Below are positions 1 through 64,000 of a DNA stretch of 64,000 bases, in pieces; the stretch's first letter is position 1; each line of letters opens with the position of its first letter. The position numbers and the translations under genes are program-made. A model generated the notes under the pieces. That model was not told where the DNA came from, ran no database searches, and saw only the letters and a program-made list of their open reading frames with translations. The stretch comes from Methanospirillum hungatei JF-1 (GTDB lineage Archaea; Halobacteriota; Methanomicrobia; Methanomicrobiales; Methanospirillaceae): NCBI RefSeq assembly GCF_000013445.1, contig NC_007796.1, positions 3,198,936 to 3,262,935 on the forward strand, given 5' to 3'.

Positions 1-2671
1 CTACCCGTACCCGAGTGGGGCCATGCATGTCGGTCATGGCCGGACCTACATCGTTCCTGATGTTGTCGCCCGGTTCTGGCGGATGCGTGGACGGGAGGTC
101 CTCTATCCGATGGCATTTCATGTCACCGGTGCACCAGTTATCGGCATCTCAAAACGTATTGCCAGGCGTGATGAGAGTGCCATAAAACTGTACCGGGATC
201 TGTACCGGGTTCCGGAGGATGTCCTTGAAACGTTTACCGACCCGTTAAACATTGTCAACCATTTTTCAAATGAGTATGAACGGGTCATGACCCAGGCAGG
301 TCTTTCGATCGACTGGTCACGACGGTTTACCACGGTTGAACCCACCTACAGTAAGTTTATCGAATGGCAATGGTACCATCTCCGGGAAGCAGGCCATGTA
401 AACAAGGGTGCCCATCCGGTCAGGTACTGTCCGCAGTGTGAAAATCCCGTCGGAGACCATGACCTTCTTGAGGGAGACAAGGCTGAGATCCAGAAGTTTA
501 CCCTCATCATGTTCCAGTACGGGGATGCATTCATCCCCTGTGCAACCCTCAGGCCAGAGACAATCTATGGAGTTACCAATCTCTGGGTCAATCCCACGGT
601 CGAGTATGTCAGAGCACGGGTTGACGGAAAGGAGTGGATCCTCTCAAGACAGGCGATGGAGAAGATTGCCCTGCAGGATCATGAGGTCGCCGAGATAGGC
701 ACCATTCCAGGATCTGATCTGGTAGAAAAAAAAGTCAGTCACCCCTTCTGTGGGGAGGTTCCCATCCTTCCCGCAGTCTTTGTTGATCCTGATATGGCAA
801 CCGGGCTTGTGATGAGTGTTCCGGCTCATGCACCCTATGATTATATCGCTCTTCGGGACCTGCAGCGGAAAGGTCAGTATACTGATATCAAACCGGTCGG
901 GCTCATCACAGTTGAGGGGTATGGAGAATTTCCCGCGGTAGAAGCAGTCGAAAAGGCTGATATCATCAACCAGGATGATCCAAACCTTGTCGAACTGACC
1001 CAGTCTGTCTATACTGCCGAGCATGCAACCGGAAAGATGTACGAACAGTATGGTGGAAAACCGGTCAAAATAGCCAGAGAGGAGATTGCAGGGGTTCTGA
1101 TCGAGAAGCATCACTCAGGCATTATGTACGAGTTTGACATACGGCCGGTTGTCTGCCGGTGCGGATCACGGGTCTTTGTCAAAGTACTCCATAATCAATG
1201 GTTCCTTGAATACAGTGATGAAGCCTGGAAACAGCAGGTCAAAGACCATCTTGAAAACATGGAGCTCGTCCCCCAGGAGGTCAGGGCAGAGTTTTTCCGG
1301 ACCGTTGACTGGCTCAAGGACTGGGCCTGTTCCCGGCGTATTGGTCTTGGGACAAAGATGCCATGGGATCCCGAGTGGCTTATCGAACCGCTCTCTGACT
1401 CGACCATCTACATGGCCTATTATACCATAGCCTCCAGGATTAAGCACATTGATCCTGCTCTCCTGACACCGGCGGTCTTTGACTACATCTTCCTTGGAAA
1501 AGAGTCTGAAGGACTTCCGGAGCGGGAACGCCTCGATGGTATGAGAAAGGAGTTCCTGTACTGGTACCCGTATGACTTCAGATTCTCTGCAAAAGATCTC
1601 ATCTCAAACCACCTGACCTTCCAGCTCTTCCACCACTGCACGATATTCCCGAAAGAATGTCTCCCCCATGGTATGGTTGTCTTTGGAATGGGCCTCTTAA
1701 ACGGGGCGAAGATGTCCTCGTCCAAGGGGAATGTATACCTGCTTGAGGATGCAATCAATGACTTTGGTGCCGATACCGTCAGGATGTTCCTGATAGGTTC
1801 AGGTGAACCATGGCAGGACTTTGACTGGAGAAATGAACTGGTCTCATCCACGAAGAAACAGATTGAACGGTTCGCACAGACCATCAGGGACGGACTTGCA
1901 GCAGATGGCCCGGAGACGGATATTGACAGGTGGCTTGTCTCCCGGATGCAGAACCATATCTCTTTGGTCACTACAGCGATGGAGAACTTCCAGACCAGGC
2001 AGGCACTTCAGGAGGCTTTCTTCGGATTTGAATCAGACCTGAAATGGTATAAACGCCGTCTTGGTCAGAATCCTGCAGGGAAGAGTGCAATGAAGTCGCT
2101 CTGTTCGACATGGGTCAGGCTCCTTGCTCCTATCATCCCGTTCACCTGCGAGGATCTCTGGAAGGAGATCGGGGAAGGCCTTGTCTCATTCGCACCCTGG
2201 CCTGAATCAGATGCTTCTCTTGTTGATGATGCCGCAGAGATTGCTGAGGAACTTTTAGTCAGAACGGTTGAGGACATCGAATCCATCCTTAGAATTCTGA
2301 AGACACCGCCCAGAAAAGTTACCATCTGTGTTGCTCCGTCCTGGAAATGGGAGATTATGACGCTTATAGCCGGAGCACCAGACAAGAAGAACGTCATCAG
2401 GGATGTTATGCAGAACGAGGAGATCAAGTCACGAGGTAAGGAAGCAGCAGATGCTGTCAAACAATGCACAAATCTCTTCCACAAACTTCCGTCCGACCTT
2501 GTGGACCGGATTATCGCAAATAAGCCTGATGAGTTGGCAGTCTTTAAGGCAGCATCGGCGTTCCTTGCTGAAGATACAAAACTCGAGATAGAAGTAATAC
2601 CCGCCGATGCCTGTCAGCATATGAAGGCAGGATCAGCCCTTCCCTTCAAACCGGCAATAATAATTGAGTAG
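1..2671 (+). CDS. leuS: Leucyl-tRNA synthetase, archaeal type (5' end outside window)
   Basis: Charges tRNA-Leu with leucine in the cytoplasm. The frame is open from the first bases of the window and reads [12 protein letters not shown], so the true start lies upstream and the Met at 23 is internal. HVGH is the class I HIGH motif. The CP1 editing domain is visible around [10 protein letters not shown] (about base 545), and the KMSKS loop reads KMSSSK at 1709-1726. The anticodon-binding region and a long C-terminal extension follow, giving at least 889 residues, in line with archaeal/eukaryotic-type LeuS. It stops 3 bases before a convergent gene. Only the N-terminal residues are missing. Confidence 0.96.
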
Positions 2672-2674
2672 ATT

Positions 2675-2989
2675 TTATTCTACTGATTTTGCTTTTTTAA
2701 CCCGTTCCTTGGTGGAGTACCCGGTCACATCATCCAGATATCTGCGGAACCGCTTGTTCGTATCAAGGATGACCTGCTCATCTTCAATTCCCTGCTTTGA
2801 AACTGTTGCGATGATGATTGATTTTTTTGCATCTCCCAGTTTTACCTGCATGGATTCAAGGGCGCCATATGAGATCGTGAACCACCCGTCTTTCTCTACA
2901 GGAGCGGCGCCAAAATGTTCGGTTATCTTCGCGGTAATATTCTCGGGAAGAACCTTGATGTGAGTTCGCTTAACCGGATATTCCTGCAT
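2675..2989 (-). CDS. Small conserved archaeal protein, DUF5611-like
   Basis: 104-residue soluble alpha/beta protein beginning MQEYPVKRTHI. I chose this Met (2989) over one 28 codons upstream because the upstream codons do not look like the rest of the protein and would place the start next to the TATA-like box (TATATAAAAA, plus-strand 3044-3053). With that box, transcription would begin near 3020, shortly before 2989. The sequence resembles the methanogen family DUF5611, whose function I do not know. The C-terminus is lysine rich. It is convergent with leuS and divergent from corA. Confidence 0.6.
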   Translation of the reverse strand: MQEYPVKRTHIKVLPENITAKITEHFGAAPVEKDGWFTISYGALESMQVKLGDAKKSIIIATVSKQGIEDEQVILDTNKRFRRYLDDVTGYSTKERVKKAKSVE

Positions 2990-3162
2990 AAATGTACTCA
3001 ATAGTTGTGTGATCGGATATGTGTTACAGATGAGAGAACCATGTATATAAAAACCCAAAACCAGTATACTCAATCAGATACCCGGACCGATTGTTCAACC
3101 TCCCCCTTATCCTGACATCCCCCGCAAACACGTTCCAGAAACTCCTGCGATACTCTCCCTAC

Positions 3163-3173
3163 CTTTATTTATA
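3163..3173 (+). promoter_or_regulatory. TATA-like box of corA
   Basis: CTTTATTTATA lies about 50 bases upstream of the corA start, which puts initiation near 3195-3200 with a short leader. A GGTGGGGA ribosome binding site follows at 3207-3214. Judged by composition and spacing only. Confidence 0.45.
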
Positions 3174-3220
3174 CCATCAGTCTGCAGTACTGATCACGTT
3201 TATTCTGGTGGGGATGATCC

Positions 3221-4153
3221 ATGATTTCAGCATATATTACCACACAGGACGGTCTGATTCCGGTAGACTCGTGGGAGGATGGGTGCTGGATCAAGGTGGT
3301 CAACCCCACAGAAAAGGAAATATCCCTTCTTGTTGAGAAGTTTGGTGTCTGGATTGAGTTCTTCACCGACCCCCTTGATGTTGATGAACGGGCACGTTTC
3401 GAGGTGGACGAAGGAAATATTCTGATTCTTATCAGGTCGCCACGGCGTGAACCTGAAGAGGCAGCAATACCCTACATAACTCTCCCGATTGGTATCATCC
3501 TGACTGCGAATGTTATCATCACCGTCACCCTGACCGAGGTAGATGTTCTTGATGAGTTCCTCTCCGGATGGGTCAGAAATTTTGATACCAGGACAAGAAC
3601 CAGGTTTGCGCTTCAGATCTGTTACCGGACAGCCCTTCGGTTCCTTCGGTACCTGAAAGATATCAACCGGATGTCAAGCCAGATTGAGATGAACCTGCAC
3701 CGGTCAACAACCAATGACCTGCTCCTTGATCTCTTTAACCTGCACAAAAGCCTCGTTTTTTTCACAACATCGCTCCGGTCCAACTCACTGATGGTTGAGA
3801 AGTTCTCCTATTCAAGTATCCTTGATATGAGTGACGAGGAGCATGATCTCTATGAGGAGATGGTGATTGAGAATAAACAGGCTCTTGAGATGGCGAATAT
3901 CTATACCTCGATCATCATGGGTATGACCGGGACCTTTGCATCGATTATCAATAATAATGTCAATGTCGTGATGAAACTCCTCACCAGTATTACAATACTG
4001 ATTTCTTTGCCTACCCTTATTGCGAGCATTTATGGGATGAATGTAACACTTCCCCTGCAGGATGATCCCTTTGCGTTTTTATTTATCATGTTTTGTGCAT
4101 TAGCGGCCAGTGCTATAGGATTATTTGTTCTGGTCAGATGGAAAGTTTTATGA
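3221..4153 (+). CDS. corA: CorA-type divalent cation (Mg2+) channel
   Basis: 310 residues with the CorA layout: an N-terminal cytoplasmic alpha/beta domain, a long helical stalk (about residues 120-240) and two C-terminal membrane helices. The diagnostic YGMN motif is at bases 4031-4042, at the end of the first membrane helix, which is where the family's pore selectivity filter sits. The family forms homopentameric Mg2+ (sometimes Co2+/Ni2+) channels. The ATG start has a GGTGGGGA site 6 bases upstream and a TATA-like box further up. No operon partner. Confidence 0.9.
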   Translation: MISAYITTQDGLIPVDSWEDGCWIKVVNPTEKEISLLVEKFGVWIEFFTDPLDVDERARFEVDEGNILILIRSPRREPEEAAIPYITLPIGIILTANVIITVTLTEVDVLDEFLSGWVRNFDTRTRTRFALQICYRTALRFLRYLKDINRMSSQIEMNLHRSTTNDLLLDLFNLHKSLVFFTTSLRSNSLMVEKFSYSSILDMSDEEHDLYEEMVIENKQALEMANIYTSIIMGMTGTFASIINNNVNVVMKLLTSITILISLPTLIASIYGMNVTLPLQDDPFAFLFIMFCALAASAIGLFVLVRWKVL

Positions 4154-4255
4154 GATTTATGTAAAAAAATCAGGAAACCAAACCGACCTGTAAACCTACC
4201 TCATCAATGAACATGATTCACAAGAGAAATTATTAGAAGAATAAATGGTTGTATT

Positions 4256-4549
4256 ATGGCCCCCGATTTGATTCAAACCACCATTGATCTTCCAAAATCG
4301 TTTCCATGGCTCGTCAATATCAGACCAGATGAGGTCGGAGTATATATTCAAAGAGCAGTAGCGGTAGAACTATTTCGTGAGGAAAAAATTTCTTTGGGGA
4401 AAGCAGCAGAGATTGCTGGTTTTGAAACCAAAATGGATATGATAGATGAACTCATAAGTCGGAATATCGGCCTTGATTCTTCTCTGGAAGAAGCTGAAGA
4501 AGACCTGAATACTCTTAAACAAATTCTTCACAATAACATTGTTGTTTGA
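4256..4549 (+). CDS. UPF0175 family protein, possible orphan antitoxin
   Basis: 97 residues. The core ELFREEKISLGKAAEIAG followed by a second helix is the characteristic UPF0175 signature, a small helix-turn-helix-like fold. UPF0175 genes often sit beside PIN-type toxin genes and are suspected antitoxins. Here neither neighbour (corA, DUF2178) is a toxin, so it is an orphan or acts alone. No clear ribosome binding site precedes the ATG, and the leader is probably very short. Confidence 0.75.
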   Translation: MAPDLIQTTIDLPKSFPWLVNIRPDEVGVYIQRAVAVELFREEKISLGKAAEIAGFETKMDMIDELISRNIGLDSSLEEAEEDLNTLKQILHNNIVV

Positions 4550-4646
4550 TTACTACTCGTTTTCCGATGCGATAAGGAAACCATTACAAAGTTTTTCACC
4601 TGATACCTTTTTTCTCTTTATGCGTTTTTTTGGATCATCTCCTTGA

Positions 4647-4703
4647 GTTAGATTTATCTCACACAAGTTGGATATATCTAACATAATGTGAGAAATATCT
4701 CAC
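4647..4703. promoter_or_regulatory. Three phased 16-bp palindromic operator sites
   Basis: Three related 16-mers run up to the next gene: GTTAGATTTATCTCAC (4647-4662), GTTGGATATATCTAAC (4667-4682) and GTGAGAAATATCTCAC (4688-4703). Each is a near-perfect dyad and their starts are 20 and 21 bp apart, about two helical turns. They end 9 bases before the ATG at 4713. The best candidate ligand is the XRE regulator encoded two genes down, which would make this autoregulation (inference). Confidence 0.7.
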
Positions 4704-4712
4704 CGTGATATT

Positions 4713-5267
4713 ATGAACCGGACCGCCATCATCACACTGGAAATTACCATAGCAGCCTTGGCAATTGTCGTTCTCATCGGAACGTACCTGGCATCAGGAT
4801 TTACGTATGATGCACTTATCTGGATCCTCCTGATTGCTCTTGGGATTGGAGCTATGTATCTACTGAAAAAACACAATTCCCCAGAGGTTCGGCGCATCAT
4901 CGCAATCATGGGTGTTCTGTGCATTGGGATATCATTCGCCGGATTCCTTACCCCCACACCCCTCCTGCCTGCAACACCAACCATGGGGATGGTTTTTGGT
5001 ATGGTCCTCCTACTTTTACACTGGAGGATGAAAAGGCAGGATGGTGACCTTGGTCTGCAGGATGAACGATCACTCCGCATCGGGACATATGGTATCGCTT
5101 GTTCCTGGTACCTGACCTATATCGTGGTAATCCTCCTTGCCACCGCGATTAGTCTTGGAGGTATGCAGGTTCCGGCAGAGTCAGTCATCCTCATTCTCAT
5201 AATCCTCATGCCCATCAGCACCATCCTCTTTCAGACCTACTATAACCACAAGGGTGATGTCTACTAG
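4713..5267 (+). CDS. DUF2178-type integral membrane protein
   Basis: 184 residues with about six hydrophobic segments (roughly 6-27, 33-50, 62-80, 89-104, 127-148, 157-175). A loop motif DERSLRIGTYG before the fifth segment is typical of DUF2178. This family is usually encoded next to a small XRE regulator, as here (9-base gap). The function is unknown. In such pairs the membrane protein may sense or respond to a signal that the regulator controls (inference). Three palindromic sites directly upstream suggest tight transcriptional control. Confidence 0.7.
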   Translation: MNRTAIITLEITIAALAIVVLIGTYLASGFTYDALIWILLIALGIGAMYLLKKHNSPEVRRIIAIMGVLCIGISFAGFLTPTPLLPATPTMGMVFGMVLLLLHWRMKRQDGDLGLQDERSLRIGTYGIACSWYLTYIVVILLATAISLGGMQVPAESVILILIILMPISTILFQTYYNHKGDVY

Positions 5268-5276
5268 GGGGGAGCC

Positions 5277-5489
5277 GTGTACACCCGGATAAAGGAATTC
5301 AGGGTGAGACAGGGGATAACCCAGGCTGATCTTGCCCGGAAAGCAGGCGTCAGACGGGAGACCATTGTTTTTCTTGAAAAAGGAAAATATAATCCATCCC
5401 TCCGGCTGGCCCATCATATCGCCTGCATTCTGAATACCAGCATCGAAGAACTATTCTTCTTTGATGATGAAACAGGACCGGATGAATAA
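5277..5489 (+). CDS. XRE-family helix-turn-helix regulator
   Basis: 70-residue single-domain Cro/CI-like repressor. The HTH is at about residues 9-30 ([20 protein letters not shown]), followed by [16 protein letters not shown], typical of the small YozG/archaeal XRE regulators. The start is GTG at 5277 with a strong GGGGGGAG site 3-9 bases upstream. It is cotranscribed with the DUF2178 gene and probably binds the three palindromes at 4647-4703. Confidence 0.88.
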
Positions 5490-5529
5490 CCCATAACAGG
5501 TCATAAAACCTACAACATAAGAAGAAACT

Positions 5530-6195
5530 ATGATAATGGAAATCTTAACCAACCCCCGTGCTTTTTTCAGCACCATTTGTAAATTGGAACCATCTCTGAA
5601 GATTCCCGCCCTTATCATCCTTGTGATGGCACTAGTCGGATCGATTACCGGGTATATGATGGGAGAACTCTCAGGGAAACTGTTCTCTGGAATGATGGAA
5701 GGGCTTGCAACAATCGCTGCAGTCAGTGCTGCAATATCAACATTCTTTTCATCCTTTATCATCTGGCTGGTTGCAGCAGTGATCCTCTTTGGACTGCAGA
5801 AGGTCATGCAGGGTACCGGGACATTCAAGCGGGTCATGGAGATCTGTGGCTATGGAATGGTTCCTCTCGTCTTTGCAACCATCATCACACTTCTCCTGAG
5901 CGGATATTATATCCCTCAGGCAGATATCAGCCCCATCCGGTCAACCAATCCGGAAGAGATCAGCCAGGCAGCAATGTCCATGATGCTGGACCCGGCTCTT
6001 CATGAATTCAGCATCATCTCAACCATCGTCACCATCATCTTCCTCATCTGGGTAGCAAATATCTGGTCAATCGGCGTAGAGACCTGCTGTGGGCTTCCGG
6101 CAAAAAAAGCCCTCATCGTCGCAGGACTTCCGATACTCATCTATGCTGCCTACACCCTCGCAAGCCTCCTGCTCTTCACCGGGGGACCGGTATGA
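5530..6195 (+). CDS. Yip1-domain membrane protein
   Basis: 221 residues with an N-terminal NPRAFF motif and five or so membrane segments, the pattern of archaeal/bacterial Yip1-domain (DUF1282-like) proteins. The stop overlaps the start of the next gene by 4 bases (ATGA), so it is translationally coupled to a secreted protein and a MacB-type ABC transporter. In methanogens this arrangement recurs. The Yip1 protein may be a membrane partner of the exporter, but no biochemical role is established. Confidence 0.75.
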   Translation: MIMEILTNPRAFFSTICKLEPSLKIPALIILVMALVGSITGYMMGELSGKLFSGMMEGLATIAAVSAAISTFFSSFIIWLVAAVILFGLQKVMQGTGTFKRVMEICGYGMVPLVFATIITLLLSGYYIPQADISPIRSTNPEEISQAAMSMMLDPALHEFSIISTIVTIIFLIWVANIWSIGVETCCGLPAKKALIVAGLPILIYAAYTLASLLLFTGGPV

Positions 6196-7352
6196 GAGCA
6201 GAGACAATAATCATCCTGTTTTTTGTTAGTCTCCTTCTCGTATCCATCAGTACCGCAGAACTTCTCCCGGAGAATGAAGCAGCAGCAGCACAGATACAGG
6301 TGATCAACCTCTCCATTGACCCGGCTGTTCTCATGCCCTATGACACCGCAACGGTAACCATTACGCTTGCAAATACCGGGACGAAGAGTGTGGCCATATC
6401 CAGTGCACAGATGCTCTCCAAAGAGTTCAAAGTACTGTCTGACAGTTATGGGAAAGTAGGTGCCATTGGTGCCGGAAACACGATGAGTTTTACCTACACG
6501 CTCCAGGCCGGGGGGGCACCCGGTATATTTTACCCCATCTTCTCGGTGGATTTCAGGGATGCAAACTTTCTCCGGTATCCGTTCAGGGTTCTGGTCCAGG
6601 ATAATCCCCTTGAGGTATCGGTTCTGAATAAGCCGGAGACCTTTGTATCAGGAAAGAAAGAAGATCTGACCATTCATGTCGGGAATCCCCGTGATAATCA
6701 GGTCACCGGTGTTACGGTGATACCACAGGCAGGGGAACATGAGATAACACCGACATCATACTTCTCCGGCGTCCTTGCTGCGGACAGTTCGGTAGATATC
6801 CCCTTCTCGGTAACGCCATACGGAGATTCACCGATTGTATTTATTGTCCAGTATCAGAATGGCATAAACCAGCATGAGGTCTCATACACGTTACCGGTCG
6901 AGACCGGAAAGAAGAGCAGAAAACAGGCAGATACCGTCCTTTCAAATGTGCAGGTTGATACCAAAAAGGATTATTACCGGGTGACTGGCGATGTTACAAA
7001 CTCCGGGCTTGAAACAGCAAATGCAGTCGTGATAACCTCCGCAGAGCCAGCGGTCCCGGTATTTCCGTTCAAGGTCTATGCCGTTGGTGCACTCAAACCT
7101 GATGACTTTGCAAGTTTTGAAGTGACCTTCAGGGCAGATGGAAATGTCACCGAAGTACCGCTCCGGACATCCTTTAAGGATAATGACGGGAATGAGTTCT
7201 CTTCAGATACCCTGGTCGAACTCGGGGAAAGAACCGGTCCCAAACCAAAACAGGATAAAGAAGGATTTTCACCGGTTATCATCGGTGGTCTTGTGGTGAT
7301 TGCACTGGGAGTGATTGGTGCTATCTGGTACAGCAGAAGACCACGGGGATAA
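6192..7352 (+). CDS. Exported membrane-anchored protein with CARDB/COG1361-type beta domains
   Basis: 386 residues: a signal peptide (hydrophobic 5-22, ending near TAEL), three or so Ig-like beta-sandwich repeats of the CARDB / COG1361 S-layer type (for example IDPAVLMPYDTATVTITLANTG), then one C-terminal membrane helix (about 358-380) and a short basic tail. It should sit outside the cell, anchored by its C-terminus. Coupled by ATGA to Yip1 upstream and 1 base from the ABC ATPase downstream, so it is the likely extracellular or adaptor part of that system. Confidence 0.75.
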   Translation: MRAETIIILFFVSLLLVSISTAELLPENEAAAAQIQVINLSIDPAVLMPYDTATVTITLANTGTKSVAISSAQMLSKEFKVLSDSYGKVGAIGAGNTMSFTYTLQAGGAPGIFYPIFSVDFRDANFLRYPFRVLVQDNPLEVSVLNKPETFVSGKKEDLTIHVGNPRDNQVTGVTVIPQAGEHEITPTSYFSGVLAADSSVDIPFSVTPYGDSPIVFIVQYQNGINQHEVSYTLPVETGKKSRKQADTVLSNVQVDTKKDYYRVTGDVTNSGLETANAVVITSAEPAVPVFPFKVYAVGALKPDDFASFEVTFRADGNVTEVPLRTSFKDNDGNEFSSDTLVELGERTGPKPKQDKEGFSPVIIGGLVVIALGVIGAIWYSRRPRG

Positions 7353-7353
7353 G

Positions 7354-8040
7354 ATGGATACACAGCCGGTGATCGTCTTTACTGATGTCACCAAGATTTA
7401 CCCCCTTGATGCAGGAGATGTGGTGGCCCTTGACCATCTCTCACTTGAAATTCAACGCGGGGAGTTTATTGCCATTATGGGCCCTTCAGGGTCAGGAAAA
7501 TCAACCCTGCTCAATATGATCGGGTGTCTTGACATTCCAACGTCAGGTGACGTGATCATCGATGGAAAGAACATCCGGACCATGACCGATGACCAGCTGA
7601 CGGAGCTTCGCCGTGATGTTCTGGGATTTATCTTCCAGCAGTTCAACCTGATTCTCCTCCTCAATGCACTTGAAAATGTCCAGTACCCGCTTATTCTCAA
7701 GACCGGAGAGACCGGATGCACAGACCGGTGTAAGGAAGTCCTGGCTGCTGTCGGTCTTACGTCTGATCTCTGGCACCACCGGCCCGGGCAACTCTCCGGC
7801 GGACAACAGCAGCGGGTAGCCATTGCACGTGCCCTTGTCAATGATCCGGAGATCATGCTCTGTGATGAGCCGACCGGGAATCTGGACACGAAGACGGGGA
7901 CCGCGATTATGCAGCTTCTCACAAGACTCTGCAGAGAACAGGGAAAGACGATCGTCATGGTCACGCATGATCCCCGGACGGCAGAGTATGCAGACCGGAT
8001 CATCATGATTGAAGACGGGAGGATTACGGAGGACGCATGA
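7354..8040 (+). CDS. MacB/LolD-type ABC transporter ATP-binding protein
   Basis: 228 residues. Walker A GPSGSGKST, Q-loop FIFQQFNL, signature [15 protein letters not shown], Walker B IMLCDEPTGNLD and the switch His in VTHD are all intact. The GNLD after Walker B is typical of the LolD/MacB/FtsE group. I chose the ATG at 7354, preceded by GGGGATAAG, over an ATG 13 codons upstream inside the previous gene. It energises the permease encoded next (4-base overlap). Confidence 0.93.
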   Translation: MDTQPVIVFTDVTKIYPLDAGDVVALDHLSLEIQRGEFIAIMGPSGSGKSTLLNMIGCLDIPTSGDVIIDGKNIRTMTDDQLTELRRDVLGFIFQQFNLILLLNALENVQYPLILKTGETGCTDRCKEVLAAVGLTSDLWHHRPGQLSGGQQQRVAIARALVNDPEIMLCDEPTGNLDTKTGTAIMQLLTRLCREQGKTIVMVTHDPRTAEYADRIIMIEDGRITEDA

Positions 8041-9209
8041 GTAGTCACCGACTCTTTTTCGGTCTTGCGGTCCGAAACCTGCAGATCCACTGGCTCAGGT
8101 CACTTCTTGCCGCCATTGGGATCATCATCGGGGTGGTTGCCATCTCTTCCATGGGCATCCTTGGAAACAGCCTGGTTTTATCCGTGTCAGACTCGCTTAC
8201 CGATGTCGGTGACTCGGTCGTGGTGACACCTCATGTCTCATTTCAGGGGATGGCCAGCACCGGGACCGACAAGCGTATAACTGATCGGCAATTGGAACAG
8301 ATACGCCGTGCTTCGGGGAATAACGAGGTGGTACCCGTGTATGCTGGAGGAGACCGCATCAGGATTGGCCGTGAGATTCTTGCCGCATCCATCTACGGGG
8401 TTGATCCGCAGGATATTCCGACTCTTCTGAATATTGAGTCCGGCCAGTTCCTCCGGGGAGCATCGGGAGTGATGGTCGGGGCAAAATTAGCCAAAGAGAA
8501 TAACCTTGCCGTCGGCTCCAGGATTCTGGTCGGTGATGAGGAGGCCGGAGTCAGAGTAGTCGGAATACTGGCAGAGCGGGGGATGGGATTTGATATCAGC
8601 CCTGATTACGCAATCATCGCATCAGATCAGTGGTACAAGGACTGTTATGATGTCACCGGATATGACCAGGTCATCGTGAAGGTCAGGAACCTGAAAGATA
8701 TTGATCAGGTCAAGGATTCAATAGATGCACAACTAAACCGGCGGGAGACCGAGGTGAATGTCTATGATACCAAGGCGATCCTTGAGACCATTTTGGAAAC
8801 ATTTGGCAGGATATCCACCTTTACCATGGCAATCGGAGGGATCTCCCTCATCGTTGCAGGAGTGTCCATCTTTAATGTCATGATGATGTCTGTCATGGAG
8901 CGGTACCGGGAGATCGGAATCCTCCGGTCTATCGGGACAAAACGGGCCGAGGTTAGGAGCATGTTCATCTATGAGGCCCTGATCCTCGGGGTATCAGGCT
9001 CAATTATCGGTGGTGTGCTGAGTTTTCTTGGTGGATATGCAGCAATAGCCATCATGCTCCAGGAGACATCATACCTTTTTGCATTCTCCAGCCTTATCCA
9101 GATACCCTATGGCATGATTTTTGGTGTTGCAACCAGCATCCTGTCAGGATTGTACCCGGCATGGAAAGCATCAGATCTGCGGCCGATTGACGCACTCAGA
9201 CATGAGTAA
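8037..9209 (+). CDS. MacB/FtsX-type ABC transporter permease
   Basis: 390 residues: an N-terminal membrane helix (about 18-42), a large extracytoplasmic MacB_PCD domain (about 45-250), then three C-terminal membrane helices in an FtsX domain containing MMSVMERYREIGILRSIG. This type works as a mechanotransmission exporter or peptide/lipid exporter rather than an importer. Last gene of the four-gene operon starting at 5530. The substrate cannot be told from sequence. Confidence 0.92.
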   Translation: MSSHRLFFGLAVRNLQIHWLRSLLAAIGIIIGVVAISSMGILGNSLVLSVSDSLTDVGDSVVVTPHVSFQGMASTGTDKRITDRQLEQIRRASGNNEVVPVYAGGDRIRIGREILAASIYGVDPQDIPTLLNIESGQFLRGASGVMVGAKLAKENNLAVGSRILVGDEEAGVRVVGILAERGMGFDISPDYAIIASDQWYKDCYDVTGYDQVIVKVRNLKDIDQVKDSIDAQLNRRETEVNVYDTKAILETILETFGRISTFTMAIGGISLIVAGVSIFNVMMMSVMERYREIGILRSIGTKRAEVRSMFIYEALILGVSGSIIGGVLSFLGGYAAIAIMLQETSYLFAFSSLIQIPYGMIFGVATSILSGLYPAWKASDLRPIDALRHE

Positions 9210-9223
9210 CGAGAAAAATAGAT

Positions 9224-10198
9224 TCAAACCTGATGTTCTTCAGGTTCCTTTGATCTTTTCGGTTTCCATTCATCCTTGTGGACGAGCAGGGCATCAAGAA
9301 TCTCCTGGACTCCTTCACCACTCCCGGTGGACATGGATGGGTATTCAGGAATGCTTGTGAGATCCGCCTTGTTTGCGACAACCACAATCGGTACCTGAAC
9401 AAGGCCTTTTACTTCCTCAAGGAGCCTTAATTGTTCTTCCAGAGGATAGCCGCAATGGGCACTTGGGTCAAGGATAAAGAGGAGGGCATCCGCAATATTC
9501 ACAATTGCCGATAATGCCTGCCGTTCGATGGCATTTCGCTCAATACCAGGCCGATCCAGGACACCGGGCGTATCAATGAGCTGAACCTTCTCATGTCGGT
9601 GGTAATAATGGCCGACGATGATTCCTTTTGTAGTAAAGGGATAAGAGGCAACTTCAGGCTCTGCTGAGGAGACCCTTCGGATAAATGATGATTTCCCGAC
9701 ATTTGGGAATCCGGCAACCACGATGGTAAAAACATCCTCAACGGTAGGCAGTTTTCGAAGAACATTCCGGACATCATTCAAAAACAGGAGGTCATCTTCA
9801 ATCTGGTGAACTACGGATGAGAGACGGGCGATTGCCTTTTTTCGTGCTGCAATTGAGTTCTCTTCTGAAGAGTACCTGACATCCTTTGCAAGACCGCCCC
9901 GGTGATCCTTGGACCATCGGGCAGCCCAGCCGACAGCACCCAGGGATTTTTTCAGCCGATCAGTGGTCCAGAGAATTTCAACAATATCCTGGTAAAACTG
10001 GGGCTCTTCAGATAACGTAGGAAAGGACTGGATGACTGAAACCAGTTTATCATGGACCGAGAGGTAGGCAGCTTCAACAAACTCAACACTCGCTCTTTTT
10101 TTATTTGGTTTCTCCCGCATCTTTTTTGCAGCACGACGAAGTGCCCGGTCAAGCACTTCATCTGCTGTGGGAACGGTAGGGATTTTTTCAAAACTCAC
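9224..10198 (-). CDS. NOG1-family GTPase
   Basis: 324 residues with an N-terminal helical bundle (1-160) and an Obg/NOG1-type G domain: G1 GFPNVGKSS, G3 DTPGVLDRP, G4 NKAD. Eukaryotic NOG1 works in 60S ribosome assembly and the short archaeal form is presumed to act in large-subunit maturation. The start is GTG at 10198 with GGGTGAAAT upstream. The only odd point is a basic, low-complexity C-terminal tail (KPKRSKEPEE). Single gene. Confidence 0.9.
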   Translation of the reverse strand: MSFEKIPTVPTADEVLDRALRRAAKKMREKPNKKRASVEFVEAAYLSVHDKLVSVIQSFPTLSEEPQFYQDIVEILWTTDRLKKSLGAVGWAARWSKDHRGGLAKDVRYSSEENSIAARKKAIARLSSVVHQIEDDLLFLNDVRNVLRKLPTVEDVFTIVVAGFPNVGKSSFIRRVSSAEPEVASYPFTTKGIIVGHYYHRHEKVQLIDTPGVLDRPGIERNAIERQALSAIVNIADALLFILDPSAHCGYPLEEQLRLLEEVKGLVQVPIVVVANKADLTSIPEYPSMSTGSGEGVQEILDALLVHKDEWKPKRSKEPEEHQV

Positions 10199-10299
10199 GA
10201 TATTTCACCCGTATGTATACGCGTACAGGTATATACTAACTCCCCTCTGCATATGCCACCACAGAATTAGGAGCCTTCAAACAAAGAGCGATGCAATAA

Positions 10300-10773
10300 A
10301 ATCAGAACGCAGCTCTGGATTATGAACAGGTACTAAAACTATGCCCTGCAGATCCTGATGCCCTGATGAACAGAGGTCGTGCTCTCATAGAACTAACCCG
10401 TTTTGAAGAGGCAATCAGTACATTTGAACAAGTTATTCAGAATAATCAGAACCATGCAGCAGCCTGGATATCGAAAGGTTTTGCCCTCTTCGAATCAGGA
10501 AAATATCAGGAAGCATTGGAAGCATTTGAGCAGGGAGGCCTGATAAATCCTGATGATCCGGGGATCTGGGAACAGCAGGGAGATATACTCATCGAACTGG
10601 GCAGATTTGAAGAGGCTCTGTCAGCCTTCGAAAAGGCAATACAGATGCGGCCTGGAAAAGGATATTTGTGGAGAAAGAAAGGCCATGCTCTCAAAGCTCT
10701 TGGAAGAAAGGATAAGATGAATGAAGCATATGACAAAGGATTCCGCCTTGACTGCCCTGAATATGATATCTGA
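10300..10773 (+). pseudogene. 5'-truncated TPR protein gene
   Basis: An open frame from 10366 codes for 135 residues of tandem tetratricopeptide repeats (ALIELTRFEEAISTFEQVI and similar, about three to four units). The same frame continues as good TPR sequence upstream of that ATG, back to 10300 (NAALDYEQVLKLCPADPDAL), and then hits TAA at 10297-10299 right after an ATG CAA. No start codon lies between that stop and 10366. I therefore read it as the remnant of a longer TPR gene cut by a nonsense mutation or deletion, although a short protein from 10366 could still be made. Confidence 0.6.
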
Positions 10774-10886
10774 ACCTTTGTGACTATGGAAAAATGAAGA
10801 GAAGATCCCGTTATCAAGACATACCCTTCATCTCATGAATTCATATAACAGCCCAAACCCGGATGACAAAAATCTTTTTCCACTTT

Positions 10887-11102
10887 TTACTCTTTTACAA
10901 CAAACTCAGCATCTTCAGGTTCTAATGGAATGAGAATCCAGGCGATCAGGTAAATCAGTATGCCGGATCCAACCGTGAGTAACAGGACGATGAAGATAAG
11001 TCTGATGATGATCGGGTCGATATCAAGATATTTTCCGATACCTCCACATATTCCTGCGAGGATCTTATCTTTTCTGGACCGGTACAACCGTTTTGGTTCC
11101 AT
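10887..11102 (-). CDS. PspC-domain small membrane protein
   Basis: 71 residues starting MEPKRLYRSRKDKILAG, followed by GGIGKYLDIDP and one long hydrophobic segment (about 35-60). This is the compact PspC domain. In bacteria PspC senses envelope stress, and archaeal copies are of unknown role. I chose ATG 11102 because the PspC domain begins there. A longer frame runs 30 codons upstream without family similarity. Monocistronic. Confidence 0.85.
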   Translation of the reverse strand: MEPKRLYRSRKDKILAGICGGIGKYLDIDPIIIRLIFIVLLLTVGSGILIYLIAWILIPLEPEDAEFVVKE

Positions 11103-11408
11103 GCTCACTTCTCTTTCCTCAAAATAAATAATCCTTGTGCGAAGGAGAGAAGAACTCAGTTTATCCGAGTTACTAATACAAAATCTACACAAAGGATCGC
11201 AACGGTAATCAACAGAAAAACAGCATACCGCATTTGAAATAAGATGGATCTAAAATGAACAGTATGGACGCGACCCCATTATTGAAGTAGAAATAACTCT
11301 GAAAAGTTCTTAATAATTCTTTATTTGTTCGTAACACCCGAACAGAACCATCATGATTTATCATGTAGATACACGCAATAAAATCTGATAGACCTGATCA
11401 GCCGGTCT

Positions 11409-11422
11409 TGGGACATATCCCA
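11409..11422. promoter_or_regulatory. Inverted repeat upstream of the HTH-CBS gene
   Basis: TGGGA-N4-TCCCA lies about 70 bases before the ATG at 11492, in a 390-base intergenic stretch (11103-11491) with no gene. A second dyad, CATGAT-TT-ATCATG, is at 11352-11365. Either could be an operator of the flanking HTH-CBS regulator. This rests on symmetry alone. Confidence 0.3.
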
Positions 11423-11491
11423 TCGGGACAGATATTTGTACCGCTCTCCAACTAAAATGTGACAAGATACGGCATACATGAGCATATAACC

Positions 11492-12370
11492 ATGGATTTA
11501 TCTCCGATTCAAAACGACATCCTGATTACGCTTATCAGCCTGTATGAAAAAAAATCTCTCCCCATTAAAGGAGAGGAGATAGCCGACATCATCTTACGCA
11601 ATCCGGGTACGGTCCGAAACCAGATGCAGGCACTCAAGGCAATCGGACTTGTTGATGGTATCCCTGGCCCAAAAGGCGGGTACCACCCGACATCACTTGC
11701 ATACAAGGAGTTACATCTGAAACATGACGGTGAAGCATATGAGGTGAAGATCTCCCGCGATGGCGAGATTGTTCCTGGTGTAAAGGTCGGGGAGATCATC
11801 TTTACCACCCTCTCTCATGCCGATATCTGTCATGCCCAGATTCGGATCATCGGCAGCGTGAAACTCTTCAATAATGGCGATATCATCACCATCGGACCAA
11901 CCCCGGTCAATAAACTTCTTATAAAGGGCGAAGTCTTCGGGAAGGATGAGAACGAACCTGCATTGATTGTATCAATCCTTGAGATGGTGTCGTTACCGAA
12001 AAAACCCATCAGGGACTACATGACAACGCCCATCAAGATGCTCTCGACCAAAAATACCCTGAAAGAAGCGATCAGACTCTTTAATACCCACCATATCCAT
12101 GGAGCCCCGGTTATGGACGGAGGATTTCTCCGTGGCATCGTAACCATGTCTGACATCCTTCATGCCATTGAGCAGGACCTGCCCCTGGACACCCGGGTCT
12201 GTGAGGTCATGACCGAAGACGTGGTCTATGCCGATGCATCAGTCCAGCTGTATGAAGTTATCAGAAAGTTCAAGGAGCGTTCAATCGGGAGGCTCGTGGT
12301 TTTTGAAGAGAACCGGCCGGTAGGTATTCTGACACAGTCTGACATCTTCCGGACACTACCGACCAACTAA
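11492..12370 (+). CDS. HTH and tandem-CBS-domain regulator
   Basis: 292 residues from ATG 11492 (a GTG 11 codons upstream is possible). N-terminal winged helix (about 5-75, with GTVRNQMQALKAIGLVDG), a central beta-rich segment (80-165), then a CBS pair (about 170-290): PIKMLSTKNTLKEAIRLF and VMTEDVVYADASVQLYEVI. CBS pairs bind adenine nucleotides or similar ligands, so this is likely a ligand-controlled transcription factor. A methyltransferase gene follows after 10 bases and may be cotranscribed. Confidence 0.85.
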   Translation: MDLSPIQNDILITLISLYEKKSLPIKGEEIADIILRNPGTVRNQMQALKAIGLVDGIPGPKGGYHPTSLAYKELHLKHDGEAYEVKISRDGEIVPGVKVGEIIFTTLSHADICHAQIRIIGSVKLFNNGDIITIGPTPVNKLLIKGEVFGKDENEPALIVSILEMVSLPKKPIRDYMTTPIKMLSTKNTLKEAIRLFNTHHIHGAPVMDGGFLRGIVTMSDILHAIEQDLPLDTRVCEVMTEDVVYADASVQLYEVIRKFKERSIGRLVVFEENRPVGILTQSDIFRTLPTN

Positions 12371-12380
12371 CCGGGGATAT

Positions 12381-13370
12381 ATGCGTTCATTTACGACATC
12401 TCATGGCATTTTTTACAATGGCGACTGCATAAAAGGGGCAGCGCTCATTCCTGACAACACTGTTGATCTCATCATCACCGATCCCCCGTACGGGATTGAA
12501 GGGGACAAACTCCACCGGCACTATAACCGGGACGAATCATTTGTCACCGACGGATATGTGGAGATCCCGGCGGAGGAGTACGAATCATTCACCAGAGACT
12601 GGATTTTACAGGCCGAACGAATCCTCCGGCCAGGTGGTTCTCTTTATATCGTCTCCGGATATACCCACCTTCGACATATTCTCAATGCTCTCTATGAAAC
12701 CAGCCTTGAAGAGGTAAACCATATCATCTGGCGATATAATTTCGGGGTATTTACCAGCCTGAAGTATGTCTCATCACATTACCATATCCTCTTTTATGCA
12801 AAGCCCGGGGGGAAGCGGACCTTTAACACCGAATGCAGGTTCTCCCTCTCTGAAAAGGATGAGAACGGGGGATCGCTTAATTACCAGGATCGCGAGGATG
12901 TCTGGATCATCAACCGGGAGTATAAACCAGGGAAAGTAAAGAATAAAAATGAACTCCCGACCGCTCTTTTAAGTAAGATCATCCAGTATAGCAGCAATGA
13001 GGGTGATCTCGTGTGTGATCTCTTCCTTGGGGGGTTCTCAACCGCAAAGACTGCAATCGGACTCCTGCGGAGAGCAACCGGGTTTGAAATCTCACCGGTC
13101 ATGTATGATGCGAAGATTGATGAGATGATGGCAGTAGTCCCCGGATTTCTTCTTGATACCGCACAGACCCCGAAAGAACCCAGCAGGAAACGAACCCGGA
13201 AAGCCTGGAATCCGGAAGAGACAGAGCAGCTTCGGAAAAGATATAACGAATTGAACCAGACCAGCCTTTCACAGAAAGAAGTAAACCAGCAATTACAAGA
13301 GGAATTTGATCGGGGGTACTGGTCGATAGAAAAAGCCCTCAAACAGACCGGTATAAAACCCGGACGATAA
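12381..13370 (+). CDS. Orphan beta-class DNA methyltransferase with Myb-like C-terminus
   Basis: 329 residues. Motif IV DPPYGIEG is near residue 35 and the SAM-binding motif I (DLFLGGFST, a variant of FxGxGT) is near residue 213, the beta-class order for N6-adenine or N4-cytosine methylation. The tail from about 265 (RKAWNPEETEQLRKRYNEL) resembles a SANT/Myb-like helix set, an uncommon addition that could help target recognition. No restriction endonuclease is adjacent, so it looks like a stand-alone (epigenetic or protective) enzyme. The recognition site cannot be read from sequence. Confidence 0.85.
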   Translation: MRSFTTSHGIFYNGDCIKGAALIPDNTVDLIITDPPYGIEGDKLHRHYNRDESFVTDGYVEIPAEEYESFTRDWILQAERILRPGGSLYIVSGYTHLRHILNALYETSLEEVNHIIWRYNFGVFTSLKYVSSHYHILFYAKPGGKRTFNTECRFSLSEKDENGGSLNYQDREDVWIINREYKPGKVKNKNELPTALLSKIIQYSSNEGDLVCDLFLGGFSTAKTAIGLLRRATGFEISPVMYDAKIDEMMAVVPGFLLDTAQTPKEPSRKRTRKAWNPEETEQLRKRYNELNQTSLSQKEVNQQLQEEFDRGYWSIEKALKQTGIKPGR

Positions 13371-13429
13371 CCGGAGACATCGGTATCTGATCGGGAGATT
13401 TATTATTGGATACGACCGAAATCTGATAT

Positions 13430-13681
13430 ATGAAGTCCATACTTGCCCGCACGCTCTCACGGAAACAGATCGTGACCAATGACGGGAAAGCAATCGGATC
13501 ACTTCGCAATCTGATGGTAGATTTTGATACAGGCCTGATCACAGACCTTGTGCTAGAGCCTGATCAGTCCTTTGATACAACCGGATATACCCTGGACGGA
13601 GACCGGATGCTTATCCCTTTCGAAGCCGTCAGGGACATAAAAGACTTTATTGTGGTAGATCGTTACCTTGCCAGAATGTGA
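13430..13681 (+). CDS. PRC-barrel domain protein
   Basis: 83 residues, a single PRC-barrel: LSRKQIVTNDGKAIGSLRNLMVDFDTG, then LIPFEAVRDIKDFIVVDRYL at the end. Small archaeal PRC-barrel proteins are widespread and are thought to be adaptors, for example in cell division or RNA metabolism; this copy's role is unknown. A TATA-like TTTATTATT lies about 30 bases upstream. The 3' end overlaps the convergent phosphatase gene by 19 bases. Confidence 0.85.
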   Translation: MKSILARTLSRKQIVTNDGKAIGSLRNLMVDFDTGLITDLVLEPDQSFDTTGYTLDGDRMLIPFEAVRDIKDFIVVDRYLARM

Positions 13682-14361
13682 GGAAAGTACATCCTCATTA
13701 TCTCAACAAAGCCTTCGCCGTACGGAACTGATGAGCAATAATCAGAGATATTCCGTACATCTTCCTGAGCATTTGCAACGCAGCAGCCGGTTCCTGCAGC
13801 CTTAATCATCCCGATATCATTCTCCGAGTCTCCAATGCCAAGGAACTCATCAGGCTTTATACCCAGCTGCTCTGCAACGATGTGAAATGTTCTTCCTTTA
13901 TCAATACCGGCCTCGTGAATATGGATGGCAAAGTTAGTGTCCATGATATCTACCGGCCAGCCTGAAAGAAGGGATCTGACCTCTTCAACCGGTACCTCAC
14001 GGGCAAACGCAATATCCGAATACCGCTCCTGGTGGGAGTAGAGCTCAAGACGGATGCCTTTTTTCCCATAGTATTCTTCCAGCAGGTTCAGCGCCTTTAC
14101 CGCAATATCCCGGTTTGCCATAACCTGCATGGAACCCTGAAACCCGATCCGGTACACACCGCCATTCTCGCCGATGAAGGTTCCGCCGGTGCCAATGAGT
14201 TTGCATAGCCCCTTGAGAAGACAGGAGGTGTTGCCTGATGAGAGCACCACCTCTATACCACCCTCCTGAAGCTTTCGTATTGTCTCTATGGCAGCAGTCG
14301 AAAGTCTGCGCTTTTCATCAGTCAGTGTTCCATCGATATCGGTTATCACTCCCCGTAACAC
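13663..14361 (-). CDS. Phosphoglycolate phosphatase, archaeal HAD type
   Basis: 232 residues of the HAD-IIB subfamily. Catalytic motif I is DIDGTLTDE (residues 8-16), motif II is in VVLSSGNT, the motif III Lys is in GIDKGRTF and motif IV is GIGDSENDIGM. The match is to archaeal phosphoglycolate phosphatase (the TA0175 group), which removes phosphate from 2-phosphoglycolate. Starts with GTG at 14361. It lies 35 bases after radA in the same direction and may be the last gene of that string. Confidence 0.88.
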   Translation of the reverse strand: MLRGVITDIDGTLTDEKRRLSTAAIETIRKLQEGGIEVVLSSGNTSCLLKGLCKLIGTGGTFIGENGGVYRIGFQGSMQVMANRDIAVKALNLLEEYYGKKGIRLELYSHQERYSDIAFAREVPVEEVRSLLSGWPVDIMDTNFAIHIHEAGIDKGRTFHIVAEQLGIKPDEFLGIGDSENDIGMIKAAGTGCCVANAQEDVRNISDYCSSVPYGEGFVEIMRMYFPHILAR

Positions 14362-14396
14362 AGATGCACTCCTATTATACTCCTATAATTGTGGAC

Positions 14397-15620
14397 CTAG
14401 CAGGACCGAAGACCGCCCTCTTCCACCAGGAACGTTGCTTCCCCTTCCGGCAGGTTCGGACTGTCAACCAGCCGGAAGATACGCTTTCCGCCCTTGCTTT
14501 TTCGCAGGTATACCCGGAAGGTGGCGGTATGGCCGACGATATTTCCTCCGATAGGTTTTGTCGGGTCACCAAAGAAAACTGCCGGATTGGACTGGACCTG
14601 GTTGGTCACGAGGCCTATAGCATTGTACTCGTCGCAGAGCTTGAAGATGTCATGCATATGACGATTCAGTTTCTGCTGGCGTTCTGCAAGGGTGCCACGA
14701 CCTGCATATTCTGATCTGAAAAGGCCGGTGAGTGAGTCCACGATCACGAGTTTGACCGGCTTTCCTGCAGCTTTTAGTTCCTCTGCTAGCTCACGGGATG
14801 TCTCGATGAGGAGCATCTGGTGATCAGATGTCTGGGCACGGGCAACGTGGATATTCTTTAAGAATTCCTGTGGATCTGCACCCTCTATCTCAAGACCCTT
14901 CACCATCTGCTCAATACGTTCAGGTCTGAAGGTATTTTCCGTATCCACGTAGATGACCGAACCGTTCAAACCGCCAAGTTCCTCCGGGAGCTGGACGTTC
15001 ACTGCCATCTGGTGAACAATCTGGGATTTCCCAGAACCAAACTCACCGTACATCTCGGTGATAGCCTGGGTCTCAAATCCTCCGCCAAGGAGTTCGTCTA
15101 CCTCCGGAACAAGGGTCCGCAGCTTCTTGACCTTCAGACGCTGCTCAAAGACATCAGTACCGGTCTTGAATCCCCCGATATCTGCCTGGTCCCGGCACCA
15201 CTTGATCATCTTCTTTGCAGTTGCCTCTCCTAGTTCAGCCGCCTCTGCAAGGGTTGCAGGAAGGGATGTTGCTATGCTTTCAACGGTAAGAAATCCAGCA
15301 TCCCGTAACTTTTCTGCAATTGCCGGGCCGACGCCCGGAATATCCTCAATATCCAGTCTCCGCTGTTGCATATGTGTCGAATCTTCCTTCTGTGCGGACG
15401 AAGCATCAGTGGAACCTTCTGCACCAGGGTTTATCTGGGATGTACACCACTTGATCATCTTGCGGGCGGTTGCTTCCCCGATCTCTGCAGTATCATAGAG
15501 TTCGGTTGCAGTTGCCTGTGCAATCTTTTCCACTGACTCATACCCGGCTTCACGGAGCTTTTCTGCAGTGGTTGGTCCGACACCGGGAATGTCCTCAAGT
15601 TTGTATGTTTCTGCTGCCAT
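14397..15620 (-). CDS. radA: RadA recombinase with two tandem N-terminal HhH domains
   Basis: DNA strand-exchange protein of homologous recombination (archaeal RecA/Rad51). The C-terminal 320 residues are standard RadA: Walker [10 protein letters not shown], Walker [13 protein letters not shown]-binding loop NQVQSNP, and a regular end. The N-terminus is unusual: it carries two copies of the helix-hairpin-helix domain (residues about 6-62 and 89-148), each with DIPGVGP-IAEKLR and GEATA-KMIKWC, joined by a polar linker (65-86). The usual length is about 320-350; this is 407. ATG 15620 has GAGG 8 bases upstream, so the long form is probably made. An internal Met at 15371 would give a classical 324-residue form. 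Confidence 0.95.
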
Positions 15621-15697
15621 AGTAGTTTCCTCATCATACAGGTGGCAGCGAGGGGTATTTAAGTCTAAAATAAACGGGGTGAAAGTGAAAATGGCAT

Positions 15698-16987
15698 TTA
15701 TGAAAACGACCGTATGAAGGAGGAAACCGCATTCTTCAACCCTTCAAGGTCTTCTTTTACCACCTCTTCACTTTCGCAGAAGACCCTTTTTCCACTCGCC
15801 CGACCGGTCATAATGACATGTGACCCATGGGGGAGACGGGTCTCCACCAGCCATGATCCCTCCCGGTTTGTAATGACTATCCCCTCCGGTACATGCAGTA
15901 TCCATCCTTCAATCCTGACCGGCTCTTCCTTATCGGGAATAACGGTGAGAGCGCCCCCTCTCCCTAGAGAGACCTCAATTTCACCGGATCTTCCAACTTT
16001 TGTATAGGCATTATAGAGTATGATCGTCTCACCGGGGAGGAGCGTTCGTTTTGCCTCAACATCCCAAAGAACCAGAGGGACATCGGCAGTTCCATCAGAA
16101 AACCGGAGGTTACGGACAAAGGACGTTGTTCCATCCCGCTTGGTAAAGGGTTTTGCCGGCAGGATCTTTGTTATTGTGCCCCGGACAGTACAGCTCGTTT
16201 CAGGAGCGATATGATCAAGCGCTGTTACCGGGATATCTGGGGATGTATCTGCCTGGGCGATGAAGGTCTCTTCATCACACACAATCTCCCGTCCTCCATA
16301 GTCTCCCTCCTTCGTCAGGGCACCGGTCACCGATACAGCCATCCCCGGAGATATTCCAGATAACAGGGCAGGCTCCCAGCAGATAAACCGTGCAGTCCCG
16401 TTTGTATCACCGACAAGACCACTCACCATCTCGCCGCTGGTACCATCCCGGCGGGTAAAGGGACGGGGCTCGGCAAGACTGATGACGAGAAGGTGCAGGT
16501 CTGTGCGCTCAGGGGCCTTCCGCTCTTTCACCTCCATCACACAATCGATGTCCACACAGGTTTTCCGCAAATTCAGCGGCATAATCTCCCGGATGGATTT
16601 TCCATGCCGGCCGATGATCTCGACCACGTCGCCTATCTCAAAGGTCTCTTCAAGGGCTGCAGCCTGCTCATCCCAGAAGACCAGTTCAACCTGTCCGGTC
16701 TCGTCTGCCACCGTCAGTCGTGCAACCAAACCCTTCTCCCCCTCAGGGCGGTCAAACTCCCTGACACCAGAGAAGGCAATGATCTTTGCATAAAAACAGA
16801 AGAGGGAGGACTTCCCCCGCAGACCTCGAATCTTGACATGGGACCGGCCAAGATCTTTTACTACCAGCAGGGCTGCCGTGGTCTCATCTGCGAGGTTTCC
16901 ACAGTCAGCTATCTTCTTCTCTATCAGACGGTCGAACTCTTCCCTGCTGATCAGGTCGTCGACCAGGGCATAGTGATACCTGACCAC
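15698..16987 (-). CDS. Replication protein A, multi-OB-fold ssDNA-binding protein
   Basis: 429 residues containing at least three OB folds (about 55-140, 160-240, 260-355) and a probable degenerate fourth at the C-terminus. Typical signatures are [17 protein letters not shown] and [17 protein letters not shown]. No C4 zinc finger is evident, unlike the RPA41 of some archaea. It coats single-stranded DNA in replication and repair. GTG start at 16987. It lies 15 bases after lysA and 77 bases before radA on the same strand, so ssDNA binding and strand exchange may share transcription. Confidence 0.88.
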
Positions 16988-17002
16988 CGGTTCACTCCGG
17001 CA

Positions 17003-18298
17003 TTATCTGAGCCATGAAGGGGTCTCGAGGTTTGCCATCAGATCATCAATGGTCTCTGCCCTTCGCATCAGTTCTGCCTGTCCCTTCCTGACCAGCACCT
17101 CTGCACACCGGCCCCTCCCATTATACTGGGATGCCATCGAGTACCCATAGGCTCCGGCGTCAAGGACGGCGATAAGGTCACCTGCAACGACACCGGGAAG
17201 CTTCCGATCATGAGCAAGGATATCTCCGGTCTCACAGATAGGCCCGGTGACCGTGTAGGTCCCTGCCGGCTCTTCATCAGCACGGTTTGCCACGAGCACC
17301 TCATGGTAGGAGTCATACATGGCCGGACGGATGAGAAGATTAAACCCTGCATCCACGTTCACAAAGGTCTTGTGTGCCTTCTTAACCGAGTTCACTTTTG
17401 TTAGAAGAACGGTTGAGTCACAGACCATGGACCGGCCTGGTTCAATCCAGATCTCAGGCTGAATACCGAGCCGTCTAAGGACTGACGTGCAGACCGGCAT
17501 AACGGCATTGGCATAGCTGGCAAAGGTTGGTGCATCAGGGCCGAAATGATCATACGCAACCCCAAGGCCACCGCCAAGGTCCACGAATTTAAACCTCACA
17601 CCCATCCGGTGGAGTTCCTCGACAACCTCCATCATGACCTGTGCCTCCTTTGCAAAGGGTTCAACGTCAAGGATCTGTGAGCCGATATGACAGTGGATAC
17701 CGACCGGGACAACGTTCTTACAGGCAAGGGCTGCTGCATACGCATCGGTAATCTCTGCTGCCGGAATGCCGAATTTCGATGTTGCAAGGCCGGTTGCTAT
17801 CTTCGGGTGTGTCGGGACATCTATTGCCGGATTTACCCTGAAGGATACCTCAACAACCTTTCCTGCTTCACCTGCGATCCGGTCAAGCTGGGCCAGCTCA
17901 TCCAGTGAGTCAAGGGATACCCGGACACCCTTCTCGACTGCCAGCCGGTGATCTGCCTCGGTCTTGGATGAACCGTTAAAGAGCAGGTGTTCCGGTTTCA
18001 TCCCGGCAAGAAGGGCCATGTGCAGTTCTCCGGATGAGAAGACGTCTGCTCCTGCACCCTCCTGGGCTAGGATCTTTATAATATTGAGGTTTCCATTTGC
18101 CTTTGCAGCATAGAGCACCCGGATATGCGGGTAATGATCTGACAGGGCAGATACATATCCCCGGTAGTTATCCCGAATCCTTGTTTCATCGGTGACATAC
18201 AGGGGAGTTCCGTACTTGAATGCCAGTTCAACCGTGTCACACCCATCGATCATCAGGTGCTGATTTTTGATGGAAAGATGAGGGGGAAGATTCACCAT
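17003..18298 (-). CDS. lysA: Diaminopimelate decarboxylase
   Basis: 431 residues. Converts meso-diaminopimelate to L-lysine, the last step of the pathway. PLP Lys is in LYAAKANGN (about residue 66), the HIGSQ motif follows, the glycine loop is DLGGGLG, and the C-terminal barrel has the catalytic GPICETGD. Its ATG lies inside the end of dapL (7-base overlap) behind GAGGTGAA, so the two are translationally coupled. Confidence 0.96.
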   Translation of the reverse strand: MVNLPPHLSIKNQHLMIDGCDTVELAFKYGTPLYVTDETRIRDNYRGYVSALSDHYPHIRVLYAAKANGNLNIIKILAQEGAGADVFSSGELHMALLAGMKPEHLLFNGSSKTEADHRLAVEKGVRVSLDSLDELAQLDRIAGEAGKVVEVSFRVNPAIDVPTHPKIATGLATSKFGIPAAEITDAYAAALACKNVVPVGIHCHIGSQILDVEPFAKEAQVMMEVVEELHRMGVRFKFVDLGGGLGVAYDHFGPDAPTFASYANAVMPVCTSVLRRLGIQPEIWIEPGRSMVCDSTVLLTKVNSVKKAHKTFVNVDAGFNLLIRPAMYDSYHEVLVANRADEEPAGTYTVTGPICETGDILAHDRKLPGVVAGDLIAVLDAGAYGYSMASQYNGRGRCAEVLVRKGQAELMRRAETIDDLMANLETPSWLR

Positions 18299-19440
18299 TT
18301 CACCTCGCCCATCCGTTCTACTGCCTCTTTTATCCGGTCAACTGAGCGGGTGATTGCAAACCTGACATAACCTTCACCGGATTTTCCAAACCCGACACCA
18401 GGGGTTACGACAATACCGGTCTCGTCCAGCATCCGTGCTGCAAAGGAGATACTGTCAGGAACACTCATCCAGACATAAAAAGTTGCCTTTGGTGTCGTGA
18501 CATCAAACCCGAGTTTTTTAAGTCCGCTCACCAGAACATCCCGGCGTTCCTGGTAGATTTTGCATGCCTCTGCAACACAGTCCTGCGGACCTTCCAAGGC
18601 TGCAATGGCTGCATACTGAACCGGATTAAAGACCCCGGAATCGATGTTGGTCTTGACAATACCAAGGCCACGGATAACCTCCTTGTTTCCAACCGCCATA
18701 CCAATCCGCCATCCGGTCATGTTGTAGGTCTTTGACAGGGAGTGCATCTCAATTCCGACCTCCTCTGCTCCGTCAGTCTCAAGGAAAGAGGGGGCCTTGT
18801 ATCCGTCAAAAGAGATCTCAGAGTAGGCATTGTCACTGACGACGACGATACCATGTTCCCGTGCAAACTCGACAACCTCCTGGTAGAATGACGGGGGAGC
18901 AATGGCAGATGTGGGGTTGTTCGGGTAGTTTATCCACATCAGTTTTGATTTTTTAGCAATATTATTTGGGATGGCGTCAAGATCAGGGAGAAACCCGTTC
19001 TCTTTGAGGAGCGGCATCTCATACGTCTTTGCTTCGGCAAAGAGTGCTCCGGTACTATAGACCGGATATCCGGGGCTTGGAACCAGGACATAATCTCCCG
19101 GACCGACGAGTGCTTCAGGGATATGGGCAACCCCATCCTTTGAACCTATGAGGGATATGACCTGTGAGTCAGGATCAACATCTACACCAAACCGTTTATT
19201 ATACCAGCCTGCAACCGCCTGCCGATATGCCGCCATCCCCAGGTACGAAGGGTAGTGATGATTATCAGGGTTTTTTGCGGCATCAATGAGAGCATCGACG
19301 ATATGGGGCGGAGTTGCAAGATCCGGGTCTCCGACTCCAAGATCGATGACGTCAACCCCTTCAGCCCTTTTCTTTGCTTTCATCTCGTCTATACGGGCGA
19401 ATAGATAGGGGGGAAGATTCGCTATTCGTTGTGCAAACAT
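18292..19440 (-). CDS. dapL: LL-diaminopimelate aminotransferase
   Basis: 382 residues, fold-type I PLP aminotransferase. It makes LL-diaminopimelate directly from tetrahydrodipicolinate with glutamate as donor, bypassing acylated intermediates. Motifs: VIDLGVGDPD near the N-terminus, NNPTSA (PLP contact), and the Schiff-base Lys in SLSKTYNMTGWRIG. The pairing with lysA directly downstream gives the last part of lysine synthesis (an epimerase would be needed elsewhere). Confidence 0.93.
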   Translation of the reverse strand: MFAQRIANLPPYLFARIDEMKAKKRAEGVDVIDLGVGDPDLATPPHIVDALIDAAKNPDNHHYPSYLGMAAYRQAVAGWYNKRFGVDVDPDSQVISLIGSKDGVAHIPEALVGPGDYVLVPSPGYPVYSTGALFAEAKTYEMPLLKENGFLPDLDAIPNNIAKKSKLMWINYPNNPTSAIAPPSFYQEVVEFAREHGIVVVSDNAYSEISFDGYKAPSFLETDGAEEVGIEMHSLSKTYNMTGWRIGMAVGNKEVIRGLGIVKTNIDSGVFNPVQYAAIAALEGPQDCVAEACKIYQERRDVLVSGLKKLGFDVTTPKATFYVWMSVPDSISFAARMLDETGIVVTPGVGFGKSGEGYVRFAITRSVDRIKEAVERMGEVKW

Positions 19441-19502
19441 GGTGGTACACGTTAGCCACCAGAATTCATAGATGTTTAGGAGACGAAAAAAGACGAGAGG
19501 GA

Positions 19503-21923
19503 TCAGACCTTAAACTGGTTCATCTCCTCATGGATACGCTTCACCGTCTCATGGGCCTGATCAGTAACCGCATGGATCTCTTCCATGGAAGAGTTTACCT
19601 GGGAGACCATGTGGGTAATCTGATCCACAGCTGCAGATGACTCTTCACTGGCAGCGGCAAGTCCGATAGACTCTTTTGCGGTCTGGGTCACCATGTCACT
19701 GAATTCATTGACGGTTGCCGTGACTTCTTCTACAGAAGCGGCCTGCTCCTCACTGGCAGCAGCGACCTCGCTCATATTGGAGTTGATTACCGAGATGGAA
19801 GTCACGATCTCATTAAAGATATTGAGAGTTTCATTGACAGCAACATTTCCGCTCTCAATCTCGGTCAGGGACTTCTTTACCGCTGCATCCATGGCCCCTG
19901 ATTTTTTCTGAAGTCCGGATATGATGCCTGCAATATGTTCTGCAGACTTTTGGGATTCGTTTGCCAGTTCCTTAACTTCAGATGCCACAACAGCAAACCC
20001 AAGACCGGCTTCTCCGGCCCGTGCAGCCTCGATTGCAGCGTTGAGGGCCAGGAGGTTGGTCTCTTCTGCAATGGAACTGATGATATCCACGATACGGCCT
20101 ATCTCCTCCATCTGCTGGCTGATCTCCTGGTTCATCTCATTGATTGCAGAAGATGCCTGCATAATATCCTTCATCCCGCTCTCTGCCTCACCGGCTGCTT
20201 TCTTCCCATTTTCAGAGAGTTCTGCTGCGGTGTTCGTAAGTACAGACACCTGTTCCATCTTTGCTGCAACTGATGAGACGGTGGTGGCAAGGTCCTGCAT
20301 GGCAGCAAGAATCTGCTGGGTGTTCATGCCACTCTTATCTGCAAGATCATTGACGGCGGATGCAATCCGTGCAACCTGGCTGACTCCATCAGATACATCT
20401 TCGATGCTTTTGTGAGCCATGCCGGTCTCATGGGTGACGATATTCACCTTCTCCGTGATCTCATTGACTTGCCCGGACATGATATCCATATGATCCCGGA
20501 CGGCGGACAGCGCACGGGAGAGATCCACGCCGATGGTGTTCAGGGCATCCCTGAATTCAATGAATTCCCCTTCCAGATGTATATCCGGATTCATCCGTGC
20601 CTGGAAGTCCCCGGAAGCATATCTTCCACACAGACGCATAGCTTCCTGCAGTGGAACGACCATGGCATCAACTGTCTCGTTCACCCCGTCAATAATAACC
20701 GCATAATCTCCCTGGAACTTACTGACATCCCCCCTGACATTCAGGTTTCCGGCCGATGCGGCAGAACTCAGCGCCCTGACCTCATCCCTGAAGAGCTGGA
20801 AGGTTGATACCACCTCTGCAAAGGCCTTTCCTAATACAGATATTTCATCCCTGCTCTGTGATTCGGCAATGCTCACCGAGAGATCCCCATGCTGGACCCG
20901 ATGGGCAACCTGGACCAGTTCATCCATTCTGCGGGATATTGACCGGCCAAAGGCAACAGATACCAGAGTGCCGGCAATGATACCAAGAATGACGACCAGA
21001 ATGATAGTGTTTCGGATGGTATCGAGTGGACCGGTAAAATCGGAGAGGTCGCTGCTGGCAACAATGATCCAGTCAAATGGCTCAAAATAATCATATGCAG
21101 CGATCTTTTGTGTGCCCTGCCAGGGATATTCCTGATACCCTGTCTTTTCTGCAATTATTTTCTTGACAAAGTCATACGAGGTCATATCCTGACCTTCAAG
21201 AGAGGGGTGAAGGAGGAGTTTTCCGGTGCTGTCCAGGATATACATGTACCCATGTTCACCGATCTTCTTCTCCCGGATCTGATCCTGTAAAAGCCCGATA
21301 GTATTGGCCTCTTCAACTCCCACAAAGAGGATACCGATGATATCTCCTGAAGCGTCCTTTATGGGTTCATAGGCGGTAATATACTTCTTTCCGACAACAT
21401 TTGCAGTCCCATAATAGGTCTGCCCTTTGTTAATGACCGCATCATACACCGCATCAGAGACGGGTGTACCGACTGCCCGCTTTCCATCCTCACCGATGAC
21501 ATTGGTTGAGATACGAATTGCCTGATTTCCTTTCTTCTGGAATACCGTTGCAGCTCCGCCAAGAAGCTCCTGAACCTCATCAACTATCTCAAAATTATTA
21601 TTCACGCGATACGAAGAACCAAGGATGAGCTCCCCATTCACGATGGAAGGTTTTCCTTTTTCGTAAAAGAGCTGGCGAAGAACATTGAGATCACTGTTCA
21701 CCTTGACCTGTGTCAGGTCATAGACCGTCTTCGTCTCTTCAGTGATATCCGCGGTCTGCATCTCAAGACTCATCCGGATATCATTCTTAATCGTGACTTC
21801 AGCACTACTATATGCGACATACCCGAGGGTGATCGTCGGAACGATGACCAGTATTAGGCAGATAAGAATGATCTTCTGCCCTATCGTAGCATTGTCAAGC
21901 CAGTGTCTTACTTTCATTACCAT
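19503..21923 (-). CDS. Membrane chemoreceptor with double-Cache sensor
   Basis: 806-residue methyl-accepting chemotaxis protein. TM1 is about 17-40, followed by an extracellular double Cache domain (40-300; containing [21 protein letters not shown]), TM2 (about 309-331), HAMP, a second HAMP-like helical repeat (about 390-470), then the signalling coiled coil. The hairpin tip [21 protein letters not shown] is intact, so it should couple to CheA/CheW. Cache domains bind small extracellular ligands such as organic acids or amino acids; the ligand here is unknown. A TATA-like TTATATTTAT (plus 22002-22011) lies upstream. Confidence 0.94.
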
Positions 21924-22096
21924 GTATTCCCCTTCCTGTACACAAGCAGCAAGCAGCCTAAGATTTACACTGCCATTATTATACTGACAATATGGTGCAG
22001 GTTATATTTATCATATAGTATATTTTCCTCCAGGGATTTTCAAAAACCACATCAGATCTGAACCCGGTATTGATACATCCAGAAATACTCTACAGA

Positions 22097-22888
22097 TCAG
22101 AACAAAGGCCGGACTGCTTTTTGCGCTTCTGGTGAGAGATACCCGTATACAGCACCGGCAACGACCTGAAGCCATGCAAGGATATCCTCCCTCCTTCTGC
22201 CCGTTATAGCACAGTACTTCTCAAGATAGAGTTCTTCAAATCCCTGACCGGAGATGGAATAATCCATGTAACTCCGACATGCATCAGCAGCCGGATCCCC
22301 ACAGGAGACTTCAGCCCAGTCGATAATCATACATGATTCCCCCTCACAGAGGATATTCCCCCCGTGGAAATCACCATGACAGAGGAAATTACCGTCAGGG
22401 AGTGAATCAAGAATCTTAAGAAGTTTTTCTTTCTCATCAGGGGTCAGACCCGGACTTGCCCCAATCATTCTCTTCTGCATCACTTTCAACGGCAAAAACC
22501 CTGAAAACTCTACTTTATGTAACGCGGCCTGAAGCTTGACAACGGTATCCATGCACTCCGGTATTCTATTCCGATCTTCAAGCATGACGTCTAAAAGAGA
22601 GATTCCCCTAACCTGATCCATAAGCAGGACCGTCCGGTTACAGAAGGTCTCAACCCCATAGACCTTGGGAGCGGGGATATTGAGTTCATTGATGACCGCC
22701 ATGGTGTATGCTTCCAGAAAAGCCTGATGTGGGGGTTGATTTTCCCGAAATACCTTTGCCGCGATTCCATTTCGTGCATAGATGACTGCAGCCATACCGA
22801 CACCGATCTGATCACCATACCGGTCACGGAACGCTTTATCATCTCCAACAGCCCCGAAAAGGGAGGTAATGTTGATTTCATCTGTCAT
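22097..22888 (-). CDS. APH/ChoK-type small-molecule phosphotransferase
   Basis: 263 residues with the protein-kinase-like fold of aminoglycoside/choline phosphotransferases: catalytic loop LCHGDFHGGNIL and metal-binding MIIDWAEVSCGDP. The ATP-lobe is short. I chose ATG 22888, preceded by TGAGG at a spacing of 6, over an ATG 4 codons upstream. The substrate is unknown; the family includes antibiotic, choline, homoserine and fructosamine kinases, so calling it a resistance enzyme would be unjustified. Monocistronic. Confidence 0.82.
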   Translation of the reverse strand: MTDEINITSLFGAVGDDKAFRDRYGDQIGVGMAAVIYARNGIAAKVFRENQPPHQAFLEAYTMAVINELNIPAPKVYGVETFCNRTVLLMDQVRGISLLDVMLEDRNRIPECMDTVVKLQAALHKVEFSGFLPLKVMQKRMIGASPGLTPDEKEKLLKILDSLPDGNFLCHGDFHGGNILCEGESCMIIDWAEVSCGDPAADACRSYMDYSISGQGFEELYLEKYCAITGRRREDILAWLQVVAGAVYGYLSPEAQKAVRPLF

Positions 22889-22984
22889 AATAATCCTCAT
22901 TTCATAACCATGCCCAACATCAGAAGAGACAGGCGTGTGATATGAAATACTTTTTTGTAACTCGGTTTATAATATTCGATCCGC

Positions 22985-24289
22985 TCACAGGGGTAGTGGG
23001 ATCGTTCTCAGCATGGATGCCAGATGTATCATGAGAAACCCGAGTATGAAGAGATTCGCAAGAACTACTATTGACGGGATAATTCCTGGGAGGATCAGGT
23101 TCATCCCAAATCCGATGGTCAGAAGGTGCAGGATTATGACGATCCAAAGCAGTTTTTTCTTACTCTTTGACAGGGAGACCTGCGTATTCGGAGAGGAGCG
23201 ATGCGATTGCAGAACCGGAATGACTATCTTTGTAAGACCGGTGCTCCCGGTGAGAAGATTCCAGAATCCCAGGATTAAGAGCATCCGGCCGCCCAATAAT
23301 CCGGGGACGATGCAGGAGTACATACCAAGAAGGGCGATGAGGATTCCGATACAGATCAGGAACCAGGAACGTTTGTATACACCAAAGGGAGTTTTTCCAA
23401 GGGCCAGTACCTGAACTGCCATGATGACCATAAGCAGGCCAAACTGGCCGTCACGGGAGAACAGGTAATACCCCTTACCAGATGGAATGAGAATAATCGC
23501 ACATTCAATGAAAATAATCCCGAGAAGAAGGATGAATGAGACCGGTACAGAAAGGGAGGCTTCATGGTGCAGGAGAAACCAGACAATACCTGATGTGCCC
23601 TTATCCTCCGATGTTTCTGGATCTCGTTCTTTCATGGGGTATTGCAGTGATAGTGTCTGGATACACCATGCGAGATAGAAAAGACCGGCACTCATGACCA
23701 GCATGAGGAGACCGGTAAAGATATCTGGCAGAAACCTGGGGAAGAGAACCACAAAGCCGAATAAAATCACTGTCAGGTATACAAACCCACATGCAACGGT
23801 CAGGTGCTGTAATACACCCGGAATTCTGATCCACTGTCTTGCCCTTCCTTCAGAGAAGAGGAGATTAAAAAAGAGCATAACTCCGCCGGATATCATGATG
23901 CACCCGACCAGTTGAGGGATTATTCCGGCCAGAAATCCTGGAATAAAACAGGCACCGGTTCCGATAATGGCGGTTGAGAATCCCAGGATGATGACTATCC
24001 AGGTACGGCGGAAGGTCCCGAACGGAGTTTTCCCAAGCGTTATCATCTGAATTGAGAGCAGGACAAGGAGTAATCCAAAGGTGCTGTCCGGATTAAAGGG
24101 GAGGAGTCCGGCCTGAATCAGGAACATGAGCAGGCCGAAGAGGAGCATGAATATGCCAAAGACGATCAGGATCACGGTTGCAAGGGTCAGATCAGATGGG
24201 TTGTCCAGCACCGGACCTTGCAGGTTATTCAGAGGAGGAGGCGGGAGGGTAGGTGCTCCTGTTTGTTCGTTTCGTTCTTTGGTAAACAT
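22985..24289 (-). CDS. Internally duplicated 12-TM membrane protein, unknown function
   Basis: 434 residues from ATG 24289 (the frame is open 49 codons further but that part is not protein-like). The cytoplasmic N-terminus is proline rich, then come about twelve hydrophobic segments in two similar halves. Both halves carry FGLL-V---Q---LGKTPFG---R-W------G---A--G---C--PG-L-G (around residues 90-140 and 300-350). This is a clear tandem duplication of a six-helix unit. I do not recognise the family. The HdeD/DUF308 group has a similar size per half but I cannot show kinship. It follows the PAS sensor gene by 77 bases. Confidence 0.7.
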   Translation of the reverse strand: MFTKERNEQTGAPTLPPPPLNNLQGPVLDNPSDLTLATVILIVFGIFMLLFGLLMFLIQAGLLPFNPDSTFGLLLVLLSIQMITLGKTPFGTFRRTWIVIILGFSTAIIGTGACFIPGFLAGIIPQLVGCIMISGGVMLFFNLLFSEGRARQWIRIPGVLQHLTVACGFVYLTVILFGFVVLFPRFLPDIFTGLLMLVMSAGLFYLAWCIQTLSLQYPMKERDPETSEDKGTSGIVWFLLHHEASLSVPVSFILLLGIIFIECAIILIPSGKGYYLFSRDGQFGLLMVIMAVQVLALGKTPFGVYKRSWFLICIGILIALLGMYSCIVPGLLGGRMLLILGFWNLLTGSTGLTKIVIPVLQSHRSSPNTQVSLSKSKKKLLWIVIILHLLTIGFGMNLILPGIIPSIVVLANLFILGFLMIHLASMLRTIPLPL

Positions 24290-24366
24290 AGTTTTGGAAT
24301 AGATAGTATTTTTCCGTTCCCTTCTTTCACCAGATGGCCGGAATGCCTGGAAAGAGGGATGAGATT

Positions 24367-26163
24367 TCAGGTCAGATGGGCCCCGATGCCATAATGTTTC
24401 TGTAAAAATCTCATAGTTTTTTCTGATTCTGCCCATCTTTTATCGAGATTGGTAATAATATTATCGATATCCTGAACACAGGCGATAACAGACTCTTCGA
24501 TCTCTGGTGCATGCATCTCAACAAGTGAGGAAATTACCGTGAGCGGGTTTCTGATTTTGTCATTCAGCAGGGCCAGTTCTACAAGGTTGTGTTCTAACTG
24601 GAGAAGAAGTCTTTTTCTTTCTTCTTCCATTTTCTTCTGGTTAGTAATATCTATAGCAACCCCGATAGCCCCGGTTATCGAATCTGTAACATCCCGCAGC
24701 GGGGAGGTGAACAGCACATACCTCCGGTTTTTATATGAAACTTCCATGGTTGTGACAATTCCCATAAGAGCCTGGGAATACGCTTCAAGGAATGCATTAT
24801 CAGCCTGATGAAAGACCTCCCCGATTTTTTGTCCGACTCTCTCATTTGAACTCAGCCCCAGGTTGATCAGACCTTCTCCATAGATGCTTTTCACCACCAT
24901 GTTGGTATCAGTTGTCACCACAATACCTGGGATATGATCCACAATCATGCGAAGTTTCTTCTCATTTTCAAAAAGTGTCTGTTCCTGAATGATGAGTTTG
25001 TCATAATTCTGCCTGAGCTCTTCTTCAACAGAGAGAATCTCTTCATATGCTGTTCCAAGTTCCTCATTTTTACGTATGAGTTCTTGTTCTGCCAGCTTTC
25101 TCTCCGTGATGTCAGTCACATACACACGGGCAGTCCGATACACCTTTGTGATATAGATATATTCATGGAAAAATCTCCCGGAGATTGTTATTTCCCGATG
25201 AAATGATATCTCATCTCCGTTTTTAACAGCGTTGAGAATCTCATCAAGACCTCCGGGAATGAAGAGAGAAATATCCGCAGTATTGGTAAGTTTTCGAATA
25301 ACCGAAGTTGTCGCTGTATTATGAAAGGTAATGTTGCCATCCCCATTCATTTCAAAGATAGGATTCGGATTTAATTCAATGAAAGATGCAAGGGACCAGA
25401 TCTTCTCTTCATATGCAAGAATATCTGTGATATCCAGGGGGATTGTAAGCATGTATGGCCGGTGATTAATGGTGATCATTACGCCGGAGATAAGAATATC
25501 TTTTACTTTCTTATCCTTCCCCCTCATTTTCACCGGAATCATGCTGAAAGACCCGTCTTTTTTCATCAAATCAACGATGTTTTGTCTCTGATTCAGATCT
25601 ACCCAGAAATCAAGATCGATTGCACTCTTTCCAATCACTTCATCCCTTGTATACCCCCAGTGATCTGTAAATTGCTTATTTACTTCAAAAAACTGGCCGT
25701 TGGTTAGATCACTAATAGCAATGCCTTCCGGTGCGAGATTGAAAATTGTTTTAAATAATCCCTCTTCATCTTCTAAAGTTGCAGTGGTTTGAATATTTTT
25801 GGAAATATCTGATATTATCCAGATTCTTCCCATTATTTCATCATTTTTGCCTAGAAGAGATTTTGTTTCCAGCCATTTATCTCCTGTAAGACATGAGAAT
25901 TTTTGAGAGAACTCAAGATGCGGATTATCTTTGATCCTTTCTACCAGTTCAAGGAACGACTCTGGTTCGATATTCAGGTCAATAAATTTTGGCAATAATT
26001 CAATAAGATGATTATTAAGGTAACTATCATCCAGATGGAACATCTCCCGGAATGATTGATTAAAAAACAATAATAAGAGATTTGGATCGGTTATGACGAT
26101 GCCATTCGGCAGAGCCTCATATCCAGTCAGGAACAGATCACAACTGTGCGACAATGCAACCAT
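24367..26163 (-). CDS. Cytoplasmic multi-PAS sensor with degenerate H-box module
   Basis: 598 residues without membrane segments. Four PAS-like domains (about 13-120, 140-250, 265-365, 415-525) and a coiled coil (370-415). The C-terminal 70 residues have NDKIRNPLTVISSLVEMH followed by a helix ending SEKTMRFLQKHYGIG. This resembles a HisKA dimerisation helix but has Asp (or Asn) where the phospho-accepting His should be, and there is no HATPase domain. The same module ends the protein at 46467-47906. It is 45 bases downstream of a soluble chemoreceptor gene. Confidence 0.85.
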   Translation of the reverse strand: MVALSHSCDLFLTGYEALPNGIVITDPNLLLLFFNQSFREMFHLDDSYLNNHLIELLPKFIDLNIEPESFLELVERIKDNPHLEFSQKFSCLTGDKWLETKSLLGKNDEIMGRIWIISDISKNIQTTATLEDEEGLFKTIFNLAPEGIAISDLTNGQFFEVNKQFTDHWGYTRDEVIGKSAIDLDFWVDLNQRQNIVDLMKKDGSFSMIPVKMRGKDKKVKDILISGVMITINHRPYMLTIPLDITDILAYEEKIWSLASFIELNPNPIFEMNGDGNITFHNTATTSVIRKLTNTADISLFIPGGLDEILNAVKNGDEISFHREITISGRFFHEYIYITKVYRTARVYVTDITERKLAEQELIRKNEELGTAYEEILSVEEELRQNYDKLIIQEQTLFENEKKLRMIVDHIPGIVVTTDTNMVVKSIYGEGLINLGLSSNERVGQKIGEVFHQADNAFLEAYSQALMGIVTTMEVSYKNRRYVLFTSPLRDVTDSITGAIGVAIDITNQKKMEEERKRLLLQLEHNLVELALLNDKIRNPLTVISSLVEMHAPEIEESVIACVQDIDNIITNLDKRWAESEKTMRFLQKHYGIGAHLT

Positions 26164-26208
26164 GTATCAATATACTCAATTTTTCTTAGTTCTTATATCA
26201 GTTTATTT

Positions 26209-27507
26209 TTATGCCACTGTAAAGTGTCCCATCCCGGTTGCTATTCGTTGAATTGCTAGAGTTGCTTCTGAAATTGCCCTGGATATCTGATCTATTGAGG
26301 CGGTTACTTCTTCTGTTGCTGCAGCAGAATCCACCGCTTCTTTTGCGGTTTGCCGAACCATGTTTTCAATCTCATTGACAATTGCGGTTATCTCCTGCAC
26401 TGTTGCAGCCTGTTCCTCTGAGGCACTGGCTCCTTCTGCCAGTTGTTCATAAATGAGATTAATAGCGGCTACAATCTCATTAAACACTCGTAATGTCTCC
26501 CTGACTGCCTCGTTCCCTGATTTCACCTCATGCAGTGATTTTGTCATGGAATCTGAAACGATCTGTGACTTTTTCTGGAGGTTTCCTATAATAGTGGCAA
26601 TATTTTCTGCTGACTTTTGTGACTCCTGTGCAAGTGATTTGACCTCATCAGCTACGACTGCAAATCCCAATCCGGCTTCTCCAGCCCGGGCTGCTTCAAT
26701 GGCCGCATTCAGTGCGAGAAGACCGGTCTGCTCTGAAATCCCGGTGATAATGCCTACTATCTTTCCTATCTCTTCCATCTGGTTATTGATGTCCTGTATA
26801 TTGCTCCCCGTATCTTCAAATGAGACCATGATTCCATTCATTCCTCGCTCGGCTTCTCCTGCAAGTTTCAGCCCTTTTTCTGATAACTGCACAGTCTCCA
26901 TGGCTTTTCCTGATGCCTCCTCTGCAGCAGCGGCAACAGCTCCGACTGCTTTTGAGAGATCATCCATGGCCGAGAGGACCTGAGTAATACTCCTGCTGCT
27001 CCGCTCTGCAAGCCCGCTTACCGATGAGGAGTTCTGTGCAAGCATAGTGGTTGTACTGGAGACCTCGGTTGCACTGGCATTGGTCTCTTCCATCAACGCC
27101 TGTAATGTCTCAACCTCTCCCTTAACGCCGTTGATTGCGTCAGATACACTCATTCCACTGTTATCCAGGGCAATCTTGAATTTTTCAAAGTCACCCTTCA
27201 CCTGCGCCTTCGTATCATATCGGGCGGTAAAATTACCGGTAGCATACTTATTGACAATATTCATGGCCTCCTGAAGAGGATGAACAAAGGCTCTGATTAG
27301 ATCATTGACACTCTGGACCGTTACGAAAAATTCCCCTTCGTGCTCCGAGGTATTGATGGTTGCATTGATATTACCATTCTTTATCTCGTTTGCAACAGCC
27401 ATGATAGCTTTATTGGCTAGTTTTGATCTCTCAATATTCCGGTTGATCTCTTGGGTCTGTTTGAAAAGAGGACGGTATAACTCATCAAATACCCATTTCT
27501 TTAGCAA
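26209..27507 (-). CDS. Soluble methyl-accepting chemotaxis protein
   Basis: 432 residues with no membrane helix: N-terminal helical region (1-50), a HAMP-like repeat (about 75-130), then the signalling domain with tip [20 protein letters not shown] cytoplasmic receptor, probably reporting on an internal cue, perhaps together with the PAS sensor encoded 45 bases downstream. The start is uncertain: the frame opens only at a TTG (27507) without an obvious ribosome binding site, and an in-frame TGA lies just upstream. See the small overlapping ORF at 27485-27607. Confidence 0.85.
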
Positions 27508-27607
27508 TATCCATGAGGGGTCTCACTCTTCCTGCTTCGAGGTCTGCTAAACCTTCCTCAATTCCTTTCAAGGTTTCATCAGAGAGGGGTTCATCATCGA
27601 CAGTCAT
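27485..27607 (-). CDS. 40-residue antitoxin-like ORF overlapping the chemoreceptor start
   Basis: ATG at 27607 preceded by GAGAGG (about 11 bases). The product, [20 protein letters not shown] then [20 protein letters not shown], ends like many short RelB/ParD-like antitoxins. It stops at 27485-27487, inside the chemoreceptor frame, which lies +1 relative to it. Either it is a small gene whose translation feeds the receptor's TTG start, or it is the original receptor N-terminus split off by a 1-base indel. No toxin ORF follows. Confidence 0.4.
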
Positions 27608-27817
27608 ATTTATCAGCCTCTCGATTACATCACAGTACGTCTCTCTAGGATGTTCTTTCAGGGAATTTTAACCGGTCACCTGCTCATTCACTCTTATAAG
27701 AACAGTAAACAATTACATGTGTATACCCATATTAACTAATATGACGATCTGAATGGGGGTTGCGAAAAATCCTTTCATTCTTCAGAAAATTTCACTTTTG
27801 CCCCCTGTATGCGACAA

Positions 27818-27867
27818 CAGGACCCGGCTTCAGGAGTCGGGCACTATCTTTTTCCCGTTGGGTCCTG
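27818..27867. repeat. Long-loop inverted repeat in a gene-free stretch
   Basis: The 341 bases between 27608 and 27948 hold no convincing gene. The only structure I see is CAGGACCC (27818-27825) matched by GGGTCCTG (27860-27867), with a 34-base loop, about 80 bases beyond the 3' end of the PKD gene. It could be a transcript-end structure or a small RNA element. A T-rich stretch (27905-27913) lies between it and the PKD stop. Confidence 0.3.
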
Positions 27868-27948
27868 CTGACGAACGATATTCAAAATTAAAATCCGGAA
27901 GCGAGATTTTTTTACCTATCACACGCTGGATTACCTCATTCCCACTCT

Positions 27949-29268
27949 TTACAATCCACCAAAGCCAGCCTTGATTATCCCCTCTTTGAGAGCCATACTC
28001 TCTTCTGCATGTTTCCCGAAATCCCCAGATTGAGATACCCCACCGGGAGTCAGATTTATGTGAGGGACATTCCCTGCTGATGTATTCCATTCTTCAAAGA
28101 ACCAGGCCCAGGATTTTGGATCCTGTGCAACTATCTCTGCAAACTCTGGTGAGAGAGGAGTGGTTTTCAAAAAGGGAGTTCGAGTCAGATTTCCGGTACC
28201 CCCTGTACCGATCTTATTCCCTACCTCAACCTTTCCTGAAACCGAACTGGAACCGGCATCATTGACGACCATCAGGGATACCTGGTATGTTCCCGGCCTC
28301 GTATAGGTATAGACCGGATTCATATCAGTTGAATAGCTGCCATCATCGAAGTACCAGAGACGGAAGGTAGGATCTCCGAGAGATTCATCAAGAAACTGTA
28401 TAATGGTGATATCAGATGCGTCAATGATCTCTGCACTGAACTTCGCAACCGGTAAGGCCGGATCAGTCACTGCTGCTGACTGAGAGAGGACGAGAGGACA
28501 AGGCGGCCTAATCGTTGGTCGTGGTGTCGGGGTCGGGACCGGGGTGGATGCAACGATATAACTCTCTGCGATGAAGGTATCAGATCCTCCTGCATTCGAA
28601 GCGGTGAGTGATACCGGATATATCCCCGGACGGGTGTAGGTATGATAGGGATGCTGCCGGGGTGAATAACTGCCATCACCGAAGTACCATGCCCATGATG
28701 TAGGTTTGTCTGCAGAGGTATCGATGAAGAGAACCGTGAGTGGGACCGATCCGGTAGTTGGTGATCCTATGAATGATGCAGCCGGCGGATAGGTGCCCGG
28801 TGTCGGGACCGGAGCAGGAGTTGGAAGTGGGTTTTGTGCCTGTATCAGCCCGGGAACAAATGTCTTATTATATCCGGCACTGTTGGAGACGAGGAAACCG
28901 ACCGGATACACCCCCGGTGCAGAATAGGTATGTTCAGGGTTCTGTTCATTGGAGGTTCCGCCATCACCGAAGTACCATCCCCAGAGTGTCGGGTTTCCGG
29001 TGGAATGATCGGTAAACTGAACGGTCAGAGGAACCGGGCCGGTTGACTGACTTAATGAGAATAAGGCGACCGGCGGCGTGAGTGAATCAGCCTGAATTGT
29101 CTCATTTGCCGATACTCCACTCCTATCTTCAGTCATATTGTGATATCCGGATTCAAATACGACCGGTGAGATGATCTCTGAACCAGCCGCAATGCATGGA
29201 CAAAGAAGGAATATGCCCAGAATAAGCAGTATGAGATATGGTGTATCACGTACGGTTTTGTATGTCAT
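27949..29268 (-). CDS. Secreted PKD-repeat surface protein
   Basis: 439 residues. Signal peptide (hydrophobic 9-28, ending CIAAGS), then three PKD domains (about 60-145, 160-235, 265-345), each with the W-YFGDG / HTY--PG-Y-V signature; a degenerate fourth (WAWFFEEWNTS) follows. Low-complexity Pro/Thr linkers separate repeats. PKD proteins in methanogens are extracellular structural or adhesive proteins. No C-terminal anchor is evident. A GGGGGGC site and a TATA-like box at 29306-29316 precede the ATG. Confidence 0.9.
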   Translation of the reverse strand: MTYKTVRDTPYLILLILGIFLLCPCIAAGSEIISPVVFESGYHNMTEDRSGVSANETIQADSLTPPVALFSLSQSTGPVPLTVQFTDHSTGNPTLWGWYFGDGGTSNEQNPEHTYSAPGVYPVGFLVSNSAGYNKTFVPGLIQAQNPLPTPAPVPTPGTYPPAASFIGSPTTGSVPLTVLFIDTSADKPTSWAWYFGDGSYSPRQHPYHTYTRPGIYPVSLTASNAGGSDTFIAESYIVASTPVPTPTPRPTIRPPCPLVLSQSAAVTDPALPVAKFSAEIIDASDITIIQFLDESLGDPTFRLWYFDDGSYSTDMNPVYTYTRPGTYQVSLMVVNDAGSSSVSGKVEVGNKIGTGGTGNLTRTPFLKTTPLSPEFAEIVAQDPKSWAWFFEEWNTSAGNVPHINLTPGGVSQSGDFGKHAEESMALKEGIIKAGFGGL

Positions 29269-29305
29269 AGAAAAGCCCCCCGTTATGTAGAATAACAGAT
29301 GTCCA

Positions 29306-29316
29306 TATATTTATAA
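29306..29316 (-). promoter_or_regulatory. TATA-like box of the PKD gene
   Basis: Minus-strand TTATAAATATA centred about 43 bases before the ATG at 29268, which would give a leader of roughly 18 bases containing the GGGGGGC site. Based on composition and distance only. Confidence 0.45.
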
Positions 29317-29469
29317 TTCTTAATAAATATTTTGTGAAAAATGAAAAATAAAAATTTATAATAGGCTCTTCTCGTCGGGATTCGAGGGAAGAAAGGTGAA
29401 GGGAGGGAACAATGATTGGAAAATGCTAAAAATGAAGCCTTTGATCCTATGATAACGTATTATACCGAT

Positions 29470-29826
29470 TTATTTTGATTTTTTAGTTGCTGGACTATTT
29501 GATTGAGTATGATCTGAAACCGGAGTATATGTTTCCATCTCACCGTCTGAATGAACTTTATCAAGGAGTTTGGATAATGATTCGGCTAATTTCTGAGCCG
29601 CTGCATGAGACATATATACCCTTGACCCTTTGACAATATTTTTACCTTCACTTCTTACTCCAGGCATTTCAAGAAAATCAATTGACACATCCCGATAAGA
29701 GACCTGAACATATGCCATGTTTGAGTATGAGGTATGGGTAATATCCAGACTCAGATCTTCCGGTTTATATGCATATAATTCATGAAGATCAAGAGTCCCG
29801 GGATTATTTTTCTCACTTGTTTTCAT
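29470..29826 (-). CDS. DUF3467-like small protein
   Basis: 118 residues. The core YVQVSYRDVSIDFLEMPGVR followed by RVYMSHAAAQKLAESLSKLL follows the DUF3467 pattern (a beta hairpin and a helix with the M(S/T)-HA motif). The C-terminal 25 residues are low complexity. Function unknown. It starts at ATG 29826, 5 bases after the stop of the winged-helix gene, so the two are coupled. It is the last gene of the block. Confidence 0.6.
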   Translation of the reverse strand: MKTSEKNNPGTLDLHELYAYKPEDLSLDITHTSYSNMAYVQVSYRDVSIDFLEMPGVRSEGKNIVKGSRVYMSHAAAQKLAESLSKLLDKVHSDGEMETYTPVSDHTQSNSPATKKSK

Positions 29827-29831
29827 CAATG

Positions 29832-30323
29832 CTACACTCCTTCTGCAACTACAAACCCGTGTTTATGTGGTTTACCGTCTGCCGTAATTCCCCACATTTC
29901 AGGAGATGCTGTTGCATGTGCCAATGGTTTATCCTGGTTCTCCAGGTTTTTATGATAATAATCCAGGATTGCAGTGTCCATACACCGGGTTTTATCCCGG
30001 TCATCCAGCAGTGCATATGCCAGGAGTGATAATGCTATGAACTTTTTCGACTCTACCACTACCCGATATACCGGATGGTGAGAATCTTTTGACACATTCT
30101 CTATTAACCCGAGTTGGACCAGTTTTTGTAACGCATCTCTTACCGTCTTTGGTTTTCTTCCCGTTAACTCTTCAAGATATTTCGGGCGATAATGGATGGT
30201 TGGATCGGCAACAATCTCTTCAACAATCTGTGCCAGCGCTGAATTCCCAAATAACCCCCCATATGGGATGTCCAAAAATTCCTCAAGATTTTCGGGTAAT
30301 TCCGGCAATGTTCTCTCTGACAT
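29832..30323 (-). CDS. Winged-helix transcription regulator
   Basis: 163 residues from ATG 30323, chosen because GGAGG lies about 9 bases before it; another ATG three codons upstream would sit directly on that site. HTH at about 30-75 (YLEELTGRKPKTVRDALQKL, then LGLIENVSKDSHHPVYRV). The C-terminal half is helical, with a short HKHGF end. Likely a regulator of the DUF3467 gene or of the element. Confidence 0.65.
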   Translation of the reverse strand: MSERTLPELPENLEEFLDIPYGGLFGNSALAQIVEEIVADPTIHYRPKYLEELTGRKPKTVRDALQKLVQLGLIENVSKDSHHPVYRVVVESKKFIALSLLAYALLDDRDKTRCMDTAILDYYHKNLENQDKPLAHATASPEMWGITADGKPHKHGFVVAEGV

Positions 30324-30423
30324 GGTATTCATCCCCTCCTGAGTAATTGGTATCACATGACACCACCTTTGAATATCATTGGAGAAGGAAGTGTAAAAAA
30401 ATGATCTCAATTAATAATAATTT

Positions 30424-30715
30424 TTACAGATCAATCCAATGCCTGTGATGTGGCACTTCAAGATCATAGTGTATCATCCATTGATCAGCCCAAACCTTAT
30501 CCTTCAATACAATGACCTTGTTTCCCCGTGACAGATAGAGGGCAATTCTTTCTTCCCCCCATGTCTTTTATAAACCGTTTTGCTTCAAATCCGTTCTCTT
30601 TACATTTTCGCTCACAATCCACCACACCGCGTAATCCGCCACGTTTTTTGAGCCAACCTAAAAATATTGCACCGTTCTCTTTTGGATCCGGGCCTGCAGG
30701 GACAGATGTATTCAT
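30424..30715 (-). pseudogene. Unknown small gene split by a frameshift in a G6 run
   Basis: From ATG 30715 the frame reads 52 residues to KRFIKDMG, then meets a run of six G (plus-strand C6 near 30555-30560) and continues as nonsense-looking sequence to a stop at 30497. With one G fewer, the downstream frame is coherent (EERIALYLSRGNKVIVLKDK, then WADQWMIHYDLEVPHHRHWI) to a stop at 30424-30426, giving about 95 residues. So this is a frameshifted gene, a phase-variable one or a sequencing error. The family is not recognised; a TATA-like TTTTTATAC precedes it. Confidence 0.5.
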
Positions 30716-30848
30716 AGAATCGTATAAAAACAGGTATGCGACAGAAAAGCATGAACATTCTGAAATGATGATGGAAAAATGGGCCGGGTGTGAAGATAGC
30801 CGAAAGATGAACTTCAGACAATACCACCTAACCGGATAACCTGGTTCA

Positions 30849-30971
30849 TCAGCCTGCTATTGTCTCAAAATCCATCACCTCCTGGTAATCATCATCCCCA
30901 TCGTCAGGAGGAGAGAGCCAGTCCCTCTCTGCCCGGAAATATCCGGGGGGATGGGTATCTGCCCAATGCAT
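30849..30971 (-). CDS. 40-residue acidic ORF
   Basis: Starts with ATG one base after the stop of the previous small gene, behind GGGGGAAG, a good ribosome binding site. The product (MHWADTHPPGYFRAERDWLS, then an acidic tail with PPDDGDDDYQE) is not recognised. The coupling and the site are the main support. It could instead be the frameshifted C-terminus of the upstream small gene, because that frame also stays open across the junction. Confidence 0.4.
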   Translation of the reverse strand: MHWADTHPPGYFRAERDWLSPPDDGDDDYQEVMDFETIAG

Positions 30972-30972
30972 C

Positions 30973-31146
30973 TTACTTCCCCCGTGAAAGGAAAGGATAC
31001 CTGACGGTTACATTCCCATCCTCATCAGTCCTGACCAGTGAGATGATCCCTGCCTGATCTGCACACTTCATCCAGAGCAGGACAGTACATAGGACATTGA
31101 TTATCGATGTAATTGCACATTCTGCAGCCAGAACCAATTCAATCAT
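30973..31146 (-). CDS. 57-residue small protein with a membrane-like helix
   Basis: MIELVLAAECAITSIINVLC and the following VLLWMK form one hydrophobic stretch (about 2-26), then a polar tail with TDEDGNVTVRYPF. The ATG overlaps the end of the secreted-protein gene upstream (8 bases), which supports translation. Could be a single-pass membrane protein. Unknown function. Confidence 0.45.
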   Translation of the reverse strand: MIELVLAAECAITSIINVLCTVLLWMKCADQAGIISLVRTDEDGNVTVRYPFLSRGK

Positions 31147-31699
31147 ACGCTTCCTCCCCGAAGACAATCTCCTCGGTAACATTCATAGACCCTGCAATAT
31201 CTGAAGCATGTGAAACCGTGCGGTTTTCATCATCCGAATGAGCCTTCAAAAGAAGGATCCCGCTTCCGTTTACGACTGAACCTGCAACCGTTTTATCGGA
31301 CAGGATCCGGTGTGAGAGATAATCACCACTGATAAAGAGGCCATGCGTTGAGATATCATCCTGACGACCGGGTTTTTGATTCAGATCAGTAAACAGGCAG
31401 GTGGGATCCCGTGTGGTCTGATTGTGTGCCTGACCGGTATACTCATCTATCCCCATCGGCCCGGTTGATCTGCCGGATACGAGTGCAGTTATCGCCTCTC
31501 CGATATTGAGGGTGCGGTTTACCACTGCGAGGTCGGAAGTAAACAGGGATGTTGCATACGACCGGGCATCACTGATCACCGAAGACGAGACCCAGGTTGC
31601 TCCTGAACAGACGATTGATGATGAGATAGAATCCGCTTGTGTCAGTCCACAGGGTATGACGAGGAACAATACTCCCAGAGTGACCAGAACCTTGTTCAT
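31139..31699 (-). CDS. Secreted protein of the element, unknown
   Basis: 186 residues from ATG 31699 (GGAGA 5 bases upstream). A clear signal peptide MNKVLVTLGVLFLVIPCGLT with cleavage near AD, then a Ser/Thr-rich exported domain with several N-glycosylation-like sites (NRT, NQT, NGS, NVT). No family recognised. A secreted protein in a replication-element operon suggests a surface, adhesin or virion-like role (inference). Confidence 0.6.
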   Translation of the reverse strand: MNKVLVTLGVLFLVIPCGLTQADSISSSIVCSGATWVSSSVISDARSYATSLFTSDLAVVNRTLNIGEAITALVSGRSTGPMGIDEYTGQAHNQTTRDPTCLFTDLNQKPGRQDDISTHGLFISGDYLSHRILSDKTVAGSVVNGSGILLLKAHSDDENRTVSHASDIAGSMNVTEEIVFGEEAYD

Positions 31700-31721
31700 C
31701 CGATCTCCAAAAAATGGGGTA

Positions 31722-32225
31722 TCAGGCCAGTTCACTGACCGTATCTGCCCAGGTCTCGACGGTAGTCAGGATGCTGTCAGATTCATAACTTGAGATGCTC
31801 ACTTTGTCCCGCTTAAAAGTGACATTGTAGAGTTCTCCGTTTGCTGCATGACATTTGAGCGTGATACTATAGCCATCTTCAGAGCTATCATGTGATGGTG
31901 TTCCACCCATGGCGGTCTCGATTGTATTGTCTGCCAGAATGGTTGCGATGATGGTGTCAAAGGCACCTGATGCCGGTGACCGGACCGATATCCTTCCGAC
32001 CTGCTTTCCATCGTTATTTTCATAAATGACTGTCCCTGAATAGTATTCAGAGCTCTTTGCCACTGCCGGAAATGTCTCTCCCCCTGATGTATAGGGAGTG
32101 CATCCCCATGGATTGTCGGCGAGAATATTTCCGACGATGGTGTTTAAGACTGCCTTTCCTGCAAGAGGGGTTGCGAGTTCCCGCTCTGCACTTTTCACTA
32201 CTGATTTTGAGACAAAATCTGCCAT
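31722..32225 (-). CDS. Internally repeated protein of the element, unknown
   Basis: 167 residues from ATG 32225, chosen for the AGGGGAA site 6-7 bases upstream; the frame is open for 90 more codons upstream, including a possible signal-like hydrophobic stretch, so a longer exported form cannot be excluded. Two halves share TI--(N/T)ILADN followed by GG and a YS-T strand (about 34-90 and 95-155), an apparent duplication. Lies 22 bases before the secreted-protein gene. Unknown function. Confidence 0.5.
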   Translation of the reverse strand: MADFVSKSVVKSAERELATPLAGKAVLNTIVGNILADNPWGCTPYTSGGETFPAVAKSSEYYSGTVIYENNDGKQVGRISVRSPASGAFDTIIATILADNTIETAMGGTPSHDSSEDGYSITLKCHAANGELYNVTFKRDKVSISSYESDSILTTVETWADTVSELA

Positions 32226-32442
32226 GTTCGATTCCCCTGCCGTGTGCACTCCGGCACTATCAGGTTGAAAGGGCAGAGATAAAAGAAAGCAGACGATTGT
32301 CGTATTTGAGCAGTAATTACGCTTTGATTTAGAGAATACCCATGGAGAGAAACATTTCGGTGAACATACAACAGTCCTGGTATCATCAGTCGGGATCTGC
32401 ATCTGAAAAATTATCGGAAAGAGGAGGATCAGCCCTGTCTCC

Positions 32443-32844
32443 TTATGATTCCATCCGATCAGGCACAGGTGTTGACTGGGAGGGAAACTCTTCACATCCG
32501 GTTATGGGAATTTTCTCAAACACGGGTGCTTTTTTGTGTTTTCCAGAGAGGACCATCTTTACCCGCTGGACCGGGGTCGAGTACACGCTGCTTCCGATGA
32601 CAAAGTAAAACCCCTTTCCACTCTCTGACAGCCATGCAGAACCGGAGATCTCACCATCAGGGCCAGTGACCGGACTTTCTCCGAGGCCAAGCAGGACTAC
32701 CCATGTTTCATCGATGCTAATGGCAGAGCATCCCTTGCCATCAATACCTATCCGGAGGAGATCACCATCCAGGAACATTCTCCCACACCGCTCAAAGGGA
32801 GCTTTCCGGGTCGTTCGGACCGTCCTGACTGGAAACGGGTTCAT
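32443..32844 (-). CDS. Beta-rich hypothetical protein of the element
   Basis: 133 residues from ATG 32844, which overlaps the stop of the preceding small gene (ATGA) and has GGGGGAAG upstream. Predicted mainly beta strands (FLDGDLLRIGIDGKG, WVVLLGLGESPV, KGFYFVIGSSVYST). Not recognised. The 217 bases downstream (32226-32442) carry no convincing gene, only a weak open frame continuous with the next one. Confidence 0.55.
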   Translation of the reverse strand: MNPFPVRTVRTTRKAPFERCGRMFLDGDLLRIGIDGKGCSAISIDETWVVLLGLGESPVTGPDGEISGSAWLSESGKGFYFVIGSSVYSTPVQRVKMVLSGKHKKAPVFEKIPITGCEEFPSQSTPVPDRMES

Positions 32845-33026
32845 ATCTTCCCCCCGTTCTCGAGGGGGCACCGGTCAAGATATGAGGGGGTGTGTCCGGC
32901 CAGTTCACAGATTCTTCGTCGTGCCGGCTTTTGTGGATCTCCCCGTATCAGATACCGTTCCCAGAGGAGGTGCGGACATCCTTTCATGGAACAGATCCCG
33001 GTGGATGGCCGGTTCATGGGGTACAT
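32841..33026 (-). CDS. 61-residue basic protein of the element
   Basis: The ATG at 33026 lies inside the end of the primase-helicase gene behind a perfect GGAGGT site (5 bases), so it is very probably translated. Cys-containing (ICSMKGCP, ICELAG, RCPLE) and basic, possibly a small zinc- or DNA-binding protein. Not recognised. Confidence 0.5.
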   Translation of the reverse strand: MYPMNRPSTGICSMKGCPHLLWERYLIRGDPQKPARRRICELAGHTPSYLDRCPLENGGKI

Positions 33027-36000
33027 GAACTACCTCCTTCAGACTTTTTCGACTGCTCCCGAAGATAACAGGCATCACAGAGGCCAAGATGGGATGCATG
33101 ATCATACCAGACCAGCGGGTTTGTATTACAGACATGACACTTTCCTGCACCGGCATTCAGTCTGACCATCTGATCAGTGCTGATGAGACCGGGAAGGGGT
33201 ATAATGGATGCAACATATCTGCTGACCGCTTTGTTGTAACAATCTGCACAGAGAAATGCTGGCTCTTCATTCTCCTTAAGAGACCGTTTCCGGTACTGGA
33301 CATAGGATCGTCCACAGAGATGACAGGGTCTTTTCTCCGGCCACCCTTCGATGCGGAGGTAGTCATCCGGTTTGATGGTTGCAGCAATCTTTTCTGCATG
33401 TTTTCTGCTATTTTCTGCAGTGATCCGCCCGTTTTGGTTGCCCTGATTGGATAAAGAGGGTTGATTTGATGAAAGCAGGGATTCGTTTTCTGCAGCCCGG
33501 TCCGGACACAGGGATTCACACTCATGATTACCAGTGCTGATCCTGACATCTGCAGCCTCTTCTGTGAATGTGCCTGTTTCAGAAAATGATTCTCTATCTC
33601 TAAGTATATGTGTACATGTACTATTCTGAGAGAGATCTGAAGTCCGTTCATTTTCTGCAGGTGCAGAAAACCGGTTGCTCTCTGCAGAAAAATTTCTGAA
33701 ATCATCCTCTGGATCATCGGGCGGAGTGGTGGTATCATGGTGGTCTTCATCCTGCTGGCGTAGTGATACTGCTCCACCCTTCACCCAAGCGAGATACAGG
33801 GAGTTGTCCCAGACGTACACCTTACTTCTCCGGTGGGTGGTCTTGCCGACATCTCCAACAGTGACCGACCGATCATAGAATGAGAGAGCCGGACATTTCT
33901 GCAGGAGGCCTGAATACAGGTGTCCCCGTGATGCATACCCGTTCAGAAGTTTTGATATGGCAGAATTGGTCCATCCGGTCACCCGCTGGATGTCAAGGAC
34001 GGTGAGCTCTTCCTGGTTTAACGTCCGGATGGCATCAATGAGGGATGCTTCATTGCGGGTAAGCTTTGTTATCTGCCCGCCGGTGTCTCCGTTCAGGGCA
34101 TTGTATAGTCTGACGGCCTGGTTGAAATCATCCAGGGTTGCGATGATGTACTCCGTTCCCTCAATGGTTCTTCTCTCCCGCTGAAACTGCATGAGAGCGG
34201 CATTTGTCTTGATGAGATCAAGGAGCATGTCAGGATTTCGCCGGTTTGCTGCAGACTGAAACTCTATCTGTTCTGCATAGGGGATGATAACAAAGGTTTC
34301 CTCAACCATCCGCCACATCTGCCTGATTACCAGGATCTCTTCCCTGACCGATGAGACTGCGGTCGGTATCTGAGCCGCCTCCCGAAGTGTCCGTTCCAGC
34401 ACTTTCTTATCCTGCTCTTCACTGTCGTCTATCCAGACGGTGAGCATCCGGTTGAAGATCTGATCATCTCCGACTCCTTCAACCTTTGCGACCCACCAGA
34501 CACATCGCTCGGGGATGGTACAGGTGATTCCGTTTCTGTCTTTTGTGACGGTCCGGTACCTGAAGGGCTTAAGAAACGAGGTGATGACTCCTTTTAAGAT
34601 CTCCTGCATCTGCTCAGAGAGGGAGACATCATCAAGGGCGATGACGGTCCCTGGTTTTAAATCCTGTGAATAAAAGAGCGCCTTGTCACTTATCCGGCCT
34701 GATAAACGGAACTCTTCAGGAACCTGGGCCAGCATGGTGTCGATGGCATGCGATTTTCCTTTTCCTGAATCTCCGGTGATTGAGACATGAAGTCCTTTTG
34801 AGTTGATGACTATCCGGGAGGCGAGTGAGAGGATGAGGCATTCTGCAACAACCTGATCCCCGACATGATCCAGAGCAAAGGTATCACGCATATACCGGAC
34901 CGGATTTCCTTTTCTGAGGATCTCTTCTGCTTTACGGGTTATTTCCGGGCTTTCCTCATTATCAGAGCCAGTGGGAGTTTCTTGTTGTATGCCTGATTTT
35001 TTGGGCTTCTTCTTCTGGTGACGGGGCATGGAAAGATTGGATATCTCTGATAGTCCAGGATCAGCTGGGTCTGCTCCATCAGGCCTCTCTGATCTCTGCA
35101 TTGTCAGACCGTCCTGTTCAGCACGATACCGTCTCCGGGCATTGTCTTTATGCATCCTTGAAAGCCGGTCTTCTAAATCAGGTTTGCCTTCATATTTCTG
35201 TTTCAGGTCTTTCCACCGCTGCATTCCACCGCCACAACTATTGTGATGACATCCGGCAAAGATGGCTCCTGATTCAAATTGTATGGCATATGCCCCGTCC
35301 TGGTGAGCATCGGAGAACGGGCACTGATCAAGGATAAAGAGGGTGCCGTTTCCGTATGGTTTCTGCATGTATCCGATCTCATGCCTGGAAAGCCAGGTGG
35401 CAAGGTCAACCGGGGTATCATTCTGGCATTTTGAGAGGCACTTCTCTGATGGTTGGTGTCCTGGTTCGGACGGGTACAGGGAGGCTAGGGTTGCAAGATG
35501 GTCACAACCGGTCAGTGACAGGGATGATGATTCTTCTGTCAGGAAAGCGACCCGGTGTGAACGGGGTGGGGTGTTATCCCCTTTCCGTGTCATGGTGCCG
35601 TAGAGTTTCCATATCCGGGCAGCATTGTAGTTCGCGGTATCGATGGTGCAGATATCATCAGAGAACCGGGCAGAGAGTGCATTCAGAGATTTCTTGATAA
35701 TATCTGTCGCAGCATCATCATTGGGGAGATCGATTCGGTATAAAAGATGAGCTCCGTTTCCTGAATCGGCGATGATCGGTTCAGGCCACCCGACTGAATG
35801 AAGATATGCAGATATCTCCTTAGCCTTTGCAAGAGCATACCGGTGTTCCTCGTCTGATGATGAGACACCGGAGGGGCGGACCGGATCGATGTCAATAGGG
35901 AACCAGTGCCTTCTTATGATGTCTTTGTCGGCGGTTGTGGCATCTTTTTTTGAGAGCCGTATTATGATCCGGTTCGCACGCCTGGCAAGGAGTGCCGGGT

Positions 36001-36202
36001 TTACTTCGTTTAAGGTGATGTAAATACCCCGGATCTGAGGGTTGTCGTCCAGGATACAGACCTGATCAGCGAGTTTTTCAAAGTCGTCGAAATATCCTGA
36101 ACCGATGCCGTCGTTCGTAATAATTCTGACTTCCACCACTCTGCCAGGGGAGGAGATGAGGTGAAGGGTTCGCAGGATCTCTGATCTCCGATCAAATGCC
36201 AT
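33014..36202 (-). CDS. Primase-helicase replication protein of the element
   Basis: 1062 residues. N-terminal primase-polymerase (AEP-like) region: DxD motif in FPIDIDPVRP (about 102-111), SGNGAHLLYRID (about 145-156) and NAARIWKLYGT. A Cys/His finger follows (FAGCHHNSCGGG). A P-loop ATPase has Walker A GDSGKGKS (about 474) and Walker B VIALDDV, then two Arg-rich helices of a helicase core and a winged helix (about 700-760). After a Ser-rich linker (790-920) the C-terminus has two CxxC-type zinc modules (CHLCGRSY...CADC and CHVCNTN...CDAC). This layout belongs to replication initiators of plasmids and viruses; it should melt and prime the element's origin. Confidence 0.8.
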   Translation of the reverse strand: MAFDRRSEILRTLHLISSPGRVVEVRIITNDGIGSGYFDDFEKLADQVCILDDNPQIRGIYITLNEVNPALLARRANRIIIRLSKKDATTADKDIIRRHWFPIDIDPVRPSGVSSSDEEHRYALAKAKEISAYLHSVGWPEPIIADSGNGAHLLYRIDLPNDDAATDIIKKSLNALSARFSDDICTIDTANYNAARIWKLYGTMTRKGDNTPPRSHRVAFLTEESSSLSLTGCDHLATLASLYPSEPGHQPSEKCLSKCQNDTPVDLATWLSRHEIGYMQKPYGNGTLFILDQCPFSDAHQDGAYAIQFESGAIFAGCHHNSCGGGMQRWKDLKQKYEGKPDLEDRLSRMHKDNARRRYRAEQDGLTMQRSERPDGADPADPGLSEISNLSMPRHQKKKPKKSGIQQETPTGSDNEESPEITRKAEEILRKGNPVRYMRDTFALDHVGDQVVAECLILSLASRIVINSKGLHVSITGDSGKGKSHAIDTMLAQVPEEFRLSGRISDKALFYSQDLKPGTVIALDDVSLSEQMQEILKGVITSFLKPFRYRTVTKDRNGITCTIPERCVWWVAKVEGVGDDQIFNRMLTVWIDDSEEQDKKVLERTLREAAQIPTAVSSVREEILVIRQMWRMVEETFVIIPYAEQIEFQSAANRRNPDMLLDLIKTNAALMQFQRERRTIEGTEYIIATLDDFNQAVRLYNALNGDTGGQITKLTRNEASLIDAIRTLNQEELTVLDIQRVTGWTNSAISKLLNGYASRGHLYSGLLQKCPALSFYDRSVTVGDVGKTTHRRSKVYVWDNSLYLAWVKGGAVSLRQQDEDHHDTTTPPDDPEDDFRNFSAESNRFSAPAENERTSDLSQNSTCTHILRDRESFSETGTFTEEAADVRISTGNHECESLCPDRAAENESLLSSNQPSLSNQGNQNGRITAENSRKHAEKIAATIKPDDYLRIEGWPEKRPCHLCGRSYVQYRKRSLKENEEPAFLCADCYNKAVSRYVASIIPLPGLISTDQMVRLNAGAGKCHVCNTNPLVWYDHASHLGLCDACYLREQSKKSEGGSSCTP

Positions 36203-36542
36203 GAACTCCCTCCTTTATTGCTGCAAATCCACCGGCCATGACATGGTACCGGTCCCAGACGGCAGCCTGCCTGATCCAGAGCTGGATAGTTCCCGGACAG
36301 GTGCCTGATGCTGCCATCTGAAAGAGCGGGTTCATCTCGCTTACGAGACGATCTTTTTTGAGCGGGCGTCTCAGGGATTTTACCTTGATTAAGAGGATCT
36401 CCTGCCGGTTTTTCCATGCAATGATGTCAATCGGGAGGGTTGGGGTTACGACCCTGACTGCGGTATATCCCAGCTCCTGAAGAAGCCGGCGAGCTGCGTG
36501 AGGGGTTGTCCGGCAGGTTGAGTAATCAGGGGTATCAGACAT
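36192..36542 (-). CDS. PD-(D/E)XK nuclease-like protein, altered motif
   Basis: 116 residues. AARRLLQELGYTAVRVV then IDIIAWKNRQEILLIKVK is the RecB/Hjc-type nuclease core: Asp in ID and the Lys of the ExK half-motif are present but the Glu is replaced by Lys (IKVK). It could be a Holliday-junction-resolvase-like or restriction-type protein that is inactive or uses another acid. The start overlaps the preceding gene and the end overlaps the primase-helicase gene. Confidence 0.55.
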   Translation of the reverse strand: MSDTPDYSTCRTTPHAARRLLQELGYTAVRVVTPTLPIDIIAWKNRQEILLIKVKSLRRPLKKDRLVSEMNPLFQMAASGTCPGTIQLWIRQAAVWDRYHVMAGGFAAIKEGVHGI

Positions 36543-36930
36543 GGATCATCCCTCTGCCCTGGTGAATGTGCTGATTTGGATGCGATCCGAAGAGATCAAG
36601 AGAGGTACATATCCGGGTGCAAATCCTTTCTGGAGATTTGAACGTACTATTCAAAGCCCTTGTAAGCAGGCCCTTGTCCAGGTGGTCAGGTTTTCTTCCC
36701 TCGCCGGGGCCATGTTGTGTAGGAAGAGTCGCGATTTTTTGGGACAGGAGGCTTTTTTGCTGTCCAAAAGGAAAGATAGAAAGAACCCCATCTGTGATGA
36801 GCTGGCCGGCTTTTTCATGGTTGGGGGATTCATTCTTCTTCTGATTATAGCTGGTTTTCTTTTCCTGTAGCTGATCCTCTGAGAGCGGTGCCCGGAAGAT
36901 CAGGGAGAGATCTCGTTTTTTCGTATTCAT
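36535..36930 (-). CDS. First gene of the element operon, unknown
   Basis: 131 residues from ATG 36930, with GGAG 9 bases upstream; an ATG at 37011 would overlap the promoter-like palindrome. Charged N-terminus (MNTKKRDLSLIFRAPLSED), Lys/Glu-rich middle, His-containing tail. No family recognised. Leads the chain of overlapping genes into the nuclease-like protein and the primase-helicase. Confidence 0.5.
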   Translation of the reverse strand: MNTKKRDLSLIFRAPLSEDQLQEKKTSYNQKKNESPNHEKAGQLITDGVLSIFPFGQQKSLLSQKIATLPTQHGPGEGRKPDHLDKGLLTRALNSTFKSPERICTRICTSLDLFGSHPNQHIHQGRGMIHV

Positions 36931-37016
36931 TGTACCATGCTCCTTTTTTGGAACAGTTCCATTTGGGTTGATTTTACGATTTTCAATCCCTAATGGGGGA
37001 ACAAGATCCATCCGGC

Positions 37017-37030
37017 ATCTATTAATAGAT
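37017..37030. promoter_or_regulatory. 14-bp perfect palindrome at the element promoter
   Basis: ATCTATTAATAGAT is a perfect dyad with a TATA-like centre. Initiation about 25 bases downstream on the minus strand would give a roughly 60-base leader before 36930. A repressor bound here would block TBP, so it may be the operator-promoter of the element. Confidence 0.5.
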
Positions 37031-37062
37031 ACCGAAATGGGATTTTTGGATGAATTATTTGG

Positions 37063-37074
37063 TCACCATGGTGA
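37063..37074. promoter_or_regulatory. 12-bp perfect palindrome beyond the element promoter
   Basis: TCACCATGGTGA, extended as GGTCACCATGGTGAACC with one mismatch. It lies 33 bases outside the first palindrome. Possible second operator or a recombination-site half; nothing else supports a role. Confidence 0.35.
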
Positions 37075-37227
37075 ACCTGAATTATGCGACGTGTATATCG
37101 GATAATTGAGATTGATTTGGAGATAGAGGTGATATTATTCAGTTTATTACACGTATGACAGAGTTTCATTCTGGTATTAGGATCTGACCCGGGATTGATG
37201 ACGCGGGAATTACGAGAGTCCGACTAA

Positions 37228-37579
37228 GGGGTGAGGGATTTAGTATTGTATGAAAAAATCTTCTCAACAATATCAAGGGATTCTCAAATCAGGCTCAGGA
37301 TTTCATTGAACATTTCGGGTTTGAGGAGCGCAACGGAAAACTTGAGAAGAACAACCGGCTCTACCTGATCGTCCAGAAGTTCTGTGAGATAGATACGTAT
37401 CCTGAATATGGCCCGAGGTGTTGCCGCATGTTCGGGACGCATGGGTTGATGAGAGTAAGACAAAGATTGGGTACGTTATTAATTTTAATCGATATTTCTA
37501 TGAGGACACGCCTCCCCGGTCGTTAGAGGAGATCGAGAGTGATCTTAAGAAGATTGAGGCTGATATTCAGGCATTGTGA
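37228..37579 (+). pseudogene. hsdM: hsdM remnant (type I methyltransferase subunit)
   Basis: Fragments of HsdM in shifted frames: LVLYEKIFSTI, then in another frame KGFSNQAQDFIEHFGFEE and YLIVQKFCEIDTYPE, then after a gap SKTKIGYVINFNRYFYEDTP and the C-terminal helix to TGA at 37577. The central catalytic part, including the SAM-binding and NPPY motifs, is missing (roughly 250 residues). At least one frameshift (near 37275) and one deletion (near 37420-37445). Non-functional. Confidence 0.8.
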
Positions 37580-37640
37580 GAAGAAGGAAAGAGATAAATA
37601 ACCCAATGCTTACGCATTTTCATCGAGTGAATCCCCGTGA

Positions 37641-38078
37641 TGCAATAATACTCCTGCTTTAGTCGGTGATACTTGTGTAATTCATGATATCCGAGAAAAA
37701 CTACTTCTTTGTGATTTGATTTATCGAATTACTGGTGATGAGAAAATAATGGATAAAAAATATGTTAGTTTTTACTGGTTAAGCAAATCTGGCCGGCATC
37801 AAATTACTCGAGACGCGAGAGGTTCAAGTCAATCAATGGTAAAGATCTCTCAAGAGCACATATTATCGTGGGTAATACCTATGCCACCTATCCAAGAACA
37901 GATAAAAATTGTTGAAACAATCGAGACCTTTATTCAAAATTTATCAAAAATTCAGAATAAAATTTTCGAATCAAAAGTATTACTCCAAGAATATCATTCC
38001 GCTCTCATCTCCGCCGCTGTAACCGCAAAGATCGATGTCCGTGAAACCATACCCACTCGTTCAGAGGCCCAATCATGA
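37641..38078 (+). pseudogene. hsdS: hsdS remnant (type I specificity subunit)
   Basis: The frame is open from 37641 after a TGA and reads TPALVGDTCVIHDIREKLLL, then the end of a target-recognition domain (SMVKISQEHILSWVIPMPPI) and the conserved coiled coil to DVRETIPTRS. This is the second half of an HsdS; the first recognition domain is gone and no proper start remains. Its end overlaps the DUF262 gene by 4 bases (ATGA). Confidence 0.8.
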
Positions 38079-39871
38079 CACCCCACGTATCCACGTTCGA
38101 AACCGCAGAACCCGCATTATTAGAACTTCTTACTCACATTCACACCGGAAAAGCCCAGCTTCCTGATTTCCAGCGGGGTTGGGTCTGGGATGATAATCAT
38201 ATCCGTTCCCTGATTGCCAGCGTATCGCGTTCCTTCCCTATCGGTGCAGTCATGACGATGGCAGTGGGCGAGAACGTCAGATTCCGCCCACGACACTTTG
38301 AGGGAGCAGACGAAGCGAAAGGCAAACAACCGGAAGTCCTCGTTCTAGACGGACAACAACGGCTCACCTCCATGTACCTCTCCCTATTCTCGAAAGGGCC
38401 GGTAAAAACCCAGACTGAAAAGAAACAGGAGATATTCCGCTATTATTATCTTGATATCGCCAAATGTCTGGATCCAACAGAAGACCGGTTTGATGCGGTT
38501 GTCTCCATACCGGAGACGAAAAAACTCACAAGTGATTTTGGCAGGAGGATTGATCTTGACCTGAGCACCCGGGAACATGAATATGAGCAGGGAATGTATC
38601 CACTCCCAGCGATATTCGATCCAGCTGCTCATATGGAATGGACAAACGGGTATAAACTTCATCACCAGCATGAGCAGACAAAGACTCAACTCATTGACCA
38701 GTTTAATATGGAGATCTGGCTTCCGTTCCAACAGTACAAAGTACCGGTCATCAGACTGACGAAGGAGACCCCGAAAGAGGCGGTGTGTCAGGTCTTTGAG
38801 GCGGTAAACACCGGGGGAGTGTCATTATCTGTCTTTGAACTCCTAACGGCCACCTTCGCTTCAGACAACTTCCATCTCCGTGACGACTGGGAATCAAAAA
38901 AGAAAACCCTGTATGATATCCCCGCATTGAAAGGAGTGGACGAATCATCCTACCTCACCGCAATAACCCTCCTGACAAGTTATCAGAAGCAACAGAGTAC
39001 AAATTCAGCTGTCAGCTGTAAACGCAAGGACGTTCTCAACCTCTCCCTTTCTGAATACCAGGAGAACTCAATCCTGATTATTAAAGGACTGAAAGATGCA
39101 GCACAACTCCTGGCAAAAGAGAAGATCTTTGATATCAAGACCATCCCTTACCAGACCCAGATGATCCCCTTATCTGCAATTTGTGCATTTCTTGGACAAA
39201 AACTGCAGAATGATACGATAAAGTCGAAGATCATGCAATGGTACTGGTGTGGAGTGCTTGGAGAACTCTATGGCGGTGCAAATGAAACCAGGTATGCCCT
39301 TGATATTACCGGCGTTCTCTCCTGGCTCAACGGGGGAGAGATTCCGGCTACAATTCGGGATGCAAATTTCAGCCCGCTTCGACTCCTAACGCTGCAGAGT
39401 AGGCTTAGTGCGGCATACAAAGGACTCATGGCCCTTCTTATGAAGAAAGGAGGTTGTGACTTTGTCAATGGGGATCCGGTAGACATCCAGACCTACTTTG
39501 ACCAGGCAATCGATATCCACCACATATTTCCAAAAGCATACTGTGAAAAACAGAAATACCGCCGGGAACTCTGGAACTCGGTTATTAACAAAGCCCCTCT
39601 TTCCAGCAGGACAAACCGGGTTATCGGGGGGTATAAGCCCAGTACCTACATTGAGTCAATCCAGAAACAGGAGAAGATCAGTCCTGACCGCCTTGATGAG
39701 ATTTTTCTTTCTCATCTGATCGATCCCGGAAAGATTCGATCTGATGATTTTGCCGGATTTATCGAACACCGGGCAGGAGAATTACTCACCATCATCGAGC
39801 AGGCTATGGGGAAAACCATCTCCGGTCGAGATAGCGAAGAATATCTGAGAGAGATAAAAAGGATACAATAA
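38075..39871 (+). CDS. DUF262/DUF1524 protein, GmrSD-like type IV restriction factor
   Basis: 598 residues and apparently intact. The N-terminal DUF262 domain has LPDFQRGWVWDDNHIRSLI and LDGQQRLTSMYLSL (the DGQQR motif, ParB-like nucleotide hydrolysis in GmrSD). The C-terminal DUF1524 has the HNH-type IDIHHIFPKAYCE and a following Asn. Fused GmrSD-like enzymes cut modified phage DNA. It sits inside a wrecked type I locus between the hsdS and hsdR remnants and is the only gene there without a visible lesion. Confidence 0.88.
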   Translation: MTPHVSTFETAEPALLELLTHIHTGKAQLPDFQRGWVWDDNHIRSLIASVSRSFPIGAVMTMAVGENVRFRPRHFEGADEAKGKQPEVLVLDGQQRLTSMYLSLFSKGPVKTQTEKKQEIFRYYYLDIAKCLDPTEDRFDAVVSIPETKKLTSDFGRRIDLDLSTREHEYEQGMYPLPAIFDPAAHMEWTNGYKLHHQHEQTKTQLIDQFNMEIWLPFQQYKVPVIRLTKETPKEAVCQVFEAVNTGGVSLSVFELLTATFASDNFHLRDDWESKKKTLYDIPALKGVDESSYLTAITLLTSYQKQQSTNSAVSCKRKDVLNLSLSEYQENSILIIKGLKDAAQLLAKEKIFDIKTIPYQTQMIPLSAICAFLGQKLQNDTIKSKIMQWYWCGVLGELYGGANETRYALDITGVLSWLNGGEIPATIRDANFSPLRLLTLQSRLSAAYKGLMALLMKKGGCDFVNGDPVDIQTYFDQAIDIHHIFPKAYCEKQKYRRELWNSVINKAPLSSRTNRVIGGYKPSTYIESIQKQEKISPDRLDEIFLSHLIDPGKIRSDDFAGFIEHRAGELLTIIEQAMGKTISGRDSEEYLREIKRIQ

Positions 39872-39930
39872 TCGGGTAATCAGGTGGGTGAGATGATCCA
39901 ACATACAGAGAAAGTATTCGAGGCCACCGC

Positions 39931-40150
39931 ATGATAGGTCGTATCACCAGAGTCCCACTCCGGGAGGTCTGGAAACACGAAGCCCTTGACTTTACTACCT
40001 GACTTGAGGAGAATATCGACATCCTAAGCGAGACCATCGGGATGGCCCTTGAGAACGTAACCCGGGAGCAATCAGCCGGGGACTTCTCCCGTTGATCTGG
40101 TTGCAGAGGATGGGAATGGGAACCCGGTGGTAGAAACAAATTGCGAGTAA
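39931..40150 (+). pseudogene. DUF4268 family remnant
   Basis: MIGRITRVPLREVWKHEALDF is the typical start of DUF4268 (PD-(D/E)XK-like) proteins often found near restriction genes. A TGA stands where Trp is expected (FTT-stop-LEENIDIL). After SAGDFS the frame shifts to VDLVAEDGNGNPVV and ends at TAA 40148. About 70 residues remain of a protein that is normally about 330. Non-functional. Confidence 0.65.
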
Positions 40151-40615
40151 ATTCCATCAATAAAGATACATAGCACGTAAAGTTCTCAAAACAAATCCCA
40201 TAGATCTCAGCATCAGGTTTGAACCCCTGACAGAAGAAGAGGGTAAAAAAGAGGGTAAGCAGATATTACCAGAAGCCAACATGTTGACCAATAATGATAA
40301 TATCCGCGATTAACAAACTCTTTTCTACCAGACCCGAGCGGGCACATGCCCACACGAGAAAGGTATGTACGATTTGTGATCGTACTACCATTGTAATTTT
40401 CTGGTCCGGGTTAGTTGTTTGGACGCATCTTCCCCGGACTAATCTTATGGTTTCTATTGCCTGCTTATTATCGCTTTTTCTTTGAAATGTTCATTTTCTA
40501 TTAAAAGATGGAATTACCTCAATGAGAATCTTGATGAGTTATGCGCAACCCCTGACTACCCCTCTTTTTCCTCATGCTCAGAAACTCCCTTTTCATGTAC
40601 TGTCAAACGTAACCG
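40151..40615. other. Gene-free debris between the DUF4268 and hsdR remnants
   Basis: 465 bases with no intact gene. One short coherent fragment reads DLSIRFEPLTEEEGKKEGKQ on the plus strand (about 40205-40265), perhaps the tail of another lost gene. A short AT-rich stretch near 40500 precedes the hsdR remnant. Confidence 0.4.
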
Positions 40616-41626
40616 GTGAATCAGGGTAAAAACATAAGTTCCAGGCAATATACCGAAAAAGCATTCGAAGCTGCAATCGAAGACCATCTCCTCGCTCATG
40701 GATACCAGAAAGGAGATCCGGAAACCTTTGACCGCTCCCTCGCCCTTGACCCCGGAGAAGTCATCGCCTTCATCAAAGACACCCAGCCCAAAGACTGGAA
40801 TTACCTTGAATCTCAGCTCGGAACAATGGCTCACGGATCATCGATGACCTCTCCAAGGCCCTGAACTCTGACTATGACGGATGCCTGAAGGTCCTCCGCC
40901 AGGAATTCAAAAGTTACGGAAGAACATTCAGGACAGCCTCCTTTGCACCGGCGAGTTCCTTAAACGCCGATATCACACGGCTCTATGAAGCAAACCGACT
41001 CACCATCATCCGCCAGCTCCATTACTCGGAGAAGAACGAGAACTCCCTTGACATTACAATCCTCATCAATGCTATCCCTGTCATCACCATTGAACTCAAA
41101 AACCCCATGATCGGGTAGTCCTACGCAGATGCCATCTACCAGTATCAGGAGGACCGGGATCCATAAGAACTCATATTCCAGTTTAAGAAGAGGACCTTTG
41201 TTCACTTCGCCGCCGACCCGGAAGAAGTCTGAATGACAACCCGTCTTGACGGTCCTCATACCCGGTTCATCCCGTTCAATAAAGGGAACGACGGATGAAA
41301 AGGAAACCCCCCGAACGGGACCAACTACAAAACCACATACCTCTGGGAAGAGATCCTGGCACGGGACGCCTGCTTGACATCCTTGCCCGGTTCATTCACC
41401 TGCAGAAAGAGGAGAAGACCAGGGAAGGGAAGAAACACGTCACCGAACGAATCATCTTTCCCCGGTATCACCTGCTGCAGGCAGTCAGGAATGTAATTTC
41501 AGATGCCAGAAAGAAATGGAGAATAACGAGAAGATCGTGAATAAATTTTTTGAGAGTGAGGAGTTCAAAGAGCAGGTTACGAAGTATATGATTGACAAAG
41601 TGTATGAAGAGATAATCGGGAGGTAA
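40616..41626 (+). pseudogene. hsdR: hsdR remnant (type I restriction subunit)
   Basis: Starts GTG 40616 with TEKAFEAAIEDHLLAHGY. After a frameshift near 40840 it reads VLRQEFKSYGRTFRTASFAP and ends at the nuclease motif VITIELKNPMIG. Stops at TAG (after MIG), TAA (after DRDP), TGA (after DPEEV) and TGA (after GNDG), then another shift near 41370 to LLDILARFIHLQKEEKTREG and IIFPRYHLLQAVRNVI. The next 35 residues are the extreme C-terminus (FFESEEFKEQVTKYMIDKVY, stop 41624), so the whole helicase core is deleted. Confidence 0.85.
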
Positions 41627-41650
41627 CCCAAATACTTAACCGATATATCG

Positions 41651-42967
41651 GTGACCTTCGTGAACTCATCAAAAATCCTTGAAATATTATCTGCATATAA
41701 CCCGTTCTGGATATCAGGGGCTATTGATGCGGGCATTCCCAGGGATCTGCTCCCTGCCTGCTGTGCACAAGTTCAATCCAAAGAAGTACTGGTTCTGAAA
41801 GGAATACGTCACTCCGGAAAATCCACACTCATGAACCAGGTTATTCAGGAGCTCTTAAAAACAGGGATCCTTCCTACTGCTGTCCTCCGGGTTAATCTGG
41901 AAGAGCCACTCTTTGCTTCAGAGTATTCCATCACCCTTCTCGAAGATATCTATCGGACGTATCGGGAAAGGGTATATCCGGAAGGGAAATGCTGGGTTTT
42001 TCTTGATGAGATACAACAGGTGACCGACTGGGAATCATGGGTTCGGGGGAGGCAGGATACAGAAGACATCAAGTTTTTTGTAACCGGCTCTTCAGCATCC
42101 ATCCTTTCCCGTGAGATCGGAACGAAACTAACCGGGAGGAACGTCACTTTTGAGGTCTTCCCCCTTTCATTTATCGAATATCTACGGTTCAACGATGTGG
42201 ATGTTCGAACAGAACTGGATTATTTCAATAAAAAAACCACAATACGAAATTTATTCCATGAATATCTCATGTATGGTGGCTTTCCAGAAGTGACACTCAA
42301 AAAAACGGAGAATGAGAAGAAGATCCTCCTGAAGAGTTACTTTGACGATATACTCTATCGGGACATCGTATCCAGGTATGAGATCCGGGATGTGACAAGT
42401 CTTCGAAATCTCGCGGTCTATCTGCTGACACAGGTAGCACGGCCCACAAATATCTCTAAACTAAAAAAGAATTTTTCCATATCACAGGATAAAACAGAAT
42501 CATATATCTCTGCACTTTTGGAAAGTTACCTACTCTTTCAGATAACCAGCTTCTCGTATTCATTAAAACATTCCATGCGATCAGGATTCAAACCTTATGC
42601 AATCGACAATGGACTTCGTAATCGGGTTGCATTCTCATTTTCCGAAGACACCGGATGGCAGGTCGAAAATGTCATCGCCTGTTTTCTCAGGCAACAGTAT
42701 GAGGAAGTGTACTTCTCGAAAAATGGAAACGAGATAGATTTCATCGTAAAAGAAGGGATGCATATCAGGCGGCGGATTCAGGTCTGGTATGATGACATTT
42801 CAGTCAGGGAGATACCTTCACGTGAATTAGCCAGGTTTATCATACCGCTTCAGGGAGATGATAATCCTGAATCCATTTTGCTTACGAACGATTATGAAGA
42901 TGTTATCGAACATGATGGAATATCGATTCGATGCATACCGGTCGTGAAATATCTGTTATCATGGTGA
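41651..42967 (+). CDS. AAA ATPase with DUF4143 domain
   Basis: 438 residues: an AAA_14 ATPase with Walker A GIRHSGKST (about 53-61) and Walker B CWVFLDEIQQV, then a C-terminal DUF4143 domain with a PD-(D/E)XK-like end (EVYFSKNGNEIDFIVKEG). The family is common in archaea and often mobile; its role is not settled. Start GTG 41651 (or GTG 41660). A 14-bp perfect palindrome, ACCGATATATCGGT, covers 41639-41652, across the start. Codes on the same strand as the restriction remnants but is itself intact. Confidence 0.85.
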   Translation: MTFVNSSKILEILSAYNPFWISGAIDAGIPRDLLPACCAQVQSKEVLVLKGIRHSGKSTLMNQVIQELLKTGILPTAVLRVNLEEPLFASEYSITLLEDIYRTYRERVYPEGKCWVFLDEIQQVTDWESWVRGRQDTEDIKFFVTGSSASILSREIGTKLTGRNVTFEVFPLSFIEYLRFNDVDVRTELDYFNKKTTIRNLFHEYLMYGGFPEVTLKKTENEKKILLKSYFDDILYRDIVSRYEIRDVTSLRNLAVYLLTQVARPTNISKLKKNFSISQDKTESYISALLESYLLFQITSFSYSLKHSMRSGFKPYAIDNGLRNRVAFSFSEDTGWQVENVIACFLRQQYEEVYFSKNGNEIDFIVKEGMHIRRRIQVWYDDISVREIPSRELARFIIPLQGDDNPESILLTNDYEDVIEHDGISIRCIPVVKYLLSW

Positions 42968-43142
42968 GTGATTTTTGGCAGAGATGGTACCAGGTGACGG
43001 GAAAAATGGTTGAGAGATATTCAGGGGAGATGTAAATTTTGGTCTGAAACCCCCGTTCTTTCTTATTAACATACAAATGACCGCGGCTCCGATGGACTTC
43101 AGATAATATCATTTTATCCATTTTATCACCCTATTACATCAT

Positions 43143-43613
43143 ATGCCATCTTCTGACCTCATCCCTATCTATCATGCTGACACCGGAACCGTTCGGGAAC
43201 TCAAAAAGGTCATCAGAACCGACGAAGAATGGAGCCAAATACTTGATAAACCCGTCTTTGATGTTGCGAGGAAAGGAGGGACAGAACCGGCGTTCACCGG
43301 GGCATTTTACGCAACCAAGATAGCCGGTCTCTACCGGTGTGCCTGTTGTGGGACAGACCTCTTCTCGTCAGTGGATAAATTTGATTCAGGGACCGGGTGG
43401 CCGAGTTTTTCAGGACCGGTGTCAGCCATGAACATCAGGACCAGGAAGGACTCAGGTTATGGAATGGAAAGAACCGAAGTTCTCTGTGGTCTTTGTGATG
43501 CTCACCTGGGGCATGTCTTTGATGACGGGCCACCACCCACGGGGATGCGGTACTGCATAAACTCGGCATCGCTGATCTTCTTTCCGGGAATTATCACAAT
43601 TCGGCAGGAGTAG
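43143..43613 (+). CDS. msrB: Peptide-methionine (R)-S-oxide reductase MsrB
   Basis: 156 residues. Repairs oxidised methionine (R-sulfoxide) in proteins. Zinc Cys pairs in LYRCACCG and VLCGLCDAH, the substrate loop SGTGWPSF, and the catalytic Cys in RYCINSASL. It belongs with the superoxide dismutase further on as oxygen-damage defence, but is a separate transcription unit with an AT-rich promoter region (43100-43140). Confidence 0.95.
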   Translation: MPSSDLIPIYHADTGTVRELKKVIRTDEEWSQILDKPVFDVARKGGTEPAFTGAFYATKIAGLYRCACCGTDLFSSVDKFDSGTGWPSFSGPVSAMNIRTRKDSGYGMERTEVLCGLCDAHLGHVFDDGPPPTGMRYCINSASLIFFPGIITIRQE

Positions 43614-43620
43614 CTCAGGA

Positions 43621-44673
43621 TCAACATCTCCTGAAATACTTCTCCGGCACAGTCATCTCAAATCTGACCCCTTTACCCGGTGTCCCGGTCTCTTTTATAC
43701 TGATATCGGTGATAGAGAGGATCTCCCTGATAAGGAAGAGACCAAGACCGGTATTCTTTCCATATCCCCGTTTGAAGACCTTCTCTTTCTCATCTGCTGA
43801 GATCCCGGATCCATTGTCCTCGTAGATAATCCGGAGAAGAGACTGTTCATCCACATAGGAGATCCGGATTTCAGTCACTCCGCCACCATGACGGATCGAG
43901 TTCTCCACAAGGTTATACATCACCTTGACCAGCATCTGGTCGGCAAATATCTCATAACACTGGTCCGGGAGTTGCACGGAGATATCCTTTACAAGACCTG
44001 ATATGGTAGGATTTGTAAAAATTACCGGGATACGCTGCCACATAGGTTCAAGAACCCCGAGATCCTGGTAACTCCTCGTAAACTCGATCAGATGCTGGAT
44101 CTCCTTCCCGCTGAACTCAATCGCCTCTAGTTGTTTCTTCAGCTTCGGATCTGTAATCACTTCCTTGAGCAGGAAACAGTAATTCACAATCACCATCACA
44201 TGATTGAGAATATCATGCCTTGTAATGGAAGAGAGGATATTGAGCTTGTTATTTGCCTGGGAGAGGGCAGCATATGACCGTTCGAGCTCTTCCTTCCGGC
44301 TGATCAGCTGGTCCCGGTTATCAGCAAGATTTGCTACCATCCGGTTAAAGGAAAGAGAGAAATCTCCCATGAAATCAACCCTTTGAGAGAGATCCCCCTC
44401 TGCAATCATCTTTGCCTGCCAGGTAAGGTGGCGGAGTGATGACTGAAGAGCCTTCAAGGGACCCGCGATATAGCCCCGAAAAGAGAGCTTTGCGTCCAGA
44501 TCCCCTTCAGACATACGGGAGATAAAAGAATGCATCTCATGTATCTTTCCAAGAATTCGTTTGAGTTTCTCCTGTTCCTCCAAAGAACCGGGGAGATCTT
44601 TTGGAATATCTCCCCCTTTCTCAATCATATCTTCGATCAGGGTCAGTGCATCCTGACCTGAATTCTCAGTCAT
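43621..44673 (-). CDS. HAMP histidine kinase
   Basis: 350 residues from ATG 44673 (AGG 6 bases upstream; a Met nine codons earlier would overlap the preceding gene). No membrane helix. A HAMP-like helical repeat (about 35-110), the H-box SSITRHDILNHVMVI with an intact His, then HATPase with N-box NLVENSIRHGG and G-boxes EDNGSGIS and TGLGLFLI. A working cytoplasmic kinase. Last of four codirectional signalling genes (V4R protein, two response regulators), its likely partners. Confidence 0.9.
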   Translation of the reverse strand: MTENSGQDALTLIEDMIEKGGDIPKDLPGSLEEQEKLKRILGKIHEMHSFISRMSEGDLDAKLSFRGYIAGPLKALQSSLRHLTWQAKMIAEGDLSQRVDFMGDFSLSFNRMVANLADNRDQLISRKEELERSYAALSQANNKLNILSSITRHDILNHVMVIVNYCFLLKEVITDPKLKKQLEAIEFSGKEIQHLIEFTRSYQDLGVLEPMWQRIPVIFTNPTISGLVKDISVQLPDQCYEIFADQMLVKVMYNLVENSIRHGGGVTEIRISYVDEQSLLRIIYEDNGSGISADEKEKVFKRGYGKNTGLGLFLIREILSITDISIKETGTPGKGVRFEMTVPEKYFRRC

Positions 44674-44683
44674 GGAAAACCTG

Positions 44684-45208
44684 TCAGGAACTGCGGACAT
44701 TGGCTTCAAACCGGCAGGTCCTATCTCCGGTGCACCAGCAGTCAACCTCTCTGACCTCGTATTCGGATCCGGTCATCTCCTCAAGAATACCCCGGATAAA
44801 CCCTTCGTCAAAGGTACATACCGGATAATTCAGCTCAGGAAGCCCTGAACAGTCAAGATCCTCCGCGACGGTGAGGGTAAAACTGCCACTCAGCTCATCT
44901 GCCTCCTCAACCCGGAGAATTCCGATACCCAGCTCCCGGAGTGATTCCTGGAATTTCCTGATGAAATCATGCATCCCCGTGCATCCGGAAAGCAGGTGGT
45001 GATAATACTCCCTTCCAGATAACCGTCCGGCTTCCCTGAATATTTTGTCTGCTTCAGCATCACCGTACCGCTGCTCAAGCACATCACGGAGCGTATATTG
45101 CATGAGCCGGTAGATCTCAAGCCGGGTAGTGTTCCCAAGATTCGGTCTGCCCTTCTCTATATCTCCTAAAAGCTCCCATTTGAACTCGTATTTTCTTGAC
45201 TGGCCCAT
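44684..45208 (-). CDS. V4R-domain sensor protein
   Basis: 174 residues from ATG 45208. C-terminal V4R domain with the Cys-rich end DCWCTGDRTCRFE; N-terminal helical region. V4R is a small-molecule-binding sensor fold found with kinases and regulators, and the Cys pair could hold a metal or haem. It is 10 bases from the kinase gene downstream and probably feeds it a signal. Confidence 0.8.
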   Translation of the reverse strand: MGQSRKYEFKWELLGDIEKGRPNLGNTTRLEIYRLMQYTLRDVLEQRYGDAEADKIFREAGRLSGREYYHHLLSGCTGMHDFIRKFQESLRELGIGILRVEEADELSGSFTLTVAEDLDCSGLPELNYPVCTFDEGFIRGILEEMTGSEYEVREVDCWCTGDRTCRFEANVRSS

Positions 45209-45267
45209 AATGTATCTCATATGTTTTGGTACCTATAATCACTTTCCTCTTCATTCATACCGGATTT

Positions 45268-46398
45268 TCAGATATAGAGTACAGCAACTTCTCCAGGGTC
45301 GGTCTGAAACATCCTGATATTATAGTGTTTTACACATCCGTCAGCTGAAAGGGGGACATTGTCTATGGAGTCCCGACCGCCTTCCATGGCAATCTTCCTG
45401 CAAATGATACATATCTTCCGGCCTTCATCATCTGGAAAAACCTCTTCAATCACTTTTCCAGGGGCACATCTCCCGCTCATCCCAGTCATCTCTTCAGCAG
45501 CCGGATTGCCACCATGACAGACCAGTCGTCCATCGGCCTCTATCCTGAATAGCTGCAGACCTACCGGCAGATGCTGAATAATTCTGATCAGCTTTTCTTC
45601 TGACTCTTTCTGAGGGGTAATATCCCGAAGACTCTCTATTGCTCCGGCTATTTTCCCATGCTGATCATACAGGAAAGATGCTCTGGCCAGGAAAAAGTGT
45701 TTCCTTCCGGCGATATACAACACTCCATCTGCGGTGATGATGGAATTTTCCCGGTGAAGTGATGGATAGGAAGCTTCAACACCAGGATCAGGGCGAAGGA
45801 GGAGATCAATGATCATGGGCCGTCGTGATCCGTAAAACGGGACTGCATGGGAATATGCACCCCTCCCGATCATGTCTTCAGCACGGGTACCGGTTATCCG
45901 CTCAATCTCCCGGTTCCAGGCGATGATGATCCCCTCAGTATTGATGGCAAAGGTTGCGTCCGGGAGAAAATTGATGATGTCATGGAACCGCTGCTCTGAT
46001 GCTTTTATTGCCTGAAGTGCCCGTCTCCGCTCAACTGCAGTCTCTATCTTATGGGCAATATCTGCAAACTGAAGCTTTGGGTCGCCTCCTTTCTGGACAT
46101 AAAAGTCCACTCCGGTGTTGACCGCATCCCCAGCAATTGCCTCATCACCGCGGCCGGTAAAGAGGATGAATGGGATATCACCACACTGTTTTCTCACAAA
46201 ACGGAGGAGCTCAATACCATTCATTCCCGGCATCTGGTAGTCGGAGATGATCACATCATAGGTGTTCTCCTGCAGAAGTCTGACTGCCTCCTGCCCTGAC
46301 AGAACCCCGGTTACCGAAAAATCTCCTGCCCGTTTAAGAAACAGACGCCCAATATCTACCAGGACCGGTTCATCATCGACAAAAAGCACAGAGATCAT
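45268..46398 (-). CDS. Response regulator with two PAS domains
   Basis: 376 residues. Receiver domain 1-120 with phospho-acceptor Asp in VIISDYQMPGM, the Thr in ILFTGRGDE and the Lys in VQKGGDP. Two PAS domains follow (about 135-250 and 262-370). No kinase, DNA-binding or enzymatic output is present, so it ends in PAS sensing, an arrangement frequent in methanogens. Gap of 68 bases to the next regulator upstream. Confidence 0.88.
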   Translation of the reverse strand: MISVLFVDDEPVLVDIGRLFLKRAGDFSVTGVLSGQEAVRLLQENTYDVIISDYQMPGMNGIELLRFVRKQCGDIPFILFTGRGDEAIAGDAVNTGVDFYVQKGGDPKLQFADIAHKIETAVERRRALQAIKASEQRFHDIINFLPDATFAINTEGIIIAWNREIERITGTRAEDMIGRGAYSHAVPFYGSRRPMIIDLLLRPDPGVEASYPSLHRENSIITADGVLYIAGRKHFFLARASFLYDQHGKIAGAIESLRDITPQKESEEKLIRIIQHLPVGLQLFRIEADGRLVCHGGNPAAEEMTGMSGRCAPGKVIEEVFPDDEGRKICIICRKIAMEGGRDSIDNVPLSADGCVKHYNIRMFQTDPGEVAVLYI

Positions 46399-46466
46399 AT
46401 CTGATGGAAGTTCTCGCGTATACGATGATTAAAGGTTGTGGCATTCATCATAAGAAGGGAGAGATC

Positions 46467-47906
46467 TTACCCTGATACCTGATCAATATCTGAACTCTCG
46501 GAGTATTTTCCGGATTTGCCGGTATACCCGATACGATAATGCTTTTCAAGAAATTTCAGGATCTTTTCTGATTCTATCCACCGGCTGTCCAGCTGGTCAA
46601 TCATCTTATCTATCTCCCAGACCTGGTGCGTGATCCGGGGGTAGGATGTCTCATCCTGAAACTCTGCGCAGGCCAGAATTACCGCAAGCGGGTTTCTAAT
46701 CCCGTCGTTGAGGATTGCAAGCTCTGCAAGGTTTCGTTTGAGCTGGAAGACTGCGGTTGCATTCTCCTCTTCAAGTTCTTTCTCCCTGGTGATATCGACT
46801 CCAAGAGCGATGGTTGCCCGGAGTGATCCTTGATTATCTTTAATATTTGCGGAATTCCACTTCAGTATCCTGATATCTCCGGTTTTAATCCTGACCGGTA
46901 TCTCGGTTGATTCAAGATGCATGCCAAGGCTGGTGAGATGGATGATTGAAAACAACCGTTCGGTATCATCTTCGGGGAGAATGCACCGGATGGTCCTGCC
47001 AATCAGGTCATCCTGGGCATACCCGGTAAGATCCTCAAATGCCCGATTTACCTGGGTGATGTTCCCTTCCTTATCCCAGACGATGATCGGTGTCCCCGCA
47101 TGGGTGATAAGTTTCTGGAGGTATTCACTCGTCTCTCTCAGCTGCTCTTCAGCCTTTACTCTCCGGGTGATATCTGAAAATATCATCGCAAAACCAGTTT
47201 CAAGCCAGGGAGATACGGATATGGAAAAATATTTTGAAGGCCTTTTGAGAAATTTTTCAAAGAAGATTGGGGTTTTTGATTCAACCACCGAACTGCATGC
47301 CAGAAGGCAGGGGACGTATCCGATAATATCTGATATACATCTCCCCCTGACCATATCAGCTGTATAATTGAATATCTCCTCATACCGGAGGTTTACATCT
47401 TCAAACCTGAAATCAACCGGATTCCCGTTCTCATCCCTTATGAGCGTGAAGAGAGCAACCCCTTCGGCCATGTGAGTAAATAAAAACCGGAACCGCTCTT
47501 CACTCTCTTTCCATCCCTCTTCAGATCTCTTCAGGGACACGACCTGATTGATCCGATGAGAGAGCATGGCAAAATTATAGGCAGGATCACCTTCTTTGGT
47601 AAGATATCCGGACAATCCATCATTAATCGCCTCTACAATCTCCATCTCCTGCCCACGACAGGATACCAGGATAAATGGAATGTGATTTCCTTGTTTTCTG
47701 AGTATGCGCAGGAAATCCAAACCGGATAACACCGGCATGATATAATCAGAGACGATGATATCATACTCGGTTTGTTGTAAGCGCGTGAGTGCCTCTTGTG
47801 CAGATGATGCCGTATCAACGACAAATTCCCCGGTTTTCTCGAGAAATGTCTTTGATAAGTAGAGCATATTTGGCTCATCGTCCACACAAAGGACAGAAAT
47901 CATCAT
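46467..47906 (-). CDS. Response regulator with PAS domains and degenerate H-box module
   Basis: 479 residues. Receiver (1-120) with Asp in IIVSDYIMPVL and Lys in LTKEGDP, then two PAS domains (about 140-255 and 265-385). The C-terminal 70 residues (NDGIRNPLAVILACAEFQD then ESEKILKFLEKHYRIG) match the end of the protein at 24367-26163. That module looks like a HisKA helix lacking the phospho-His and any ATPase domain. First gene of the four-gene cluster; ATG at 47906 or 47903. Confidence 0.85.
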   Translation of the reverse strand: MMISVLCVDDEPNMLYLSKTFLEKTGEFVVDTASSAQEALTRLQQTEYDIIVSDYIMPVLSGLDFLRILRKQGNHIPFILVSCRGQEMEIVEAINDGLSGYLTKEGDPAYNFAMLSHRINQVVSLKRSEEGWKESEERFRFLFTHMAEGVALFTLIRDENGNPVDFRFEDVNLRYEEIFNYTADMVRGRCISDIIGYVPCLLACSSVVESKTPIFFEKFLKRPSKYFSISVSPWLETGFAMIFSDITRRVKAEEQLRETSEYLQKLITHAGTPIIVWDKEGNITQVNRAFEDLTGYAQDDLIGRTIRCILPEDDTERLFSIIHLTSLGMHLESTEIPVRIKTGDIRILKWNSANIKDNQGSLRATIALGVDITREKELEEENATAVFQLKRNLAELAILNDGIRNPLAVILACAEFQDETSYPRITHQVWEIDKMIDQLDSRWIESEKILKFLEKHYRIGYTGKSGKYSESSDIDQVSG

Positions 47907-48148
47907 GATATGGATGTATGGATATAACTAAAAGATTTTGCACTGCATGGGCTGGTGAATTAACCACGTCTTTATGCAGGCATGGTGAGAAAATACCCCC
48001 GGAATAGCAAAATTAACAGGATATATCTGCAGATAATTCGCAATTATCCCTCACCCCATAATTAATCACTCATACGGGGGGATCAGCACAAGGAAAAGAA
48101 CTCTGCCTGAATATTCTGGTTAAGAAAAGGGAGGAGAAATAAGAATAA

Positions 48149-48490
48149 TTACAGATAATTATTCCGACGGAGCCAATCCCGCTGAGGGGGAGTGTACCGG
48201 TAGGTTATGTCGCATTTGTCGTCCTGAAAACTCCAGGGCACGATGATGATAATATCACCCTCCCGTATCCAGGCTCGTTTTTTCATCTTCCCTTTAATTC
48301 TGCCAAGACGGGTAACCCCATCAGAGCACCGGACCCTGATGTGATTTGCGCCCATCATCAGCTCCGCAATTGCAAACTGCTCATTATTGGATTTTTTAGG
48401 CAGGCGAACCCGGATAATTTCATCATCCGGACCGGCCTTTTCAGATGCACCTACTTCCTCTTCCCATTCATCGTCAATATTACTAATCAA
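48149..48490 (-). CDS. Translation initiation factor aIF1A
   Basis: 113 residues from TTG 48490, chosen because GGAG lies 5 bases upstream; the frame reaches back to another TTG at 48550 without a site. The S1-like OB fold reads EQFAIAELMMGANHIRVRCS then GRIKGKMKKRAWIREGDIII and ends RRNNYL. It stimulates 30S scanning and start selection together with aIF1 and aIF2. Compared with most aIF1A, the N-terminal extension before IRVRLP is longer and acidic. Confidence 0.93.
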   Translation of the reverse strand: MISNIDDEWEEEVGASEKAGPDDEIIRVRLPKKSNNEQFAIAELMMGANHIRVRCSDGVTRLGRIKGKMKKRAWIREGDIIIIVPWSFQDDKCDITYRYTPPQRDWLRRNNYL

Positions 48491-48655
48491 ACCCACTCCG
48501 GATAGTAATAATTGATGTTTAGTTTTTCTACCAGAAGAAAGTATGTGCAAAACTCATATCATCGATGATTTCCGATTCCTGATAAAATGATGGTCTGCAC
48601 CACAGCGAGGGTAAACATTCATGGTTTTGCACCATTATAATTTATAATTAGAACC

Positions 48656-49756
48656 ATGACATTAGACCTCCATGAGCTCAAAACGTTGCTTGATGATGTC
48701 AGTGAGGGCCACCGCCTGACAGTCGATGAGGCAGAGAACCTGTTTAAAGTCCGGGATCGTTCATCTTTTTTTATCACTGCAGCTGCTGATGCACTCCGGG
48801 AGAAGAGATGTGGCAACGCTATCACCTGGGTGAAAAACCAGAATATCAACTGTTCAAATGTGTGTGTGAATTCCTGTGGGTTTTGTGGATATTCCTGTAA
48901 ACCAGGTGATTCAAAGGCCTTTGAACTGACACCGGAATTAGTCGGAGAGAAAGCAGCACTTGCAGCATCACGGGGAGTAACTGAGATATGTACCGTGAGC
49001 GGACTGCATCCTGCATATGACCTGAACTCATATCTCTCCATATATCAGGCAATCAGGGAGAATGCACCAGGTGTCCATATCCATGCCTCAAATCCGATGG
49101 AAGTTGCATATGCGGCGAGAAAAACAGGATGTTCTACACGGGAAGTACTTGAAGCTTTCAGGGATGCCGGTGTCGGAACATTGTGTGGAACTGCAGCCGA
49201 GATTCTTGTCGATGAGATCCGTGATGTTATCTGTCCGGAGAAAATATCCACCGATGATTGGGTACGTATCATAAAAGAGTCACATAACGCTGGGATTCGG
49301 TCTACTGCGACCATCATGTACGGGCATTGTGAGTCGGTCACAGACCAGGTCAGGCATCTCTCCATATTACGGGACATTCAGGATGAGACTCATGGATTTA
49401 CTGAATTTGTCCCGCTGTCATTCATTCATCCCGGGACTCCCCTGTACCGGAAGGGTATGGCACGTCCGGGAGCGACCGGAAGAGAGGATATGCTCATGAT
49501 CGCCATCTCACGACTCTTCCTGGATAATTTTACCAACATCCAGGTCTCCTGGGTAAAGCTCGGGCTTAAAATGGTTCAGATTGGCCTTATGTCCGGTGCA
49601 AACGATATCGGTGGCACCCTTTATGAAGAGAGTATATCATCATCGGCTGGTGCAAAGGCTGGTGAATACCTGGACCCTGCAGATATGCGATATATTTCTG
49701 AGGATCTCGGGAGAACTCTGGTAGAGCGGAGAACAGATTATTCTCCGGTGCATTAA
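48656..49756 (+). CDS. cofH: FO synthase subunit 2 (CofH)
   Basis: 366 residues, radical SAM enzyme. The [4Fe-4S]-SAM Cys are in CVNSCGFCGY (CxxxCxxC, about residue 69). With CofG it joins tyrosine-derived 4-hydroxyphenyl to the ribitylaminouracil to make the deazaflavin FO of coenzyme F420, the main hydride carrier of methanogenesis. The late segment YGHCESVTDQVRHL and the C-terminal IGGTLYEESIS are CofH-typical. An AT-rich TATA-like stretch (48634-48649) is very close to the ATG, so the leader is tiny or absent. cofG is not in this window. Confidence 0.93.
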   Translation: MTLDLHELKTLLDDVSEGHRLTVDEAENLFKVRDRSSFFITAAADALREKRCGNAITWVKNQNINCSNVCVNSCGFCGYSCKPGDSKAFELTPELVGEKAALAASRGVTEICTVSGLHPAYDLNSYLSIYQAIRENAPGVHIHASNPMEVAYAARKTGCSTREVLEAFRDAGVGTLCGTAAEILVDEIRDVICPEKISTDDWVRIIKESHNAGIRSTATIMYGHCESVTDQVRHLSILRDIQDETHGFTEFVPLSFIHPGTPLYRKGMARPGATGREDMLMIAISRLFLDNFTNIQVSWVKLGLKMVQIGLMSGANDIGGTLYEESISSSAGAKAGEYLDPADMRYISEDLGRTLVERRTDYSPVH

Positions 49757-49801
49757 CTCTTTTTCCCGTCCTGATTGGGAAATTTAAAAAAAGTTGAATG
49801 A

Positions 49802-50089
49802 TTAAACCGGGAAGATCTTTCTCCCGTATACTTCATTGATAACCTGTCCCATTCCGATGTAGAGGGCAAGAAGACCGGCAATAAGTCCTGCTCCCCCTCC
49901 AAGGATACCCAGTGTGGAGATTCCCGTCAGCTCACCGGCGACCAGAAGAGCTACTAATACCACGACGAAGAACAAAGTCACCTGCAGTACCCGGTGCATC
50001 CTGAATGAACAGACAAATAATCCAAGAGCAAAAAATCCCCAGACACTAAGAAATGCTGCCAGCTCGGGATTTGTAGGTGCACCAGATGA
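49802..50089 (-). pseudogene. 5'-truncated GPR1/FUN34/YaaH-type transporter
   Basis: The open frame after a TGA at 50090-50092 reads APTNPELAAFLSVWGFFALG, then two or three membrane helices and the ending LLALYIGMGQVINEVYGRKI. This is the C-terminal half of an acetate/succinate uptake (YaaH/SatP) protein, with NPE and VWG motifs. The first half is missing, so it cannot transport. A 65-residue ORF from 49999 inside it is just the last part of this remnant. Confidence 0.7.
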
Positions 50090-50204
50090 TCATCTAAATG
50101 TTATTGCTTGAACCACAAATATGCTACCTGAAGAGAGGGATGAACCACCCTGTTCTCTCTATGGAACAGGCAACCTGATGACCTCAAGGGATATATCAAT
50201 GTGC

Positions 50205-50621
50205 ATGAAATTGAATCATCGTCCGCAGATGAGATGGGGACTAGGCATAATATGTGGGATATGTCTGTTTTTGATGATAAGCGGGGTCAGTGCTCTCCCG
50301 CAGGAAGAACGGGTACCAACCATCATCTCAATTGCCCTGGACCCGGCTCACCCGCAGATCGGACAACCATTTTACATTACCGGCACACTCATCTCAAGCA
50401 CCGGAGAACCTCTCGGGAATAAATGGATAACGCTTGAATCAACCGCTGCCGGTGCAACGCCAGGAAAATTCCAGTACCTGAAAGTTACCAGAACGGAACG
50501 AGATGGATCCTATATGTTCTTCAGACCGGCCGCATCTCCCCCGGAGGATCTTCAGGTACGGTTCAAAGGATTGTACCCGTATGCTGCATCGGTGTCTGAT
50601 GTGGTAACGGCAAAAAAATAA
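50205..50621 (+). CDS. Exported single-domain beta-sandwich protein
   Basis: 138 residues. N-terminal signal peptide (hydrophobic RWGLGIICGICLFLMISGVS, cleaving near SALP), then one Ig-like fold resembling the SpaA/CarboxypepD_reg type (ITGTLISSTGEPLGNKWITL, ERDGSYMFFRP). Start not certain: other in-frame Met codons lie 9 codons before and 8 after. Probably a surface or secreted accessory protein. No partner nearby. Confidence 0.6.
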   Translation: MKLNHRPQMRWGLGIICGICLFLMISGVSALPQEERVPTIISIALDPAHPQIGQPFYITGTLISSTGEPLGNKWITLESTAAGATPGKFQYLKVTRTERDGSYMFFRPAASPPEDLQVRFKGLYPYAASVSDVVTAKK

Positions 50622-50658
50622 TTTTTATTTGAGAAATGCGAGCATCGTCGCGGTCTGA

Positions 50659-51498
50659 TTAAACCATACCTATATCCTCATTCCAGAGTTCCGGCTTTTC
50701 ACGAATAAAGGTCTCCATCATCATCTGGCACCGATTCAGGTCATAATCAATGACCGTTACCCCATGGGCCTCCATAAACTCCCGTGCACCGGAGAAGGTC
50801 CGTGATTCGCCCACAATGACCCGGGGGATGTGAAACTGTACAACAGCCCCGGCACAGAGGAAACAGGGCATCAGAGTTGAGTAGAGGATACAATCCTGGT
50901 ATGAACCGATCCGCCCGGCATTCTGCAGACAGTCGATCTCTGCATGAACCATCGGATCATTATTCTGCACCCGCCGGTTATGACCCCTTCCGATGATGAC
51001 ACCATCCCGCACCAGGACCGAACCTATGGGAATACCTCCTTCTTCTTTTCCTTTCTCTGCTTCCTGAATTGCTGCTTCCATAAAGGGATCGTCCAAAACC
51101 GGGGCTGTGGGGGGAATTTCACCAACTACTTCATCCTCTTCTCTCCAGAGCGGATCACAGATCGCCAGAAAGATGAGGTCTCGCGTGCCGGTGTTCTCAA
51201 TCCACTGGACCTTTCCAGGTGGAATGTACGCCAGTTGCCCCTCACCGATCTCCATATGCTCATCCCCGATATGCATTATCCCGGTCCCGGAAAGGATGTA
51301 GTATACCTCTGAAGACCTGATAAGCCGGTGAGGAAGGGTTGTTACGCCAACCGGAACCTGTGCATGGGCTATACTGTACCGGCACTGTATGTCCTTTCCA
51401 ATTCTGAGCGGATGAAAGAGCTCTGCAAGGAGGCAGTTATCTGCAACCCTCATATGGGGAATTCTGACATCATAGACATCCATACATGATATGTTCAT
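50659..51498 (-). CDS. Cupin-cytosine deaminase fusion
   Basis: 279 residues from ATG 51498 (51483 is an alternative). N-terminal cupin (about 15-115, with [18 protein letters not shown] and the metal-type [11 protein letters not shown]). The C-terminal half is a zinc deaminase: HAEIDCL and MPCFLCAG supply His and two Cys, and the end (ARRFSGAREF-like [18 protein letters not shown]) matches yeast FCY1-type cytosine deaminase rather than bacterial CodA. Likely hydrolyses cytosine or a related base; the cupin may modulate or supply another activity. Divergent from sod. Confidence 0.8.
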
Positions 51499-51584
51499 GG
51501 AAACCATGTATGCCCTGTCATGCGAGATACAATCCGATGAATTTAAGTACTGATGCAGACTATTCCACAAACAGGAGGAAGCTC

Positions 51585-52205
51585 ATGGACGATTCAAAAA
51601 AGTATACATTACCGGCCCTTTCCTTTGAGTATGGCGCCCTCGCACCATTTATCACGGAGAAACAACTGACCCTGCATCACCAGAAGCATCACCAGGCTTA
51701 TGTCACCGGTGCAAATGCTATCTTTGAAAAACTGGAGATGGCACGACGTGAAGGAGGAGATCTGGATCAAAAAGCCCTGCTTAAAGAACTCTCATTTCAT
51801 ATCGGTGGACACCGGCTTCACACTCTGTTCTGGGAAAACCTGGCTCCGGCTGGAAAAGGGGGAGGCGGTGTTCCGTCCGGAATCCTGGCAGACTGGATAA
51901 ACCGGGACTTTGGATCCCTTGACCGGTTCAAAAAGGAATTCACCCAGACAGCTTCCTCGGTAGAGGGATCAGGATGGGCAGTGCTCTCAGTCTGCCTGGG
52001 AACACAACGGCTGCTTCTCATGCAGGTAGAGAAGCATAATGTTCATGTATATCCCGGTTTTCGTATTCTGATGGTTCTAGATGTCTGGGAGCATGCATAC
52101 TACCTTGATTACATGAATGACCGGGCAAAGTTTATTGAGAACTTCTGGAATATCATCAGATGGGATATGGTAAACCAGAGGCTTGAAGCAGCCCTGAAAA
52201 GCTGA
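51585..52205 (+). CDS. Fe/Mn superoxide dismutase
   Basis: 206 residues from ATG 51585, preceded by AGGAGGAAGC. Metal ligands: His in [12 protein letters not shown], His in [14 protein letters not shown], Asp and His in [11 protein letters not shown]. Removes superoxide. Metal choice (Fe or Mn) cannot be decided here. A TATA-like ATTTAAGTA is about 40 bases upstream. The frame extends upstream without family similarity. Confidence 0.95.
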
Positions 52206-52280
52206 TCATTTCATTACCTTTTTCTTGTTATCCGCCAATTCAATCATACTATTTCTTAACTGGAAGAAGAATTGATTAAT

Positions 52281-54557
52281 ATGGCGGATTCATCAGATCT
52301 GAATACATATCTGTCCGGGTATCAGAATCAGGATTGTCAGTTGATTCTGAACGATATCCCGACTGCTCTCCTGGTACTGGCAGAGAACCGGATCATTTTT
52401 GGAAATGCAGCGGCAGTTCGCCTGTTTAAAGCGCGCCAATCCGACGAACTCACCGGTAAGTATCTCTCAGATCTCTCTCCTACCTCCCAGCCTGATGGAT
52501 CATCATCAGCCGTCGTCATTCAAAACCTCCTTCAATCGGTTCAGAAAGGGAAGAATACCCGTTTCGAATGGGTATTTACCCGGTTTGACAAATCAGAAAT
52601 TTCCGGAAAGGTAACAGTCCGCCAGTCTGAAGCATCCGGTTCTTCTTACCTCATCCTCACCATAGTCGATAATACCGCTGAACATCACGCTATCAAAGAT
52701 ATTCTGGAACTTGCAGAAGAGATGAAGAAAGGAAACCTCAGGTCACGGCTTTCTTCAGAGGGATATCAGGGTGATATGTACAAACTCATCACCGGTATCA
52801 ATGCCATGCTGGACGGTATCCTCCATCCGTTCAGGGATATGAATAAGGTTCTTCAGAAGATTGCCAGGGGGGATATGTCAGGGGGAATTGAGCAGGTATA
52901 CTCCGGTGAGCATGAAAAGATACGCAAAGCGGTCAACGGGGTTGCAGATATCACAAGGAAAGTCCATGAAGAGATATCCCGGATGGTCGATGCTGCAAAG
53001 CGTGGAGATCTTGCAAACCGGGGAAACCCAGACCTCTTTTCCGGTGAGTATGCAGCCACCATCAGAGGGATAAATGAGATGCTTGATGCAATTCTCACCC
53101 CCATCCGTGCCGGTAACCGTATTCTTCAGAAGATACAGAAAGGAGATCTCAGTGAGCGGGTGGAGATTGAATGCGTCGGTGACCATGCCAAGATACGGGA
53201 TGCCATAAATGCGGTACATGACTGGCTGAATGGTCTGATCATCTATGTGACCAGGATAGCAGACGGGGATATGACCGCAGAGATCATGCAGGCATCTAAT
53301 AAAGACCAGATACATGGCCCCCTTGTAAGAATGCGGGATAATATAAGGAGCGTTATCGCTGATGTTGATATGCTGGTAACGTCTGGGTCTGAAGGAAAAC
53401 TGATGGTCCGGGCAGATCCCTCAAAACATAAAGGTGATTTCAGAACCATCATCGAAGGCATCAATAAAACCCTTGACTCCGTCGTAATCCCGGTTCATGA
53501 GGCGATGGAGGTTTCAAAAGGGTATGCCGGGTATGACTTTACCAGACGGATGAATACCAGTATCATATACTCAGGGGAGTGGAAGGCATTTCAGCAGGCC
53601 CTTGATGATGTCGGCCACCATGTTTCAGATGCAATTTCGATCATTACCAGCCAGATAGACGTTCTCAATAAGGCAACCGCACAGGCATCAGCCAGTATCA
53701 AGGATATCTCATCCGGTTCATCACTTCTTGCAGAGATCGCACAGAATGTGAGTATGAAAGCAGAACAGGGGGGTGAAGGGCTCTCCCAGATTCTGAGAGC
53801 GATGGAGGATCTGGCGGTCAATGTATCTGATGTTTCATCACGGACCGCTGAGGTAAACCAGATATCCTCCGATACCAACACCCTTTCCAAGAAGGGATCG
53901 GCTCTGGCTCATCAGGCTGAGCAGGGAATGAAGGAGATCACCAGTTCCACTGATGTTGTGACCGGTCTTGTCCATGAGATCATGGAGGAGATGGGGAAGA
54001 TAAGTAAGATTTCACTGGTCATTTCAGATATCGCATCACAGACAAATCTCCTCGCATTAAACGCAGCAATTGAAGCAGCACGGGCAGGGGAGGCCGGACG
54101 GGGGTTTGCCGTTGTGGCAAGCGAAGTAAAATCCCTGGCACTTGAATCCAGGCAGTCCGCGGAGAATATTTCAGAGATGATCGAAGGCCTGACAAAAAAG
54201 ACACAGGATGCATCAGATACCATGGATAAGAGTGTCATGGTCGTCAGGGAGGGAGGAAGGGCCCTTAATGAGACACTTGAGGTATTTAACCAGATCATCG
54301 ATTCGGTAAATACCGTCAGTCTTCAGATGGATAATGTGGCAAAGGCAGCAGAACAGCAGGCAGCAGCAGTTCAAGAGATCACGGCATCCATTCATGAGGT
54401 AAATACGCTGGTTTCAGGAACCGCCAAGGACGCTGTTGCATCAGCTGCAGCAAGTGAAGAGGCAGCAGCAGCAATCGACCAGATATCAGAACAGATAGCA
54501 CAGGTCCATAAGGTTGCAGAAAACCTGAATACTGAGACTGAAAAATTCTCAGTTTAA
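52281..54557 (+). CDS. Soluble PAS and poly-HAMP chemoreceptor
   Basis: 758 residues from ATG 52281. No membrane helix. N-terminal PAS (about 20-135), then four or so HAMP-like repeats (about 140-460), each with DGIL-P-R and a GD(L/M) hinge, and a standard signalling domain with tip [23 protein letters not shown] cytoplasmic receptor whose PAS would sense an internal cue such as redox or energy state; the HAMP chain is long. Stands alone, convergent with the coenzyme M operon. Confidence 0.9.
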
Positions 54558-54560
54558 ATA

Positions 54561-55682
54561 TTATTTTCGGCCTGCTTCAGAGCAGAACCGGTTTTTTATA
54601 TCAGCAGGGGAGAGCGGGATATTGGAGGCTTTACTGTTTCCCGGTCTGATGATCACATGAATAAATGATAATCCTCCCTGAGCTTGTGCATATGCCTGTT
54701 TCAGTTCATCTGGTGTATGCACTTTCCAGGTCCTGTGAAACCCGCTTGCCTGAGCCAGGAGTTCAAGATCAACCGTGCTGTGTGCAGGAGAGCACTGGTT
54801 CCCGGTGCTGCCATACACTCCGTTGTCAAGACCGATGATTATCAGGTTTTTCGGGGATTCGCTGGCAATGACAGGAAGGACAGCTGTTCCAAGAAGACTT
54901 CCGTCCCCATCCAGGACAACCACCCTCCGGTCTGTTCCAAGAGCAATTCCAAATCCGAGAGGACTTGCCTGTGTGTATGAACCAAGCATGTAAAAATTGG
55001 CAGGATTATCTCTTGCATGGTAGAGTTCCTTTGAAGGAACACCGATATTTGAAACGACCAGTTCATCGGTCATCATAGACGCAAGGACACGAATGGCATC
55101 CGCCCGCTGCATGACCGGGTTTGAAAATGCTCCCTGATAGGAGAGATGGACGGTTCGTTCCCGAATCGGGGCCTGATTGATTGGGGGGTGTTCCTCCTCT
55201 CCTTCCCAGACCTTTGGTGAGATGAGAGCAACATGAGGTCTGTTTTCGATCCAGGCATCACTGATGACCGAGGTGATGCGGTCAATATCTTCAGGCTCCC
55301 TGATGATCGTGCAGGGAATGTTGTATAATCTCAGAAGATCCGGGATCTTCTCATTAAACGGGATCTGTGCTGATATTTTCTCCTGATAATATCCCCTCCA
55401 GCTTGCAAGGATTGGCAGGGGAAGCCCGTACAGATAGGGAAGAGTCATCAGGGCATTGAGAGAATTTCCAAGGCCTGAACTCTGCATCTGTAATACGCCA
55501 CGTTTTCCCATCAGGGACAGGCCGGACAGAATCCCGATACCGTCCTCTTCTCTTGAGATGGTGATGTACCGATACTCTTTCTCAAGGATCTCACAGAGAT
55601 CTTTTGTCCGATCGCAGGGAAGCGAGATGATATACTCAATTGCTTCCTTTTTTAATATCCCGGAAACAGTCTGTTCATGCAT
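54561..55682 (-). CDS. comDE: Sulfopyruvate decarboxylase, fused ComDE
   Basis: 373 residues. Decarboxylates sulfopyruvate to sulfoacetaldehyde in coenzyme M synthesis, using thiamine diphosphate. Residues 1-165 are the ComD (alpha) part with the active-site region ISREEDGIGI; 175-373 are ComE (beta) with the TPP motif LDGDGSLLG at about 258 and DNGVYGSTGNQ. In some methanogens ComD and ComE are separate; here they are one chain, as in Methanosarcina. The start overlaps the cysteate synthase gene by 8 bases. Confidence 0.95.
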   Translation of the reverse strand: MHEQTVSGILKKEAIEYIISLPCDRTKDLCEILEKEYRYITISREEDGIGILSGLSLMGKRGVLQMQSSGLGNSLNALMTLPYLYGLPLPILASWRGYYQEKISAQIPFNEKIPDLLRLYNIPCTIIREPEDIDRITSVISDAWIENRPHVALISPKVWEGEEEHPPINQAPIRERTVHLSYQGAFSNPVMQRADAIRVLASMMTDELVVSNIGVPSKELYHARDNPANFYMLGSYTQASPLGFGIALGTDRRVVVLDGDGSLLGTAVLPVIASESPKNLIIIGLDNGVYGSTGNQCSPAHSTVDLELLAQASGFHRTWKVHTPDELKQAYAQAQGGLSFIHVIIRPGNSKASNIPLSPADIKNRFCSEAGRK

Positions 55683-56943
55683 AATATCTCATCCATTCCT
55701 GCACCTTTGCAGATATCTTCTCAAACGGTGTCTCTTTAGATACCATGATATCAGGCGCTTTTACAAACCGGGGGAGATCTTTTCTCCCTCTGGCGTATCC
55801 TCCCCCGGTGATATTAAGGAGGATCTTTTCATCCGGCTTGATTACACCTGAACGAACGGCCCTCATGAGACCTGCCACACACACCGCAGCAGCAGGATCA
55901 GGATCTATTCCTTCAGATGAAGAGAAGAGCTTTCCTGCCTCCTGTGCATCTGCTGATGAAACACCGGCCATAAGTCCGTTTGTTGCGATGAGCGTATCAA
56001 ATACCCCTCCGACAATGCCATAGGGAGGTGTCCGGTTTGTCAGGACATCTGAATATACCTGGGAGATGGCTTGTTCAGCATCAGGCATATCCTCATCTTT
56101 TATCTCCCGTCTCTTCTCCTGCCAGGCTCTGACCATCGGAATGAACGGTTCGTTCTGGAAGAGAAGAAGGCGGGGCATTCTTGTCCCAAACCGGCCGTCT
56201 GCAATAAGCCTGAGCGAGGCCTCATATGCAGCGATGCCCCCGGTACCGCTCCCGACTGCTTGCAGATACCAGTCTGGAAGTGTTCCCATCGCAAGGGTTC
56301 CTGCCAGCATGACGGTGCCCATGCCATCCCGCCTGGCAACATTTTTTGCCCCTCCTTCCGGGAATATGCCAGGGAGGGTGCAGATCCTGCTTCCCAGATT
56401 GATGGCATCCGTATAATCTCCGGAGATGGTGATCAGGAGGGTATCATGTGCTGGTGAGGTCGTGAATAGCCGGTCGCGTGCTGATTCAGGAACGACAATG
56501 ATAACCGGCTGACAGGTCTCTGCCGATACCTCGGCAAAGGCCCGGCCCGTATTCCCGGCAGAGGAAACCTGGATGATTCCCTTCGTCCGCTCGGAAAGCC
56601 GCTGCATCGTCGGGAATGCTTCAAACTCCTTAAATGAACCGCTCACGGCAAAGGCCCCCACTTCAGGCCAGTACCCGGAGAAGACAATCCAGAGATCTGA
56701 AAGACCCAATGCCCGTGCAAGACCTTCGCTTTTGAAACAGACCGGTTCAGCCCGGGTGCGAAGGACTCCTGTGACCGGAAGCCAGTCCATATATTTGAAA
56801 ACCCCCGGTGCATCATGGAGCGTTATCTGACGTGCAGCATATTTCGCCCGAATAAGTCCCTGGCACCCACCCGGACAGGTAAGGGTGTAGGAATCAGAAA
56901 ACTCCTTGTTACATACCGGACAGGTGAGCGTATATCCGGTCAT
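55675..56943 (-). CDS. Cysteate synthase
   Basis: 422 residues, threonine-synthase-like PLP enzyme. Makes L-cysteate from phosphoserine and sulfite, the first step of the phosphoserine route to coenzyme M. The N-terminus has a CPVC...CPGGC metal-type pair; the PLP Lys is in VSGSFKEFEAF (about 105); the SSAGNTGRAFAEV phosphate loop is clear. Directly upstream of comDE in a coupled operon, consistent with cysteate then sulfopyruvate then sulfoacetaldehyde (an aminotransferase would be needed between). Confidence 0.93.
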   Translation of the reverse strand: MTGYTLTCPVCNKEFSDSYTLTCPGGCQGLIRAKYAARQITLHDAPGVFKYMDWLPVTGVLRTRAEPVCFKSEGLARALGLSDLWIVFSGYWPEVGAFAVSGSFKEFEAFPTMQRLSERTKGIIQVSSAGNTGRAFAEVSAETCQPVIIVVPESARDRLFTTSPAHDTLLITISGDYTDAINLGSRICTLPGIFPEGGAKNVARRDGMGTVMLAGTLAMGTLPDWYLQAVGSGTGGIAAYEASLRLIADGRFGTRMPRLLLFQNEPFIPMVRAWQEKRREIKDEDMPDAEQAISQVYSDVLTNRTPPYGIVGGVFDTLIATNGLMAGVSSADAQEAGKLFSSSEGIDPDPAAAVCVAGLMRAVRSGVIKPDEKILLNITGGGYARGRKDLPRFVKAPDIMVSKETPFEKISAKVQEWMRYYA

Positions 56944-58157
56944 ATCTGAAATTCACCCCTGACCAGCATATCCCGCACTCTTCTGCAGAGTATCTCTGCT
57001 CTTCTCCGGTCAGACTGCCGGAGAACAATCGGAATGCCAGCTCCTTCATACGTGATAGAACCAAAATTTCCTTCATATACCGAACCCTTGCAGATCTGCA
57101 CACAGGTTCCGCACACAAAGCACTGCGTCTGATTGATCGTCCCATCTTCCCGGATTGCATCAACTGGACATGCAGTTCTGGCATCACAGGGAGAACAGTG
57201 AAGACATCGCTCCGGATGATACAAGACCCGTGTTGCAGTTCCGGTCCACACCTGTTCATACGAGGCAGTCCCAACCGGCTGACGATCACTGATATCCACA
57301 ACCGGCATGGCGATATCACAATCCAGGACAGAAAGGGAGCTGAGGACATCCGTGTCAACAACCGGAATCGCGGTCCCGATGCTGGTTATGCACTCAGGCC
57401 CTGCAGCGGTACGAAAACCGCCACAAAAATGTGCATCCATCTCCTTCAGGTCGGCATGGACAGAGAGATTGGGCCGATAAGGAGAACTCCGGGTTCCGGT
57501 TCCGATCACCCGGCCACCAGCCCCGTTTAGGATCACTGGAGAACCGGCAGAGAGGAACCGGAGGGTTGGATCATTTTCTACCGGGTTTATCTCCCCGCAT
57601 CCGGAGACGGTAGCCTGTGTGCTGGTGCCCTGAAGTGGCAGGGCAGAAAATATGGTCTTTACCGGTCCGCTGCTCTGATTGATGATTGCAGAGTAGTTCT
57701 TAAACGCACTCCGGGTAGTAAATAACCGGGCAAACGGGAGGTCAGAAAGGGTTACATATGCCTCATAGTCCTTTCCGGCCGAGGTAACTGCGATATGAAT
57801 CTCTTCTCCGGCAATAAGGTCATGGAAGAGATGTCCGCCTCCGTACCGGTCATCTGCATGGGCGGTCCCGAATACCATCAGATCAACAAGTCCCAGTCGT
57901 TCATTCGGGCAGGGGCCGGGAATTGCCGGCACCCCATTCAGTGAGATAGTATCTGCTCGTGAAAAGGTACCGGGAGGAGCAACCGGGACTGACAGGACCG
58001 CATATGTGCCTGACATGACCCCGCAGGTCCCACAGGTGACAACATCAACATCAGAGACGGTATCTCCCTGTGTAATTCTTTTCTTCAACTCCGATGCCGT
58101 CAGGATAACTGCAGAACCATCGGCAAGAGCAGTCCGGATCTCATCGATTGATCTCAT
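56940..58157 (-). CDS. Methanogenesis marker 16 metalloprotein (DUF39/COG1900 with ferredoxin domain)
   Basis: 405 residues. DUF39 region (1-310) with VDVVTCGTCGVMSGTY and conserved Cys near FCGGFRTA, then a ferredoxin-like domain with CLHCSPCDARTACP and CFVCGTCVQICKG. The paralogous DUF39 protein in Methanosarcina turns aspartate semialdehyde plus sulfide into homocysteine. By analogy this one could thiolate sulfoacetaldehyde to coenzyme M, and its position right before cysteate synthase and comDE fits (inference). Overlaps both neighbours by 4 bases. Confidence 0.88.
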   Translation of the reverse strand: MRSIDEIRTALADGSAVILTASELKKRITQGDTVSDVDVVTCGTCGVMSGTYAVLSVPVAPPGTFSRADTISLNGVPAIPGPCPNERLGLVDLMVFGTAHADDRYGGGHLFHDLIAGEEIHIAVTSAGKDYEAYVTLSDLPFARLFTTRSAFKNYSAIINQSSGPVKTIFSALPLQGTSTQATVSGCGEINPVENDPTLRFLSAGSPVILNGAGGRVIGTGTRSSPYRPNLSVHADLKEMDAHFCGGFRTAAGPECITSIGTAIPVVDTDVLSSLSVLDCDIAMPVVDISDRQPVGTASYEQVWTGTATRVLYHPERCLHCSPCDARTACPVDAIREDGTINQTQCFVCGTCVQICKGSVYEGNFGSITYEGAGIPIVLRQSDRRRAEILCRRVRDMLVRGEFQI

Positions 58158-58780
58158 AAAAGCCGTATATCCTCCACCCGTACCTGCAGACCTTCCTTTC
58201 TGGAAAATACCTGGTTCACAACGCCGGTATGAGCAAGATTCATCATGCAGTACGCAGGGAGAAACCGCATTCTCCTCCCAAATACCGGTACCTGGCGGAC
58301 ACTTTCAACCATTCCTTCAAACCCGATGATATGATAGGCCTCAAGATCTTTTACCTCTCTCCCCCGTGAATAGAGAGGGCCTATGACATGGGTTACGATT
58401 ACTCCTGATACTTTATTTGCTGACAATACCAAAAGGACATGCTGGACCGGACATCCGGCTCCCATGGGCCGTCCGGTGAGGATATCACCCGGCTGAATCT
58501 CCCATTTCTCTACGAGATCAGGTCTGAAGGGAAGAAGGATCTTCCTGGCCGAGCATTCCCCAGGTAACGGATGCAGGATAAAATCGAAGGAATCTCCAAG
58601 GATGTCAACAGTCCCCGGAACTGCCTGAGTGCAGGGTATCTCCTGACAGAGGTGCTGAGAAGAGAACGGGCATTCCTCTTTTTTTCTTGTCCCGGACTGA
58701 ATTGCGGCGAAGAACTCATCACAGGTCCCATACCCGCATGCACCACAGTTCCTGCCGGGTAATATCCAGTCCTCTCCCAT
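58154..58780 (-). CDS. 4Fe-4S cluster protein of the coenzyme M operon
   Basis: 208 residues. N-terminal cluster motif NCGACGYGTCDEFF plus Cys in ECPF and IPCTQ; C-terminal beta-rich domain (70-205). The family is methanogen-associated; I do not know a function. Located between the G3E-type GTPase and the marker 16 protein with overlapping ends, so it may deliver electrons or a cluster to the DUF39 enzyme (inference). Confidence 0.75.
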   Translation of the reverse strand: MGEDWILPGRNCGACGYGTCDEFFAAIQSGTRKKEECPFSSQHLCQEIPCTQAVPGTVDILGDSFDFILHPLPGECSARKILLPFRPDLVEKWEIQPGDILTGRPMGAGCPVQHVLLVLSANKVSGVIVTHVIGPLYSRGREVKDLEAYHIIGFEGMVESVRQVPVFGRRMRFLPAYCMMNLAHTGVVNQVFSRKEGLQVRVEDIRLL

Positions 58781-59484
58781 CAGTCACCCCTGAACATAAG
58801 TGCATCTCCGTCAAGTTGACGAAGAACTCCCGTATGATGCTTCCATCCGATGTTCGTCTTTCCAATGCAGACCGTACAGACGCCGAGCGGAGGGATACCC
58901 CGGAGGGTGATAGTGGACAGGTTCTCAATATCCGGTGCTTCCCCTATCGCTCTTGTCAGGTATCGCATACCGGTCCCCTGCACGGCATTGGTCTCAACAA
59001 TATCAATATCTCCCCGAATGCCCCGAATCTTCTCTCTGAACACTTCCTTCTCCGCTTGTGAGACGAGATCGATCCTGGTCACTACCGCGATATCGGCAAG
59101 GGCTATCATGGGTGCCATCTTTGCAGGTGACTGTATGCCGGAGATTGCAGATAAGACAACAATACCAAATGACTGGGTCGTATACGGAGTGCATCGCAGA
59201 CAAAGACCTGCACTCTCAACGATGAGCATATCTGCCCCTTCTTTCCTGGCCCACTCTATAGCCTCATCAAGGATCATGATTCCGGCATGATCTGGACAGA
59301 GATCGCCTGAGTAGACCTTTTTTGCAGGGATATGAAACTCATTCCTGATCTCTTCATCTTCGGTGGCACAGACCACATCTATCTTCAGGTATGCAGATTT
59401 GAGCTCAGGATGGGTCCTGATTATCTGCCTGGTGACTGCAGTCTTTCCAGCCGAGGGAGGGCCGGCGATGATAACGAGTTTCAT
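58780..59484 (-). CDS. HypB/CobW-like G3E GTPase
   Basis: 234 residues. Walker A GPPSAGKTA, a Walker B-like VESAGL, and the base-recognition TRIDLV. Cys pairs in GLCLRCTP and CTVC resemble metal-chaperone sites of G3E GTPases (HypB, UreG, CobW), which insert metals into enzymes. Its start overlaps the ABC-type ATPase gene and its end overlaps the Fe-S protein gene, so it probably helps mature a metalloprotein in this operon. Confidence 0.8.
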   Translation of the reverse strand: MKLVIIAGPPSAGKTAVTRQIIRTHPELKSAYLKIDVVCATEDEEIRNEFHIPAKKVYSGDLCPDHAGIMILDEAIEWARKEGADMLIVESAGLCLRCTPYTTQSFGIVVLSAISGIQSPAKMAPMIALADIAVVTRIDLVSQAEKEVFREKIRGIRGDIDIVETNAVQGTGMRYLTRAIGEAPDIENLSTITLRGIPPLGVCTVCIGKTNIGWKHHTGVLRQLDGDALMFRGD

Positions 59485-60269
59485 TACCAGGATCCCGGAA
59501 CGGGCGTGGTGATCAGTTCACCGGCACGAATCATCTCTCTCATCCGCCCGATAATACCATCCATGTGAAGCATCTGCCTGATTGCATGCTCTTCTGCCCC
59601 GTCAGGCTCGATGACCTTTGATACTGCCCCATCCTGCATAACGATTCGCCGATCTGAAAGCAGGGAGACCAGGGGATCATGGGTGACAAAGAGCAGGGCC
59701 TTGTGATGCTGACGGAGGACTTCTATCACCTTTTCTTTGAATATCCCTGCATTCTCAACCTCATCAAGCAGTATTATCGGTGTGTTTGAGATGAGGATAG
59801 CATCTGCCACCATCAGGGATCGTGTCTGTCCACCAGAAAGGCTGGTCATCCGGACATGGGCGGTGATAGGTTCTCCGGTGAACTGATTTGCAAGATTGAT
59901 GGTCTCCTGAATGCAGGACTCTTTCATATATCCACGGGAGAGGAGATGCATTCGTAAAAAGTCAGAGACACTAAGGTCACACAGGCACCGGGTATTCTGG
60001 GTGATAAGGGCAACCGGTTTTGCTGCCGGGTCACGGACATACCGTTCCGGAGGAAGTTTCCCATTGACCAGGATCTGTCGCCCGGTTACCGTATCCCGGT
60101 TAGCAAATATCTCGATATCGTTGATAAAGGCACTTTTTCCTGACCCGGTCGGACCGACGATGGACAGGGTATCGCCAGGTCTGATGTGTATCTCATCAAA
60201 CGCCTCCTCTATCCCCTTACGGTTCCGTCCAGGTAGTATGGTTATATCCCTGATGGTTTCCTCTGTCAT
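59484..60269 (-). CDS. ABC-type ATPase, first gene of the coenzyme M operon
   Basis: 261 residues from ATG 60269 (a Met 12 codons upstream is less likely). Walker A GPTGSGKSA, signature LSGGQTRSLMVADA, Walker B IILLDEVENAG, His in VTHDPL. No permease is adjacent, so it may be a soluble ATPase acting in protein or cofactor assembly rather than transport. A TATA-like box (TATTATATAA, minus strand, about 60312-60322) lies upstream and would drive the six-gene operon to comDE. Confidence 0.85.
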   Translation of the reverse strand: MTEETIRDITILPGRNRKGIEEAFDEIHIRPGDTLSIVGPTGSGKSAFINDIEIFANRDTVTGRQILVNGKLPPERYVRDPAAKPVALITQNTRCLCDLSVSDFLRMHLLSRGYMKESCIQETINLANQFTGEPITAHVRMTSLSGGQTRSLMVADAILISNTPIILLDEVENAGIFKEKVIEVLRQHHKALLFVTHDPLVSLLSDRRIVMQDGAVSKVIEPDGAEEHAIRQMLHMDGIIGRMREMIRAGELITTPVPGSW

Positions 60270-60427
60270 CCTGAATATATAGTAGGCGAGTCTGGATAAT
60301 AACATTACCCCATTATATAATAAATTAATACAATGAGGGAATAATAATTGAGATAATACAATACTTTAGTACCATATTATCTTCTTCAATTTAGACCGAT
60401 GCCCATAGAGATGTAAAATAGAACTTA

Positions 60428-60452
60428 TATAGAGACATCATATCTCTCTATA
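60428..60452. promoter_or_regulatory. Inverted repeat in the pst upstream region
   Basis: TATAGAGA (60428-60435) and TCTCTATA (60445-60452) are exact 8-bp arms around 9 bases. They lie in the 346-base divergent region (60270-60615) between the coenzyme M operon and pst, which otherwise holds only AT-rich promoter-like sequence. A phosphate-responsive repressor is the natural candidate ligand, but this is inference. Confidence 0.45.
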
Positions 60453-60615
60453 GTTCTCCATAATCTCTAGAACATACTCTCATGTAGGTTTCAGGAGCAT
60501 CATACAGAACCTGTGTAGTCCGGACCAGATTGCCAATGCACATGTTCATACCTCCGCATACAATAGGGTAACATTCAAAAGTCCGGAAACGCCGTGTTAA
60601 GGAGTCAGAGAGATC

Positions 60616-62565
60616 GTGACAACTGGTCAGCAAACCACCCTGAAATTCCGTCAGAAACGAAGACCGCTTGAAACGACCATGCATATCGTATGGTTTATCT
60701 GTGCCATTTCTTCGATCATCGGCATATTTTTCATCCTCATCTTCCTGCTTTATGATGCAGCACCGGCATTTCTAGATATCGGCCTTATTCCATTTCTCAC
60801 CGGGGAACGATGGGATCCGACCAGTATCATGCCAAAGTACGGACTTGTCCCCCTCATCGTCGGGACGCTGCTTGTCACTATGGGAGCAATGGTTTTTGCC
60901 GTTCCTTTCGGTATTGCCTGTGCAATCTTCATCGCTGAACTTGCAAGCCCCCGGATGAGAAATATTCTGAAACCGGCTGTTGAGCTTCTTGCCGGGATTC
61001 CATCTGTGGTTTATGGATTCTTCGGGCTTGCCATCCTCGTGAAATTTTTACAGGATCTCCTTTCGGTCCCGAGCGGAGAGTCGGTCCTTGCCGGATCTAT
61101 ACTTCTTGGTATCATGTCCCTTCCAACCATTATCAGCGTATCAGAGGATGCCATCAGTTCAGTTCCCAGATACCTGAAGGAAGGATCCCTGGCCCTTGGG
61201 GCGACCCACTGGCAGACCATATCACAGGTCATCGTCCCTGCTGCACTGTCAGGTATTACCGCGGCTGTGATTCTTGGAATCGGTCGTGCTGTCGGTGAGA
61301 CGATGGCGGTCATCATGGTTACCGGGAACGCAGCGATCATCCCGTCCCCAATCTGGAATATCCTTTCACCGGTCCGAACCCTGACCGGAACACTGGGGAT
61401 TGAGATGGGAGAGGTTGCGGTCGGATCACTCCATTACCATGCTCTGTTCGGAGTTGCTGTTATTTTACTTCTCATTACACTGATCATCAACCTGACAGCC
61501 CTGACGGTCATGAAACGTCTCAAGAGTTCACAGACAGGAGGATGCTCACGAACAGGAGTATTCTCATGCCTCATGATCACAGACCGGCTGTCCGGGATCA
61601 TACCGTATCTTCCGATTGGAGTGACAGCCATTCTCGGACTATTCCTACTTCTAATCGGATTATGGCAGGGAGCGGCAGGTATTCTGATCCTTTATCTAAT
61701 TGCACGACTGGTGGACCGGTACTGTATCAGGCAGACAGTGCAGAAGATCTGGTTCTCTCTGATCACGATCATGATGGGAATTGTAACCTTTATCCTTATC
61801 TTCATCCTGTATGACATCTTCTCAAACGGTCTTCCTTATGTTACGCTTGATTTCCTGACCGAATCACCGCGAAACCTGGGTCGCGGAGGAGGTATATTTC
61901 CTGCTATTATCGGAACATTCTACCTGGTTATTGGTTCTATTCTCATCGCTCTGCCTCTTGGGATCGGAGCTGCTATTTACCTCGTGGAATATACGAAAGA
62001 GAACATCCTTACCAGGTTTATCAGGACGGCAACAGACCTGCTGAACGGGACTCCTTCTATCGTTTTCGGGCTGTTCGGGTTCACCTTTCTTGTTCTCTTC
62101 CTTGGATTTGGTATATCACTCCTTGCCGGCATGATTACCCTTGCCCTTATGGTCCTCCCAACGGTGATCAGAACGACGGAGGAGGCATTAAAGAGTGTTC
62201 CGGACAGTCTTCGTGAAGGATCGTATGCCCTTGGAGCGACCAGGTGGCAGACGGTCCGGCGGGTTGTCCTCCCCCCGTCGGTCCCCGGTATTATCACCGG
62301 TGCCATCCTCTCTATCGGGCGTGCAGCAGGTGAGACGGCCCCGATTATGTTTACAGCCGTCGTATTCATGCAGCGACGCCTTCCGGATTCGTTTTTTGAT
62401 CCGGTCATGGCTCTCCCCTATCATCTGTTCATTCTGGCAACCAATGTCCCGGGCGCCAGAAATAACCAGTATGCTACGGCAGTCATCCTTCTGATCCTCG
62501 TAATCATGATATATGGAGGAGCGATTCTCATTAGAAATCATTATGATAAAAAAATCAGGTGGTAA
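60616..62565 (+). CDS. Fused PstC-PstA phosphate permease
   Basis: 649 residues. The N-terminal 310 are PstC (six helices, ending LTALTVMKRLK) and the C-terminal 320 are PstA, with its own transport loop (LREGSYALGATRWQTVRRVV) matching that in PstC (LKEGSLALGATHWQT). Normally two proteins form the channel as a heterodimer; here they are one chain, joined by a linker (about 312-330) that still carries an AGGAGG and an ATG out of frame. Starts at GTG 60616 (alternative ATG 60679). PstS is not in the window. Confidence 0.9.
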   Translation: MTTGQQTTLKFRQKRRPLETTMHIVWFICAISSIIGIFFILIFLLYDAAPAFLDIGLIPFLTGERWDPTSIMPKYGLVPLIVGTLLVTMGAMVFAVPFGIACAIFIAELASPRMRNILKPAVELLAGIPSVVYGFFGLAILVKFLQDLLSVPSGESVLAGSILLGIMSLPTIISVSEDAISSVPRYLKEGSLALGATHWQTISQVIVPAALSGITAAVILGIGRAVGETMAVIMVTGNAAIIPSPIWNILSPVRTLTGTLGIEMGEVAVGSLHYHALFGVAVILLLITLIINLTALTVMKRLKSSQTGGCSRTGVFSCLMITDRLSGIIPYLPIGVTAILGLFLLLIGLWQGAAGILILYLIARLVDRYCIRQTVQKIWFSLITIMMGIVTFILIFILYDIFSNGLPYVTLDFLTESPRNLGRGGGIFPAIIGTFYLVIGSILIALPLGIGAAIYLVEYTKENILTRFIRTATDLLNGTPSIVFGLFGFTFLVLFLGFGISLLAGMITLALMVLPTVIRTTEEALKSVPDSLREGSYALGATRWQTVRRVVLPPSVPGIITGAILSIGRAAGETAPIMFTAVVFMQRRLPDSFFDPVMALPYHLFILATNVPGARNNQYATAVILLILVIMIYGGAILIRNHYDKKIRW

Positions 62566-62568
62566 CCT

Positions 62569-63330
62569 ATGAATGAAGAAATTATCATCGATGTGCAGGG
62601 TTTAAACCTCTGGTACGGGGAGAATCATGCTCTGCACAATGTAACTTTGCCAATCCCGAACAGAAAGGTCACTGCCCTCATTGGTCCCTCCGGATGTGGA
62701 AAATCAACCCTTATCCGATGTTTTAACCGGATGAATGATCTGGTTTCAGGTTGTCGTGTCACGGGGGATATTCTCTATCATGGACAGAATATTAACGGGA
62801 CAGGCGCAGACCCGGTAGATCTTAGAAGGAAGATCGGAATGGTCTTTCAGAAACCGAACCCGTTTCCAAAATCCATCTACGAGAATATTGCATACGGTCC
62901 ACGGATTCATGGAATAAAAAACAAGAGAGATCTTGACGAGATCGTGGAGTCATGCCTTCATAAGGCTGCACTCTGGGAAGAAGTAAAAGACCGTTTGCAT
63001 GATTCAGCAATGAGCCTATCCGGAGGTCAGCAGCAGCGTCTGTGTATTGCAAGAACACTGGCCGTCAATCCTGAGATCATCCTCATGGATGAGCCATGCA
63101 GTGCTCTTGATCCGATTGCAACTTCAAAGATCGAGGATCTTATTGAGGAACTGAAGAAAGAATACTGTGTGATCATCGTCACCCATAGTATGTCCCAGGC
63201 TTCCCGCGTTTCAGATTATACTGCATTCATGTACCTTGGTGACCTCATAGAATTTGGGGAGACCAGACAGATATTTGAGAACCCACACAAAGAATTGACT
63301 GAGAACTACATCACCGGAAGATTCGGATAA
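62569..63330 (+). CDS. pstB: Phosphate ABC transporter ATP-binding protein
   Basis: 253 residues. Walker [10 protein letters not shown], signature [15 protein letters not shown], Walker [12 protein letters not shown], His in VTHSMSQA. The PstB-typical [16 protein letters not shown] is present. It follows the permease by 3 bases behind AGGTGG and powers phosphate import. Confidence 0.96.
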
Positions 63331-63334
63331 GACC

Positions 63335-63985
63335 ATGACTGAGAAAGAACGTTCTGAACTCTCACAAATCCACACCGATGCATGTGATTTAGGAACATAT
63401 GCTATTACCATGCTCCGGGACAGTATTGATGCTTTTGAGCGGGGAGATACACAACTTGCCCAGGATGTCTGTAACCGGAAGATTGAGCTGAAGAAACGAT
63501 TTATTGCCACAGAAGAGACCATGTTCAGACATCTGGCTTTGTATCAGCCGGTTGCACGGGATATGCGGGAGATTGTCGCTTCGCTTCGTATCATCTATAA
63601 CTTTGAGCGTATCGGCAGGATGGGATATGATATCGGGGATACCATCAAAACCCTTTCACAATGCTGTGGTCTTGCAGATCCTGATAAACTCATCATTGTC
63701 GGGAGAAAAGTACTCTCAATGATTGAAGATGCATTTGATGCATTTGAGGATCGTGACGTGAACCGTATCAGGAATATGCGAGAGCGGGATTCAGAGATTG
63801 ATCGTCTGTATTGTGAAGTTATGCGGGATCTCATCAAAAGAATGGAACAGAAAAAAGATGATGTTCCTATCCTCGCACGGTATGTCATCATTGACCGGTA
63901 CCTGGAGCGATGTGGTGATCAGGCATGTAATATTGCCGAGATGACGATATATATGGTCACCGGCGAACGAGTAGAAATAACCTGA
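63335..63985 (+). CDS. phoU: Phosphate regulator PhoU
   Basis: 216 residues, all-helical, with the two tandem three-helix repeats of PhoU. The metal-binding E/DxxxD-type clusters sit in IRNMRERDSEIDRLY and VIIDRYLERCGDQACNIAEM. PhoU restrains Pst transport and signalling when phosphate is ample. Four bases after pstB, in the same operon. Confidence 0.95.
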   Translation: MTEKERSELSQIHTDACDLGTYAITMLRDSIDAFERGDTQLAQDVCNRKIELKKRFIATEETMFRHLALYQPVARDMREIVASLRIIYNFERIGRMGYDIGDTIKTLSQCCGLADPDKLIIVGRKVLSMIEDAFDAFEDRDVNRIRNMRERDSEIDRLYCEVMRDLIKRMEQKKDDVPILARYVIIDRYLERCGDQACNIAEMTIYMVTGERVEIT

Positions 63986-64000
63986 TTTTTCCCTTTTTTA
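63984..64000 (+). terminator. T-rich transcript end after phoU
   Basis: ATTTTTCCCTTTTTTTA starts at the phoU stop; oligo-T runs like this end archaeal transcripts. The window ends inside it, so its extent is not visible. Confidence 0.4.

Follow-up and report, generated by a model that had tools for sequence, protein, structure and literature searches.

A soluble ABC-type ATPase, a HypB/UreG-like GTPase and an Fe-S protein, encoded by three consecutive genes (the trio), make up a conserved accessory module of the coenzyme M (CoM) pathway, as seen from their linkage to CoM genes and their co-inheritance with the pathway. In the window that we analysed, a 64,000-nucleotide stretch of the Methanospirillum hungatei JF-1 genome, the trio is followed by methanogenesis marker 16 (MMP16), cysteate synthase (CS) and a fused sulfopyruvate decarboxylase (ComDE), and the six genes would form one operon for CoM synthesis by the phosphoserine route. 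All biological methane production depends on CoM. Of the steps that make it, the final one, in which sulfur is added, is the least well understood. A nucleotide-driven module that accompanies the pathway across several orders and persists where the known terminal enzyme has been lost provides a handle both on the missing electron and sulfur supply and on an unexplained backup route.

The six-gene cluster and its link to CoM are already published: according to PMC12068725 (Fig 2B and its legend), genes for an ATPase, a Ni-binding GTPase and a COG2000 Fe-S protein (a name that we take from that paper) lie beside MMP16 and the sulfoacetaldehyde genes, with a role stated as unknown, and the three genes of the window have the same neighbours. 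New here are the finding that the trio tracks CS in 119 genomes and the presence of a diverged trio within CS-trio-ComD-ComE operons. In a comparison confined to its text, PMC12068725 does not discuss a trio without MMP16, the CS-trio-ComDE order or an SsuA/NMT1-like partner. The operon itself being known, we regard a candidate alternative CoM synthase, described below, as the interesting lead.

All six genes are open reading frames on the minus strand between 54561 and 60269. From 5′ to 3′ they encode the ATPase (59484..60269), the GTPase (58780..59484, 234 aa), the Fe-S protein (58154..58780, 208 aa), MMP16 (56940..58157), CS (55675..56943) and ComDE (54561..55682). Consecutive genes overlap by 1 (TAATG, ATPase/GTPase), 1, 4, 4 and 8 bases, as an earlier sequence-only reading had reported, and we infer from these overlaps that the six genes are co-transcribed. 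Many genera of the Methanomicrobiales share this gene order, with proteins at ~45–90% identity (neighbourhood comparison), which rules out a chance juxtaposition. The longest ATPase frame starts at 60305; most homologue alignments open at residues 9–20 of this long form and therefore the start at 60269, chosen in the earlier reading, is preferred. A TATA-like element, TTTATTATATAATG (60324 to 60311, minus strand), is a putative promoter 5′ of the operon that would place the transcription start between both candidate ATPase ATGs; sigma-70 promoter scans do not apply to archaea.

The profiles of the three downstream proteins all exceed their cut-offs and uphold the assignment of a CoM operon. 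MMP16 (COG1900d, ComF) scored 635 bits with TIGR03287 (cut-off 364) and also matched PF01837 (HcyBio), and its C-terminal ferredoxin-type cysteines (C318 to C356) are invariant in 16 homologues. CS scored 677 bits with TIGR03844 (cut-off 325). ComDE is a true fusion, with the alpha profile TIGR03845 (212 bits) on residues 3–159 and the beta profile TIGR03846 (253 bits) on residues 193–369 of one chain. MMP16 is the primary CoM synthase according to Chadwick et al. 2025 (PMC12068725), who report genetic evidence for CoM formation by MMP16 in M. acetivorans and cite earlier work in which M. jannaschii MMP16 alone gave CoM in E. coli. The sequence-only reading had counted three unassigned partners in its title and four in its reasoning, where all four genes upstream of CS were thought to supply or mature the last step. 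Since MMP16 has an assigned function, three is the correct number; MMP16 drops out of that proposal, and the tie of the upstream genes to CoM stands.

The ATPase (PF00005, E 2.5e-12) conserves Walker A, the signature LSGGQTR, and the DE and H-loop residues across 61 sequences. The GTPase matches the cobW/HypB/UreG profile PF02492 (E 1.8e-12, 47.7 bits against a cut-off of 20.7), and this domain together with a HypB/UreG fold makes it a G3E P-loop GTPase with predicted GTP hydrolysis and metal binding. Its AlphaFold2 model (pLDDT 84) found HypB 2wsm, UreG 4hi0 and HypB 2hf8 as best Foldseek matches (E 3.5e-11 against HypB). It shares the fold and nucleotide site of these nickel-delivery GTPases, and its CPDH motif (C63 to H66) aligns through C63-P64 with the UreG CPH motif. 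However, it is ~20% identical to them, carries two additional CxxC motifs (C95xxC98 and C203xxC206) and does not adjoin hydrogenase or urease genes. A strict HypB or UreG identity is ruled out by scores below cut-off (TIGR00073, 51 bits versus 121; TIGR00101, 25 versus 204). The cysteine motifs are kept in 93 of 93 homologues, and together with the fold and the CPxH motif they bear out the earlier impression of a metal assembly factor, of the HypB/UreG metal-delivery kind.

The Fe-S protein (PF04060, E 5e-12; AlphaFold2 pLDDT 87) consists of an N-terminal four-cysteine [4Fe-4S] domain and a beta-rich domain in which C110, H114, C178 and H184 are conserved, and the eight Cys/His residues are retained at 32–38% identity. 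The N-terminal domain, common to the CFeSP gamma subunit and RnfB, superposes on the gamma Fe-S domain (9fzy_F) with 0.9 Å over 34 columns. Unlike CFeSP gamma, the protein has no corrinoid domain, and a structure search with its model gave no convincing match for the beta-rich remainder, a result that does not by itself denote a new fold.

How tightly is the trio bound to the pathway? Among 119 genomes of the class, 71 have both trio and CS, 4 the trio only, 5 CS only and 39 neither (Fisher p 2.7e-21, relatedness not corrected for). The sequence-only reading had staked its proposal on linkage to CoM genes in other genomes, and such linkage is found in many. The trio-MMP16-CS-ComDE arrangement occurs in many Methanomicrobiales genera, and the trio also adjoins MMP16 in Methanosarcina (two records with no CS nearby), Methanomassiliicoccales-type and ANME-1-type records. 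All eight class genomes with CS and no MMP16 retain the trio, in trio-CS-ComDE operons. Conversely, many genomes carry MMP16 without the trio, several of the class with CS as well. In a test of six g74 genomes, five lacked the trio and the remaining one carries a second MMP16 operon. The trio is thus not MMP16-specific, and it is dispensable, conditionally useful rather than essential. Because it is missing from several MMP16 genomes and not bound to MMP16, a knockout of the ATPase or GTPase gene, which the earlier reading had suggested, may well show no auxotrophy in sulfide-rich medium. Three class genomes keep trio copies with neither CS nor MMP16, so some copies serve another role.

What does the trio contribute? 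The backbone of the pathway is established by the profiles found here and by functions from the literature: CS would make cysteate, a general aminotransferase encoded elsewhere would convert it to sulfopyruvate, ComDE would yield sulfoacetaldehyde and MMP16 would turn the latter into the thiol, a step that requires a sulfur donor and two to four electrons. Most likely, the GTPase would load the Fe-S protein, possibly also the terminal protein, with a metal ion, and the ATPase would spend ATP to push low-potential electrons from the CFeSP-type [4Fe-4S] centre into thiol formation. The terminal protein served may be MMP16 or, in genomes that lack it, an SsuA/NMT1-like protein. We put the probability of this whole explanation, a CoM operon with a nucleotide-driven metal-loading and electron-supply trio for either terminal protein, at about 45%. 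The ferredoxin motifs that MMP16 itself carries count against electron supply by the trio. Because of these motifs, and because M. jannaschii MMP16 is reported to work alone in E. coli, neither maturation nor electron delivery would strictly depend on the trio.

Alternatively, the trio could supply sulfur instead of electrons, as sulfite for CS or in an activated form for the terminal reaction. Where methanogens obtain the sulfite for CoM synthesis is not well established. Sulfur supply would suit the diverged trio, which in several genera is flanked immediately by CS on one side and ComDE on the other (four CS-trio-ComD-ComE records from other families, with a convergent MMP16) and the frequent MoaD/ThiF sulfur carriers, LarE or IscS/IscU-like genes in trio-linked regions. 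We nevertheless consider it unlikely: two second MMP16 operons and the ANME-like record L064 pair the trio with MMP16 with no CS nearby, the trio is absent from many CS genomes, and profile searches of the three trio proteins detected no domain for sulfur transfer. A role as a dedicated maturase that builds the metal or Fe-S centre of MMP16 would account for the recurrent adjacency to MMP16 and for the trio accompanying second MMP16 copies. This is a rather improbable role, which we reject as the main reading since some trio operons lack MMP16 and some MMP16 operons lack the trio; the activity of M. jannaschii MMP16 alone in E. coli, as cited in PMC12068725, also argues against it. Finally, the ABC_tran domain and paralogous ATPase-GTPase pairs near metal-siderophore type binding proteins might suggest that the ATPase belongs to a sulfonate or metal importer regulated by the other trio members, but this is very improbable, because the operon encodes no permease or binding protein and the SsuA-like partner of MMP16-less genomes has neither an evident signal peptide nor an adjoining permease.

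The metal-loading and electron-supply proposal leads to a further question: which protein completes CoM synthesis where MMP16 is missing? L-aspartate semialdehyde sulfurtransferase (MA1821-MA1822), a COG1900 enzyme with a ferredoxin, performs an aldehyde-to-thiol conversion as does MMP16, although no ATPase or GTPase partner has been described for it, and PMC12068725 names it as a possible backup CoM synthase. It is a possible backup route, but it does not explain the loss of MMP16: all 119 genomes of the class, with or without MMP16, contain COG1900-type matches that score under the MMP16 cut-off. A literature search confined to the main text of open papers returned no alternative CoM synthase.

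We tentatively propose, as an idea still somewhat against the odds, that a cytosolic SsuA/NMT1-like protein is a non-orthologous second CoM synthase, or its sulfur-inserting part, that replaces MMP16 and in some lineages is served by the trio and a MoaD/ThiF carrier. All 8 class genomes that have CS and lack MMP16 encode it, against 3 of the 68 with both, and so do 23 of 32 ComDE-positive phylum genomes without MMP16, against 22 of 150 with it. Fifteen of the 16 MMP16-less ComDE genomes that we found to encode MCR or an alkyl-type homologue have it, and they come from five families. On the other hand, it also occurs in some genomes that lack ComDE, in archaea that lack MCR, including Archaeoglobaceae with CS-ComDE-NMT, and beside MMP16 in Methanosarcinaceae, which speaks against a synthase; its role could rather be to bind, sense or buffer CoM. 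Residues H16 (outside one truncated ORF call), C76, H81, E83, H123, D124, N191 and H216 are invariant in the family, and these residues, with their Cys/His/Glu signature, are not retained in signal-peptide binding proteins. Such an exchange of partners suggests how methanogens without MMP16, with intact CS and ComDE, might still make CoM. Five CS-ComDE-NMT operons were found, and in the second operon of record L114 the SsuA/NMT1-like gene occupies the MMP16 slot, and ThiF and a MoaD sulfur carrier come after it.

The sequence-only reading of a six-gene minus-strand run at 54561–60269 of the window proved accurate in genes and overlaps. In operon order, an ABC-type ATPase, a HypB/UreG-like GTPase and a PF04060 Fe-S protein (hereafter the trio) are followed by methanogenesis marker 16 (MMP16; TIGR03287, 635 bits), cysteate synthase (CS; TIGR03844, 677 bits) and a fused sulfopyruvate decarboxylase chain, ComDE (TIGR03845 plus TIGR03846), with successive overlaps of 1, 1, 4, 4 and 8 bases. 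The ATPase start at 60269 is backed by homologue alignments and by a TATA-like element read from the sequence upstream of it (60324–60311, minus strand). A chemoreceptor gene and a permease fusion gene flank the operon on the opposite strand. At 60616–62565, one ORF with two BPD_transp_1 permease matches lies upstream of an ABC ATPase ORF and of a further ORF that appears PhoU-like by eye.

Chadwick et al. 2025 (PMC12068725) identify MMP16 as the primary coenzyme M (CoM) synthase of Methanosarcina acetivorans, give L-aspartate semialdehyde sulfurtransferase as a possible backup, and state that converting sulfoacetaldehyde to the thiol requires sulfur plus 2 to 4 electrons. According to the Fig 2B legend there, CoM genes often have three neighbours with no assigned role, namely an ATPase, a Ni-binding GTPase and a Fe-S protein of COG2000; the trio-CoM linkage is therefore already published. 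The earlier guess that all four upstream genes supply or mature the last, sulfur-adding step was partly right: the trio goes with the CoM pathway, but MMP16 is itself the primary synthase (PMC12068725). The lead worth following is the exchange of the trio's partner protein.

The proposed neighbourhood comparison across genomes again linked the trio to CoM genes, in several arrangements. Records of Methanocalculus, Methanofollis, Methanocorpusculum, Methanoculleus and Methanomassiliicoccales type share the trio-MMP16-CS-ComDE order; Methanosarcina records have trio-MMP16 with no CS nearby, and a Methanophagales record has a divergent trio adjoining MMP16. Outside the class the close trio form is rare (5/80 genomes). 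A diverged form (GTPase about 39–47% identical, Fe-S protein 32–38%) lies inside CS-ATPase-GTPase-FeS-ComD-ComE operons with MMP16 convergent (loci L206, L207, L209, L218) and in CS-ATPase-GTPase-FeS runs (L213, L214, L225). Some genomes hold, besides the resident MMP16, a second copy packaged with the close trio (L217, L219), which looks like an acquired operon.

Among 119 class genomes of at least 90% completeness, searched for the trio one gene at a time, MMP16 was found in 70 and CS in 76. Ignoring relatedness, the trio and CS were both present in 71 and both absent in 39, with 4 trio only and 5 CS only (p = 2.7e-21); for MMP16 the corresponding counts were 64, 38, 11 and 6 (p = 4.6e-15). 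Genome G064, with trio remnants only, was scored as trio-negative; GTPase and CS are both broken in G066, and CS is lost at a contig end in G075. Four genomes keep MMP16, CS and ComDE without the trio (G065, G070, G076, G104; loci L196–L199), and three carry trio copies with neither CS nor MMP16 (G032, G068, G085). Decayed trio remnants at L127 and L138, in genomes without CS, would fit a joint loss of the trio and of CoM synthesis.

In eight class genomes (G007, G048, G053, G054, G063, G077, G098, G117), the MMP16 slot of trio-CS-ComDE is empty, and no MMP16 over the cut-off was found in the whole genomes. All 8/8 class genomes with CS and without MMP16 encode a cytosolic SsuA/NMT1-like protein (NMT; for example L117:6101-7042) beside the trio, separated from it by a divergent HTH gene (none was called at L126). 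NMT is roughly 313 residues long, with no evident signal peptide; close relatives occur in 12/119 class genomes, the eight and only four more. In a second operon of G101 (NMT at L114:6650-7600), the order is ATPase-GTPase-FeS-NMT-ThiF-MoaD; therefore NMT stands in the place of MMP16. NMT is a candidate alternative CoM synthase. The trio goes with the CoM pathway, not with one terminal enzyme. In the trio tree NMT-linked copies fall in at least two places, so the partner was probably exchanged more than once. The divergent HTH protein (162 residues; L117:7046-7534), a probable regulator, adjoins the operon there and at many Methanoculleus loci, with MMP16 or NMT alike; none was seen beside the window's own operon.

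Across 346 genomes of the phylum, NMT was present in 23/32 ComDE-positive genomes without MMP16 vs 22/150 with it (p = 3.6e-10, uncorrected). The nine without either comprise six below 90% completeness (outside the MCR test), two with no MCR detected, and G363, which clearly breaks the pattern. Of the 25 MMP16-less, NMT-positive ComDE genomes, 15 have MCR or an alkyl-type homologue; neither was detected in the remaining ten, nine of family f9, presumably the Archaeoglobaceae, and G235. CS-ComDE-NMT operons in genomes without detected MCR (L182:6528-9675, L186:6615-9828, L191:7364-10628, L204:8260-11374) place CoM-pathway-like genes outside methanogenesis. Three MCR-positive f9 genomes have NMT and lack both ComDE and MMP16.

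NMT has eight invariant residues (H16, C76, H81, E83, H123, D124, N191, H216), a signature not kept in nearby signal-peptide binding proteins; 3un6, the closest solved protein by profile, retains His and Glu at their positions, with Ala replacing the Cys. Other NMT loci neighbour MoaD, ThiF or, named by eye from sequence, IscS/IscU-like or sulfate-assimilation-like genes. In the trio, Fe-S protein residues C12, C15, C20, C37, C110, H114, C178 and H184 are kept in 71–72/72 close and 11/11 diverged homologues. Its model (pLDDT 87) has an N-terminal domain resembling the Fe-S domain of CFeSP gamma; beyond it, structure searches gave no clear match. The GTPase model (pLDDT 84) best matches HypB and UreG, with C63-P64-D65-H66 aligned at the UreG CPH motif; this stretch and two CxxC pairs are invariant in 93/93 homologues. 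These conserved Cys/His residues and model matches point to a GTPase that would handle metal and have the Fe-S protein as its natural client. The trio combines a soluble ATPase, a GTPase of the metal-delivery type and an Fe-S domain of the CFeSP type; read most economically, the GTPase would load metal into the Fe-S protein, and ATP would drive electrons into the step that forms the thiol. The analysis establishes gene identities, linkage, co-inheritance, partner exchange and conserved residues, whereas the metal, electron flow and energy coupling, like any catalytic role of NMT, we infer.

A third ATPase-GTPase pair, paralogous and lacking the Fe-S protein (L128–L145, e.g. L128:7007-9492), often adjoins a DUF364/DUF4213 putative metal-chelation protein and binding proteins of the metal-siderophore type. 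A separate trio lineage with a longer Fe-S protein, in Methanoregula-like genomes (L112, L115, L120, L123, L124), lies among surface-protein-like genes, away from CoM genes.
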